From contig OX485809.1 in assembly GCA_950295325.1 (NCBI GenBank), forward strand, positions 17,608,001 through 17,672,000: a stretch of DNA of 64,000 nt. Direction: 5' to 3'. The DNA is from Polytrichum commune (taxonomy: Eukaryota; Streptophyta; Polytrichopsida; Polytrichales; Polytrichaceae). The stretch's first letter is position 1; each line of letters begins with the position of its first letter. The notes beneath the pieces were generated by a model. The model searched no databases. It worked only from the letters and a program-made list of their open reading frames with translations, and was not told the origin of the DNA. Positions 1 through 64,000 of the stretch are shown piece after piece. The translations under genes were made by a program, and so were the position numbers.

Positions 1-812
1 CTAATACTTGGTTATCAATTTTTGCAAATCGGCACTTACCTCCTACATGGAAGATGGAGTAATGGAAACTAGCCAACCACAGACTGCATTCTATTGCAAA
101 AAAATAGTTCAGTTCTCCAGGACATAAAATTCAGAGAGTCCGCTCATAGCATAATTTGGGACCTTCAAAGTTACGAAGATCCTTTTGTTAATTAATTTTT
201 GTAGGTTGTTAGTAAGTCAACCACGTAGTTTGTTAAAACGACCATAGAGACACATCATGCTATCACATGACCTGTCATAATTTTGATTTTTCATCGCACA
301 CATGGAAAGGAGGAAGGCATCTACTCTACTTCCTCTTTCTTTACATTTCAGCTTACAACTAAAAGTTTTCCAACTTTTGATAAGTCATGTGACCACGCAA
401 CGCGTGTTTGTGGTCGTTTTAACCAATGTGTGGTTGAGTTAACAATCCCCTTCTTTTAAGCCCATATGTTGTAACCAATATAACCAAATTGCATGCTCAG
501 CATAAAAGGCGAGAGCGTGGTTTACTTTCTAGGGTAATGCAGATCAAACAATCAGGCTCTGCAACAAATGAAAGATTATACACATTCATAGCCCAATCTG
601 GGTCCTTTGAGATTATGACATCCTAGTTTTTATGCCAATATGGTGCAATCGAATCACAAGATCGACATAACAAGTTAGGACATGTATGGAAGACCTTGCA
701 GCAGTAGTAACCATGTAACCATGAACTCCAACATATTGCTGAAAAGAATTAGGCTTTCTGACAAATCAAAGTTCAAACATGCGCACAGCCCGATCTGGGT
801 CCTTTTGAGCCA

Positions 813-1033
813 TGAATGGGGAGAACTGACCGCTAGTTGCAGATGAACCGGTTGAATGTGGACAATAACCGATTCAAGTTCAAGACTTTCGAAAAGTTAC
901 CGATCTTTTTTAGAGGAATTTACAGAATACTCCTCAAATTAATAATGAAAAACCGAAAGATATCAACGTGTAACTGGTTGGGCTAGGAAATACTAGGATC
1001 TTGACCAACTATGCCCAAAAATCTCCCCAGACA
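813..1033 (+). repeat. Dispersed repeat family R, copy 1
   Basis: First of nine copies of a ~220-bp repeat in the window. A typical copy starts ATGAACGGGGAGAACCGACC, passes through two or three AACCGGTT octamers and a GTTCAAGAC motif, and ends CTCCCCGGACACT. GTTCAAGAC fits the pol III B-box pattern GWTCRANNC, but no convincing A box precedes it, so the class is undetermined. This copy is full length and diverged. It is non-coding. Confidence 0.8.
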
Positions 1034-1210
1034 CTTACTTTGAAGTTAAAAAATCCTATTTCAAAAGTATTGTAATATGCCCATATGGTGCAATCACTGC
1101 AATTCACACACCCTCCAGCATCAAACTAGACATGATGATGAGTATGGCCGATTTCTTGGACGTAGTTTAAAAAACGTCACAACAGAAAACAGGGGGGCTG
1201 GCAATTAGAG

Positions 1211-1433
1211 CAATGAACGGGGAGAACCGACTGCTAGTTACCGGTTGAGTCTAACAAATAACCAGTTGAAAGTTCAAGACTTCAGGAAATAAAATCACCG
1301 CTCAATTCAGAGGAATCTATGGAACATACCTCAATTCAACAAAGAAAAACTGAAAGATCACAACATGTAACCGGTTGGACTTGGAAACACTAGGATCTCC
1401 ACCGCTTATGCCCTAGAATCTCCCCGGACACTG
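1211..1433 (+). repeat. Dispersed repeat family R, copy 2
   Basis: Full-length copy, from the ATGAACGGGGAGAACC start to CTCCCCGGACACT. It lies about 250 bp beyond the stop codon of the minus-strand pectate lyase gene, so it may sit in or near that gene's 3' UTR. Confidence 0.8.
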
Positions 1434-1680
1434 AATTAAAGTGCACATTGATCACATCATCAAGCTCCGAAACATCATCGCTGCAACACACACCTTTACT
1501 GCCTAGCTAACAAGACTTAATAGAAGCAGTATACTGTTAGGTGGGACCAGAAATGACTGGAACTGCGGCCAAGCCTCACTTGCCGGGTAACTTGATTGAT
1601 GATGAATCATGACATACAAGACCTAAAAATACTGCAAATGCGTGTCCCGTGTTTGAAGAAGAAACCAAGTCATTTTAATT

Positions 1681-4600
1681 TCAGCAAAGGAGGCCCGGAG
1701 TGCACATGAGGGGCCCTGCATCGCGAGTCACGGTGGGAACCATGGAAGCAGGCCGAGCGTCGAGACTCATGACTTTGTCGTAAACTTGGGAGGTTGATGG
1801 AGCACCGGAAGGCGTGAAGAATGCTCCGTTTAGGAAGAGGTCGCCCGACGATTGCCAGTTCCAGTTTGACCAGTCCTCAAAATCCGCGCCGCCATCCTTG
1901 ATCCTCTTCGTCACCTTATTAAGTCAAGTATCATTTGCACCCAATTAGCACCCCATTTCAATGAGTTTAGAGCAAATAATTTAATGGTCGAGACTCGAGA
2001 AACACCATCGATCTTCATCGTCTATGAAACTTGAATATGCAGATGACTAGATTAAGGTAGATGGGTCTTCACTGGTTACTTGTTCCAGACAAGCCCACTT
2101 CTCCTTGTAGATGAGACACATGATTCCAAATCAAGGCCAGAAGGCTCCACTTTCCTCATTAACACTCTTAGCTCATATGAGTAGATTCTTTCATTATCAG
2201 ATTGAAGATTCCCGTGCTCATCAAATGGCCATATAGGTCCCCGGCCCAATTAGGTTGACTGTTGAGCCTACAATAATTATCATATATTGATCACGCAATC
2301 CAATCTCACCTCCCACTTAGTTTGACTGTTGCGATTGAAATGGTATCATTTGCACCCGACCACATATTAATGAGTTTAAAATTGGCTGAGAATATCATTG
2401 ATCTTCGTCGTCTATAAAACATGACAAATTAAGGTAAGTGGGCATAATTTGATAATTTATCTTAAGTGGATTCCTATATTTAGTAATGTGTAGTTGGGTT
2501 TTAGTGGTGGATAGTTAGGTGCAAATTTAAGATCGAGCACCAAAAATATATGTGTTTAATAGAGATTGGACTACAAGCTCAAAATTTTCTAGGTTCAATA
2601 GTCAACAATATTAGGGAGGGGGGAGGAGGAGGGGGACCTATGTGGCCTTCTTGAGGTTCACTGTCAATAAACTTAGATAATTCATAACAATTCAAGATTA
2701 TCTCTAAAAACTTTTGGAACTGATCCTGGCTTCTTCAAATACATTTGTGGATTCATAGAATTTCAATCTCATGAATCCGAGTAGTATAAGGTAGCAAACA
2801 ACACAAAGCCACCAAATAATTACGCCCATGCACCCTATGTGGTGCAAACTGGACAATAGGCAGGATAGCATAAAACTTACAACATATGTAGAAAGCTCAC
2901 ACAAATGGTGTCATTCAAACAGACAGAGAATGTCTTTTCTTCTTCTTTTTTCTTTCTTTTTTTGAGACAAATGAACAAGCTACAAAGAACATCATTGGCA
3001 TACAACTACAACTTGATATAGACATATCTAGCACTAGGGGGACTCTTGGGTAGGACCAATGGACTCAAATTCACATCAGATTGCTCCATGTTGGATTTTC
3101 TTAACTAGTCTTAAGAAAATCTAGATTTGACTAGATTTGACTAGATTTGACTAGTCCTGGATCTAGTCAAATCTAGATTTTCTCAAGGATTTTATATAAT
3201 CATATTTTAAACTAATCATATATTCATCATACCTGTTTGTCTGCCCCATCTGGAGCATTGAACACGTTTCCTTCACTGAGAACAGTGGGACTTTCACTAC
3301 CTCCAATTGCGTACATGCCCCAACTGTCATACATGTTGTTCACAACATGCGCGCTCCCATAGCGAACTCTGCAGATATAATTACACCACAATCAAAGAAA
3401 ACAATTAAAAAGTTAAAATTTAGGACTTGGGAGTGAGTAATCAGTGCCAATTGATCACTAATTTTGAGACTAATTAGTGTCGTCTGGGCCCTGGGGTCGT
3501 TGATCAATTTCCTTGCAAGTTGCATCACTCAAAGTTTTAGCAAGGGCTTTCATTTTGCTATGGTACCAGGTTGCGAGTTTAATCATTTTGCCCCATCCTC
3601 TCTATCATGGTCTCCCTATAGAACTTTGACTCGATGCATTTTTTTAGCATGTTTCAAGAATCACTGAAATTTGGGAGTTGAGCAATAATATTGTAGTGTT
3701 ATAGGATTAAAAGTCTGCACACCTTGGCAAACGCTGTGTGAGCCCAGGGCCAAAGTGGTTGTAGGCAACAGTAACTTCCATGTCTGTGTCAAATGTGTCC
3801 CCTGGGTGGGCACCCAACAATATGACCTGGCAAATTCCAAACATCAGTATTCATGCTGAGTATGTGGGTGTAATTTGGTTCCATTTTCATGTCCTCCAGC
3901 TTCGACTGATTAGATTAACACAATGAAACATAGGTTGCATTAGCATATCTACGATGAAGTATCAGCAAACATTGGGATTGAAAATCAGACCTCCCCTTAT
4001 TTAGTTATCAAAAGCGCATGCTTTTTTATTCCTCAACAACTTACATAAGTCCTCCCAAGTGCATTCATTATTGAGTGTGTCGTACTATTTAAAGAAATTG
4101 AAAGACTAAATTCAATCTCTTTCAAGCATGTCTCTTTCTGGTGCTTGTTCTTTGATCCCCACCAGTGCTCGACTAAGATCAAAAGTTACCAAATAAAATC
4201 CGCATACCTTAACACACATCTGATCCCCATTTTCTCATCACACTTGAAACGTAACTAACCCTTTACCCAACTGGCTTCTAATTAAGAGCAGGAATAAACC
4301 TAATAAAATTCACATCAAGACAGAGGTCTAAATGATGATACCGATATAACACATTTTATACCTTGTCATGCTGGGTGAAGTAATTGTTGGAAATCGAGAT
4401 GGCCGTGGAGCCCTGGATGACATCAACAAGCCCATCCGGCCCATTTGCAAAGTAACAATGGTCCACCCAAACATCATGTGACCCAAAAATGTTGATGGCA
4501 TCCCCATCTGCACACCCCCGTTGTCCCACATGCAAGTTGCTGCTTCGTATCATCGCCGGACCCGTCGGGACCAGGTTGTAAATGTGGACTCCGTGGATGA

Positions 4601-6323
4601 TGACGTTGGATATGAACTGCAAGGTCAAGCCCGCGCCTCCAGCAATGTGGATGTTGTGTCCTCGGCCGTCAATCGTTTTGAAGCTACTCATGAGGAGTTC
4701 GTTCTGAAGCTTGATACGCATGTCCCTTGAGAAGGTAATCCACAGAGGCTCCTATATATCATAGTAGGTCATCAACACGTACAGGTTTGCATAATATAAT
4801 TAGATGTTAGTAATCTATGATAATTATGTCTGTCGATCATACAAATATATTTCTAATTTGACATAAATAGGTCATCCATATACTGAATTGTTGTTGTCTA
4901 CACTAAACATCTGATGTAGTGTGGCATACAGTATTCATCATCGAACCGTGACATTAATTGTCTTGCAATCACTGCCTGAGGTAATGACACTGATATGTTC
5001 AAGCAATTAGGTTGCCCTTGCATTTAGTTTGACTCTTTACAGTCCATGTAGATTACCATGAGTCAAAACAATTTTCAAAATCTTATAGCTTTTCTTAATA
5101 TTAAGCTGTATAGCAGCCACAGTAATAAAATATTTCACTTTTTTTTTTGTTACTGCGATAATAAGTATTCGAAATCGATATAGTGTGCAATATCAATAAA
5201 TTAGCATGGATCAACCTAATTGCACAAATCAGTGTATTGAGGGTATCACGTGACAAGTCACAAAAACCACTCTCATCAAAATGTCGCACCAATTTTAATG
5301 CTGTTCTAAATCAGATTCAATGTTAAGTATAGTTATCATGTATTAAATACGCACTAATGTGTGGCTCTAAAAATTCCTCGTATGATAACTGCATGCGGAA
5401 TCTACCAAATTATGCAACATGAAGGAGGCAGGACAATATATGTGTGTATATATATAAGCTGAAATTGGACCATGTGAACGAACCCGTGATGATATTAACC
5501 TAAATTTTTCAGACATACTGAATATGATGGATTTAACCTTAACCACTGTAATATATATATCACCTCTTGGACAACGCCATAACGCAGAGTGCCCGGAGCA
5601 GGGTTAAGCATGTCGTCATCCGTGTCATCTGTGACAATGTAGAATGAGCCATTGAACCCACCAAAGGCCATCTTGCCAAAACCTTGCGCACACTCTGCCA
5701 GGTGTTGACGGTCGAGTGCCCAGTTGGGATTGGACCTCCAGCAGTCATCAATCGGGTTACCCGAACCTGGAAACAGGGCCGCTGCACCATCAACCACCAC
5801 CGTCTCGTGCACGTCATAAGCAGATCTGCCATAAAAAAAAACAAAAATAAAAGTCACAGAAGTATGTAATCATTCACACGATGATCGATCACATGTGGAA
5901 AAAAATTATTTTATTTTATTTTATTTCTTAAGAAGGAAAGAAAACATCGCAAGGAATCTACTGCTTCAAATGAAAGGGGAAGTATTAAGGTTCACTACTA
6001 CTGTAGGTTTCGCAAGATCGAGGTAATAAGAAATACTTCTTGAACTCTATTCACCTGGTGTTCTGGACGGCTCGGGTGGCCCCTGTGACACGGACCCCAG
6101 TTTTTGAGCTTTGGCCATATCTCTGCTCAAAGGATGTTGACTTTGAGCTTCCAGGATATAATTGCAGAGAATCAACACCAACAGGATAGTCCATGGTTTT
6201 TTCCATTGTTTGAGCATATGCCTGAGGTTTAGCTGGAGGGAGTTGGACCCCAGCTTCAGCCAATGTTGCAACAATGAGAGAGACCAGAACAAACACGTAG
6301 TCCTGTAGATGGAGATGAGCCAT
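1681..6323 (-). CDS. Pectate lyase, polysaccharide lyase family 1, six exons
   Basis: Predicted secreted enzyme that cleaves de-esterified homogalacturonan of the cell wall by Ca-dependent beta-elimination. Coding exons in transcript order: 6323-6055, 5825-5564, 4751-4362, 3826-3723, 3368-3233, 1914-1681. All have GT-AG borders and matching phases, giving 464 aa. The start at 6323 was chosen because it opens a signal peptide ([20 protein letters not shown]); an in-frame ATG at 6413 would bury it. Family marks: NPIDDCWR near residue 110, DGRG at 205, DGDAINIF with the Ca-site aspartates at 259-265, WVDHCYF at 272-278, GPDGLVD at 281-287, and the catalytic-arginine block QRLPRVRYG around 338-346 followed by [17 protein letters not shown]. 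The C-terminal [17 protein letters not shown] is also typical. The length is normal for the family and nothing is broken. Which paralogue it is cannot be decided here. Confidence 0.93.
3112..3186. repeat. Intronic hairpin with GACTAGATTT direct repeats
   Basis: In the last intron of the pectate lyase gene, TTGACTAGAT is repeated three times. It is followed after a short loop by the inverted copy ATCTAGTCAAATCTAGATTT, giving a stem of about 22 bp. Confidence 0.6.
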
Positions 6324-6916
6324 GATTCGTGAATTGTGGATTGTACATGTAACTCTGGTTGATCGGCAGGCCCGATCTTCCGGATGGATGTAGGAAATCA
6401 GCCGAAGCAGCATTAGCAGCTTTCTCTGCTAATTACATGGATGACCTGCACCAGGTGCATAATTAGTACAGAAACATGAAGGTTAATTTTGCAGATTTTA
6501 TCAGACTTTTTGAATTGATTAAATAAAAATAACTAGACTTTACCGATCAATTGCACTGTAACCAGATGCACAGTAGAGTTAAATTCCGGGAAAGCTGGAG
6601 CTCTAGAACACATGACTGGGATTAAATGACAGATGCAGGTAAATAAAACTAGTAGCAGCCAATCAAACTTGGAGGGCCAGCTCAGAGCTCATCAGTTTGG
6701 TACATCTAGTGCCCATCTACTAAGTAGTGTTTTCGAGCAGAAAGAAAGAAAACAAATCAATCCTGGATTAACAAGGAAAGGTACTATATTCAGTTTATAT
6801 TCAGACAGACAATGCTATTGCCTTGGTTGTGAAAGTTTCATGTTCGTAACCCTAACGCCATCTTTCAGAAGATCAAAAAACTTGTGACAACGTGAAGTCA
6901 AATATTTAAACAACTA

Positions 6917-7259
6917 CACTAAATATTGTATTTAGTGTCATATGGTATTTCACGTCACTGTGGTAACTTTTCTAATGATACTGAACTTTTGAATAAGCTT
7001 ACAAAAGTTGTCATCCCAAACTTGGTGTATTCTGCATCCCAACATGTTTGTGATGGACGATTGTCATGGATGATTGAAATTTGGATGAAGCTTTACTTAG
7101 TAAGTGACAGTTCTTGCAGCATTTTAAATCTATAATGCCCAAAAACATTTACAAGGAATGACAAATGATGTGATTAGGTCTACATTTAGTGTTGGTAGTG
7201 TTACAATTAGTATTGAGCAAGACAATTAGAATTGGTGACACTAAATACAATATTTAGTG
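6917..7259. mobile_element. MITE family P (palindromic ends), copy 1
   Basis: 343-bp non-coding element. Left end CACTAAATATTGTATTTAGT, right end the near-exact inverse (GACACTAAATACAATATTTA, then GTG). Each end is itself a near-palindrome. TA flanks both sides (6915-6916 and 7260-7261), consistent with a TA target-site duplication as in Tc1/mariner-type MITEs. The CACTA start leaves a CACTA-type origin possible. Confidence 0.75.
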
Positions 7260-7453
7260 TACTGTTAGGTTAGACACAGAGATTTAACACCCTACACTCG
7301 CAAACTTCACACAAACTTCACAGGGGATGCACTACAGGTCTCAAAGTTGTGAATCATGTCTACCCATGCCATCAGACCTCACCGTCTCCTAATTGCGCAT
7401 GTCATTGTACTTGAACCTTAATTACTTCCCTTAAGAACAATAGTGTCAGCCAG

Positions 7454-7668
7454 TGAATGGGGAGAACCGACCTCTAGTTACAGATGAACCAGTTGAATTT
7501 GAGAAATAACCGGTTGAAGTTCAAGACTTCAAGAAAATTACAGATCATTTTAGAAGTCTATGAAATATACCTCAATCTAATATAGGAAACCCGAAAGATC
7601 ACAACATGCAACCGGTTGGACTTGGAAACACTAGGGTCTTGACGTTGTTTCCCCAAAAATCTCCCAGC
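7454..7668 (+). repeat. Dispersed repeat family R, copy 3
   Basis: Full-length copy starting GTGAATGGGGAGAACCGACC. It contains AACCGGTT at two sites and ends in AAAAATCTCCCAGCCC, a slightly truncated version of the usual end. Confidence 0.75.
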
Positions 7669-7839
7669 CCCTCCTACTGCTTGAAGAAAACTCTAGATTA
7701 TAGTATGTCGATGCCAGCTAGAATGAAAAAGAAAAAGTAAAAAGGAAAGAAAAAAAAGTGGACATTGATGGTCAGAGATTAAATGCTTCATTGTTATCAC
7801 CAGTGAATTTGGTCACAAGGGCCGGGTTGAAGTTCAGCA

Positions 7840-8205
7840 CCTCTGTCCAGTATCTAGGAGCAGGGTAGATGGTACCACTGGTAAAAGCAGTCCATCTACC
7901 AAGTCCCTAAATATTGGGCCAGAGGTGATGAACTTCAATTGGGCCCCTGTGGGTTGTAATGTAATTACTTCAGCGTTGAAAAAAAACTTGTCTAATTTCC
8001 ATTCCAGAGATGGTGTCCAATTCATTCCAAAGATCACAAATGCTTCGTCCACAGTGAAGGTCACAAAGGCCCTGAAATTTATCACCTCTGCCCAGTATCT
8101 AGGATCAGGGTAGAAGGTACCACTGGTAAAAGTAATATATTTGCCCAAAAACCCTAGATATTGGGACAGAGGTGATAAACTTTAATTGAACCCCCGTGGG
8201 TTAGC
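7840..8205. repeat. Partial tandem duplication, unit ~240 bp
   Basis: Two diverged units. CCAGTATCTAGGAGCAGGGT with GGTACCACTGGTAAAAG occurs near 7850 and again near 8092; ATTGGGCCAGAGGTGATGAA near 7913 recurs as ATTGGGACAGAGGTGATAAA near 8160. A further weak fragment with TAGATATTGGGAGG lies near 8370. The open frames here arise only from the repeat, and no protein family was recognised. Confidence 0.6.
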
Positions 8206-8971
8206 TCGTGTGGGAACTTGCGAGGCTTGGTAATGTCACAACAATTTATTAAATCGTTCGGAGGACCAAATGAGGTCGAGCATGTTGATGCATCGTGGTC
8301 AGAGATCAGAGATGCTGATTAGGCCTTTGCAGTCCATTACCAGCTCTATCCCAATATTTACACACCATCCTAGATATTGGGAGGAATCCTGCAAAAAGAA
8401 CCTCCAAAAACCACTTGCCTATTTCGATCCAGAGACACCACAAGCTGGTGTAGGAACATTTAAGGCATGACTTGTAATGTCACAACAGCTGACAAACGAA
8501 TGACCGACACTCTCACATGGAGGACATGGAGTGTCGGGTCACATTTCATCCCTCAGAACAACAGCTAGCTCTGATCCGTAAGAGGAATATGTCTCACAGA
8601 GGAAGAAATCCTTCACTTTTAATTTCCTTTAATTTACCCTCCTGAAGAGGCAAAGCTTGCACTGGAGCAGCCCAACGCATATATAAAAATTGCATGCAGG
8701 TTTGGGAACTTGATTCCCACAGGAATCGACATATCAGGAGTAGAAACGGGTGGTGACACTATTGCTGCTTGCTTCACCGGAATCCACACAGCTGTATCCT
8801 CCTGTGTCTTGAGCACACAAAAAGCATTGAATCACCAATGCACCCGAAATGTAATTAATGCAGCATAATATTATTGCACATGCCACAAACTCATCACAAT
8901 TTCCAACAACCAGTCGGACACTCCGTAGATATATTGCCACACTACATGGATCCACGACTGTACACGCACTC

Positions 8972-9497
8972 GATCGTCATCCTAATCCACCACTCCTTAA
9001 CAACAACTACATCGATCGGCCTCTGAAAGTCTAACTATTACAGAGGGCAGAACGAAATTAGATGAGATTTAACTCGAACCTGGCAAACATACTCTAGACT
9101 CCATCATCCTAATCGAACTCTCCTCACGACGACGAGACGATCGATCGATCTCTGAAAGTCTAACTCTATATCGCATGAGAGGGCGTACCAGTAAGGAGAG
9201 TTAACTCAAACCTAGAAAAAAAACTCGAGACTCGATCCTCCTAATCCACCACTTCTCACAACAACGACAATAACAATAACAATAACAACGACGACGACGA
9301 CAATCGATCAATCTCTGAAACTCTCACTATCACAGAGGCCTTGACAAAAGTCCTCGAGGGTTTAACTTGAACTTGGTAAAAAGACTGTAGACTCGATCAT
9401 CCTAATCCACTACTTCTCGCAACAACGATCGATCTCTGAAAGTCTAACTATCCACAGAGGGTTTAACAAAAGTAGAGGAGACTTAACTCCAATCCCC
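8972..9497. repeat. Tandem array, four units of ~130-160 bp
   Basis: Units start near 8978, 9104, 9237 and 9399 with ATCATCCTAATCCACCACTT-like sequence. They continue through CGATCGATCTCTGAAAGTCT and a CACAGAGGG segment and close with AGACTC. The third unit is longer because of an expanded CAA/CGA trinucleotide run. The window shows no gene in this block. Confidence 0.75.
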
Positions 9498-9947
9498 AAG
9501 GCTGAGCAAGTTACTCCAATTCTTCAGCACCGCCACCCAAATGCAAGTTTAGTCTATTTAAAGTATGCATCAGATGTGAGAGTTCAGATATTATTATTGT
9601 GGTCAACTGGGCCGCCATGTTTCAATGCTCATTGCGTGCATGCCAGAATTTTCTCCACCATTAGCTGCATCCGAAGCAGGTGTGCAATTGGACCTTGGAT
9701 TCCTGATTCATCAAGAGTGTCACTGCTGGACACGGATGATATGAAAGCTGGGATATGGTGGCCACATTTTACCCTCTTTCTCAGCAATTTTATGGCGGCG
9801 GTTAACATAAATGTATTTGCTTGATTTGTGTTGGGCGTTGTTGGTTGGAACAATGATTATCTCAATTAGTGTGTGTGGTAAGGTAGAAAAACCAAAAACG
9901 GCGAATGACCACTACATTGTTTATGGTCTTTAGTGTCACATGCATAA

Positions 9948-10460
9948 TGCCCCCTCCCCACTTGACATTAGCAAATAACCAAAGACTTCCCTAAAACCCA
10001 GGTCAAGCTCCCTCGGTTATAGCAGACACGTCCGGCCATCCCAATGCACCTACAAGAACTTGCTCCGGAGATTTCCAAGTAGGTTTTAGTGTAGTAGCTT
10101 TCACACATGTTCATTGCTTTATCTACCAACCAATGAATGTTGGATAGTTTTTGTCCCATCCCCAAATGCCTTAATACTTACCATCGGTTTTTGTTAATGG
10201 AGCTCCTCGTGCCCTCATAGCTAAGACTAAAAGCAACCAATCACAAGGGTGGGAGGCAACACTTTTAGAGGTCCTACATTCTTGCCTCATGTCTAGGTAC
10301 CGATGGGAGGGTCGGTAATTTTATAGCTTAAAACCTCCACTTTTAAGCCATGCCACATCATTTGCCAACTAGGCTCGGCACTAGATAATGTCGATGATGT
10401 GAACACTCATTTTTAAGAACCCACTTTTAGGCTTAGCTAATGTCAAGTGGGGAGGGGGCA
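9948..10460. mobile_element. MITE, PIF/Harbinger (Tourist)-like
   Basis: 513-bp element with a ~26-bp terminal inverted repeat: left end TGCCCCCTCCCCACTTGACA then TTAGC, right end the inverse. TAA lies directly outside both ends (9945-9947 and 10461-10463), the target-site duplication expected for PIF/Harbinger. No transposase coding. Confidence 0.75.
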
Positions 10461-10463
10461 TAA

Positions 10464-11886
10464 TAGTGCTATAATAACATATGCTATGGTGGCCCGGAAG
10501 AAATGCCAATGGGTTATATTATAAACACATGTGTATCATGTATTCATGCATCTTTATAAGGTTGACTACATGATGGCGAACACCTTCATGTATGCAGCCA
10601 TATTGTTAAACTACAACAAGGCGGGGGGGGGGGGGTAGTCATTGGTTGGAGTAGCAATATGTGTGCGAACAAATGATAGGGTATTTTAAAAACATGGGGG
10701 CAAAAAATTATAAATGGACTTAAGAGTAATATAGGGTATCAAAAATGACACTAGACATCTTTAAAGTACTATCTAGGGTATGGAATAATAGGTAATTTGG
10801 AATTATAAGTAATGCAAGCCATTTTTTTATTAACCCAAAGTAGAAAATTACATAATGATAGCATGTGAAAAAAAAATTGAAAGTAATACCCCCTATAAAA
10901 TAGTGGTTGTTCACACCTATATCCTTAATTTTTTAACACACTGCCCCCCCCCCCCCCCCGAGCAACAAGGTCTTGCACATCATACCCATGTCATATAGGG
11001 TTGCAATTATTATTGAGCACTAATATGTAGGCACTAATATATATATATATATATCAAGATGTGATGTTAGTACATTGTTGATATATAGATTTTATGAACT
11101 TTCAACATATGTAGGTAGTTGTAGCTATTTTCAAGGCCCGCTTACTGACGTTCAAGCTACACTTATATATTGAGGCTTATTTCTAGATATACAAATGCTA
11201 AGTTTATTACATGATAATAACATATAAATATTCTCAAAATAAAAACATATATCTCATGTTATTGCTCACTGCTCACATGCTAGCCTCCCTCTGCCTACAT
11301 GGCAAAGGCTTCTTGGAGGTGAGGCTTGGGACTTGTGTTGAGGGTTGGGTCTAGCTTTAAGCTTGACTCAACTCTCAACACAAGTCCCATGATTATTTTT
11401 GCATAAAGCAATAAAGATCCAATTATTATGATAATTAACCATATTTTAATGGTTTCTTGAGGCTCAAAACTTGGGACTTTGCCTCCATGTTGGGACTTGG
11501 GACTTGGGACCCCCATGTGAATTGGCCCTTACTAGAGATAGGGAAAGAAGTTCCTCCCAAATCCTATACAACTTGAACAATGTGCAGTAATGTTCGCTTG
11601 TAGAATGTATATAAATTATTGAGTGGAATTTGGAGAACTACAAACCAAAATCATTAAAACTCAAGAAAATATGATTTCAACTTTTATATTTTAGGGGTAA
11701 ATAAGTATTTACCCCTAATTGTATTATAGTTTGACAAATTTGTACCAAAACAAGCCATCTTTCCACAATACCTATGCATGACATTTTCATGAACTTGTGC
11801 ATGCGCCAATCCAAATACTTTTAACAAACAATGTATTTGTTTGACGAAGCCTTGGTATTCTTATTTCAAATTTAAATGAATAGTGT
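10464..11886. other. Intergenic, no gene seen
   Basis: AT-rich sequence with homopolymer tracts (G run near 10623, C run near 10943) and an (AT)n stretch at about 11038-11054. Near 11310-11390 there is a short inverted repeat (GGGACTTGTGTTGAG / CTCAACACAAGTCCC). At 11521-11531, ATTGGCCCTTA resembles the end of the Tourist-like family at 55562 but has no partner end. No coding region is supported. Confidence 0.5.
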
Positions 11887-12402
11887 CTTAGTGGGTTCAG
11901 TCTTCATATCATGTACAAACTAATGCAATTATAAACATGGGTATTTTTCAAGGCATTAACATACATATCACACATAAGAGGAAGATATTGCTTTTTCTAG
12001 ACAATGTGTACAAATAAATAGGCTACAAAGAAGTAGAGTTAGATGTACAAAAAGAAACAAAAAAATACATAAATATTGTTAAGATAATTCTAATATATTA
12101 CAAGGTGAGATGCGACAACGAATTACATCTATGGATGAAAAGGACTTCAATAACTGTCTCAATGGAGAGTAAAAATGGATTGTATACCTAATAAAGATTT
12201 TTTTATTTTTTTTCATGAGTTGTGTGCATGTAGTGTAGGCAGTTAATCACACTAAACTAGAAACCTTAGTATACATACACATGTATCTTTGTCAATTCTT
12301 TATGAATTCCTCATGTATAAGGAGTTTTATTGAGATTTATTTCACAATCACTCAAGCATGTCATTGAGGGTTCCAACTTCCAATGAAGAGACACACCCCG
12401 GG
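11887..12402 (-). mobile_element. hAT-like MITE family H, copy D
   Basis: 516-bp element in the orientation of copy C. Left end CTTAGTGGGTTCAGTCTTCA, right end CAATGAAGAGACACACCCCG then GG. It is flanked by AATAGTGT (11879-11886) and AATAGTGC (12403-12410), a 7-of-8 match to an 8-bp duplication. Its termini are the most eroded of the four copies. Confidence 0.7.
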
Positions 12403-12597
12403 AATAGTGCCCATGGGTAGCACCCCATTATTTTGTACCGCCCAAAATAATTGCACCAAGGAAAAGAACTTGTCAACTTAATAGCACAATATGCCCCTCT
12501 CCATCCGATATCCTCTACCGACCCATTCATTACATTGGACCCTTTATTTCTTAGCTTTATTTCTTAATGCCAACACATCCTTTACAACCCCACAATC

Positions 12598-12672
12598 AAT
12601 GAACGGGGAGAACCAATCGCTAGTTACAAATGAACCGGTTGAGTTTGAGAAATTACCAGTTGAAGTTCAAGT
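12598..12672 (+). repeat. Dispersed repeat family R, copy 4 (truncated)
   Basis: Only the first ~75 bp remain, from AATGAACGGGGAGAACCAAT to CAGTTGAAGTTCAAG. The break lies about 28 bp before the hAT-like MITE that starts at 12701. Confidence 0.7.
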
Positions 12673-12700
12673 ATGAGGGCATGTGTAAGTTACATTATTG

Positions 12701-13214
12701 CCAGGAAAGTGGACTCTTCACTGGATACCTAAATGACATACGCGGGTGAATTTGAGATAAACCCCTTATATATGAGAATATTATAGAAAAAAAAACAAAT
12801 GTATACGTACTAATGGTAGGTTAGGAAATGGATTCATGTATTTATATTAAGCTTTTCAATCCAATATGATGAATGCCTTCAGTACATATACAAAATATCA
12901 ATCATGAAATAAATAGGCCTTTACTACATATACAAGTTATTGGGGACTATACTTACCATATGACAACAATGGATGAAAACTTACATTAAATAACACAAGC
13001 ACATCTATTGTCAATTTTTTTGCTAAACTTCAAGGGCCCCTTTTGTACATTTACCTTCACTTCAAAAAAAAGTATTAGCCTCTTTGAATGCACACACTAA
13101 AGAAAAACAATACCTCTCCCTTTTGTATACACTTATGTATGCTAATGCCTCAAATTTATACCCCAATTTACACTCACGTGAGTTCGTATGTGGTATAAAG
13201 AGTCCACCCCCAAG
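12701..13214 (+). mobile_element. hAT-like MITE family H, copy A
   Basis: 514-bp element with ends CCAGGAAAGTGGACTCTTCA and, inverted, CTTGGGGGTGGACTCTTTAT. It is flanked by CATTATTG (12693-12700) and CATTAATG (13215-13222), a 7-of-8 match. The interior matches copy B, including the CCTAAATGAC segment just inside the left end. Confidence 0.75.
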
Positions 13215-13222
13215 CATTAATG

Positions 13223-14317
13223 ATCAACAACTTGACTATTAGTGTGACCTTGTGTCACTTGGCATTAGTGCGCTCATTAATATATTGGCATTAGTAAACT
13301 CAAAACTAATATTATGAGGTTTATGCCCAGGTTACATAATGGCCAACAAATTGATCAAATTTTGAACACATGACACTTGGAATTAGTCTCCTCAATAAGA
13401 TATTCCTCTTGCATGTAAATTATAAAATTTACATCTCAAGCTCATTAATGTGTTGTACAACACAACACACCCAAAATATATATTCACTTCAAAAAGTCTC
13501 TTTATGTTGACATGTGCGTCACGCTAACAAATAGTAGACTTGCCACTTCTAGGCCTCTAGCAACCTATTTTATATCATTTACTGATGATGAACATGACAC
13601 TAAATACCACAAAACGTTGTGGTTGAGTGCTTTGTCCCATAGCAACCTAGCCACATTTAATTACTCTACAATTTGTGTTACAATTTGGAGTTACGCAATG
13701 CTATAATTATTGAATGAGAATATAAGATTTTACCAAGCAAAGTCATTTATGTTCAATAATGTCTAAACAACCTACTGAACTCTTGTTAGTAAAATTTGAA
13801 CATCTTGAGTAAGACGTCATTGCACTGCATAACTCAGAATAGTAACACGCATAAATTGGGATAATCAATGCAATCGTACAAGCTATGTGGTGTTTCAAAG
13901 CTATCAAAGGGACGTTCTAGGCCTTATGCCCACTATTTGAATCCTAGTAACATAGATGGTGGGAAAACACTTGTTCTCATGAAGCCGGGAATATTACATG
14001 TGTGGATTTTCCTAGTTGGATATTTAATATGCCAGCTAATCATAAACTTTCCAAATGGCCCTGGGGAGGTCACTTAGGTGCGTGTAGGAAACTATGCAAG
14101 ATCAATGATAGCATGGGTTTAATTCATGAAGGCTATAAATTAAATCATTTATAGAAAGCAAAATACCATGGAGAGAAGTGGGAGGGGGAAGGGGGGGCTT
14201 GTGTACACACCATAGGGAACCAGTAATCATTAGACATACTAAAGGGTATGCTTGATTTGGTGGGGGGAAATTTCCAGACTAGGATCTGATATGATGATGG
14301 TGGGTGGATCCAACCAT
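13223..14317. other. Intergenic, no gene seen
   Basis: AT-rich sequence with short fragments resembling MITE family P (GACACTAAATACCAC near 13593). No splice-bounded or conserved coding region was recognised. Confidence 0.45.
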
Positions 14318-14473
14318 CATAACATTATTTAGATCCATAACATTGTTTTGTGGGGCTGACAATATTCCATAGAATATTTCCCATACTCATACTAAATGTG
14401 AGAATATCCGGAAATATTTTGTGGACTAATGTCAATCCCACAAAACATTGTTATGGAACCGAATAATGTTATG
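14318..14473. mobile_element. Foldback MITE family Q, copy 1
   Basis: 156-bp element that is almost entirely inverted repeat. Left arm CATAACATTATTTAGATCCA then TAACATTGTTTTGTGGG, right arm its inverse ending GAATAATGTTATG. The loop is short. Related to the copy at 15896. Confidence 0.7.
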
Positions 14474-15476
14474 GTATATAACCTTTCTCTTTGTAAATTT
14501 TTATGTGGGCAAGGTCTTTATAAGACCTAGGTGTGATCAGGGCTCAATCCCCCCATATTGCTTCAGTGACTGACACGAATGAAAGAAATTCATGCATGGT
14601 TAACTATAGGTCTATATAGTTTAATTCTTTACAAACGTGTTTATGTTTGCCAATTTGAGCCGTCGTTTAACTTCCTTAGTAAGAGTGTATGTTTTCTTAT
14701 CTATAGGGAGAGAAATCAAATTGATTCATAGGTGAATATCCCCCCAATAATAATAATAATAACAATAATAAAATTTAAAAAGTTTGATCATAAGTGTATG
14801 CCGTAGCTCTCTAGCAACTTTAAAAAAATCATTAATTAATAAAATTGAAGGTGCCTAAATTTTTGGGAATTTTTTTTTGGTTGAGTGTGGCATTCAAAGA
14901 GTGCCTAAAATTGTAATAATGCAAGTGACATATTCTCTCACAAAGACCACTCCATATAATTCTCACACAAAGCAAAACCTTGACATACAAGTAAAAAATA
15001 AACTTTAGGGTAAGGAATGTGTGGTTAAGGGAAGTGTTTAGGTTAATTATAGCTGCCATAGATGAAATTAGGAAAACCACCCATAAATTATAGGAATGAC
15101 TTGGATGAATGATTAACTTATTTTAAATTACTTTTCTAATAAAATAATGTATTATTTTATGGGCTGCCTAACTTACTTTCACACTTTACTTAATTATTAG
15201 GCAAATAGGTGCCCAAGTTGCTAGAGAGCTACAAGTACTAATTTCAAAGCTAGGTGACCTCCCCATGCAATTGGCATTTCAACAACTGAATAAGCCCTTT
15301 TGCGTGGACGTCAAATGCTAGGTTGATGACCTAATGTTAGAGTACGTAAGGTTGTTTGAGAACTTTAAGGTGCAATGAACATGGTGAGACGAACCAACCC
15401 GTACATTGGTTCCTTGGATGCACGGGTTTAGGCATCCAACAAGGAACGAGTGTATGGGTTGGTTCAACCAAATCCA

Positions 15477-15681
15477 ATGAACCGGGAGAACTGCCAGTTA
15501 GTTGCATATTAACCGGTTGAGTTTGAGAAATGACCGGTTGAAGTTCAAGACATTAGAAAATTTACCGATCGTTTTAGAGGAATCTATAGAATATGAAAGA
15601 TTAATAAAAGAAAACCCAGAAGATGATCATAACATGTAACCGGCTGGACCAGTAATTCCCCAAAAATGTCCTCAGACATTG
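15477..15681 (+). repeat. Dispersed repeat family R, copy 5
   Basis: Starts AATGAACCGGGAGAACTGCC. It contains AACCGGTTGAG, GACCGGTTGAAG and GTTCAAGAC, and runs to CCCCAAAAATGTCCTCAGAC. Slightly shortened in the second half. Confidence 0.75.
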
Positions 15682-15705
15682 TTGGCTTCTTTGATATGTT
15701 ATAAA

Positions 15706-15708
<3 letters not shown>

Positions 15709-15770
<62 letters not shown>
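15709..15770. repeat. (CT)n microsatellite
   Basis: About 60 bp of almost pure CT repeat. The Ser-Leu or Arg-Glu open frames across it are repeat artefacts. Confidence 0.95.
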
Positions 15771-15895
15771 GTTGGGTTATTTGAATGCAAGGGTCATAGG
15801 GAAACCTCCTCCTATGTTCAATTGTTCTTTTTCTAAACAAGTTCAGGCTTTAGACATCACCATCTCTAATAAGCATTCTACTCGGCTCACACTAG

Positions 15896-16033
15896 CATAA
15901 CATTATTCAGATTCGTAATAGTATTATGTGGGACTGACAATATTTCATGGAATATTTCCCATGTCAAAGTGGGAAATATTGTGTTGAATATTTTCAGTCG
16001 CGCAGAATACTATTATGAATCCGAATGATGTTG
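15896..16033. mobile_element. Foldback MITE family Q, copy 2
   Basis: 138-bp foldback with arms CATAACATTATTCAGATTCG and, inverted, CAACATCATTCGGATTCATA. Same family as 14318-14473. It abuts the left end of MITE P copy 2. Confidence 0.7.
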
Positions 16034-16039
16034 TATTTA

Positions 16040-16507
16040 GTTCAATGTTGTATTTAGTGTCATATGATATTTTAAGTCACTGTGGTCACTTTTCTAACAA
16101 CGCTTCTTATGAATGAGTTCGCAAGTTAATGTCATCCCAACTTACTCTTAGTTCATCCATGGCCCCAAACCCTACGTGCTTCGTGGGGGCCACTAATGTG
16201 TGGCTACGTGCTTACTTTTGCTCGTCCACTCTTATGTGGCATAATGTACGAAGTCCATGCCAATTATTGAAACAAAGTTCAATATATTTTGCACCCTAAC
16301 ATTTTGCAATGTATTATTGTCATAAATGATTGAAATTAGGATGAAAGATCACTTAATAAGTAACAGTAGTTGCAACATTGTAAATCTATACAAGGAATAA
16401 CAAATAATGTTAGGTTTACATTTAGTGTTGGTGACACTACACGGATGGTTTACCAATATTGAGCAAGACAAATAGAATTGGTGACACTAAATACAAAATA
16501 TTTAGTG
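16040..16507. mobile_element. MITE family P, copy 2
   Basis: Right end GACACTAAATACAAAATATT then TAGTG is intact; the left end is eroded (TTCAATGTTGTATTTAGTGT). The interior repeats copy 1, including ATTGAGCAAGACAA about 60 bp from the right end. An unrelated ~120-bp stretch near 16140-16260 makes it longer than copy 1. Confidence 0.65.
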
Positions 16508-16654
16508 TGGTCAACACTATTAAAAATTGCTATGCTTTTATTAGTAAAACCTGGCACAAATTACTGGAGCTTTTATTTTAATACTTTATCATCAAAATGA
16601 GCAAACCCAATCTCTAGTGAGCCCCTCATGAGTTTTATTCCTGATAACCTTTGC

Positions 16655-16655
<1 letters not shown>

Positions 16656-16693
<38 letters not shown>
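16656..16693. repeat. (GATA)n microsatellite
   Basis: Nine uninterrupted GATA units. Confidence 0.95.
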
Positions 16694-17279
16694 AACTCCG
16701 GTCCCTTTTTAGCAAGGGGCCGGCGTGAATAAAGTGTCCGTTTGTAATGTCAATGACCCGATGCCCACCGGACAAGGGGACATTGGGGCAATACTACTAT
16801 CCCCTTTCGAGGATGGGCACTGTAGTGATACACTATACTAGTTCCTAGCATAACCTTTGCATATAATATTAGAGTTTAGGGCCTTGATACGATGCATTGC
16901 ATGAACAATCAAATAAGCTCGTTTTTGGCATTCTCTTGTTGTGGAACTTCTTAGAAGCTATCATGTTCCTCGGATTTGAAAAGATTGAAGTCTTGAATGT
17001 TTGGGTAACGGTTCGTATACGGCATGTTGTGTTATAATAGAGTTTCGATCTTATATATAGACCAAGTTAAGTTTGACTTTCAAACTTGTGTGGAGCTTGT
17101 ACAAACTATCACATGGACCATAGAAAGTATAACCGATGCCTTCGTGTAGCCGGGTAGGTTGATCTCCTCCATGGTAATGTAATTCTCGTGTGGGAGGCTT
17201 CACTTCTTTTTGACTTCACGAGACATGATCTAATGACTTATTAGATCATAGTTGTGACACCTTTGAGGGGAAGGTATAA

Positions 17280-17781
17280 GGGCTACTTCACACATGAGCC
17301 AAGAGCCGTGACCATGATATTGTGAGAGCCCCCCAAAAAAGTATCCCAAGGCCGTCCCGAGACGCCTCCAACATCATGTAGTGGGGTCACAGACCCTCAA
17401 GTGTAGTATGAAGTCATATGTGACCGGGCCCTCAATCAAATGTTACTTCAGTGAGTTTTTATTCATGTGAGTCCTCACACATGATTAAAATAGAATAAAT
17501 CAATGGTTGTGAGCATTCGGAGTGCCATGGTCTCCCCGTTTTGTATCAGGCCTACCTCCAAGAGGTGGATTTTTAAAATAATCTAAGTGACCATGAAACA
17601 TGATTCATTGGATGCCATGTAGAAATCCATGTAGACTTTACATCCATCTTGCATTTCACATACTTTGTTGGTCCCTCAAGCATAGTGTGAAGCGAACTTG
17701 AACGAGCTCCACCTTTTCCACCAATGAGAGTGCTTGAAGTGTAATGGTCACGGGCTCTCAGTCTCGTGTGTGAAGTGGCCC
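17280..17781. mobile_element. Tourist-like element family U, copy 1
   Basis: About 500 bp with inverted ends: GGGCTACTTCACACATGAGC on the left and, inverted, GGGCCACTTCACACACGAGA on the right. The inner segments GAGAGCC and GTGACCAT also mirror. Clearly homologous along its length to 55562-56062. TAA lies at 17277-17279 but not directly at the right end. No transposase. Confidence 0.7.
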
Positions 17782-17839
17782 CGAGTATAATCCCCCTTCC
17801 ACATAATATCAATCTCATGGACCAAAAAACATTTGCCTT

Positions 17840-18180
17840 TTATACATATTTGGGGCTTCTACAAACTATCATATAGACCCTTAAGAATTATACCCGCACC
17901 TTTAACGGTTTATCCACTCAATTGGTGTCCTCGTGTAGTTGGGTAGGTTAATCTCTTACATGATAAGGTAGAAGTGCCCAATTTTGTGAGTGACCCAAAT
18001 TTTGACACCTATATTGCAATACCATTTTATTTTATTAATATTTTATTTTTTGTGTTTGTTTGTGAATATTTTTTAGTTTCATTTAGTGTTCAAAGTGTTT
18101 ACATGTGGAAGCATCACTTCCTTTTTAGTGACCTCATGGGTCATTGCCGAATAGTTTATTATTAGGCCATAGTTGTGGAG
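17840..18180. repeat. Dispersed repeat, sister of 18905-19075
   Basis: Sequence with GGTAAGGTAGAAG-like and CCCAATTTTGTGAGTGACCC motifs followed by TTTTGACACCTAT. It recurs at 18905-19075 and in part at 17093-17180. No coding function seen. Confidence 0.5.
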
Positions 18181-18323
18181 ACTTTCAAAAGGAGAAGGTT
18201 CAAAGGAGTTAAGGGAAGGAAAGGAAGGGCAAGAATGCAACATGACTCTCTTCTCACATAGTTTCAGTCTTATAGACCAAGTAATGTTTGACTTCTTATA
18301 CATGTTTGGGGCTCAGTGTACAT

Positions 18324-18904
18324 CCCGGGGTGTAAAATCTTCTTTGGAAACCTAAATGACGTGCATGAGTGGCTATGGAATAAAACCCTTATATACAAAA
18401 AAAATATAGAGAAAAATAAATATTTATGTAGTAACATTAGGCTAGAAAATGGACCATTGCATTTATATTAAGCTATTCAATTCAAATGTGATAAATGCCT
18501 TTGCTACATATACAAAATTCAAATCTCAATATATATAAATAAGCCTTTATTATATATGTCATTTATTCTCACTTTCTAATGAGAAGTCATTGTGCACCTG
18601 TTCATCCCCAAATTGTAACTCACAATAATCAGACCTCAAAACATACATCATTTGGATGCAAAATGTAAATTAAATGAAACTGGCACATCTACTCTCAGAT
18701 TTATCTCTAAACCTTAGGACCCCCTTATGTACATCTACCTTTACTTCAAAACTCTATATAGCCAAAGTCTTTAGATGTACACACTAGGAAAAAAACAAAA
18801 TCCTCTCCCTTATGTATACTATGTATGCTAATGTCTTAAATAATATCCCTTTCTACACTCACTCATGTTAGTTTGTACATGGTATGAAGAGTCCACCCCC
18901 TGGG
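18324..18904 (+). mobile_element. hAT-like MITE family H, copy B
   Basis: 581-bp element with ends CCCGGGGTGTAAAATCTTCT and, inverted, CCCAGGGGGTGGACTCTTCA. It is flanked by a perfect 8-bp duplication, GTGTACAT, at 18316-18323 and 18905-18912. This is the clearest boundary evidence in the family. It sits in the dispersed repeat that continues at 18905. Confidence 0.82.
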
Positions 18905-19262
18905 GTGTACATGAACCATCACGTAGAACCATAAGATGTATACATGTAGTTTTAACAATTCATCTACATAATTGATGCCCTCATGTAGCCAAGTAGGTCG
19001 ATCTCCTACATGGTAAGGTAGAAGCACCCAATTTTGTGAGTGACCCAATTTTTGACACCTATGTATGACACACTCTAAAACATAACAATTACATGCTTAT
19101 TGATTTTTCAATCATTTTGTATTCTTTTGTGAATTGTTCAAAGCCTCATCGAGTGCTCAAAATGACGTAGACGTGTTTGATTTGGATACCTTTCTTATGT
19201 GGTTTGTGTGGCTCCAAGAACAAATACAAAAAAAAAACATGTGTTTAGATGAGATTGGACTA

Positions 19263-20553
19263 CAGTCTAACCTTGATAATGTCACACCATCCGTTTCACC
19301 CAAAAGAGTGATATAAACAAGGTGTGACATATTTGATAATGTCACATTTTGAAGATTTGTGCATAATGTGATATTATCAAAAAATAGGTAGAAAATTAAA
19401 ATAAAATTACAATGTAAAAAAGAAAATAAAAAATATGAGACTTCAATGTTTTTGAATGTAAAATCTAATTTAAAATTATGAATAACAACAAGAGCACATC
19501 ATAATGTGTCATTGAGATTAGGTAAAGACCTCTCACTAGAGACAAAGAAGCTTCTAATGTCACATTGTTTTGTTGATGTTAAATGTGCAACACCAATTCT
19601 AATGAGTTTGTCATGGATTTTTTCCATTCCTAACAACTCCAGAGTGTTGAAAATCTGAACACCCTGGCTAGCCATAAAATTCAAAACATCTTTAGCATAT
19701 TTTTGTGCATCGCTTAGCTTCATTACTTTAGACTCGTCATCATTGCTATCAACAATCAATGGGTCTACTTCCATGGAATCAAGAACCTATTCGCCATCTT
19801 GCACTAATTGCACAAGCTCCTCAGTAGAATATTCCACCTCAAAATCATCTTCACCTTCCATGTTTATGTACTCCAAAGGACAAAGCTTTTCTACAGGCTT
19901 GCCTTCGACATCCAAACCCAAATTCAATGCGGCGATGAGATTGCCCAATTCCAAAGTTGCTTCCTCCATTTTGGACTTCATACGTTCATCAAAATTGTTG
20001 ATATTTGCATTCCACTATGTAGGCAATATGGCAGACTTTCTCCAACAATTTCTAATGGTTTGATCATCTAATTCATGCCATGCCGCCACACACCATAGCA
20101 TAGCTTGAAATAGATCAACATTCAGTTTCCCCAAAACTTCATTTGAGTTGTTATTAATTTGTTGCAAAGTCCAGGCAACAAGCTTGCGCTTATAGCACAT
20201 TTTGAATGTTGCAATCACTCCTTGATCCAAAGGCTAAACAACTGAAGTCACATTTGGTGGAAGGAACAAGATAGTGATATGGGAGAGTACAAAAGCATTA
20301 AACCCATCTATAACTTTCACTATCACAGTTGCAAAAATGCCTAATAATCTGTCCATCCAACAATCACATACAATCCATCCATACTTGGTATTATCACATT
20401 TACACTACGGATTTTGGAAAAAAATAGTGACATTACCAAGGGTGATATGGATAATAACGAGGGAGTTTTACACTATGAAAATCGGTTTCAAACTTTTAGG
20501 TGGCAATATCAAGGTGTTCTATTAACAAGGGTGACATTATCAAGGTTAGACTG
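19263..20553 (-). mobile_element. Pogo/Tigger-like DNA transposon, fully delimited
   Basis: 1,291-bp element with ~23-bp terminal inverted repeats: left CAGTCTAACCTTGATAATGT then CAC, right the exact inverse. It is flanked by TA on both sides (19261-19262 and 20554-20555), the signature of the Tc1/mariner/pogo group. It contains the transposase remnant described separately. It is inserted inside a copy of dispersed repeat S, whose sequence GATTGGAC-TA-TGTGTGCTCA resumes across the insertion. Confidence 0.88.
19499..20285 (-). pseudogene. Decayed DDE_1 (Tigger/CENP-B-like) transposase, C-terminal part
   Basis: One continuous minus-strand frame from about 20285 to 19499 reads like the C-terminal half of a Tigger-type DDE_1 transposase. 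It shows ITILFLPPNVTSVV, then a TAG stop where the family has glutamine, then PLDQGVIATFKMCYKRKL, and further on LWCVAAWHELDDQTIRNCWR and KSAILPT. Two more stops follow, one after ILPT and one after a glutamate-rich stretch (EYSTEELVQLVQDGE). The N-terminal DNA-binding part and the first catalytic aspartates are absent. Three stops in one frame without frameshift suggest point-mutation decay of an internally deleted copy. It cannot be functional. Confidence 0.8.
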
Positions 20554-20830
20554 TATGTGTGCTCAAAACATGATAACTAGGCTCAATATTGAACACATAA
20601 ATATAAAAATAAATAAATATTTTTACTTTTATGAGGGGGGGGGGGGGACGTATACGACCATTTAATGGACATGAAAATTTTCACTTTGATAATGGGAAGA
20701 TATTTATATGAGCTCCATAATTTATGAGGAAAGTGACTCCAACCTCGTATTGGAATTACGAACCATCTCATACTAATTGCGTGTTTTATATATCCTAGGA
20801 GAAGTGGGGTAACCATTCAAGACCCATCTT
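20554..20830 (+). repeat. Dispersed repeat family S, interrupted copy
   Basis: Continuation of the S repeat begun at about 19180-19262 and split by the pogo element. Contains TGTGCTCAAAACATG, a 13-bp G run, GACCATTTAATGGACATG, CTTTGATAATGGGAAGATAT and ATGAGCTCCATAATTTATGA. S is a degenerate, non-coding family found on both strands. Confidence 0.65.
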
Positions 20831-20929
20831 CCTTAATGCCCACATATAGGAAGCGTCCCTTCTTTTTGGTGACCTCATGAGTCATCACCCAATAACTTAA
20901 AGTAGACGTGCCTAATCAGATTTTTGATC

Positions 20930-21230
20930 TCTATCACACACCTGTATTTTGAGTGGTATGTGGTTTGGTGTGCCTCCAAGAGTGGATGCCTAAAAGACAC
21001 ATGTTTGAAAGAGATTGGATTGATTGCTCAAAACATGCTAACACATTCTAGGTTCAATAATCAACATAGTTGGGCGGGGGGGGGGGTACATGATCATTTA
21101 ATGAGCATGCAAATCTTTACTTTGATAATGAACAAGATATTCATATGAGCTCCAAAAATTATGAAGATAGTGGCCTACAACTTTCGATTTGGATTTGCTA
21201 ACTTCCACAAGGAGAGGAAGGTTGAAGGGA
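20930..21230 (+). repeat. Dispersed repeat family S, further copy
   Basis: Contains GAGATTGGATTGATTGCTCA, AACATGCTAACACATTCTAG, a G run, CATTTAATGAGCATGC and ATTCATATGAGCTCCAAAAA. Tandem to the copy at 20554-20830. Confidence 0.65.
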
Positions 21231-22280
21231 ATGATTTAAATTAAGTCCTAAATGTCTAAGAGTCCAAAAGAGCTAAGCAAAAAACAATGTCTTTGAGCTA
21301 CATGCTTTTGTTTTTAGCCAATCATGTCAAAAGTGAACCTATCTAAAATCTAGAATAAGTTGAATAAGTTAAACACATGCGTTGTATTTTGATCATCAAT
21401 ATCTAGTATTGAGTATATTTTGATTTATTCCTTGACATAAGACAATGTTAATAAGAAGGTCTCAAATACATAATATATAAAAATACGATTTATGAACGTG
21501 GTGAAGCCCATATAAATTGTGTATATGGCCATAAAGTATGTGGGTGTTATTTGGTTTGGTATTCACATTCTTTGACTTCTACCGGTTTGATTTACACAAC
21601 AAAACTGGTGTTGCATTAGCAAAATCTACATTGAAACACATGCAAGAACCATATTAAAAATTGAGCCTCATGTGATTCAGTTATGATTATCGAAAGTGCA
21701 CGTTTGTTGATTTCATAATTGGATACATAGGTTCTTGCAATTGTGTTCACTATTGAGTGTAGAGTAGTTATTACTATTTGAAGACAAGTTGAAGACATAG
21801 TCCAATCTCTTTGAACACATGTGTCTATACAGTGTTTGCTTGTTGATCCTCACCAAAATCAAACATAGGGTCTAATTCAGAAGACGAGCCACTTAAGACT
21901 CATCTACCTTATATCGAGACCCCGCGTCCTTTAACCCTTAACTTTATGGAGCGTATTGTAGTTTCATTAGATTGTCTAAAAATCAAGTTTTTTAAAGCTC
22001 AATTTCTATTCCACCTAAAAGGAAAAGTCGTTGCTAATGCTTTTAAGATCGCATCAATACTGTAGCAAAATTAAGAAATTGATTTAAAATCATTAAACTT
22101 CAAGAAATTATGATAATTCTATGCAATACAATATAATAATCCAGACCTTCAAGATCATATTAAGAATAGACATGCACTTTGAGGTATGAAAAAGAGTCCA
22201 TTAAAATTTGACAATTGTCAATCAAAATAATGGGAAGTTACTATATTCAACAAGGTCTTAACAAAGGGAAAAAGTTAATT
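21231..22280. other. Intergenic, no gene seen
   Basis: AT-rich sequence without a recognised repeat end or coding region. A stretch near 21610-21850 loosely resembles the intronic sequence at 3930-4160 of the pectate lyase gene (GGTTGCATTAGCA / GTGTTGCATTAGCA followed by a similar order of words), suggesting a shared old repeat. Confidence 0.4.
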
Positions 22281-22449
22281 CTTATTTTTTTTTCTTCCTC
22301 TTGGAGCACAAGAGGTACTTTTTGACCACGTGGCCAGTTTTCCCTCCAGTAGCGAGACGATTTCGCAGCCCCGAATCGAACCGCCAACCACTTCATTCGC
22401 TTTGGGTACCAGTCCACTATCATCCAGTAGTTTAGGGTCATCTCGGACC
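22281..22449 (-). mobile_element. tRNA-derived SINE, copy 1
   Basis: Read on the minus strand, it begins GGTCCGAGATGACCCTAAAC. It carries an A-box-like TAGTGGACTGG, then about 25 bp later a canonical pol III B box, GGTTCGATTCG, and ends in an A-rich tail (GAGGAAGAAAAAAAAATAAG). Flanks AAAAAGTTAATT (22269-22280) and AAAAATTAATT (22450-22460) look like a target-site duplication with one difference. The 5' end is identical to the copy ending at 54827. Confidence 0.8.
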
Positions 22450-22639
22450 AAAAATTAATTGCATTCTTGACTTTAAAAGAGATTCTTGGGTTGAATTGAA
22501 AAGGGGTCTTGGACATCGCCTTTGACAAAGAAAATTGCATGAGGAACACAATGATACCGAAGAATATGAGCTTCGTGGCAGCTTCCCATTGGATGAATTT
22601 GGGTGCCAAGAGTCATTCATGAGGCAGCCGAAGCTAAGG

Positions 22640-23183
22640 AAGTTAAGGGAGGGAGGGAGGGAGAATGAACGTGGAAAGGGCGACTTCGGAGGGAAAAGGA
22701 CTTGGTGGTAAAGCAAGCAACCACGCAAGCTTATGCGAGCGAGGGGAGTCTGCACTGGAAGACCTTCTCGCGAACCCAACCCAGTCCATCGCCATCGCCA
22801 AACCCTAGCTACTGCGTCCTAGTTTTCGTCAGCGTTCCGACCTTGGGCCCCAAACAAAATTGCCGCCCAATTGTGGGCAAGGTGGGAAGGCCGTCCATGC
22901 GTGGAGGGCAGATCCGCAGGGTGGCCAATTTGTCGGGAATTTTGATCCAGGGTTCGGTTCGGTGTGGTTGGGGGCGTTGTAGGGTTTACAGCGAGGAGGA
23001 GGGCATGCTAGCGATGGTGGAGGAGTCGTGGCGTGGGCGGTGGAAGGTTTGATTTCGCCTTGTGAATTGTGTGCGATTTGTGGCTGTGGTATAGTAGGTG
23101 CCGATTATTAGGGTTTGAAGGAGGAGGGAGGGGGAGGGGGAGGGGGGGGGGGTTGTTTGCCAAGAAAATATTTATCGAAAGGT
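22640..23183 (+). promoter_or_regulatory. PEX22 upstream region and probable 5' UTR
   Basis: GC content rises sharply compared with the surrounding AT-rich sequence, with purine runs (GGGAGGGAGGGAGGG near 22650) and a long G run at 23141-23153 just before the start codon. No TATA box could be placed with confidence. Confidence 0.4.
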
Positions 23184-24083
23184 ATGGGCGATTCGATAGC
23201 TGACGAGCTAGTGCAGCTGTTGAGGGGCATAAGCGCGACCTTAACGGTGAAGCTATCTTACATCCTGGGGTTCATATTTCGCAACAAGAATGCGAGCTCA
23301 GTAGGAGCCGCGGCAGGGTTAGCCATTGCGCTGCTGTGGACCTGGAAATGTTGGCGTGGTCCAGGGAAAAGGCCAAACCCTAGGCTGGACAAGAGAGACG
23401 GTGCAGCACCATCACCATCGTCAGCACCATCCACATCCACATCATCTTCGCAGCAGCAGCAGCAAACCTCAGCTGCCGCCATGGACCCATCCACAGCCAC
23501 ATCCACAGCCGTAGCGAGATCTATCACGCAAGCTGGACAGAGGGGAATTTCAACCACCGAAGGTAACAAGACACATGAAACCATCACCGGGGAGCTGACA
23601 ATTGCACAGGTGGTGCGGAGGCAGTTGAATGGAGGCAGGAAGATGACATGTCAGCTGCTGGGAGTGATTTTGGAGGAAAGCACACCGGAGGAGGTTCAAA
23701 AGCATGCATCCGTGAGGCCGGAAGTGGTGGAGGTTTTGTTGGAGATTGCCCGGGCGTGTGATCTTTACTTGGTAGCCAGGGTGTTAGATGATGGGAGCGA
23801 GGCAGCTGTGATGGCTGCTCTTGATGCAGTGGGGTTATTCTCTGATGCTAAGCTGAATCGTGAGAAGGTTTTGTTCTGTAGTACAGAGGCGGGGCGGTCG
23901 AGTTTTGTGCGGCAGCTTGAGCCTGATTGGCATGTGGATACTTTGAGAGATATCAATGCTGGGTTGGCTCCATTTGTTCGTCAGCAGCTTCATGTTTCGC
24001 CGCCGGGAGCGTCACCGATTGCCTCGAATGTCTTTATAGTGGAGTCCCTAGACCAATACTTCTCGGGTGCTTTTTGTAGTTAG
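23184..24083 (+). CDS. PEX22: Peroxisome biogenesis protein 22 (PEX22), single exon
   Basis: Peroxisomal membrane anchor and activator of the ubiquitin-conjugating enzyme PEX4, needed for recycling the matrix-protein receptor PEX5. The 299-aa frame starts at the ATG at 23184 (MGDSIADELVQLLRG). The open frame extends 69 nt upstream but only from TTG through a G-run encoding polyglycine, so that extension is rejected. Order of parts: short amphipathic N-terminus, one membrane segment at about residues 39-54 (SVGAAAGLAIALLWTW), a Ser/Thr/Gln-rich linker (about 70-115), then the conserved C-terminal domain (about 140-299). The domain includes GELTIAQVVRRQLNGGRKMT, DLYLVARVLDD and, near the end, NVFIVESLDQYFSG. 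The family assignment rests on this architecture and the C-terminal motifs. The gene is intronless here and converges with the minus-strand HAD gene. Confidence 0.88.
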   Translation: MGDSIADELVQLLRGISATLTVKLSYILGFIFRNKNASSVGAAAGLAIALLWTWKCWRGPGKRPNPRLDKRDGAAPSPSSAPSTSTSSSQQQQQTSAAAMDPSTATSTAVARSITQAGQRGISTTEGNKTHETITGELTIAQVVRRQLNGGRKMTCQLLGVILEESTPEEVQKHASVRPEVVEVLLEIARACDLYLVARVLDDGSEAAVMAALDAVGLFSDAKLNREKVLFCSTEAGRSSFVRQLEPDWHVDTLRDINAGLAPFVRQQLHVSPPGASPIASNVFIVESLDQYFSGAFCS

Positions 24084-25314
24084 GGTTCTCTATCTCCTTT
24101 AGAATGAAGGCGAGTGGGTGACGAAAGTGGATGACGATCATTTGGAGGGTGATGATGTGTTTATAGCGGGTTTGGTTGGGATCACGGATTTGTGGGTATC
24201 TCCTCTGCAGTTAGAATTTTTATAGGGTAGTAGGATTCCAAAGGGATGACACGACATAACAGGAACTGGGCATTTCTCGATGATCTGTGATGTGGAGACT
24301 TTCTCGAGAAGTAGTTCCCAAAGTAGGTTATCAGATGTAATATTATGCGCAACTTAAATTGAGTAGTTGCATTTGTGACAACAAACTCCCTTTTTAAAGA
24401 GGCCAGGAGTGTCATCGGCCTCTGGTCAAAGTCTTAGTCTGTGACTCACAAGGCATTGTTTGTCCGTTCGTCTGTTCTGTTTCGTGACGTGTTTTTGCAT
24501 GTCTGGGAGTCGGCAAGAGGAATTGGACACAAACGTCATTAAATGTTGGTAGCACCAAACCCTTTTCACCTTTGTTGCGCTCGACTTGCACAAGGTAATT
24601 GTAACTTGCACAGAATTCATTTGAAGGACTGGGCTGTGGTGAATGCAGTGGGAAAAAATGCACCTTTGTGTGTCTTCTTGTGTTGCAAATGAATTCTTGT
24701 CGCAGTATCAGATTACTCACCCTTCCTCAGGCCCATCAGTATTAAATAAGCCCACATACTGACAATCTTTTGGACATGGGAACACCACATTTCAAATTTT
24801 GTCCAGAGTGAGTTGTGTGTGTTCCATGAACAAAACTTCCATTAAGTGGATTGAAGTTTAGGACATGGGCTACAATGGAAATGGCATGGCATCTTTGTCT
24901 GTTTTGGTTGGTTGTAGACCAATATACTATTAGATTCTAAACCTCACATGGAAACGACATCCCCAGCCACCTCTGTCTTGGCTGCATCACCTCAAGCAGT
25001 ATTGCTTGGAAGCAGTAAAATGCGGCACTTTTGTGGTCAGTGTTCATGTTCTGTTTCCTATGCGGAGGTCAACAGTCAAGTGATTTGAACTTAGACAGTT
25101 GACTGGAAGTTTTTTGTTATATCTAGTTCATCTTCTCTCATGAATGTGCATTAGAATCAGCTGCAAAGGTTGCTTGCAGGATAAGAGGACTTTATCAGAA
25201 TAAGAGGAAGTGCATATACAATGACTCCAAGCACCTGGTATGGCAGGTTGCTGTTTGTATGATATGTTGTTGTTTGGAAATGCAATGATGGAAAGGACTG
25301 AGAGCTCAGCTTCT
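24084..25314. other. Intergenic between convergent PEX22 and HAD genes
   Basis: Should contain both 3' UTRs. No clear AATAAA could be assigned to either gene. No repeat end, RNA gene or further coding region was recognised. Confidence 0.45.
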
Positions 25315-28300
25315 TCAAGAGGGCACAGGAACTGTGAGAGCTGCTGTGTTGTTGTTGGTGGCTGTTGGCTCCGGTTGTTGTGTTTTGGAGCAGGATTGAG
25401 TGCATGGTGCTTCTCCTAAGGCAGCCCACAATGCAGGGTCATGGTAGTCCTTGATGAGAACTGAAGCACCTGCTTCTTTCAAGACTGGACCTGGGTGTCC
25501 TGTGAGTAACCCAACTACTGGTGCTCCAGCTGCCACACCAGCCTTTGTGCCCGATGGGGAATCCTGCACAGACTTGCTGGTATGTTATTTCTGATTCATT
25601 CTCTCATCAACATGTCTGCAAATGAGGTCAGGGACACACTTCACGAACCGTAATGGGGGGAATCACTTGTTTCTTGACCTTTTGAGGAACCCAAGTGACA
25701 GATTTGGATGCTACCGAAGTGGATATTTGGAAACCTGTTTGTATCTTTCAATAATACATGTGCTGTTAGTTTGCCATGTGTATGAATGAGAGTGTCAGGG
25801 GCACACTTCACCAGCGGTAATGAGAGGAAAATCACTTGTTTCTCAACACGGGATCCCTTTGAGAATGGATGTGGATGTAGTGATGCAGGGAATCTGTTGT
25901 GAGGTACATTCTGGTCCTCCTAGATTTCTGGTCCCCAGTGACAGATTTGGATGCTACTGAAGTGGATAATTGCAACCCTATTTGTAACTTGTAATATCTA
26001 CCTGTGTTGTTAGTTTGCTATTTTGTTGAATGAGGATGTCAGGGACACACTTCACAAGCCGTTATGAGGGAAAATTGCTCAGTTCTCGATAGGGGAACCC
26101 TTTTTGAGAACCCAATGTAGGGATGCAGTCATGCAGGGACCTGTTTTGGGTTACTCTGGTCCTCCTAGGTTGGATAATATCCCCCAATTACAGATATGGA
26201 TGCAACTGAAGTGGATAATTGCAACCCTGTTGTGATTACAAGCCTATGTGGATGTGGTGATGCAGGGAACCTGATGTGATCTGGTCCTCCCAGGTGGAAG
26301 GCCCCTGGGAAGTGGATCGTGACTACCCTGTTTGTAATTTCCGATCTCTACATGTGTTGTTAGCTTGTTATGGTAAGAAGTCGAATTAGTACCTCGAGTA
26401 CAAAGCACTGTTTAGGTTCCACCCCAAAGAAATTGATTGCCTCCAAATATGGATCTGGAAAGGGCTTGGGACGTTTGCATTCATTCCCCACCACCAGAAG
26501 CTCAAAGAAATCAGTCATTTTTAGAGCAGTCAACACTTGCTCTGCATTCAACCGCGGAGAGTTTGTCACTGCTGCACGTCGAAGACCTCTCTTCTTCACG
26601 TACTCTGCAAACTGGTGAAACCCAGGGATGGGTTGAAGATCCTTGGCTGCCATCCTGTTTGATTCATCCCAGTAATCACTTAAATGGACTTCTCTGGTCT
26701 GCTGTGGATATTTCTTGCAGACCTACTATTCTGATTGCAAGCAATAATGGAAAGAAGAAACCTAGTGCCCCAGATGAAGGTTGCCAGAGACCATAGGTTG
26801 TAGTAGTGAGGAAAAACAAGAAAACGAATCTATCATAGCAATATTCTATTCTCTGATGACCACTTTCTCAAAATGAAGCAATGTGACTTTCATATGTTAC
26901 TACTTTTTATTTTTAGGCTACTTTGGCATCTGACAACTATGAAGCTTGGATCACTTTATTTTTTGTTGTTTTGAGTGTTTCCTCTTCAGAAAGTAATTGG
27001 TCCAAGGTGAAGTGAGTTCCTACATATATGCTGTGCACAATACATGGTATGTAGGGATTATGGTGCCCATTCTATTGATGCACACGAGTTTGTAAATGAC
27101 AACTTACTGCCTGTAGCGGACTTCTTTTTCGTCCATCATTTCGATCCGCTTCTCCTCTGGTACATCAGGTAGAAGTTCTTGTGCAATAACATAATTCAGT
27201 TTACCACTCATCTGGCGAATGAAAAATTCATGGGTAATTGGCACTCCCCCATTATAGCCTGCCTGCACCCACACCTCTGCACCCGTCGTATCATAATTCC
27301 ACCTTTAATACGCAAAAAGCAAACCTGCTACTTTGAACTGGAAGAGGAATTTTGAGGAACAAGAGTTCATTATTTGCAATTGTGTTGTGGATTTTATTAA
27401 GCTATGTTGTCATTCACTACTATGAATGTATATACATAATGTTTTAGTTCTTTTCAGACTGTATCTCCAGGAGCCCCAGTGCAACGATAATTCAATTTGT
27501 GAACCATGGCTGACTTGTGTGTACTGAATCATTTGTGTTCAACACAAGTTTTATGGGAAAGGAATTTTTTTTATGAGCCTCTAAATTATCAAATGCTTGT
27601 AGTCAGCCACGGGCTATGGTAAGTGTAGCAAGACTGCCAGTTGTATGAGTGGGTTACCATACCTCAACAAGAATCTCTTGGAATGCAAGAAAGTGGATAG
27701 GATCAGAGTCAGCAATAGTGCCATCAATATCAAACAGCACAGCCTTCAAGTTATCACCCTGTGGCAGTGGTTTATCACCAGTTTTTTGTTCTGCAAACCA
27801 AGTGTCTCATATTTATTAGCATTCTTCATCATCAGCCAAGGCCCAAAAAATCATGTCTGGAAAAGAAGAAAATCCCATTTTCACAGCACTCCTATTTGAC
27901 TCCTTTATAGTGGATGAGCAAAGAGAGAGCAAAGAGAGAGATGACGCCAACCATAGGTTAGTGTGAATGAGAGAGACTCATCCTTGACCATACATGCAAA
28001 CCCATATGTAAACATGAGGGCCCGGTTCCTGGAGCATGGCTATGGGACATGGACTATTGTCTCTTGTTGGAAGTGGTGTTTTTTGAAAACAAGAAGGCAA
28101 AGGACTGGGCGAGGTTGGGTGCTCATGTGTCTGCTGTTCGTTGATGGTTTTGGTTTCTACTAGTGTGTTTACCTTGTAGTTGGATGTCTAGTGAATGGCC
28201 TATGCATAATGACCATGCTAATGCTTCAACTCATGGTGTCAGTGGCTACTGTCTCATGTCGGGTGTAGTCCTTTTTGGTAACATGAAGGTGAGGGATTGG

Positions 28301-31049
28301 GCTAGGCTAGGCCATTTGGTGTTAGATATTCGTTGATGGTTTTGGTTTAACACTGGTGCGTTTAACTTAAAAGTTGGGTGTTTATTGGAAGACCCATACA
28401 TATTGACAATGCTAATGTTTTAGCTAATGATGTCAGTTTTATGGCATTTGACATGTGCTATGATGCTGTGTGGAGGAGTAAAAAGATTAAATGCATGTTA
28501 TTACCTGCTGGAGTCTTTGGAGATTGTGACTGAGGTGATTCTCCTGGGGATGTTTGAGCGTGCCAAACCATAATAGACGATCCATTAGCATTTCCCTTCG
28601 AATGATTTTCTTTCTTATCACATTGAGCATTGTTGGTGTCCTCCCCTTTGCAGTTGGTTGTAGGATCTTTGCAAGTAGCTTTGTCCTTGCACTCGCTTGC
28701 AGAAGGCATAGACGCACCACCGTCCGTGAAGTCAGAGCCGGTTTTCAATTTACAAGTAGCACTTGCTTTATCATTGCACTCCCCTGTGGTTGTGGGTGGT
28801 GGGCACTCACTATTTGTGCAATCGACAACTTTTGGTTTGTTGCAGACACCTGCTCTCGGGGGGTCAGTTGGGAGGCATTAAATAAAATTATGTGGAACAA
28901 AGTAGAGTGTCTCATATAATCTTTAAACTTATCAAAAGTAAATAGGGTCCAAAATCCATCCAAAGAATATATGTAGAATATCATGTGGATATTCATCAAT
29001 TTTGTGAAATCTTTCAAGGTTATGTGTTACTTATAGACCCCTCGAAATATCCATTTTCCGCATGTGATATGAACAAGAGACATAGAGTGCACCCTTCATG
29101 TACCTGCTTTGTCCTTGCACTCCCCAACGGCAATGGGTGGCGGGCACTCACCATTTGTGCAATCGACGATTTTTGAAGTGTTGCAAGTGCCTGTTGGGGG
29201 AGGGGGTCACTTAGAAGGTAGTAAGAAAACCACATGAATTTTTTTAGAATCCCATATAATCTTTATCTCTATTCTTAAAAATATTAGATTCAATGTATAA
29301 GGTCCAAGATATTCATTAAAATTTTCTCTTGAATATCAATAATTATCTAGAACCTTTCAAGAATATGAATACATCTAGAAACACCCATTTGCTACTGCCA
29401 TGGCATTAACAACATACATAGCATAGTGCACCCATTATGTACCTGCTTTGTCTTTGCACTCGCCCATGGTGGCGGGCGGTGGGCACTCACCATTTGTGCA
29501 GTCGATGGCTTTCAATTTATTGCAAGCACCTGCTCTCATGTGGGTCATCCCAAACTTGGTATCAAAAAATTCACATGGAACAAAATCAAAGGACCCATAT
29601 AATCTTTGAACTTGAAAAATCATTCAAAAAAATCAGTATTGAATAGAGTCAAGAAATTCATTCAAAAAATATTTGTAGAACCTCCTATCACTAAGAGAAG
29701 TCACCAATTTCCAAAAGCTTCCAAAAATACATGCACCACCTATTAAGCCCTTTGTGGAAATACCCATTTGTTGCACATGGTATGAACAAAATACATAGAC
29801 CTAGCAACCCCCCCCCCCCTTGTGATAATATCCATTTTTTGCATGTGGTGTGAACAAGAGACATAGAGTGCACCCTTCATGTACCTGCTTTGTCCTTGCA
29901 CTCCCCAGCGGCAGCGGGTGGTGGGCACTCACCATTTGTGCAATCGACGATTTTTGAAGTATTGCAAGTGCCTGTTTTGGGTTGGGGGGGGTCACTTAGG
30001 AGGTAGTAAAAACCCACATGATTTTTTAGGATCCCATATAATCTTTCTCTCTATTCTTAAAAATATTAGATTCAATCAATGGGGTCCAAGATATTCATTA
30101 AAATTTTCTTTAGAATATCAATAGTTTTCTAGAACCTTCCGAGAATATGAATACACCTAAAAACACCCATTTGCTGCTGCCATGACATGAACAACATACA
30201 TAGCATAGTGCACCCATTATGTACCTGCTTTATCCTTGCACTCGCCCATGGTGGCGGGCGGTGGGCACTCACCATTTGTGCAGTCGATGGCTTTCAATTT
30301 ATTGCAAGCACCTGCTCTCACGTGGGTCATCTCAAACTTGGTATCAAAAAAATCACATGGAACAAAATCAAAAGACCCATATAATCTTTGAACTTGAAAA
30401 ATCATTCAAAAAAATCAGTATTGAATAGAGTCAAGAAATTCATTCAAAAAATATTTGTAGAACCTCCTATCACTAAGAGAAGTCATCAATTTCCATAAGC
30501 TTCCAAAAATACATGCACCACCCATTAAGCCCTTTGTGGAATTACCCATTTGCCGCACGTGGTATGAACAAAATACACAGACCTAGCGCACCAACCCCTC
30601 TAGAGGAAGAGGGGTTCCCGCCTAGAAGCAAACTCTCCAAATTTATGACCATCCATTTCTTCAGTAATCTTCAAACCAACATATCTCTTTCCTTTATGAT
30701 TTGTGCGCAAACGACCAACAAATCGAAGCAAAATACAAGATCTACGTGACCAAATTCTCCATCTGATTGTTTTTTTGGCTTGAACAAGCAAGCATCCACG
30801 AAACAGACTCCCACCTGCTTTATCCTTGCAATCCCCTGTGGAAGCTTCGCCGGGTTTGGGGCACGCCCCATCAGTGCAGTCGGCGGGTTTAGAAGTCCTG
30901 CCACACTTCTCCTTCTTGCATTCGCACGTCGATTTGCAACTGCAAGCCTCGGGATTGCAGGGACATTGGCCGGGAGCACCACATGCTGTGCTGCAAGCGA
31001 GTGCAATCGCCTCCATTTTCTCTTTCCCCTCGCCACTCGGACTCGACAT
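25315..31049 (-). CDS. Cys-rich metallothionein-like modules fused to Sgpp-like HAD phosphatase, ten exons
   Basis: Exons in transcript order: 31049-30815, 30311-30225, 29971-29885, 29529-29443, 29190-29104, 28849-28505, 27790-27663, 27262-27108, 26654-26393, 25563-25315. All borders are GT-AG, phases match and the total is 1,722 nt (573 aa). Residues 1-78 are metallothionein-like, with 12 Cys including CPC, CSC and CEC. Four 29-aa modules follow, then a sixth exon with nine more Cys. Each module has the form CN-(6 aa)-DCTNGECPPP-(3 aa)-GECKDKA. From about residue 310 the protein is a full HAD hydrolase most like plant Sgpp: nucleophile motif FDIDGTIADSDP (D330, D332), motif II AAVTNSP (T434), motif III KRPKPFPDPY (K467) and motif IV ED at 491-492. 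The HAD half should hydrolyse a phosphorylated small molecule. The Cys-rich half probably binds metal, by inference only. No targeting signal is evident. An alternative start at M12 is possible. The join between halves is an ordinary intron in matching phase, so the fusion needs transcript proof. Confidence 0.82.
25628..26345. repeat. Intronic tandem repeat, three to four diverged units
   Basis: Fills the last intron of the HAD gene. Units begin GTCAGGGACACACTTCAC near 25628, 25795 and 26037 and include CAGATTTGGATGCTAC, GAAGTGGATAATTGCAACCC and CTGGTCCTCCTAG. Unit length varies between about 165 and 240 bp. Confidence 0.75.
28020..28450. repeat. Intronic direct duplication, unit ~200 bp
   Basis: Within intron 6 of the HAD gene. 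CGTTGATGGTTTTGGTTT occurs near 28138 and again near 28331, each preceded by a TGGGC-AGG segment and followed by GTGTGTTTACCTT or GTGCGTTTAACTT. No coding function. Confidence 0.6.
29100..30595 (-). repeat. Tandem duplication of a two-exon block, unit ~781 bp
   Basis: Exon 5 (29104) to exon 3 (29885) are offset by 781 bp; exon 4 (29443) to exon 2 (30225) by 782 bp. Introns are copied too: CATAGCATAGTGCACCCATT precedes both exon 4 and exon 2 on the plus strand, and AAGCCCTTTGTGGAA occurs at about 29741 and 30521. Exons 2 and 4 encode the same 29 residues. Identity is high, so the duplication is fairly recent. Confidence 0.88.
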
Positions 31050-31130
31050 TTGTCTCCCACAAAGTTCCGAATTAATTACAATCTCCTCCTCCTCCTCCTC
31101 CTCCTCCGTGATCTCAGATCATTGAAGGCA
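31050..31130 (-). promoter_or_regulatory. Probable 5' UTR of the HAD fusion gene
   Basis: Minus-strand leader just upstream of the start codon, with a (GAG)n trinucleotide run (TCC repeats on the plus strand, about 31083-31108). The transcription start was not located. Confidence 0.45.
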
Positions 31131-31224
31131 GCAGCCGCATTCTCTCTAAAGCACTGCACAATCATGACATCCCACATCCGACTTCTCAAGCTCAATATCA
31201 CAAAGTTTCAATCACATATTAAGG

Positions 31225-31640
31225 TGGGTGTGCCTATTGATTCACTGTCTATTCCTATATGGACACCTTTATTGGAGTGGTCATGTGTGGCTGGGTGTGC
31301 CTGTTGATTCAATGTCTGATCCCAAATGGACACGTTTGTTGGAGTGGTCATGTGTGGTTGGGTGTGAGTCTAGGATCGGACACAAAAAGGCATCACGTGT
31401 TGGAAGGAGATTGGGCTACGTGCTCAACATATGTTGACCATTCTCGACGCAATTGTCGACATGGTTGGGTGTGGGGGGGCCTATACGATCCATGAACAAC
31501 TCCGAGAATCTTAACTTTGACAATGAATACGTTAGCCATACGAGCTTCAAGAATTATGAGGAAAGTGGCTGCGGGCACGGTTTGAATTCCTTCCTCATTG
31601 ATCTCAGTGATTGCGTGCTTTGTATCCTACAAGAAGTGAG
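31225..31640 (+). repeat. Dispersed repeat family S, copy upstream of the HAD gene
   Basis: Contains GAGATTGGGCTACGTGCTCA, ATATGTTGACCATTCTCGAC, a G run, CTTTGACAATGAATACG and AGCTTCAAGAATTATGAGGA. The first part also has an internal ~65-bp duplication (GGAGTGGTCATGTGTGGCTG / GGAGTGGTCATGTGTGGTTG). Confidence 0.6.
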
Positions 31641-31669
31641 TGCAGAGAGAAAGGTGTCCGTTGAAGCCC

Positions 31670-32060
31670 CGCTTACCTTAGGTCATCACGATGCATGTTT
31701 TGCAGACGACTCTTCTTATTTTCTGCACACTCTTGACAAGTCACTCTGTGCAGAGTGGAATTCTGCTGTCAGTTGGACACTGTAATTTCAACAAAGGGCA
31801 AACCCCAGTGGCGAGTGTGCACTCTCTGTGATGCATAGTTATGTTGATGATTGCCATGCGTTTATTTTCAAGCTCATCACAAAATTTTGATCACATGGGA
31901 CACAACAATACATATTTTACAGACTCTTCTGTGTGCGAGCTTTTGACAAGTCACTCTCTGTGCAGAGTGCGATTTCGCTGTCAATTTGACACTGATTTTT
32001 CAGCAGGGGCAAACCACAGTGGTGGGTGTGCACAGTTATGTTAATGATTTTCATGTGTTT
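31670..32060 (+). repeat. Direct duplication, unit ~210 bp
   Basis: Two diverged units, each with a GACTCTTCT segment, TTGACAAGTCACTCT-TGTGCAGAGTG, GGGCAAACC-CAGTGG and GTTATGTT-ATGAT. No protein recognised. Confidence 0.6.
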
Positions 32061-32209
32061 GTGAGAGGGATGAGACTTGATTGGTTCTTGCTGCTGGTTT
32101 TTGTGGTACAAATTTCCAAATGGTATAATTTGCACTTGTCATGTAGGGTTTTGTTTTGGGAGTTGAAAAGATCAGCCCAAAGGTTGAGAGATTCACCACT
32201 CGACTGAAT

Positions 32210-33485
32210 TAATCCTGTAATCTAGTAAAATGTGAACTGATCCCTAGTATAGATGGTCATGCGAGTTATGCTCGAATTAGCAATCCTCAGATGCTATGTA
32301 TGATCATCAGCACTACAGTTCGTAAGCATTAGTATCTCCTGCCTTCTAAACATCAGCAGTTTCTGAATGAATCTATTTCTGCACACAGATTGCAATGCAA
32401 GAATTTATGATTCCTGCAGCTTAATTAATGTGGAGTAGATGTCCAGCATGACTCTTTTTCGTCAAATTTCTTGGTGGTAGATCCATACAGTGTGCAAATA
32501 GTCACATGCAATACCGAATTTTGTATAGAGAGATCTATCACTATCATCACGCGTTCTATTGAGGATTAATCTGCAGTTCGAATGCTCATGAGCTTATTCT
32601 GCTCATGCTGCTGCACACGATGAATTTCTTGAAAGAATTTCTGAGAATCGTCTTAGAAACAAACTCTCACAGATGGTTATGAACAATCACGAGAGCCTAC
32701 AATGCAATTTAACCTAATCAACATAACCCGCCCACTCAATTCCCCCAGACTTTCATGCAAACATCACATCTGTTTCAGAGGGGTAGTAGCCCAAACTCCC
32801 CACAATATACTCAGACAAAACGATTAAATGCGAGTGCAGACCAAACAGGATAAAAAGGAGACAACAAATAAATCACGCACGCAACTCTGCCTCCTTCGAC
32901 ACACCAAATACACCAGATTAGAACTAGACTTGTGAAGCCAGTAAGTAAGAGGATCGTTCCACTCACCTTGAGACAATCTATCGATCAATATGGCAGCAAG
33001 TGAGTAATTTTACAATTCCACGAAGGAATGCCGGAGTTGGTGATGAATTGTTGTGGGTTTTTGTGGTGTTGTGAATGACAACCCCTGGTGGCTGGTGGGA
33101 TCTGAAGAATGCCCATTCATGGAGAGGCGCCGCCTGCATGCCCTCCCAGCCTCGCACCTGGGCCAACTAATTTAACGGCCACTGACCATTCCGGTCATGG
33201 CGCTGGGAAAGGCACCCATCACCGTGTCTACAACAAGGTGGTATCAATGGTGAATGCATGGGTATCAATAATCAACATGAAATGGCGGTAGGTATTGAGG
33301 CACATCATTACACAAGGTGGCAGCCACAACAATGTTCCATGGGTCCACGGCACCTGTGGTCTAGATGTCCGCAAAACACTTCAGGATTCGGATCCCATGT
33401 TCGGGTCACCTTGAATCAGCACCGGGATCGCAGCCAGTAGCGAGAATTTGTAACAACAATTGGAGGTTTTGGAGAGGGACCATAC
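32210..33485. other. No firm gene; possible downstream part of a minus-strand transcript
   Basis: Mostly unremarkable sequence. Minus-strand open stretches near 33166-32978 are somewhat GC-richer than the surroundings but match no family I recognise. Confidence 0.3.
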
Positions 33486-33596
33486 CTGCTGTGGCCTCCC
33501 TCTCCCACCTCCCACTCCAGCCAGACTGCCTGTTGTGACGTGCTTGCTGACTAAATCAACAACCGAGTGACCGGTTGCCATGGCTTCCACTCTCAT
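33486..33596 (-). CDS. Weak candidate first exon, unknown protein
   Basis: Minus-strand ATG at 33596 opens a 37-codon stretch beginning MRVEAMATGHSVVDLVSKHV. It ends in a glycine/arginine-rich segment at a good donor (CACAGCAG followed by GTATGG). It is preceded by a GA-rich tract (CT repeat on the plus strand at about 33627-33645) of the kind often found in plant 5' UTRs. No family was recognised and no convincing second exon found. It could be chance. Confidence 0.28.
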
Positions 33597-34426
33597 GCAC
33601 CCTAAGCCCGGCTTTAAAAATCTCTGTCTCTCTCTCTCTCTTCAAAATTCTGTTTATTATCTAGTCAAGTATTGATACCAAGTGTATATCTGAAGGTGAT
33701 CAAGAGGGGTTTTGTATATTTGAGTTATTATTTGGGTCAATACCATTCTATGTTGTATTGATGCGAGGGAGATTTCACCTAAATATGTTCAAGGTTTTTG
33801 CATGGTATACAGACCCTAATGCTTTCGAACTTACAAACATCCTCAAATATCCACACTGTACTGGTATTTATAGTGTGAAATTCTTCTTAATAAATACTTG
33901 TTCAAATGGTACCCAATAAAAACAAACGGTAAACCAGTTCAATAATGGAATTGATCCGTTCCAAATTTTCCTTTGTTATTTGAGGTCTACTTATTGCCTG
34001 TAATTGCACGCCACGTAAGGTATCACATAAGGCACACATGCAAGTTGTGGTACACATTATCAAAAGTGCATAATAGTTACATATGTGGCAGGGCATTTGA
34101 ACGCTTTCTTCAACCAGCCAGAGTTGTTGACTGCATTATGAGGAATGCAGGCACTTGTATGCTCATCTACTTCCTTGTGTGGTGCCCTAATTTTTCCATA
34201 AAAGCACTCTATTCTGCTCACAGAGTCCAATCATATCAATGTAACACATATCATTTTTGTGCCCATTCTTAACAAGAGGACTTGCATAAGAACAAACGAG
34301 ATTGTGCCAGGGTGTGCATAAGGTATTGAAGCCTTGAAGTAACATCTTCCTTATGGCGACACCTATTCTTCTTCATCTTTAAGTTGTCAAGAAGTGAGTG
34401 CAATGGTTAAAAGTGATTCATCATAT

Positions 34427-34572
34427 CATAACATTACTTAGCTGATGAGTTATGTTTAATTGCCCTGACATAAGATTGAGTTTGAAGCATCTAGATTTCG
34501 ACATCCGGAGGCTTTATTCTTGAATATGCTTCGGGGGCTTTGAACACAACTCGTCAACTGAGTGATGTTATG
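34427..34572. mobile_element. Small MITE family W, copy 1
   Basis: 146 bp with inverted ends: left CATAACATTACTTAGCTGAT then GAGTT, right inverse CATAACATCACTCAGTTGAC. Same family as 46477-46621. No clear target duplication. Confidence 0.65.
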
Positions 34573-35154
34573 TGTGTAATATCAAAGAACAAATAAGCAC
34601 CACTTTGGCCGTTCATAGTAGCAGTGTAAGAAGGTTGCGAAAGCACTTTTAAACGAGCACCAACTTTGGCCAATCATAATGGCTAATCTAGGATCTATCA
34701 ACTCAATGAGGTTGGGTAAGAAACGTTCCATGAAAGGGGGACAACACCTTCATTTAATAGAGGATTCTCACTCATAATAAGGCTGATTTTGTGATGATTC
34801 TTACCTAACAATCCTACATCAATAGACCCCCCTAGTGAAGAGTTAAAGGCTCTCTCCTTAAGCTGACTTTGTGAACTTCTGTAAGTTGCATATGAATTTA
34901 TTAATTTTTGAATTTGTTATGGTAGACTCTCTATAGATTTTCTAATGTATGGGAGTTTTTTGAAATTTTTCCAAGTTGTTTAACCTTCTTGAAATAGCAA
35001 TTTTTTCTTAGAGTGTTGCTTTAAGGCCTCAGTAGGTTACCACCTCTATTATATATCTTACTTGAAGTATTGTATGTCTATTTGGAGACTCATCAATAAA
35101 TATGGAAATTTCATGGATGAAATGACATGATCATTGTGAGACATCACATAACAA

Positions 35155-36240
35155 TCTTGAGTATTCTACATTGATTATCTTAATTAGTGAGGAAGGGTTA
35201 ATAGTGAGTGTGGGAAATTACCTCTAGGTGATATGTAGGAAATTTCTTTACACTATGAATTTTGCGCCATCAAAGACCTAGGAAGCATTGTTCACCCCCT
35301 CATTGTCCATTGAAAGCACCAACACTATTCAATGTCAAGCATGTGAACATGCATATAGATATTTTTATTGCTCTACAAGCACCTTAGAGCACCCCGGGGG
35401 GTGGACTCTTCATAGTACGTACAAACTAATGTATAAGAAAAAATATTATTTGAGGCATTAGCTTACATAGTATACATAAGGGAGCTTGGTATAATTTTTC
35501 TTTGGTGTGTACATTCAAAAATGTTTTATAGAAATATGAAATAAAGGTAAAGGTACAAAAGGAGGTCCTAAGCTTTAGAGAAAAACTTGACAATAGATGT
35601 ATTAGTTTCATCCAATCCACATTTTCGTTCACTATTGTTATACGGTAATGACAATCATGTCCATTCTTGTTAGGGTGTGCATTTTGGGTTCTAGGTGTTT
35701 ACAAATTGGAGGTGCTTGGAGTGCTCATGGGCTTCATTGAGTTTGCTTTCCATATTGTGGCTAAGTTATTGTGCTTTTGTCTTTGTTTCTTTGATGCGAT
35801 CGTTGAGTTACATGCTATGGATGAAAATATGTTCAATGATTTTCTCATTGGAAAGTGAAAGTGGATTTTATAAGTATTTGATTCATGATTTATATCTTGG
35901 AGGCATGTATCACATTAAACTAAAAACTTAGTATAAATACATGAGTCCATTTTCTATCCTACAATTAGTATGTGAACATTCATTTTTCTCTATAAACTTC
36001 TCGTATATAGGGGTTTTATTTCATAGTGACCCATGCATGTCATTTAGGTTTCCAATGAAGAATCCGCCCCCCGGGTAGAGCTCATATTAATTTCTTTAAA
36101 TGTATGGTAAATGAACACGTAGTCATGAATTTAGTATCACTTTGTAAAGATTTCAGCCCTCACCGATTTTGAGACTTGGCAAAGCAATGTGTGTTTCGGG
36201 AATTGATACCACACGCACTAATTAGGATAATCATTGTAGT
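35155..36240 (+). repeat. Dispersed repeat X, copy interrupted by a MITE
   Basis: Colinear with 57430-57870. Shared words include ACATTGATTATC-TAATTAGTGA, TTTACACTATGAA, CCTAGGAAGCATTGTTCA, CTACAAGCACCT, then AAATGTATGGTAAATGAACA, TTTCAGCCCTCAC and ACTTGGCAAA. The 683-bp hAT-like MITE at 35393-36075 splits it between CAAGCACCT and the AAATGTATG segment. Confidence 0.75.
35393..36075 (-). mobile_element. hAT-like MITE family H, copy C
   Basis: 683-bp element with ends CCCGGGGGGTGGACTCTTCA and, inverted, CCCGGGGGGCGGATTCTTCA. Flanked by TAGAGCAC (35385-35392) and TAGAGCTC (36076-36083), a 7-of-8 match. The inner end TTTAGGTTTCCAATGAAG mirrors the CCTAAATGAC end of copies A and B. The related repeat at 57.7 kb lacks the insertion. 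Confidence 0.82.
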
Positions 36241-36388
36241 GATCCTGCTTTGCATATCTCTATCTCCAAAGTATATGGCATGATAGATTCTAAACATGCA
36301 ACAACGTCATATGTACATGGAGGTGTAAGTGGATAAATAAATACCAGAGTAAGAAATTTCAAGTATACTTAATAACGGAAGGGGGCTA

Positions 36389-36475
36389 CATTAAATATTG
36401 TATTTGATGTCACTTACTAATTGGAATTATGCAATGCTACAACTACTTATTGTACATCTCTTCAAAGGTGTGGAA
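36389..36475. mobile_element. MITE family P, truncated copy
   Basis: Left end only: CATTAAATATTGTATTTGAT then GTCACTTACTAATTGG and TTATGCAATGCTA, as in the 229-bp copy at 54981. The right end is missing. Confidence 0.55.
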
Positions 36476-36913
36476 ATTGATTTTACAACATTCAATAAAA
36501 AGATCATAATACATTTCTAAGTCTTGAAACTACCATAAATTTTCAATGACAAGATTCTCTCCCCACCCATATTCACAAGATAGGTCGACCTAATTCCAAT
36601 AATTGGGAGATGAAAACTTCAGTATAATTATTTTAGTGTCCTTTTCAAGGAACTCACATCCATGCCTTTTTAACTTACTTTTTGCATCACGCCGAATGTG
36701 AAGGTTACATGTGTGATTCTTAATGACTTTTTTCAATGTGTTAAGAAATGATTACTATGTGTGTGGAACTTCACGACTTCAAGGGACTTTGTGTAGTAAG
36801 ATTTGGGGGGAGGGGTGATTGAAAATGGGTTTGTCTAGTCTATCAACATGAGAGAGGGAATTGTCATGTATGAGCTTACTTCCTCATTCATCCAAAATAA
36901 AGCTTTGACATAG

Positions 36914-37252
36914 TACTAGTAGAAAACTATGCCCAAAAAAAGCGCAGCCAAAATCGGCTGCGGTTCTTTTGACCAGCCTGATCTGCAGTCACTAGAGGAC
37001 TACAGATTTTTCTTTTTCATTTTGTGACTGCAATTTCAAAACTTGTGGGGCGTGTAATATACCGTTGGAAAGGTGTTTTCAAGACCTTTCCAACGGTATA
37101 TAACATGCTGCCAGATTCCTAACATTGCAGTCAGTAGACTAAAAAAATAAATTCGCAGACTCGCAGTCGTTGAACAACCGCAGATAAGGCTGGTCACAAA
37201 AACCGCAGCCGACTTCGGCTGCAGTTCTTTTAACCATAATTTTCTATTAGTG
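36914..37252. mobile_element. CACTA-type MITE family K, copy 1
   Basis: 339-bp foldback. Left end TACTAGTAGAAAACTATGCC, right inverse CACTAATAGAAAATTATGGT. It is flanked by TAG on both sides (36911-36913 and 37253-37255), the 3-bp duplication expected of CACTA elements. Subterminal CCGCAGCC / GGCTGCGG blocks and an inner palindrome (GGAAAGG...CCTTTCC) make it almost wholly self-complementary. No coding capacity. Confidence 0.82.
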
Positions 37253-37375
37253 TAGTGCGTAGCCCAAAGGATACTTTTTCTGGTTAATTTGACACTGATA
37301 TTAGTTTCAAAGCCTCCAAATTAGTGTAGTGTATGCCGTCATTTGGGATGAATCGCCCAAAAACTCGGGGAAGGT

Positions 37376-39402
37376 TAAATCCCCTGTAGTAATGCACAGT
37401 TGGCTCACACGTGGCCACCATGGTACGTGGGCCCCGCTGCGGTGACTAGCCCTTTTTACCCCCTAGGATAACAAATACGGCGGTACCTCGCTAACGCCCG
37501 GGACACTGCGTAGTGTCCCGAACCCCAGTTGCCGGAACACTGCAACGTCGGAACACTAATGTGTGTGGGCATGGCTAGGCATGGCCGCTTGACTACAAAT
37601 CCCGTATTGAGTGCACTTCACCTTCAAGGTCTAAAATCCAATATATATCTGCACTTTCAATTCGTAAATAAGCAATTCATTGGGATTTCACCGGAAGTGA
37701 AACCATCAATGGAGCACATAATTAACTTGGAGGTCAAAAACATTACAAAATCCTCGTTAGCATTGAGGTTATAATTATTGGGAGAAGGCTAAATCCCATG
37801 TAGTAACACGCAACTGGCTCGCGTGAGGCCTAGCCCATTTTACCCCCCAAGGGTAACAAATAAGGTGGTAACTCGTTGACGCCCGGAACACTGTGCAGTG
37901 CCTCGAAACCCAGACGCCGGAACACTGCAACGCCGGAACACTAATGTGTGTGGGCATGGTTGGACATGGTTGCTTGACTACAAATCCCATATTGAGTGCA
38001 CTTCACCTTCAAGGTCTAAATCCAATATATATGTGCACTTCCAATCAATAACTAAGCAATTGATTGGGATTTCATTCCGGAAGTGAAACCATCAATGAAG
38101 CACGTAATTAATTTGGAGGTAAAATTTTTTACAAAATCCTCGTTAACATTGAGGTTATAATTTTTGTGACTTATCATTTGAAATTGTCTTTGTCATTCTA
38201 AAATGATACTTAAATTAGTGTGTTGATTTTATATGTATATTTTATGATATTTTAGGTAAAGTTGTCTACTTTATTCATACGCAATTAATTGTAAAATGTA
38301 CTTCCTGGAATTAATTTATCACTGAAATTAATTCCAGTAAGTATATTCTATATTTAATTAGGCTCACTTAATTTGGTAAGCATATATTTTGATTTATTTA
38401 GGCTTAACTAGCATTAATCAAGATTCATTAGGCTTGATGACATGCAATCAGAATTAAATAGTTTGAATGCTTATGAATACTTGTGAAAGTAGATGGCATT
38501 ACCTAAAATATCATAAAATGTACATATTAAATCAAGACACTAATTTAAGTATCATTTTAGAATGACAAAGACAACTTCAAATGATAAGTCACAAAAATTA
38601 TAACCTCAATGTTAACGAGGATTTTGTAAAATTTTTTCCCTCCAAATTAATTACGTGCTTCATTGATGGTTTCACTTCCGGAATGAAATCCCAATCAATT
38701 GCTTAGTTATTGATTGGAAGTGCACATATATATTGGATTTAGACCTTGAAGGTGAAGTGCACTCAATATGGGATTTGTAGTCAAGCAACCATGTCCAACC
38801 ATGCCCACACACATTAGTGTTCCGGCGTTGCAGTGTTCCGGCGTCTGGGTTTCGAGGCACTGCACAGTGTTCCGGGCGTCAACGAGTTACCACCTTATTT
38901 GTTACCCTTGGGGGGTAAAATGGGCTAGGCCTCACGCGAGCCAGTTGCGTGTTACTACATGGGATTTAGCCTTCTCCCAATAATTATAACCTCAATGCTA
39001 ACGAGGATTTTGTAATGTTTTTGACCTCCAAGTTAATTATGTGCTCCATTGATGGTTTCACTTCCGGTGAAATCCCAATGAATTGCTTATTTACGAATTG
39101 AAAGTGCAGATATATATTGGATTTTAGACCTTGAAGGTGAAGTGCACTCAATACGGGATTTGTAGTCAAGCGGCCATGCCTAGCCATGCCCACACACATT
39201 AGTGTTCCGACGTTGCAGTGTTCCGGCAACTGGGGTTCGGGACACTACGCAGTGTCCCGGGCGTTAGCGAGGTACCGCCGTATTTGTTATCCTAGGGGGT
39301 AAAAAGGGCTAGTCACCGCCGCGGGGCCCACGTGCCACGGTGGCCACGCGCGAGCCAGCTGTGCATTACTACAGGCGATTTATTAGTTAGCCTTCCCCCC
39401 CC
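37376..39402. repeat. 2-kb foldback (large inverted repeat), arms ~880 bp
   Basis: Left arm about 37376-38260, right arm about 38497-39402, with a ~236-bp unrelated loop. Between 37529-38086 and 38672-39229 the arms appear to be exact reverse complements; toward the outer ends a handful of mismatches appear. Each arm is itself two diverged tandem units (A at 37376, B at 37783), so the order is A-B-loop-B'-A'. The ends start GGGGAAGG. It has no clear target duplication and no transposase. The open frames in it are mirror copies of each other and not genes. It could be a foldback transposon or an inverted duplication; transcription would give a very long hairpin. Confidence 0.88.
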
Positions 39403-39795
39403 AGTGGCGTGCCGTTCGTTTGTTGGTGGTCACTCGCGTTAGACTCGCAGGGAGGGGAAGCTTCACCACCAGGTACTCATCAGTGACTCACTGTCGCACA
39501 AATCCTTTCCACTGCCGTTCCGATCATCACTTTCACGACGATTTCTCACTCCAGTACACCCTGCCACTCCACTGCTCGCAGCTGTGTTGCTTGAGGCAGT
39601 GGCAAATAGCAAAAGGAGCGCGCGGCCATGGACAACTGACGCTCTCTCACTTGCTTGCAAACAAACAACGCAACGGAGGAGCGACGGACGGGCGGACGGA
39701 CGGGAGGAATCCGATGTGCGGCGAGATTGAAAAGCTCGGTGAAGGAAGGGAGGAAGGAAGGAAGTGTCAAGGCTGGAGGAGTGAATCGTAGGGAG
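39403..39795 (+). promoter_or_regulatory. GC-rich leader of the Agenet gene with a 25-codon uORF
   Basis: GC and CpG content rise abruptly after the foldback. A consensus donor (GGGAG followed by GTAAGT) at 39796 marks the end of a probable non-coding first exon. Within it an ATG at 39714 opens a 25-codon frame that stops with TAG at 39789-39791, just before the splice site. Such an upstream ORF could restrain translation of the main frame. Confidence 0.5.
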
Positions 39796-40698
39796 GTAAG
39801 TTGCGCTGGTGCTTTGAGGCCTTGCTTTCGTTTTGCCCGTGGTTCTTGTGAGTGCGTGGAGAGGAACGAGGGACAGGGTTTGTAATCTGGAAGCGAGGGG
39901 TGGAGTGGAGATCTGCGGTTGGTTGGTTGGTTTCTTTGTTAGGTAGCGTGGTGCGGGGCCGGTAGGTGGATCTTAGAGCGTGGTTACTACGTAGTGTTGG
40001 TGCGTGCGGTGGGAGGGAGTGGAGGTGAGAAGAGGGGAGGAGGAGGAGGTTGGAGTTGGAGTTGGAGTTGCGAGGGAGCTTGTCGAGGTCTAAGAGAGAG
40101 AGGGGGATGGAGAGTATTGGCAGCTTTTTAAATCAACTTTTGGAGCATTGTGTGTCTGGCGCTTCGTTGAACTGTATTGTTCTGGGGTTTTTTTTCGGTG
40201 GTTTGTTAATTTGATCTGGTGTTCTAGTATGGCTCGACCTCGAAGTTAGTTGTGGATTCGCGAAGATACTGAGGCCAGCGCCTCAAGACTGAGTCCACGT
40301 GGCCAGGGTGCTAAGGGGGAACAAGTTTTCTCATATTGCATTTAATAGAAATCTGAAGTTTAGGGAGTGACACGAACGAATGAACGTTGCACTAAGGGAA
40401 TTGTGTGAGAAGGCGGATGGGTGTTGAATGTTCGTTGCTCAGATATGAGTCTGCAGGCACATTGTGTTTCTGGGAGGTTTTCGGAATTGTTGCATTTAGA
40501 GGACGCCCTAGTGAAATCTACCGGTCGTACTGGTCATGTTCGCTAAATGCGAGAACGAGTCTTACCTGGACCCGAAAGTTGAAGTCCGGTGGCTCAGGAT
40601 GGACCTGACTGATACGTTTTTGAACGGGAGCTTATATATGTCGCTAGCCTTTTTGATTTGATTCTCTACCTGACGTTTCTTGTTGTGTCCGTTTTGCC

Positions 40699-40699
<1 letters not shown>

Positions 40700-40730
<31 letters not shown>
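40700..40730. repeat. (CT)n microsatellite in intron 1
   Basis: About 30 bp of CT repeat within the presumed first intron of the Agenet gene. Confidence 0.9.
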
Positions 40731-40732
<2 letters not shown>

Positions 40733-42189
40733 CACAAGTCCGAATAGTGCTGTCCCGGCGAAGTTTCTCAACCATTCTCCTCATTCATTTTGTGGATCTT
40801 GACGGCATCTACATCATACTGAGCGAGTGTTTCTCTTTAGCATTTACATTAAATACCCTTGATTATTGCATTTTCAAGAATCGTGAGGGAGGGGAGATAT
40901 TTACTTACTAGTGGACTCTAGCACTTTTGAGGAATTTTGCTCGGCTTTATCCCTTCCTCCGTGGACGTCGTCTGAGATACTCTCAAATACTACACGAATT
41001 TTGTATACGTAACGGAGGAGAATATATTATCAGCGCAGTGTGTAGTAGATAAACAACCTTCCCATGTTCTGAGACGCCCTGCTTCTGTCCTGTTGAGAGC
41101 ATGCCCTCTCTACACAACGAAGGAGTTTAAGGCCGTGGATATTCTCATTTTCAACATTTACTTGTTGTGCAATATTTAGGGTGTTGGTTTGGGTGGGGTG
41201 TTGGTTTTAGCACCATCTACCCTATGTATGATCATTATGTAGTCTGAGTTGATGAGCCAAGTGTTAAACAGTCTTGTATCCAATTGTGATCTACAATCAC
41301 CAATAATAGAAGTAGGCTTAGAACAATTCGGTGAGATATTTGAAATTGTCTCCCATTCTTATAGTTGTTGACGAGCTCTTGATATTGGTGTTGGTCTTCT
41401 TGATTGTAGACCTGATCTACGCTGCATGGTCTTGCTACAATAGGAAAGTTTACCTGGAAGAACGTCTACTAGGCTCAGCCAGAACACCAATTTGGTATCA
41501 GATAGGCTTTCTGTTCTCTCTTACCTTGCGGCTCTTGTCGGCTTGAAGAAGAGTACTCTCTCACTAGTGGTGTTGGAGCATTTCTTGGCTACATCTTATG
41601 TGAGGAACTAAATGTGGTCGTGCTTCAAATGTTATTTTCCTCGCAGGTTTGATCATTTGATCGGGAAGTGGAGCATCAGTGCGGCTGATGAGGTTAACAG
41701 AGGTGCAAGGTGCCGTGCCAATTTGTCATAGGCAAGATGTTATTAAACTTGCCAAGAAAGTGTTTGATTGTTATGTAGTAAGATACGTCATTGAAACTCT
41801 TCCAAGTATAGTGGTATAATGTACACGTGCTCTATCATCACGTAATTGGGATTATGTGAAGGAGAGGACTACCTGTTAGAAGCTGTCTTCTGGCCAGTTT
41901 AGGAGCACTATTTGATGGGCATTAGAACAAGCAAACCTCCTAATCCTTGACCCGTTCTTCCTGCTCCTGTAAATTGGGCAAAAGATGAGGATAGTACTGT
42001 CATACCTTTTCCTAATTTTCAAAGTGAGGCAGAGTCCACTTTTCATACATGGCAGTTGTTTGGGAGCTAACTCCTAGTTCCAATGGCAACCCATCTTGGG
42101 ATTTGCAGGGAGAGGAGGGCTTTTGTTGATGTTGTTATGTAGTGCCCTCTCTTCTCTCGTTTTTTTAAGTAAGGCTGAAGTGCCAAACA

Positions 42190-42490
42190 AACCCAACAAT
42201 AATCTGGACACCCTATATTTGAGTGGGATGTGGATCTAAGAACTGGCACCAACAAGACATGTGTGATACATGCTCAAAATATGCTAAGCAGTTTAGGTCA
42301 TTAGTCAACATGTTAAGGGAATCTATATGACCACTTAATGAGCATGAGAATCTTCAGTTTGATAGTGAAGAAGTTATTCATACGTGCTCCAAAAAAATGT
42401 AGGCAATTGGCTATGAGTGGGTTTGTTAATCAGGTTGCGCTAATCCTATGGAAAGTGGGCACAGAGAGAAAAGTATCCATCTAAGGCATG
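42190..42490 (+). repeat. Dispersed repeat family S, copy in the Agenet gene's first intron
   Basis: Contains ATACATGCTCAAAATATGCT, ATTAGTCAACATGTTAAGGG, GACCACTTAATGAGCATGAG, TTTGATAGTGAAGAAG and GTGCTCCAAAAA, ending in a GTGGGCACAGAGAGAAAAGT segment typical of the family. Confidence 0.65.
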
Positions 42491-45400
42491 TCTACCTTAC
42501 ATAAAATTGTCTGGATTTTAACAAGTCCGGATGTTAGCAGTAAGATGGGGTTAGTGATTGTGAAGGACCCAATTTTACAGTATCGAGAAGCAGAAATTGA
42601 GCAATAGTTGCAAGTGACAATATGAAGTTTCAAAGCTTGCACAGACCTCTTGTAGAAAGAGAAAGAGAGAGGGGTTGCTTCATATACTGTAGTTGTGTTG
42701 GACCTCACTCTATAGTTCTTTGTCTATTACTAGTAACATCAAGCTTACAGTTACTGTCTTGTGGTAGGAAGGGAATCAATTATTTAGTCATTTCATGGAG
42801 CATACAGGGCATATTACCACTTACTTTTAGTTTGTCTACGGCCAGATGCCTTGAAGAACTTACAAGCTTTTTTCTTTGCTCTTCATGCAGAATTCTTGGA
42901 TCGATGTTGTGAACCAACATGGACCAGCACATGAATTTTTTAAATGTAGGGCAGGAGGTTGAAGCTAAATTCAACACTCCTGGCTTTCGAGGTGCTTGGT
43001 TTCTATGCCGGGTAGGTTCATTTGAATTGTACTACAATGGATTGTTGCATCGATCAGTTTCAAAATGTTTTATTTTTGAGCTATTGTTTAATGGACCTTG
43101 TCTTGTTGTAATGCGTCCAAATGGACCTTCCCTACTTTACTCCTTTCCCCCGCTCTTGGCTGTAGCCCTTCTGGCTTTGTTTTAATGTGATGTGGTTGTT
43201 GCTGTGAAGCTTGCTACATGCATAAAATGTTTTTGGTTGTTACTATGTTGCATGGGAGCAGAGTAGGTGAACAAAGTTTCTGGTCAGACATGGTTTGATA
43301 TATTGATAAAGTTTCCTTATTGCCAAGGAAATAGAAGAAGGTGTTTAGTAGTGACATGCCAAAATGATGCACAAACGCTTAGAGAGCTGGTTTTGAAAGT
43401 CTAAAATGTCATGAGTGGTGACATGCAGATTCTGGAAATAAAGGATGGGAGAGGTGAACCGAATTGTCTGCTGAAGTATCTAAACTTTGAGGATGGTTTG
43501 TGACTTCCTTCTACCTCAATGCATATGACATGTGGTTTATAATTTTGTATTCTGAGTAGTGTAAGGTGGCACCTGACTCTTCCAAATATTGTCAAGGTTT
43601 TGTCCAGCTGGCATGCGAGACTATGGCAAGTTGAGGATTGTGTTATTTTTGTAGACCAAAATTTGGATCATGGTATTGCTGAGGCTGACACTCCCTACAA
43701 GTTGCTTGTTCACTGATACTAATATTTTGTGTTATCTTTGTGGTAAATTTACTGATGCTAAATCTATGGACATCATGTAGCTCCCACTTGGCATAAAGCT
43801 CGTCAGGCAGATCCTGCTGCCAAACCTAAGTATTGGTCGACCGAAAAGAAGACCTTGCAGTGAATGATTCGACCACCAGCCCCTGCAGTAATACCAGAGT
43901 GTGATTTGGAGGATTTAAAAAAAGAGCTGCCTTGAAGGAAAGGAAAGATGTGATTGTAGTAGCTCTCTTTGATAATGAGTACATGGTTGGAGATATGGTG
44001 GAGTGGTGGAAGGATGATGCCTGGTGGACAGGGCGTATTACGGAGCTTTCTACGACAGACAAGGGTGCTGATGTCGTCACGGTATGATTGGTGATCTTGT
44101 GTATGATGCGAGGTTACATATGCTGCTGCCATGCTATCATGTCGTTTAACATAAATATGCTGCTAACATTAGTTGTATTTTTTGCTAATGTTAAATTTGT
44201 CCAGAAGTCTTCCAAGGAAGTTGAAATATGGCCAATACTTAGCGTTCTTATTGTGCAGTTGGCTCTGCTTTCCTTTCCACATGGGGAAGGACTTACTTGT
44301 GGAGGAATAGAAACCTCTAAGCTTCGCCCAGCATTTTCCTGGAGCCGCCAAAACCAATGGAGTTTGCTACCACCAAAGGTAAAACTATGACTGAATTCTT
44401 ATGTATCGTTCCTGGCTGGCTCCTTGCAGCAGCGTGAATTTGACTTGAGTTTCACTCCAATCATTTAGCTGACTTGTGCATTACCACTTACTAAAGTCCA
44501 AATGAAAGTTCTTCAAAGGCTTCTATTTTCAGCCGAAGCTTAATTCTCAAACGCCCAAGAGGTTCATTCTGGGCTTTTGTGATATGTATGTTATATGGTT
44601 CACCTTCATAATGATATGCACATGATAATAATATAGGCCAATCTCGTGGAACTTTGACCCCTATTCAAGTTGTCCAAAAAATTGTCCAATTTATTTCTAG
44701 AACCATTGGAATCGTCAAAACAATTGACCTTAAGTGTGGAATACATATTGCATAAATCATGTATTCCAAAGTCAACATATTTTGACCATTCTTAAATATT
44801 GGAGATATTTTCCACTCACTATGTGCTTTTTTAAGAAGTTTCTCAAACGAACATTCTAATAATATGTGGCTTGAGAATGTGTAAATCTATGTTAATATCG
44901 TCCTCCAGAACTGGGATAGACAAAGACAAGCATTCTTTGATGCCCTACTTTAAAAGGTTGCCACCCTTGGTAAATATCTCAAACGAGGTGAATGTTAGAT
45001 GTTTGGTTTTACTGTAGTGTCCACTACAGTCTGTACAAGTAGTTCTAAAGAAAAATCAAACAAGGAATAAGCCAAAAATCACGTTCTAGTAGTGCCATAA
45101 ACCATGGTCCTTGAAGGGTTAATATGCATTTTATTGTCTCTGCAGAATGGTGGCAGATGTGCTACAGGAGAGAAGGCAGAGAAGCCACGTGTGAAGATTA
45201 TATACTTGCCTGGTGATTCAAGCAGCCTATCAAATCCTCAACAATGTGGCTCAAAGGATTTGGGTTCCGTTCATAGTAGCCATCAATCACAAAGCACAAA
45301 TATGCAGTCTGAGTGTAACGGGAACCTGGCAAGCGTTCATTCAGAATGCATATCTAAGAAAAGGCACAGCAGTAGTGATCTTACTGACCTGGTGGCCACT

Positions 45401-46179
45401 TCATCCACCCCATATTCTAGCAATGGCAGTGGAGCTCATGAAGTTGGCAAGAGTGGTAAGTGGTTGCTAAGGATAGTTACAACTCCATTATGAGATTATG
45501 GTGCATCTTGCAATTGCGTAGATCTTGATATCCCTGAGTTTAGTAAATGATTGGAGCTTAGTATCTTAAGTAAAAGTTGTCTTTCTCAACATCCAAATTC
45601 AAAATAATCTGCATGTCTCACATAACAAGTAATGTATCAAATTCATCAAAATATGGAGTAGTAATTAATAAATTTCATAGTTTCTTTGGACTTTGTTACT
45701 CCAAATACAATGGATCTGTCGGTTCTCTAAGAGGGGAGCCTTCTTAGCTAAGACAGGGCGCTTTCTTGAACAGGATAAACTTGAGTATAGTTTGTTCTAA
45801 TTTAGAGATCTGTCTTATCTCCTGATTCCATTGTGTCAAAACTGAGGTCTCAGTACATATGCTAGACAGCAATTTGCTGGAGTCTTCCCATGTCACCAGA
45901 GATGTAGCAGAAAATCAAGAGTAGGATCCACTGTCAGCAATAATCATTAAAATAATTATTGCATCCCTCTCTTTAGCAATAACTATGTAATCGTATTCCT
46001 CATGAAACTGATTATGAGTTTCAAGGCAAGTCAAGGATGTGAAGGATCACCCTCAAAAACATCGGTATTGTGTGTAATGCTGCAGCTCTGAACTGAACGG
46101 TGATATAGACGAGCCTGAATTCAACATAGCATTAAGTTGAATACCTTTGTTTGATTCGTACGTGATTATGCGTGGATCT

Positions 46180-46450
46180 GAAAGCAAACACTGAAAAAGG
46201 CACGTCCTTAAACAAAATTTGACTATGTGCTGAAATTGTGCTTGCAACATGTCAACCATTTTAGACTCGATAGTCAGCATGATTGGGGAGACCTATATGA
46301 CCACCCACTTTGATAATGAAGTAAATATCTATATGAGCTCCAAAACCTATGAGGCAAATGGTTAAGGGCTCTCTTTGAATTTGTTAATCATCTTGCATTA
46401 ATTGCATATTTCATATCCTATGAAAAGTGGGTGCGGAGACAAAAAGAAAC
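46180..46450 (+). repeat. Dispersed repeat family S, copy in an Agenet intron
   Basis: Degenerate copy with TTTGACTATGTGCTG, GCAACATGTCAACCATTTTA, CCTATATGACCACCCACTTT, ATATGAGCTCCAAAACCTAT and CCTATGAAAAGTGGGTGCGG. Confidence 0.6.
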
Positions 46451-46476
46451 AAGGGGGAAAAAAGTATATGGATAAT

Positions 46477-46621
46477 CATGACTTTACTTAGCTGATGAAT
46501 TATGTTCATGGACCCAACTGTAGATACGGGAATAAAGATTCTAGATATTGGAATCCCACTACTTTAGTCCGAATATGAAGTATGGGCAGTGCACATAGCT
46601 CATCAGTTGAGTATTGTTATG
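46477..46621. mobile_element. Small MITE family W, copy 2
   Basis: 145 bp with left end CATGACTTTACTTAGCTGAT and inverted right end CATAACAATACTCAACTGAT. Lies in the last intron of the Agenet gene. Confidence 0.6.
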
Positions 46622-47862
46622 GAACCTATCTACTTTTGGTTGAGTGAAAAGTAGGAAGGAGAAGAGTCATGAATCTAAGTTAGTGAGCTTGCAAACTTGG
46701 AATCTGCAATAGTGTGTACAATTGGGTTGCCCTCGAGATTAGGTTGCCTCTTTACCCATGCAAATTATCTTGGGTCAAAACCAAATTATCAAAACTTACA
46801 ACTTTGCTTATTAATCCGTAAGGCAACCACAGTAAAAATATTTTTTAGTATTTTGTTTATTGTGGTAACAAATATCCAAAATAATGTGGCATGTCAATAA
46901 ATAAATAAATAAATAGTAGCATGGGGCAACCTAATTGCACATGTCAGTGTAGATTTGAGGGGAAAAAAACAATATAAAAAACAGAAAACCTTTCAAGGTG
47001 AGTCGATAACATGAAGAGTTGTAGGTACGTGAAACAGAAGCAGCGACGGTCAAGCGACAGAGTGGTGTTGCCTCATCATATCTCAAGAAGTGACACTTCG
47101 CATGCTCAATCCTAGTACTCCCGCTTCAAACAACCTACCTACAGTAGGACCCCCAAAACATTGTAACAAAAATATTCGTTGGACACTGGAATCGTGATAA
47201 TATATTAATAGATGTTATGAATCACCACATCCTAGAACTCGAGGGTTGTTATTATGTGTATAATTTCCAGCACAAGCTGAAGGACTGATGCACATGCTTG
47301 AAGGTGCTTTAAGTTCGTCATGACTAGACTGGTGTTTGAACTTGAACTTGTAGACTTGAACCAACCAAGGTCCAAGATTCAAACACTCTTACAGCACTAA
47401 CTGTGGGGCTGCTCATAAGTGCACATCCATGAATGGAACATGACATTCGAAGTGACTTTGGAGTGGCGTTCCAATGTTATTATTTTCTTATCTTCTTTAA
47501 AGAGACAGCGAGATGGTCCTTGAATTAACGTCAGGCATCTCAGGATACAGTTCATCAAGTGGAGGAGCCGCACTTGAGAATCTTACGTTTTGTAGTGGTT
47601 TGTAACATTTTGATCATTTAGTTGACCAGTTCGATCGAAGGGATTGATCACATACTGGATTTCAAATGCAGGACGGACTCTACATTCTGCTAAAACCCTT
47701 GGCTTCTGGTCTGCAGATGAACTTCTGGAGGAGGGAATACTAGCTGCGGTGACTGCCGGGGTGGCAACAGCTTGGACTATGATGCAAAATTATGAAATTG
47801 TATATCGCTTTACAATGGTATCAAGCATGACTACTAACTTAGAGTTTTTTTTATTATGTTGA

Positions 47863-49440
47863 TAAAGAGAAAGTCAAGATGAATCCAACGGTATCAAGAT
47901 TTATGTAAATAGACAAGTTGTATTGTAAAACATAATGGTTTAAAGTTGTATGATAAGATATTTCTATATTATGGCGGTCTTAGTCCAGACCGCACGGTTT
48001 TATTCCATCCTATTAATGATTACGATAAGGTTTGAAAATAAAAATGAAGTATTATAGTAGAACATACAAGCGTTACGGTCTTTTCAGTCCAGTTCTTCTT
48101 CTAAAATCATCAATGATAACTCTATACTACATTATTATAGAGCCATTACCAGCTCTCAAATGATGTTATGATCCGAGGACGCCTGCAACATATCCTAGTT
48201 GTTGCCACCCCGGGCGATAATTAAAATAACTTTGTATGGTGGAGGTGGTGGCATGGTGAGAAATCTCTTCTTCATTAGATACCTTTCTTTCTTGAGGCAA
48301 ATGAAACAAGCGTTTATTTCACTTCAAAATCATCCAGTCAAGTTAATGCAGTGATGAATCTCAAGCAACTTGCAAGCTAGAAAACGAGCGTCGAACGAAA
48401 TATAGAACTAAATCGACTCTCCCTCCTTGGTCTACACATGAATTCAAATCTACGTCCAAGGATGAAGCGTCTCTCATTCACGTCAACCCTCACTTGACAT
48501 CATACCTTTCCTCTCTAAAACAGAGGTGGATAACATAATGGTTCAGAATATGTAATTTTTATGACCACAATGCGCGGACTTGGATCAATATTGCGTCAAA
48601 TAAATTGCACGTGTTGACAAGCCATGATGAGAAAATAATGAAGTCCAGATGATTGATATTAAATCTACCCAACATCTTTACTCCATAACTTGAAGGCATA
48701 CGACTCACCCATGATTAGAAAGTACATTGCAAAGTATGCTGTTACTTGTTGATCGCAATCAATAATTTTCAGTTCCTGCAATAGAAACCATTCAAGTGTT
48801 CCATGACAGTAAACCTCAGTCTCTGGACTTCACATGCTGAGAGAAACTGCAGGCTCGGGGCAGAGAAAACCCCGTGATTGGTAAATGATTATCATGTCGT
48901 ATTACATCATATTATGGATTCAATTCCAATTTGAATGCGAAACTATCAATGTCAATGTGTAGTCTAGGAAACCACAACAAAATCCACCAATACGAAAGTT
49001 AATGCAATTGTATGCCAAGAGCAAGTCGCCGATATAGTCAGTTGAATTTGTGTCATATACAAAAGTTTAACTGCAAGCATAGTAATTCTTGTCCAGAGAT
49101 TGCATTTCTCGTCTATATTGAGCATGATCAGTTTAGAAACTGTCAAAATCACACAAAAATCATAAAACATGTTTAATTTTTTTTCTGAAATCCTTGTTAC
49201 AGTATAACTTCTTGTCCACCACCTTCTATGATATGTGTACTATAATCTATTATGTAACCGTATGATTGGCTCTGACTAAAATATAATAATGCGAGGATCC
49301 CCAGGTTTTTGCAATAAAGGAGCTTGCAAAAACCTCCCGGCATCTCATCCAACGGACTCCATCCCAGCTTCATATTTTTGATGAAATAGAAGCCACTAAG
49401 GTAATGTCACAGCCCTTGTGCCCGTCTTTCAGTGGTCACC
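47863..49440. other. Intergenic, no gene seen
   Basis: AT-rich sequence after the Agenet stop codon. A stretch near 49290-49410 (ending ATAGAAGCCACTAAGG before GTAATG) has a splice-donor look, but no frame or family could be assigned. No repeat ends recognised. Confidence 0.4.
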
Positions 49441-49620
49441 CTTCTGAATTGGACACCTTTATTAAGGCACTTGGTACTATGTAGCAAGGCTTGGTAGCGA
49501 GCTTGGTAGTTAAGAACGAAGGACTGAAATAAACACGTGTTACAATGAGACTGGACTATGTGCACTCAAGATTTCAGACACCACTTAAGTTCAACAGTGC
49601 ATGCGGTTTGTTAATTAGTG
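49440..49620 (+). repeat. Dispersed repeat family S, short degenerate copy
   Basis: Contains a GGCTTGGTAG segment, ACACGTGTTACAATGAGACT, GGACTATGTGCACTCAAGAT and ACTTAAGTTCAACAGT. Directly upstream of the SHIPPO-repeat gene. Confidence 0.5.
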
Positions 49621-49830
49621 TGTTACGTGATCACTTGAAGATAGACACAAGATGTTTCGGGTTCAATTCCACATATGAAATTTGGAATGACAATCTTCAC
49701 GGTTCATCAGGAGTACGTGTTGATCAAATGAAGCGAGTTCCGGCCCGATCCAATGGCCAAACTTGCATGTGAAGTTGAAAGTGCCCACAATAGAGCCGCG
49801 CAACCATAGCCATCGCTTCTTCTTATCACC

Positions 49831-50500
49831 ATGTCCATGGCACGCGACTACAACGAAGACAACCCGGGGCCGGGCGCATACCATGCGAACTACAAGTTCA
49901 CACGGGAGCGTGCCCCGAAGCACACGTTCGGCTTGAACACCGCGATATGGTTCGACTACGACAAGCCCGGGCCGGGGACCTACAACGTCCGCAAGGATGC
50001 GAACTCGGCCCCCAAGTACACGATGGCCGACCGGTTCAAGCGGCCGGCCGGGCTCAACGTGCCGGGCCCGGGCACGTACACGGCCGACTACAAGCACACG
50101 GTGTGGAAAGCGCCCTCGTTCACGATGCAAGGGCCGACCATGTATAACCCCGACCGGGGGGTCCCGGGGCCCGGGACGTACGATTTGCGGGACCCGGTTC
50201 CGGTGCCGGGCGTCACGATAGGTCAAAAGCTATTCTTCAAGACCGACGAAGGCGTCGGGCCGGGAACTTATAGCCCAACGGCGCCCTCGGGCGCCCCCTC
50301 GTACACGATCGCGCAACGGTTGGTTCAAACCCCATTTAAGACACCCGGCCCGGGCACGTACAAAGCGAGGTCGGCGGAGTTCGATGGGCCCATGTACTCG
50401 ATGGGTCGCCGGTTTTATCGGCTCCGGGACCGGAAGAAGGAGCGGCGTTACACGGCGATCTTGCAACATAGGCCCCAACATCGCCCGAGTACCCCCCAAG
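49831..50500 (+). CDS. SHIPPO/STPG-repeat protein (ODF3-like), first exon, 3' partial
   Basis: The exon encodes 223 residues plus one base. It carries repeated sperm-tail PG-rich motifs: NPGPGAY, KPGPGTY, VPGPGTY twice, GVGPGTY and TPGPGTY, spaced about 35-40 residues with aromatic S/Y-T-M/I spacers (KYTMADRF, SFTMQG, SYTIAQRL, MYSMGRRF). These proteins occur in outer dense fibres or axonemes and in other microtubule-linked structures. In plants they track lineages with flagellated sperm. The start MSMARDY follows AT-rich upstream DNA, and GC content jumps inside the exon. The frame continues past 50500, but its tail runs straight into a MITE terminus (residues GNYAQKNCR derive from it). The strong donor CAAG followed by GTGAGT at 50501 is therefore taken as the exon end, phase 1. 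The 3' exon(s) were not identified. Confidence 0.83.
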
Positions 50501-50581
50501 GTGAGTCACGTCGAGTGTCATCGGTGATTGGTGCATTCCCTTTTTTCTTATGTATGGTTTGGTTGATCATATTAAGCATTA

Positions 50582-50913
50582 TTTTAGTAGGAAACTATGC
50601 CCAAAAAAACTGCCGGTGAAATCGGCGGCAATTCTTTTGACCAACCTAATTTGTAGTCATTAACAACTACATGTTTTTCTTTTTCCATTTTGGGACTGCA
50701 ATTTTAGAAATTTCAGAGCGGTATTATACCATTGGAAAGGCATTTTCAAGGCCTTTCCAATTGTGTATTAGATGCCTCCAAATTCCTTAGGTTTTAGTCG
50801 CTAAACCAAAAAAACGGATTTGTATCTGTTTGGTGACTCGGACGAGGCTGGTCGAAAGAACCGCAGCCAATTTCGGTTGCGTTTCTTTTTGTCATAGTTT
50901 TTTCCTACCAGTG
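50582..50913. mobile_element. CACTA-type MITE family K, copy 2
   Basis: About 330 bp: left TTTTAGTAGGAAACTATGCC, right inverse CACTGGTAGGAAAAAACTAT. Inner blocks GGAAAGGCATTTTCAAGGCC and the mirrored CCGCAGCC are as in copy 1. Flanking 3-mers do not match. Lies in the presumed intron after the SHIPPO exon. Confidence 0.75.
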
Positions 50914-50989
50914 AAGGTAGGTGGGTTTTAAGTGGTTGCTTTTCACAAGTCACCCATGGCTCCTAGGATACGAAACACGCGGTTCATAC

Positions 50990-51300
50990 AAGATGGTTAG
51001 CAAATTTAAATCGGGATCATATCCACATTCCGCATCATTTTTGAAGCTCATATGAATGTATTATTCATTATCAAAATGAATATTTATTTTCTCATTATTA
51101 AGTGGTCATAAATGCCCTCCCAATGATGTTGACTATCCATAAACCTAGAAGTATTCGCATATTCTGAGCACACAGTCCAATCTTTTATAAACACATGTCT
51201 TTTTGGTATCCGTTTCTGGAGCCACACCAACCCTCATATCACTCACATATAGCCCGGTTGATTAAGGTATGTAACCAATACATGCGCATCTACCTTGGCT
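50990..51300 (-). repeat. Dispersed repeat family S, reverse copy
   Basis: Read on the minus strand it shows the family order: GATTGGACTGTGTGCTCAGA, TATGGATAGTCAACATCATT, GACCACTTAATAATGAG, ATTTTGATAATGAATAATAC and CATATGAGCTTCAAAAATGA. Confidence 0.6.
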
Positions 51301-51811
51301 TGGGGAGGGGCAACTACGCTTTTCCTTCTATCTAAGTAGCGTTGGCCCCTAAATAACAGCCATCGTATTAGAGAGGCCCACATTGATTGAAGTTCTATTG
51401 TGAATGAAAATGGCTCAATAATAAAATAATCACTGCGTGCATGAGCCATCGCGTGGCCTTCCTCTACCACTAGTTGATCACCACTACTCTCAAAGTAAAC
51501 ATTATCTCTAAAACATCTCAAGACGACTTGTCATGCCTTAATTCCACCTCCATTCAATATAATCAATGCGCATCTAAGTAAGTTTTCCTTCATAGTCAAG
51601 TGCGTGGCTTGCAGGCTTAAGCCCACGTGACCTCGTGAAATAGAATGTCTTGCACACTACATTACTTTCTTTAGTTGCATAAGAATGTGGTGTTCTACCA
51701 TAGTGTGTACGTATACCACATTAAATCAAGATAACTAAATCGACGAGAAGCTTCAAACCAATGAAGAAAGCCCCCACCAGATAGAACAAAGAATGTAGTT
51801 GCCACCCACCC

Positions 51812-52098
51812 ACGGGTGGGTCTAAATACCCCTATCGAGCGTGGCTCGGAGGCCAGGTTCGGTGGGGTTCATTTTTCTGGCCCTCCCCGTTTTGGCCTCT
51901 TGGGGACTTTTTTTGGTTTTTTTTTGCTAAATTTGGGTCATGCGGCCCCAAATTACTTTAGGAAGCCTCCTATGAGATCAAGTAAGGCCCCACTCAATTA
52001 AAAAAATAGGGGGTAGGTTTTACCCCACCCCTGCCACCCCCTCCCGAACTTGGCCTCCGAGCCACGCTCGATGGGGGTATTTAGACAGATCCCCCACC
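51812..52098. mobile_element. MITE V with ~55-bp GC-rich inverted ends
   Basis: Left arm 51812-51866 (GGGTGGGTCTAAATACCCCT then ATCGAGCGTGGCTCGGAGGC), right arm 52042-52098 its inverse (GCCTCCGAGCCACGCTCGAT then GGGGGTATTTAGA). The interior is ~175 bp and non-coding. Only copy in the window. Confidence 0.7.
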
Positions 52099-52390
52099 CA
52101 CCCACTGATTGCAAGTCGACGATTAATAGTGTGGGTCACACTAAATCGGCAATTTAGCACCGCCGTCTCAACTCTTGAAGGTGCGACTATGCCTAATGCC
52201 CAAACAAACCCTGAAGGTCTTAATACTTTTACATGTGCATTTCACTCTCGGAAGTCGGTGACCCTTCATCGAATCTTTGTCATGAAACCCACGGCCACTA
52301 CGTCACATAATAAAGCCCATCATGAGTGGTGTAACTTGAGCGCCGTCGCCTCATGAGAGCTCCCCACATATGATGTGACATATCATCATG

Positions 52391-52720
52391 GCAAAGAACG
52401 GGGAGAACCGACCGCTAGTTACATATGAACTTGGTTGACACTCGTAAAAAAACTATGCCCAAAAAGAAAATGAAAAAACCGCAGCCAAAATCGACTGTGG
52501 TTCTTTTGACCAGTTTGATATGCAGTTGCAATTTAGTGTGGGTTTGAAAAATATCTAGTTGAAGTCTAAAACTTCGGGGAGAGTTACCCCTCGTTTTGAA
52601 GGACACTACGGAGTACACTCCAATTTAATATAGAAAAAAAACACTAAACAACGTCAACCAATTGGACTGAAGGTTGAAGACTTTCCATGAAAGGTTGTTG
52701 ACCGATTATGCCCAAAAACA
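52391..52720 (+). repeat. Dispersed repeat family R, copy 6, carrying a nested MITE
   Basis: Starts AAGAACGGGGAGAACCGACC, is split after ACTTGGTTGA by a 100-bp CACTA-type MITE, resumes at GTTTGAAAAATATCTAGTTG and ends near ATGCCCAAAAACATT. Confidence 0.75.
52439..52538. mobile_element. CACTA-type MITE family K, deleted copy nested in R
   Basis: 100-bp deletion derivative: CACTCGTAAAAAAACTATGC at the left, then CCGCAGCC...GACTGTGGTTC, ending TTTAGTG. Flanks TGA (52436-52438) and TGG (52539-52541) resemble a 3-bp duplication. Comparison with intact R copies shows the insertion point exactly. Confidence 0.75.
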
Positions 52721-52799
52721 TTGAACATTCAAACGCCGTACATCATTAGACATAGTCTTCTTGCTCTTACACCTAGGTAGGACAACTCTTTGCGCCTAT

Positions 52800-53052
52800 G
52801 TCCGGGAAGAACCGGTGGTTAGTTTACATATGAACCGGTCGAGTTCGAGAAATAACCAACCGGTTGAAGTTGGAGACTTCGGAAGAACTACCCGTCCTTT
52901 TAGACGGAATCTATAGAAGAACATACCGCAATTGAATGAACCCTAAACCCGGAAGATGTCAACATGTAACCCCGGTTGGATTTCGAATCACTAGCTAGGA
53001 TCGTGACCGACTATAAGCTTATAATATGCCCAAAAACTTATATTATTCTCGG
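52800..53052 (+). repeat. Dispersed repeat family R, copy 7
   Basis: Full-length, diverged copy. Starts TGTCCGGGAAGAACCGGTGG, contains AACCGGTC, AACCGGTTGAAG and CCCGGTTGG, and ends in TTATTCTCGGGCACT after a small insertion. Confidence 0.7.
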
Positions 53053-53394
53053 GCACTTCTCCGCACCTTCCTCCACAAAAGGAGTTATAATTGCTTGCTC
53101 TCCTTTTTGTGTTTGAACCAAAGAATCGAAGGCCTCATTATTGATGTCCTCATTGCGTCATCACCAATGGCGGGTACATTCATCGAATTAATACTGCTAT
53201 GGAACGTACACTCTACGATGGAGTTAAGTTATACCATTTCATGGTATCGTGTCTGTGTTGTGTTGTGTTGTGTTGCCACCTCCTGGGTGAGAATTAAGAA
53301 GAAGAAGAAGAAGAAGTCGTTGTTTCTTATGGCTGGCAGAAGACGCGCCAGATGAAATAGTACTACTTGTTCCCCCGACACTCAGTCCGTTTTT

Positions 53395-54115
53395 CGAGGG
53401 GAACCCCAACTCTTGGCAGCCATGGGCGGGGAGAACGAATCAAACCCCTCGCTAGGTAAACACGGAACGGTAGAACCGTGAGGCTCTATCCTTCAATTGT
53501 AGTTGTCCAGTTTGCTCATACCAGTCCATGACTATTTTTTATACTTATAATCAAAACTTTCTTGGGTTTTGAGGGGAATCCCAACTCTTGGCAGCCATGG
53601 ACGAGGAGAATGAATCAAACCGCTTGCTAGGTAAACACGGAACGGTAGAACCGTGAGGCTCTGTCCTTCAATTGTAGTTGTCCAGTTTGCTCATACCAGT
53701 CCATGGCTATTTTTTTATATTTATAATCAAAATTTTCTTGGATTCTGAGGGGAATCCCAACTCTTGGCAGCCATGGACGGGGAGAACGAATCAAACCGCT
53801 TGCTAGGGAAACACAGAACGGTAGAACCGTGAGGCTCTGTCCTTCAATTGTAGTTGTTCAGTTGGCTCATACCAGTCCATGGCTATTTTCTATACTTATA
53901 ATCAAAACTTTCTTGGATTTTGAGGGGAATCCCAACTCTTGGCAGCTATGGACGGGATGAACGAATCAAACCGCTCGCTAGGTAAACAAGGAAACATTAG
54001 AACCGTGAGGCTCTGTCGACCTTTCTTATGAAAGACTACAATTGTAGTTGTCCAATTTGCTCATACCAGTCCATGGCTATTTTCTATACTTATAACCAAA
54101 ACTTTCTTGGGTTTT
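53395..54115. repeat. Tandem array, four units of ~177 bp
   Basis: Units start near 53395, 53571, 53748 and 53924 with GAGGGGAATCCCAACTCTTG. They continue through GGCAGCCATGGACGGGGAGA, AACGGTAGAACCGTGAGGCT, TTCAATTGTAGTTGTCCAGT and CTCATACCAGTCCATGGCTA. Units are highly similar. The last has a short insertion (TCTTATGAAAGACTA). The ACGGGGAGAACGAATCAAAC segment resembles the start of family R. Confidence 0.9.
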
Positions 54116-54433
54116 GTGCACCTTCTTCTCGAATGCGGGTCAACGACTGAAGCTACTCATTTATCACTTGAAATTTTTGAAATAAATAATTAATAACTAC
54201 CAAAATAACTATACTTAACGAGGATTTTTTTGATGCATTTTAGGAGCAACTATAATTAACTATATATATATAACTATAGTTAACATCCACATTAAATCAA
54301 ATGGGCCAAAAATAACAATAACAAGAAACATCCAAGGGTGAACACAAAGTGGTTAGGAAATTTTCTCTTGAAACAAAAAATAAAATAAAATAAAATAAAA
54401 TCAATGCATAGTCTTTGTCCTACAGACAGAGCC

Positions 54434-54515
54434 AACAAATGAACCGGTTGAGTTTGAGAAATAACCGGTTGAAGAAGTTCAAGGATTCACAAGAATTATG
54501 TACCTTTCGTTTTAG

Positions 54516-54575
<60 letters not shown>

Positions 54576-54962
54576 CCAACCAATGTCAGGCAATCCGACA
54601 TGAATTTGAGCATGTTCGTCTTACCTTGCTCAAGAATTCTCTTGGTGCAAGGTGGGGTTTACTGCGTACCTTGCGGTGGGTGGATTCTTGGGTTCCTACC
54701 TACTTACCTAGTTTTTTTTCTGTCAAGTAGAGAGAAGATTTCCCAACGGGAGTTCAACCGCCAACCACTTCATTTGGAAGCGGGTGCCTCTCCACTATCA
54801 CCCGGTAGTTTAGGGTCATCTCGGACCCGTTTTAGAGGACTCTATGGAAATAGACCTTGAATCAATAAAGTGACCCCAAACGATCACCAACATGTAACCG
54901 GTTGGACTTGATTACACTAGGAATTTAACCAATTGTTTCCCAAAAATCTCCGTGGACGTAGC
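54434..54962 (+). repeat. Dispersed repeat family R, copy 8, carrying a nested SINE
   Basis: Left part 54434-54518 (AATGAACCGGTTGAGTTTGA onward), interrupted by a 309-bp SINE. The repeat resumes at 54828 with CGTTTTAGAGGACTCTATGG and runs to TCTCCGTGGACGT. The first ~25 bp of the family are missing. Confidence 0.8.
54519..54827 (-). mobile_element. tRNA-derived SINE, copy 2, with (TA)n tail
   Basis: Minus-strand 5' end GGTCCGAGATGACCCTAAAC is identical to the copy at 22449. It has an A-box-like TAGTGGAGAGG and a mutated B box, GGTTGAACTCC. The 3' end is a long (TA)n run (54519-54575). It is flanked by a perfect 11-bp duplication, CGTTTTAGAGG, at 54508-54518 and 54828-54838, taken from the R repeat it entered. 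Confidence 0.85.
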
Positions 54963-54980
54963 ATCATAGGACCAACGCTA

Positions 54981-55209
54981 CACTAAATGTGATGTTTAGT
55001 GTCACTTACTATTTGGAATTATGCAATGCTATATTTGTTTACTGCATATATCTCATATTCTACCGACAAATGTTAAATTGGTTGTTTGGGCATCATAAAA
55101 CATTAACAACTTTACTCAATAAAAAATTAAAATGATAATAAATAAATAAATAAAGATATAGCATCGTGTAAATCCAAATAGTAAGTGACACTAAGTATCA
55201 TATTTGGTG
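54981..55209. mobile_element. MITE family P, copy 3 (short subfamily)
   Basis: 229 bp with left end CACTAAATGTGATGTTTAGT, right inverse CACCAAATATGATACTTAGT, and TA on both sides. Inner ends CACTTACTATTTGG / CCAAATAGTAAGTG also mirror, so the inverted repeat reaches ~38 bp. Confidence 0.78.
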
Positions 55210-55215
55210 TAGTTT

Positions 55216-55245
55216 AGGCCCGGCCCGGCCCGGCCCGGCCCGGCT
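55216..55245. repeat. (GGCCC)n pentanucleotide run
   Basis: Five units of GGCCC directly after MITE P copy 3, striking in an AT-rich setting. Confidence 0.85.
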
Positions 55246-55561
55246 CATTGCACCATGCTTATGAATCACTCACCATGGGCCGGACTATCCCAACATTGCT
55301 TGTCCTACGTGCCCGCCATTGACCTCTTTCTCGAAAATCAAGTAACATTGTCAACCTTGAGCCCTCATTCGTTTCACAATTTATTTGTTTTTGGTTGAAA
55401 TTTGGGCTCACCCAATGTGAATTCCCATTGAGAAGTGAAAACGGACATTGATGTCACCAAGAACCGATGACACGACTCATTCTCAACTATGGATAAGGCC
55501 TCCCACCTCCTCCATTGCTATACTACGGGTTTTATAAAACGAAATGCTCGAGGTTTACTAA

Positions 55562-56062
55562 GGGCCAATTCACACACAAGCCAAGACCTGTGACCATTTC
55601 ATTGTGAGAGCCCAAAAGAAAGTGTCCAAAGGCCGTCCCAACACACCTCCATAATCATGTAGTGCAGTCACGGACCCCCCCAAGTGTAGTGTGATGCCAT
55701 ACGTGACCGGACCCTCAACCAAATGCTACTTCAATGAATCTTTATTCATGCAAGTCCTCACACACGATAAAATAGAATAAACCAACAGCTGCGAGCGTTC
55801 GGAGTGCCATGGTCTCCCGGTTTTGTGTTAGGCCTACCTCCAAGAGGTGGATTTTGAAAATAGTCCAAGTGACCATGAAACATGACCCACTTGATGCCAT
55901 GTAGGAACCCATGTAGACTTTACATCCATCTTGCGTCCACATACTCCGTTGGTCCCTCAAGCGTAGTGGGAAGCGAACTTGGACCGGCTCCGCCTTTTCC
56001 ACCAATGAGAGTGCTTGAAGTGTAATGGTCACGGGCTCTCGGTCTCGTGTGTGAAGTGGCCC
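55562..56062. mobile_element. Tourist-like element family U, copy 2
   Basis: 501 bp with left end GGGCCAATTCACACACAAGC and inverted right end GGGCCACTTCACACACGAGA. TAA lies on both sides (55559-55561 and 56063-56065), fitting PIF/Harbinger insertion. It aligns along its length with 17280-17781. Confidence 0.8.
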
Positions 56063-56065
56063 TAA

Positions 56066-57000
56066 GTGCCCTAAGTGCCCTTGCCACACGAGAGGTAGAG
56101 GAAGTTTCACAACTTCCTCCAACATGGCACCTTGCCCAAGAAAAGTCTCCTTTTCCTTGTTTTTCTCCTTATATTGTGGACTTCTGGGCACTAGTGCCCG
56201 GTAGTTGCGAACTACATTTATTGTGCCATGTCACTCTACTTTATTGCCAAGTAGATCCCGAAGCAAGATCCAAAGCAAAATCCGACGCTAAAAAGTCATT
56301 GTTGCCACTCCCCATACTTCCTCTCATGTGGCAACCACTTGCTCATTTGAACCAATGCTATTCATCCAACTCATTGCCGTTCCTCCCGTGTGGTTTGGGG
56401 TTGCAAACGCAGGCGAATGTTCACAACACCAAATTAAAGGGGAGGGTGAGGTGCAGTTTGGGGAAGGTGATTTCAATGCGGTAGGCCCATTACCACCTTG
56501 TCGAGGTCGAATCAATGTTAAGTTTCTACTTCCCAAATGTGGGCTCGACTTTTGGAACCGCTCTTGTAATAATAAGGAACCACCGGACATGACCAAAACT
56601 AACATGGGTTCGAAAGGGTTTGAATAATGCCATGACGATTTTACTAATTGAAAACGCAAAACATGTTTGCATGATGTACACACCGGTGTTGGATCAGTAT
56701 CGTGTTTTTGATACCATTTGGGTATCTATGATAATTTAGTATTTCGCATTTTTTGATACCAGTAGGGTATGGATATTTGGAAATTTTCAGGGTGTCATTT
56801 GGGTATGCATATACCATGCAAGAGCCTTGATACTCAGGCAAACTTGACCTAGTATCAGTATGGTTAGAAGGATATTGACCTAAATAATAATTCGAGTATA
56901 CAAAGATCCTCTCACCTTGACGTGCCCATCGAATATCTATATATGAACATAACTATAGTTTTGATACCAATGTTGACGTTGGTTATTGATACCCATGCAT
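56066..57000. other. No recognised gene
   Basis: Two overlapping plus-strand open frames of about 100-145 codons (56047-56484 and 56328-56627) show no family I recognise, and the longer begins inside element U. From 56640 the sequence is AT-rich with short inverted words (GATACCATTTGGGTATC). Confidence 0.4.
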
Positions 57001-57025
57001 TTTCCACTTTACTAGACCAACACGA

Positions 57026-57408
57026 CACTAAATATGATATTTAGTGTTACATGGTGTTTAATGTCACTATGGAAACTTTTCGTCGGATGACACTCCTTAT
57101 GGAAAAGTGAGCAAATATTGTCATGGATGATGGATGAGTTCATCCATTGGCCGAAACCCTAGCTTCTCTTGTTAACAACTCATGATGGAATATTGTCATG
57201 GATAATTGAAATTTGGATGAAAAAACACGTAATAAGTAATAAGTGATAGTAATTGCAACACTGTAAAACTATAATCCCCCAAAATATTTGCAAATAATGA
57301 AAAATAATGTTGGGTTAACATTTAGTGTTGGTGACACTATACCGCGGCTCACAATTAGTATTGAGCAAGACAATTACGAATTGGTGACACTAAATATCAT
57401 GTTTAGTG
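57026..57408. mobile_element. MITE family P, copy 4
   Basis: 383 bp with left end CACTAAATATGATATTTAGT and inverted right end CACTAAACATGATATTTAGT. Right flank TA, left flank GA. The interior matches copies 1 and 2 (ATTGAGCAAGACAATTA, AAATTTGGATGAA). Confidence 0.75.
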
Positions 57409-57429
57409 TAGTATCCACACATGACCATT

Positions 57430-57870
57430 AATGAAGGTATGGCACATTGATTATCCCAATTAGTGAAGGAGGGCTAATATTGTATGTGGAAAATTAGTGA
57501 AGGTGAAATCAAATTCCTTTACACTATGAAGTTAGTGCCACCAAAAGATCTAGGTAGCATTGTTCATCCCAACACTATTCACTATAAATATTAATCATAG
57601 CAACATTATTTATTGAAGTACCAGCATTATTCATCCTAGAATTATTCATTGACAAGCATGTGTTTGCATATAATCATTTTATTCTATTTTACCACTCTAC
57701 AAGCACCTCAAAACACACACACACACACTAGTTTTCTTGAAATGTATGATAAATGAACATGTATTCATGATTTTAGTATCACTCAATTGACATTTCAGCC
57801 CTCACTAATTTTGAAACTTGGCAAAATAGTGCATGTTTCGGGACTAATTGGGATAATCGGTGTAGTAACT
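57430..57870 (+). repeat. Dispersed repeat X, copy without the MITE
   Basis: Colinear with 35155-36240 but uninterrupted. After CTACAAGCACCTCAAAACA there is a short (CA)n and then GAAATGTATGATAAATGAAC, exactly where the other copy carries hAT-like MITE copy C. Confidence 0.72.
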
Positions 57871-59184
57871 AAGAAGGACCATTTTGCGCTTGGACTTCTA
57901 GGTACCATAGTACCATGGCAGGTTGATAAACATTTTGATTATGTCAAATTGCTAAACCGAAGAAATTCTAATGCCACATCACGTGTTTCAAGGGTTTCAA
58001 TCACTCATTTTATGACACGTAGCACTCTCACTTCAAAGAATGAAACAGTCAGTGTTGAAGCTGCCATGGAGTTATAATGTTAATTTTGTATATATTAGTT
58101 GATTGTAGATCGCAAATATTAGAGTTTATTTGTAAAATCCCTAAAGAGGGACCCAACTAGGAGGTTGGTGCTTCGTTGAGGGTCTTCTCTATGAAGACCA
58201 CAATTAGACCATCTTATGCCGGAGCCTAATTTTGAGAGTCTCATAGATTTCCTTGGAACAATTCCTCTTTCAATCCAAAAAACTTGACAAGAACTTTCAC
58301 TACAAGCATATGGGCCTGAGGCAATTGTCAAGTGATCACTAGAAAATTGTCATGCATCAATAGGTGATCTTTAAAACTGCATTAGTAGATTTTATATTTG
58401 TTTAATTGGCATGCGACGATTGCCTAGGACTCGGGGCCGGTTAGACAACAGTGAAGAAGTGCACCAATCAAGAATTTTAGGGGAATTGAGGAAAATGATT
58501 GGCTGCGAAATGAGTCCTTTGTCGGCCAGGGTATGAACTGTGGCCAAGACTTCTCTAGTGGAGAACTTCAAGCATGGTTAAATGACATTGTTGCCAACAT
58601 GGCAACACTTTCTGCTACATGAATTCTTTGGAGGTCAAGTTTCTTGGGCAACCTCAAAGCCGTGGATAAGAAACTTGGCCTCTAGAGAACTCCAACTTGA
58701 AGGATTTCTTTTTCCCCATCTTGTTTGCCATACCAAGAGTTGCCTCAAATGACCTTGTCTTAAGCTGAAATTCTTGACCGACCAGTGCACTTTTTCACTA
58801 TAGTCTAAATTGACCCTCATATGTTGGTAGTGTTTAAGGTCTAAGTAATTTTTATCCTTGGGACCCACCACCCTATTTCATGGATCAACCTATGCAAGAC
58901 TAGCTTGACCTTTGATCCTCATATGACAAGCTAAAAAGTCCAACCCCACTCTTTTAGCACTTTAATTCAAGGCTTAAGAAAACTTGGGTGACTTCATCAT
59001 TCATATTTAAGTCTCAACTCACCTTTTGGCTACCTCACCCAGAGTTTGATGAAGAGACTTGATGAAGAACTCTATTGCATCACCAATATATGAACTTTCA
59101 ACATAAAATCAACACACACAATTTTATTATCAATGAGTTCTATGATAAGAGTGCCAAAGAATAGCTTCTGACATGGAGTACAAT
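57871..59184. other. No recognised gene
   Basis: Short open frames (plus 57787-58077, minus 58119-58331, minus 58635-58871) match no family I know. No repeat ends were found. The region could hold old retroelement debris. Confidence 0.35.
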
Positions 59185-59503
59185 CACTCGCAAAAAACTA
59201 TGCCCAAAAAAACCGCAGCCGAAATGAGTTGCGGTTCTTTTGGCCAGCTTGATCGGCAATCGCTAAACGACTACAAATTAGTTTTTTTTATTTTAAGAAT
59301 TTGAGGGCATGTAATATACCTTTGGAAAGGTCTTGAAACTACCTTTCTAATGGTATATTACACATCCCAAAAAAATTAAAATTTCAGTTGCAAAACAAAA
59401 AAGAAAATTGTGTAGTCATTTAGCGACTACAGATCAGGCTGGTCAAAAGAACCGTAGCCGATTTTGGCTACGATTTTTTTGGACATAGTTTTCTACCAAT
59501 GTG
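59185..59503. mobile_element. CACTA-type MITE family K, copy 3
   Basis: 319 bp with left CACTCGCAAAAAACTATGCC and inverted right CACATTGGTAGAAAACTATG. Inner blocks GGAAAGGTCTTGAAACTACC and the mirrored CCGCAGCC / GGCTACGG are as in copy 1. Flanking 3-mers AAT and CAT differ at one base. Confidence 0.78.
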
Positions 59504-59789
59504 CATTTTGTTTGTTGTAGACACATTCTTGTTGCATCTAGATTGTTTGTGGGAAAAAACACATATGTAGTCGTTTCACAACTACATTTACTTTCAGGGT
59601 TATGTTTTCCACCCTATGTTTTTCCCACATAAAGTTTATTTTAGTAGTTGTTTTCAGAGAGAACGTCGAGAGTGACCCGGGCCCATTCAATCTCTAAGTT
59701 CATGGTTGCATCGCACCAACTCAGTCCTCCTTGAATGCGCCTCTTTGTCAAAGATTTTGTTACCCTCGGTGTAAATGTATTTCTCAACA

Positions 59790-60018
59790 ATGAACAGAGA
59801 GAACAGACCGCTAGTTACAGATAAAACTGGTTGAATAAAGACATAACAGGTTGAAGTTCAAGACTTCACGAAAAATCACCCATCGTTGTTTCAGAGGAAT
59901 CCATGGAATATACCTCAAATTCACGAAAAAAAACCGAAAGATCACATCACGTAACCAGTTGAATTTAGAAACACTAGGACCTTGACCGATCATGCTCAAA
60001 AATCTCTGTGGACACTGT
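59790..60018 (+). repeat. Dispersed repeat family R, copy 9
   Basis: Starts AATGAACAGAGAGAACAGAC. Contains AACTGGTTGA, AACAGGTTGAAGTTCAAGAC and AACCAGTTGAA, and ends AAATCTCTGTGGACACT. It lies just upstream of the small coding region at 60159, so its end may act as promoter or leader there. Confidence 0.72.
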
Positions 60019-60158
60019 TTCTCGATGCAATAAAAAAAACTTTTCTATATATATATGAGAGAGAATATAACTTATGTTGTGTGGGATCTTATTCATTGAT
60101 ATGTGTATATATATATATAGCTCCTCGCCGGAAAAAATGGATCACATCTCAACCAAAA

Positions 60159-60485
60159 ATGTCTCAAAGCATGCCAACTTCGATGCCAAGCTCCACACCC
60201 TCGTCGCCGGGCCTTCCGGCCACCCCCCGCATTTCCATCAAACCCGAGTGGGATATTTCGAACCCCAACCGCAACCCCCTCCGGCGGCCAAGGCCCATGA
60301 CCTCTGCTGAGCACGCGGCCCGGAGAGCCGCTGCCCGGAGGCAACCCACCCAGAACAAGGGTTGGAACCAGTACCTCTCCGAAATGTTGCGATACATGGC
60401 ACTCAAGGGAGTGGCACATGGCCATGTGGCACGTTGGGGGAAGTCCCCCTCGTTCCTCCGTGAAACAAAAGGGCGGAGGTTTTGA
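60159..60485 (+). CDS. Small basic protein, unknown family (possible 3' exon)
   Basis: 108-aa frame from ATG 60159 to TGA 60485, GC-rich within AT-rich DNA. It opens with a Ser/Pro/Thr-rich low-complexity stretch (MSQSMPTSMPSSTPSSPGLP), then ISIKPEWDISNPNRNPLRRP, an Ala/Arg helix (SAEHAARRAAARRQ), then NKGWNQYLSEMLRYMALKG and a basic end, SFLRETKGRRF. I do not recognise the family. The frame is open upstream to an AG at 60120 (ATATATAG before CTCCTCGCC), so it could instead be the last exon of a longer gene. Entry there in phase 1 would be compatible with the phase-1 donor of the SHIPPO exon, though that needs a 9.6-kb intron. An overlapping frame from ATG 60137 is also open but less protein-like. 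Confidence 0.5.
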   Translation: MSQSMPTSMPSSTPSSPGLPATPRISIKPEWDISNPNRNPLRRPRPMTSAEHAARRAAARRQPTQNKGWNQYLSEMLRYMALKGVAHGHVARWGKSPSFLRETKGRRF

Positions 60486-60815
60486 AAACTGCAACGTTAC
60501 AGAGAGACGGGCTCAAGGGCCCTTTGAATACCAAAAACATGCAGATTGAATTAAGTTAACAACATCCTGCCATAATCACATTCATTTTGCATGGGTACTT
60601 TACTATCTCATGGTTTCTATATACACTGCTTCAAAGGTTTTTTTCTTTTTAAGGGGGAGCGGGTGGGAGGGGGGGGTATTTGTCTTACATTTATTCTTTT
60701 GCACCCTTTGGTAGTTTGAACTTTGAAAATTTCCATTTAAACTTAACCCTATGTTGTATTCATGCAATGCCTCTTCTATGTTGTTTATAATCATCATATG
60801 TGTGATATTTTAGGA

Positions 60816-60905
60816 CACTCTTTATCAACGGACTTAGTAACATAGGCAATCCATGCCTTATGTTAATGGGTTGCCTTATGTTACTAAGTCCGTCGATAAA
60901 GGGTG
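60816..60905. repeat. 90-bp hairpin, ~33-bp stem
   Basis: Left stem CACTCTTTATCAACGGACTT then AGTAACATAGGCAA; right stem is its inverse with about three mismatches and a ~20-nt loop. It may be a tiny MITE or a small-RNA-type foldback. Only one copy in the window. Confidence 0.65.
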
Positions 60906-61930
60906 GAATTACAATGTTGACAAAGGATTGAGACACCAAACAATGATGGGGATACAACATGATGAACAAGAACACTACTAAATGCTCAAGAGTTGAGGTT
61001 GTGAGTGGAAAAACCTTGTGACCCTCTACAAGTTTTTTACCATCTTAAACAAAGAACCCTACACATAATTCTACTAAACAATAACACATGACATTATAGG
61101 GTGCCATAAAGTATTCATCATGAAATGTGTGAATAGGAATGATGCTATATTATATTGAATATTTTTCAAAAATAATGCTTGCAAAAATAAAGAGCACCCT
61201 ATATTAGTTCTCACCCTATTTCTAATATTTTCCCAGTGCAATACATGTGTCCTTTTGGCATACTTAGATTTCTTGAGGCATTCAAGGGTTAAACATTACA
61301 ACGCTTCAACATGACATCATAGGTGGAAAACTGAAAATTACTATGTGATGGCTTCATCTTCATTGTCATTTCTTTTTAAATTTAACTATCTCATAATAGT
61401 TTGGTTGTTTTAAAGAGGTTCTCCAATTGAAGAGATGAATTGAAATTGGGGTATGAATATAGTTTAATAAAAAAAATTAGTTTTTGAATTGCTTGTATAG
61501 TTTTGTAGTTGGGATTTATGGTCAGACATGGTCTAGTATTAATAAGAAATGAAGCATGTTGAAAATACAAGCCTCCAGATTTATGTGTAACCAAAGATAT
61601 TAAAAATACAAGTCATATTGAAATTCTTTATAATGCACGGGTCTCCAAAACTCCTAGAATCCAACATAATAAGTCCATGATGATATTGTACATGGTTAGC
61701 ACACATGTACACAAAACAAAGAGGATCTCCCTTCCCCCCCCCCCCCCCACCTCCGCCCGCCCACCCGCCCGCATGTGGCTATGGACTTGTAACATAATGA
61801 ATATAACCATGAAATGGGTGCCTTATTTAATTTAAAAAAATTGAATCCTAATTAGAAAATTCTCAAGGCTCCTCACATGATGTAAAAGCTCATATCCACA
61901 ACCAACTACCCCCTCCTCTCCCACAAGAAT
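60906..61930. other. Intergenic, no gene seen
   Basis: AT-rich sequence with a C run at about 61734-61749. The small open frames show no recognised domain. Confidence 0.45.
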
Positions 61931-61934
61931 TTCA

Positions 61935-62930
61935 CACCACACCCACCCAAATACGACCCAAAGAAAATATTTGTATGGATGGTTCCTTCACCCCACTAGT
62001 TGACAAAGGAGATGGAAATTTATTAGCACCTAGAGTCTATAGCCTAGAAAGAAAAAACATACAATTAGCTAAAAGATTACCAATCTCCAAAACATCATGA
62101 GAGCATAACTATATGCCCTATAGTTAGCCCTCGCCAAAACACACGACACCCCCACAATATCCATATATACATAGACAAAATAGCATACATCTAATAAATA
62201 ACCACATAAAAAAGTCCTCTTCACAAATACAACCACTTGGGCAAACTTCTAATAGTCTCCATAGTCCGTCACATAAAATGGTTCCCACATGAGATCACAA
62301 TACCAAAATTACAACAACAAACAATAATATGACGGAACAACCTAGCAACACCCTACCAAACAATGGAACCACCAAAAGTTGCGGCACAACTCCTCTTCCA
62401 CGCATGTACATAAGCCTTACCATCCCATACAAACCAGATAACCCTCCCTTAGGGACTTACTAAACATACATAATAAGAATACTACGATCTTTTATCAAAG
62501 TGGAACACAAAAAACTCACAACCAAAAGAGCCAAACAACTCCAATACATAGAAAAATGGGTATCAAATGAAGACGTAAACCATAACCTATCCAACAACTT
62601 TTGGAAATCAACCCAAACTACAAACGCACAAACCCCACGATTACTCAAATTTAGAATAGCTCAGTACCTAGGAAACCACAAAATATGAATTTTTTGGTCC
62701 CGTATACATCCTAACCCCAAAATGCAACCATGCCACGCCAACAGTAGACACATGTGGCCACATTTACTATCCATTTGTGCAACAAATTTATGAAAGGTCT
62801 CTAAATCACAAGACACAATGCCACCACACACCAAATCACCAACCTTCTAAAAGCTCGTATCCACATGAGACACCTCACACTTACTAATGTCAACACACAT
62901 ATTTTAAAAAACTCCCCAAGTCAACACCAT
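61935..62930 (+). pseudogene. LINE remnant: RNase H and C-terminal zinc-knuckle region
   Basis: Reading across frames, the stretch follows the C-terminal part of plant LINE polyproteins. It shows DGSFTPLVDKGDG (RNase H first strand, 61978), later the SIHLINNHIKK segment (about 62190), then AKQLQYIEKWVSNEDVNHNL and SNNFWKSTQ, RIAQYLGNHKI (about 62650) and the RIHPNP...CHANSRHMWPHLLS Cys/His region. Several stops and frame changes mean it is dead. The reverse transcriptase part is not visible upstream, so the copy is probably 5'-truncated, as is usual for LINEs. Confidence 0.7.
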
Positions 62931-63189
62931 ACCACTAGTAGAAAATTTTGCGTCCGGATCAACAGAAAGGCGTTGGTCGCGGTTGTTACTTAGGACGCGT
63001 TGACCTGGACATGATGTAACACAATTTTGTTGATTTTTTCTGTTGATATGGTCACAAAAATATTTTTTAAAAAAAACTTATTATATATATATATCATTAA
63101 AAAATAAAAAATGAATAAATGTCAGATCTGCAATTCCTAACCCCTCCCAAGTAACCCTCAACATATACCTCACCTAAAAGTATAGACTA

Positions 63190-63305
63190 CCTACCACTCA
63201 CATAAGTGGCAAGGCCAAGGCCGAAGGTGACGGCCACGGGAATCAAACCTTGCACCTAGTGATACCCACACATGTGCCTTAACCACTAGGTCATCACATC
63301 ACACA
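63190..63305 (-). mobile_element. tRNA-like SINE head
   Basis: On the minus strand, TGACCTAGTGGTTAAGGCAC (A box, 63273-63292) is followed after ~30 bp by GGTTTGATTCCCG (B box, 63237-63249). Both are near-consensus pol III promoter boxes of a Ser/Leu-like tRNA. The flanks do not fold into a tRNA cloverleaf, so it is a SINE head rather than a tRNA gene. Confidence 0.65.
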
Positions 63306-63371
63306 TGATATGAATGGAGTCTTTTAAACCTTTCTAGAATAAGGCCACTAATTTCTCTTTACTACCTACTT

Positions 63372-63830
63372 GATGTATATATTTACAGTAAATATATACA
63401 GTATATAATTACAGTAAATATATACAGTATATAATTACAGTATATAATTACAGTATATAATTACAGTATATAATTACAGTAAATATATACAGTATATAAT
63501 TACAGTAAATATATACAGTATATAATTACAGTATATAATTACAGTAAATATATACTGTATATAATTACAGTAAATATATACTGTATATATTTACTGTAAA
63601 TGTATACATATTTATATATTATATATTATATACATACATGTTACATATATTGTATACATATATGTTACATATATTATATACATATATGTTACATATATTA
63701 TATATATATATACATACATACATATACATACATACATATATACATACATATACATATTATATGTTACATATATTATATACATATTATTATTATTATTATT
63801 ATTAACTATCAACTATTATAATATTTATAA
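63372..63830. repeat. AT-rich satellite: TTACAGTATATAA units, then TACATATA repeats
   Basis: 63372-63600 is built of 13- to 26-bp units mixing TTACAGTATATAA and TTACAGTAAATATATACAGT. 63605-63790 is (TACATA)n with ATGTTACATATAT interspersed, followed by (ATT)n. The Tyr/Ile-rich open frames are artefacts. Confidence 0.9.
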
Positions 63831-64000
63831 TATTTAAACACCTTTGAATTCGTAATTATTTCCATACCCATACACTTACAAGTCCATAAATTGCAAAAAA
63901 TTAAAAAGATTTTACAATATTCCAATATATCCTAGAATATTCCAAAAAAGATTCAAAAAAGATTTCACATTTACTAAAATTTTGTTGATTTGGTCATTGT

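Follow-up and report, generated by a model that had tools for sequence, protein, structure and literature searches.

A predicted Polytrichum commune gene that probably joins a cysteine-rich repeat half to an Sgpp-type HAD phosphatase

A 64,000-nucleotide stretch of the Polytrichum commune genome (GenBank assembly GCA_950295325.1, contig OX485809.1, positions 17,608,001 to 17,672,000), referred to here as the window, contains a locus that raises the question of whether a cysteine-rich, repeat-bearing sequence and a phosphatase of the HAD type are coded as one protein or by two neighbouring genes, and what the cysteine-rich half would contribute if the two are joined. The ten-exon model proposed in the initial annotation was reproduced on the minus strand in all of its exons and phases; it runs from 31049 down to 25315 with GT-AG introns and compatible phases, and yields the expected product of 573 aa, starting from the first in-frame ATG past an upstream stop in the frame listing (31049). 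Exon 1 (30815..31049, 235 nt) carries the start codon, a metallothionein-like cluster CPCNPEACSCKSTCECKKEKC and, at its end, a sixth, diverged 29-aa unit; the five full copies of the 29-aa module are coded by exons 2 to 5 and by the start of exon 6. Exons 2 (30225..30311), 3 (29885..29971), 4 (29443..29529) and 5 (29104..29190) are each 87 nt long and in phase 1 on both sides, so that each adds one 29-aa unit while leaving the frame undisturbed. Exon 6 (28505..28849, 345 nt) continues from the last module into degenerate cysteine units and a Ser/Pro/Lys-rich linker, holds no stop codon, and closes on a phase-1 donor (CAG/gtaata). The disputed junction follows in the form of intron 6 (27791..28504), whose 714 nt lie inside the 252-829 nt spanned by the nine introns, and whose borders, with exon 6 ending at 28505 and exon 7 starting at 27790, agree with those given earlier. 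A 67-bp tandem repeat of 2.1 copies (31225-31366) lies slightly upstream of exon 1.

The phosphatase half is coded by the remaining four exons, also on the minus strand. Exon 7 (27663..27790) codes for a linker, EQKTGDKPLPQGDN, and for HAD motif I, FDIDGT, which starts at residue 329; exon 8 (27108..27262) supplies the cap domain with its GYNGG loop (354) and motif 5, MSGKL (370), its acceptor at 27262 having been picked by homology after an acceptor at 27302 was ruled out for breaking the frame. Motifs II (VTN, 433) and III (KPFPDPY, 467) lie in exon 9 (26393..26654), and motif IV (EDSPSG, 491) and the stop codon in exon 10 (25315..25563), which also codes 33 residues past the part that aligns with paralogue A, described below. 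The four core motifs, together with a Pfam HAD_2 match at E 5.9e-29, confirm that the HAD hydrolase is complete, as first proposed; among its relatives of solved structure, by sequence, are TM_1254 (3kbb), which ranked first of 59, beta-phosphoglucomutase-like enzymes and yeast glycerol-3-phosphatase 1 (2qlt). The further assignment to an Sgpp-like type is favoured by a GYNGG loop ahead of a motif 5 of the G-K type; the YNG of this loop may align with F53-N54-N55 of AtSgpp. In the accessible text of PMC6956230, AtSgpp (AT2G38740), a broad-range phosphosugar phosphatase of HAD subclass I with a C1 cap, shares the HAD core motifs, carries motif 5 as IAGKH and has a loop longer by three residues (F53, N54, N55), whereas AtGpp carries MMGRK. 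GYNGG and MSGKL point to an enzyme that is probably of the Sgpp type.

The same genome holds two further copies of this phosphatase. When the 407.8-Mb assembly was searched with the HAD half, 12 matches were obtained, four of which are exons of the window gene, four belong to paralogue A and three to a copy B, while the remaining one is a more distant HAD on C6 (27% identity). Paralogue A (C3:24174387-24176650, plus strand) is intact, with four coding exons and 229 aa from its own ATG; its gap-free alignment with the HAD half of the window gene covers 226 aa at 59% identity, the three internal splice positions are the same, and its ATG stands five bases after an AG, at the place of the window exon 7 acceptor. 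Paralogue A reads as a stand-alone gene from its sequence, with the proviso that its ATG is preceded by 20 in-frame codons free of stops, which would leave room for an upstream coding exon. Between this paralogue and the window copy, dN is 0.33 and dS 1.85 over the HAD half by LWL85, on which the dS value rests since NG86 yielded none, and the HAD half is evidently under constraint. Copy B (C3, about 24193901-24198077), some 17 kb past paralogue A, is a degenerate Sgpp copy that retains exons 7 and 8; the nucleophile Asp of its DxD motif is gone (TVDGT), a stop lies inside its exon 10 match, and a weak partial match to exon 9 (E 0.043, 37% over the last 35 residues) is perhaps a remnant. It has the phase-1 acceptor of the window copy and an in-frame linker, LPQGDN, in which the linker of the window copy is partly retained, without an ATG. 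In exon identity to the window copy, copy B (18/26 and 26/52) is close to paralogue A (17/26 and 27/52), and the exons alone are therefore no proof that copy B is the nearer relative.

Across the five full modules of the cysteine-rich half, four cysteines are constant while other positions vary. Exons 2 and 4 differ at two of 87 bases, both synonymous, and exons 3 and 5 at five of 87 (two synonymous and two non-synonymous codons); since introns 2 and 4 are also 92% alike, a block of two modules appears to have been duplicated recently, exon 4 being a near copy of exon 2 and exon 5 of exon 3. In all ten module pairs dN is lower than dS (NG86), a comparison that is short, draws on pairs that share exons and hence are not independent, and may include a contribution from gene conversion; once the recent pairs 2-4 and 3-5 are set aside, dN is 0.14-0.19 and dS 0.54-0.96 by the same method. 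Selective constraint on the modules is apparent from these values.

The composition of the N-terminal half is unusual. The first 310 residues hold 37 cysteines, precisely the approximate count made earlier, along with 37 Lys, no Tyr, one Phe, one Trp and two His, and they are rich in Lys, Ala, Pro, Gly and Thr. The description of these cysteines as CxC clusters applies to exon 1, where three CxC pairs (residues 29/31, 36/38 and 42/44) account for six of the 37, and does not extend to the other 31, which are more widely spaced; neither CC nor CxxC occurs anywhere in this half, and the modules are without any of the three motifs. Metallothioneins are described by CC, CxC and CxxC motifs in the accessible part of PMC8070800. 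The term metallothionein-like accordingly fits residues of about 19-49, and is not borne out for the modules or by any match to a metallothionein family. A cysteine-dense criterion (at least seven Cys and three CxC within 21 residues) gave eight matches in the six-frame translation of the window, one being exon 1 and seven overlapping in one other stretch on the minus strand (low ends 9240-9258), and one match in 50 kb of C3; by cysteine density alone, the exon 1 cluster is rare, yet not unheard of. The second translated stretch, CRRRRCYCYCYCRCC (9240-9320, minus strand), is repetitive-looking and probably non-coding.

Relatives of the N-terminal half were sought in several collections. Up to an E of 10, Pfam listed no metallothionein family, most matches above 0.1 being removed by its filters; its matches were a DUF and a sub-threshold Tymovirus peptidase (E 1.2e-4; 22.8 bits, the cut-off being 25), the latter being dismissed as an effect of composition. 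NCBIfam gave nothing at E up to 0.1, the metallothionein profiles of both collections representing known types only, and no PDB chain matched up to an E of 5. A scan of prokaryotic genomes with the first 223 residues produced 14 pattern-matched stretches, none of which was confirmed. Within the genome of P. commune itself, each of the six matches of the whole N-terminal half (E up to 0.01) fell on the studied locus, and the exon 1 piece had six at E up to 10, five at the locus and one on C5; the C5 match (E 0.157) keeps few cysteines, is interrupted by a stop and was taken as chance, so that these searches revealed no further copy beyond the locus. The canonical profiles PF01439 and PF02068 had no match at E up to 1 in this genome, nor any in 14 control genomes, so that the result is no proof of absence. 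Around paralogue A and copy B, tblastn (E up to 1) detected no trace of the N-terminal half in 50 kb of C3, and the 12 stretches returned by a cysteine-density scan of the same 50 kb all appeared unrelated to it by eye.

Whether the two halves belong to one gene turns on the exon 6 to exon 7 junction, where the reading as a single gene made initially is supported as the better one. The phases fit, which by chance would occur in one case of three; exon 6 is free of stops; and no in-frame ATG lies between 27806, the first codon past an upstream stop, and motif I. Since exon 6 lacks a stop and no in-frame ATG precedes the DxD motif, neither half would be complete alone, and these incomplete halves, combined with a paralogue A that reads as stand-alone and with dN below dS in all ten module pairs, favour a genuine fusion in which duplicated Sgpp exons were joined to upstream exons at a phase-1 splice site; a single fused product is, in our estimation, probable. 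In a somewhat unlikely alternative, two genes or mixed isoforms are present: the cysteine-rich gene would end within intron 6, the HAD would start from an unrecognised exon, and the two would be joined at most in read-through chimeras. The apparently stand-alone state of paralogue A fits this alternative as well, and so does the exon 6 frame, which meets a stop at 28460-28458, 15 codons into intron 6. The intron further holds a TATAAA (27909), with no other on the minus strand in 24801-31800, and two AATAAA (28386 and 27817); however, when intron 6 was shuffled 2000 times, 42% of the shuffles had at least one TATAAA and 11% at least two AATAAA, and intron 6 has no blastn match at E up to 1 in the 50 kb of C3 with the paralogues, so that no shared promoter is seen. 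Seventeen alternative first exons running from an ATG to a GT were found inside intron 6, with donors that match 3 to 6 of the 9 consensus positions, against 7/9 for the exon 6 donor, which equals those of exons 2-5; this donor scan, which covered intron 6, is a modest argument, because the donors used by the gene range from 5 to 7 of 9 and a donor of 6, such as that of the alternative first exon 28015-27994, matches some of them. Copy B, in which the linker is partly retained, also lacks an ATG, which speaks against two genes, though it may have lost the ATG by decay.

Should the fusion be real, the N-terminal half may still not be a metal domain, and could instead serve as a flexible or redox-active spacer for localisation, oligomerisation or stability, a possibility considered unlikely. 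Modules without CC, CxC or CxxC, the missing match to a metallothionein family and a composition rich in Lys, Ala, Pro, Gly and Thr would suit such a spacer; against it stand the four cysteines present in every full module amid otherwise variable positions, the near absence of aromatic residues, and an exon 1 cluster that resembles metallothioneins in its spacing. It is very improbable that the locus codes a young or decaying product with no function of its own. The degenerate state of copy B on C3 (TVDGT, at most a weak remnant of exon 9, a stop in the exon 10 match) would be in keeping with decay and the recent two-module duplication with youth, but all ten exons of the window gene are open, its motifs are intact, and dN in its HAD half lies well under dS (LWL85).

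The explanation preferred as a whole, to which we give a chance just short of even, is a fusion in which a thiol-rich metal buffer is tethered to a phosphosugar phosphatase; it builds on the layout and phases of the exons, the intact catalytic motifs, the paralogue without the added half, and the constraint on the HAD half and on the modules. An Sgpp-type HAD phosphatase gene would have been duplicated, and one copy would have gained the N-terminal half when upstream exons were spliced onto the phase-1 acceptor adjoining the old start codon; this half would have been assembled from one metallothionein-like CxC cluster and repeated 29-aa modules with four cysteines each. The product of a single transcript would be one protein, assumed to be cytosolic as no signal peptide is evident by eye. 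From its composition and the exon 1 cluster, we infer that the thiol-rich half may bind soft metals (Zn, Cu or Cd) and act as a tethered buffer, while the C-terminal half would dephosphorylate small phosphosugars with Mg. For comparison, AtSgpp was assayed in 5 mM MgCl2 and preferred ribose-5-P, 2-deoxyglucose-6-P and mannose-6-P, according to the accessible text of PMC6956230, and the accessible text of PMC3607736, in which the terms zinc, copper, cysteine and inhibit do not occur, offers no support for an inhibition of AtSgpp by metals. Regulation of the phosphatase by the thiol half would be a further step beyond metal binding, whereby competing metals might be kept off the Mg site, or activity might be lowered when the thiols are loaded or oxidised. 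Distinctly doubtful is the more far-reaching idea of a metal-gated phosphosugar phosphatase conserved in bryophytes, in which a new repeated thiol domain would sense metal or redox state and control the enzyme in cis.

Several known systems come close to the predicted protein. AtSgpp was cloned as a coding fragment of 735 bp (loop mutant, in the accessible text of PMC6956230), which leaves no room for a cysteine-rich half, whereas the window protein carries 310 extra residues in front and 33 past the aligned part; paralogue A differs in the same manner, with 229 aa from its own ATG and no cysteine-rich half in 50 kb of C3. The N-terminal half resembles plant and moss metallothioneins in its high cysteine content, its few aromatic residues and the three CxC of exon 1, and differs in being a 310-residue part of a 573-aa model rather than a small separate protein; four metallothionein-like genes have been reported from Physcomitrella patens (Pakdee 2019, via PMC8070800 and PMC10049163), and the accessible texts of these two papers attach no phosphatase to them. 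MtlD (7oct), a bifunctional mannitol-1-phosphate dehydrogenase/phosphatase, also combines a HAD with a second domain in one chain, although that domain is, to judge by the name, a dehydrogenase, and its HAD match is at the front (residues 9-190 of 727). Among the literature matches listed, nothing relevant was found on a metallothionein-phosphatase fusion, most subscription papers being outside that scope, or on metal effects on HAD phosphatases. The view that no protein of this layout has been described therefore holds for these literature matches, Pfam, NCBIfam, the PDB and the prokaryotic genomes, and the case is one of a known enzyme with an undescribed cysteine-rich repeat domain, not found being different from unique. 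An expressed fusion would link metal or thiol chemistry with the turnover of sugar phosphates within a single polypeptide, and would provide a clear case of fusion by the splicing of duplicated exons onto an acceptor beside an old start codon; paralogue A, which lacks the added half in the same genome, offers a ready control for the role of the N-terminal half.

A scan of the window detected neither tRNAs nor Rfam matches that reached the gathering score. Of the stop-to-stop frames in the window, 20 are 130 aa or longer, and ten of these were compared with Pfam. Together with the Sgpp type of the phosphatase, two plus-strand open frames suggest a plant with swimming sperm, probably a bryophyte: one at 23112-24083, convergent with the studied gene, carries a PEX22 HAD-like domain (E 1.5e-32), and another at 49810-50619 carries SHIPPO sperm-tail repeats (E 1.1e-20), which fit motile sperm.
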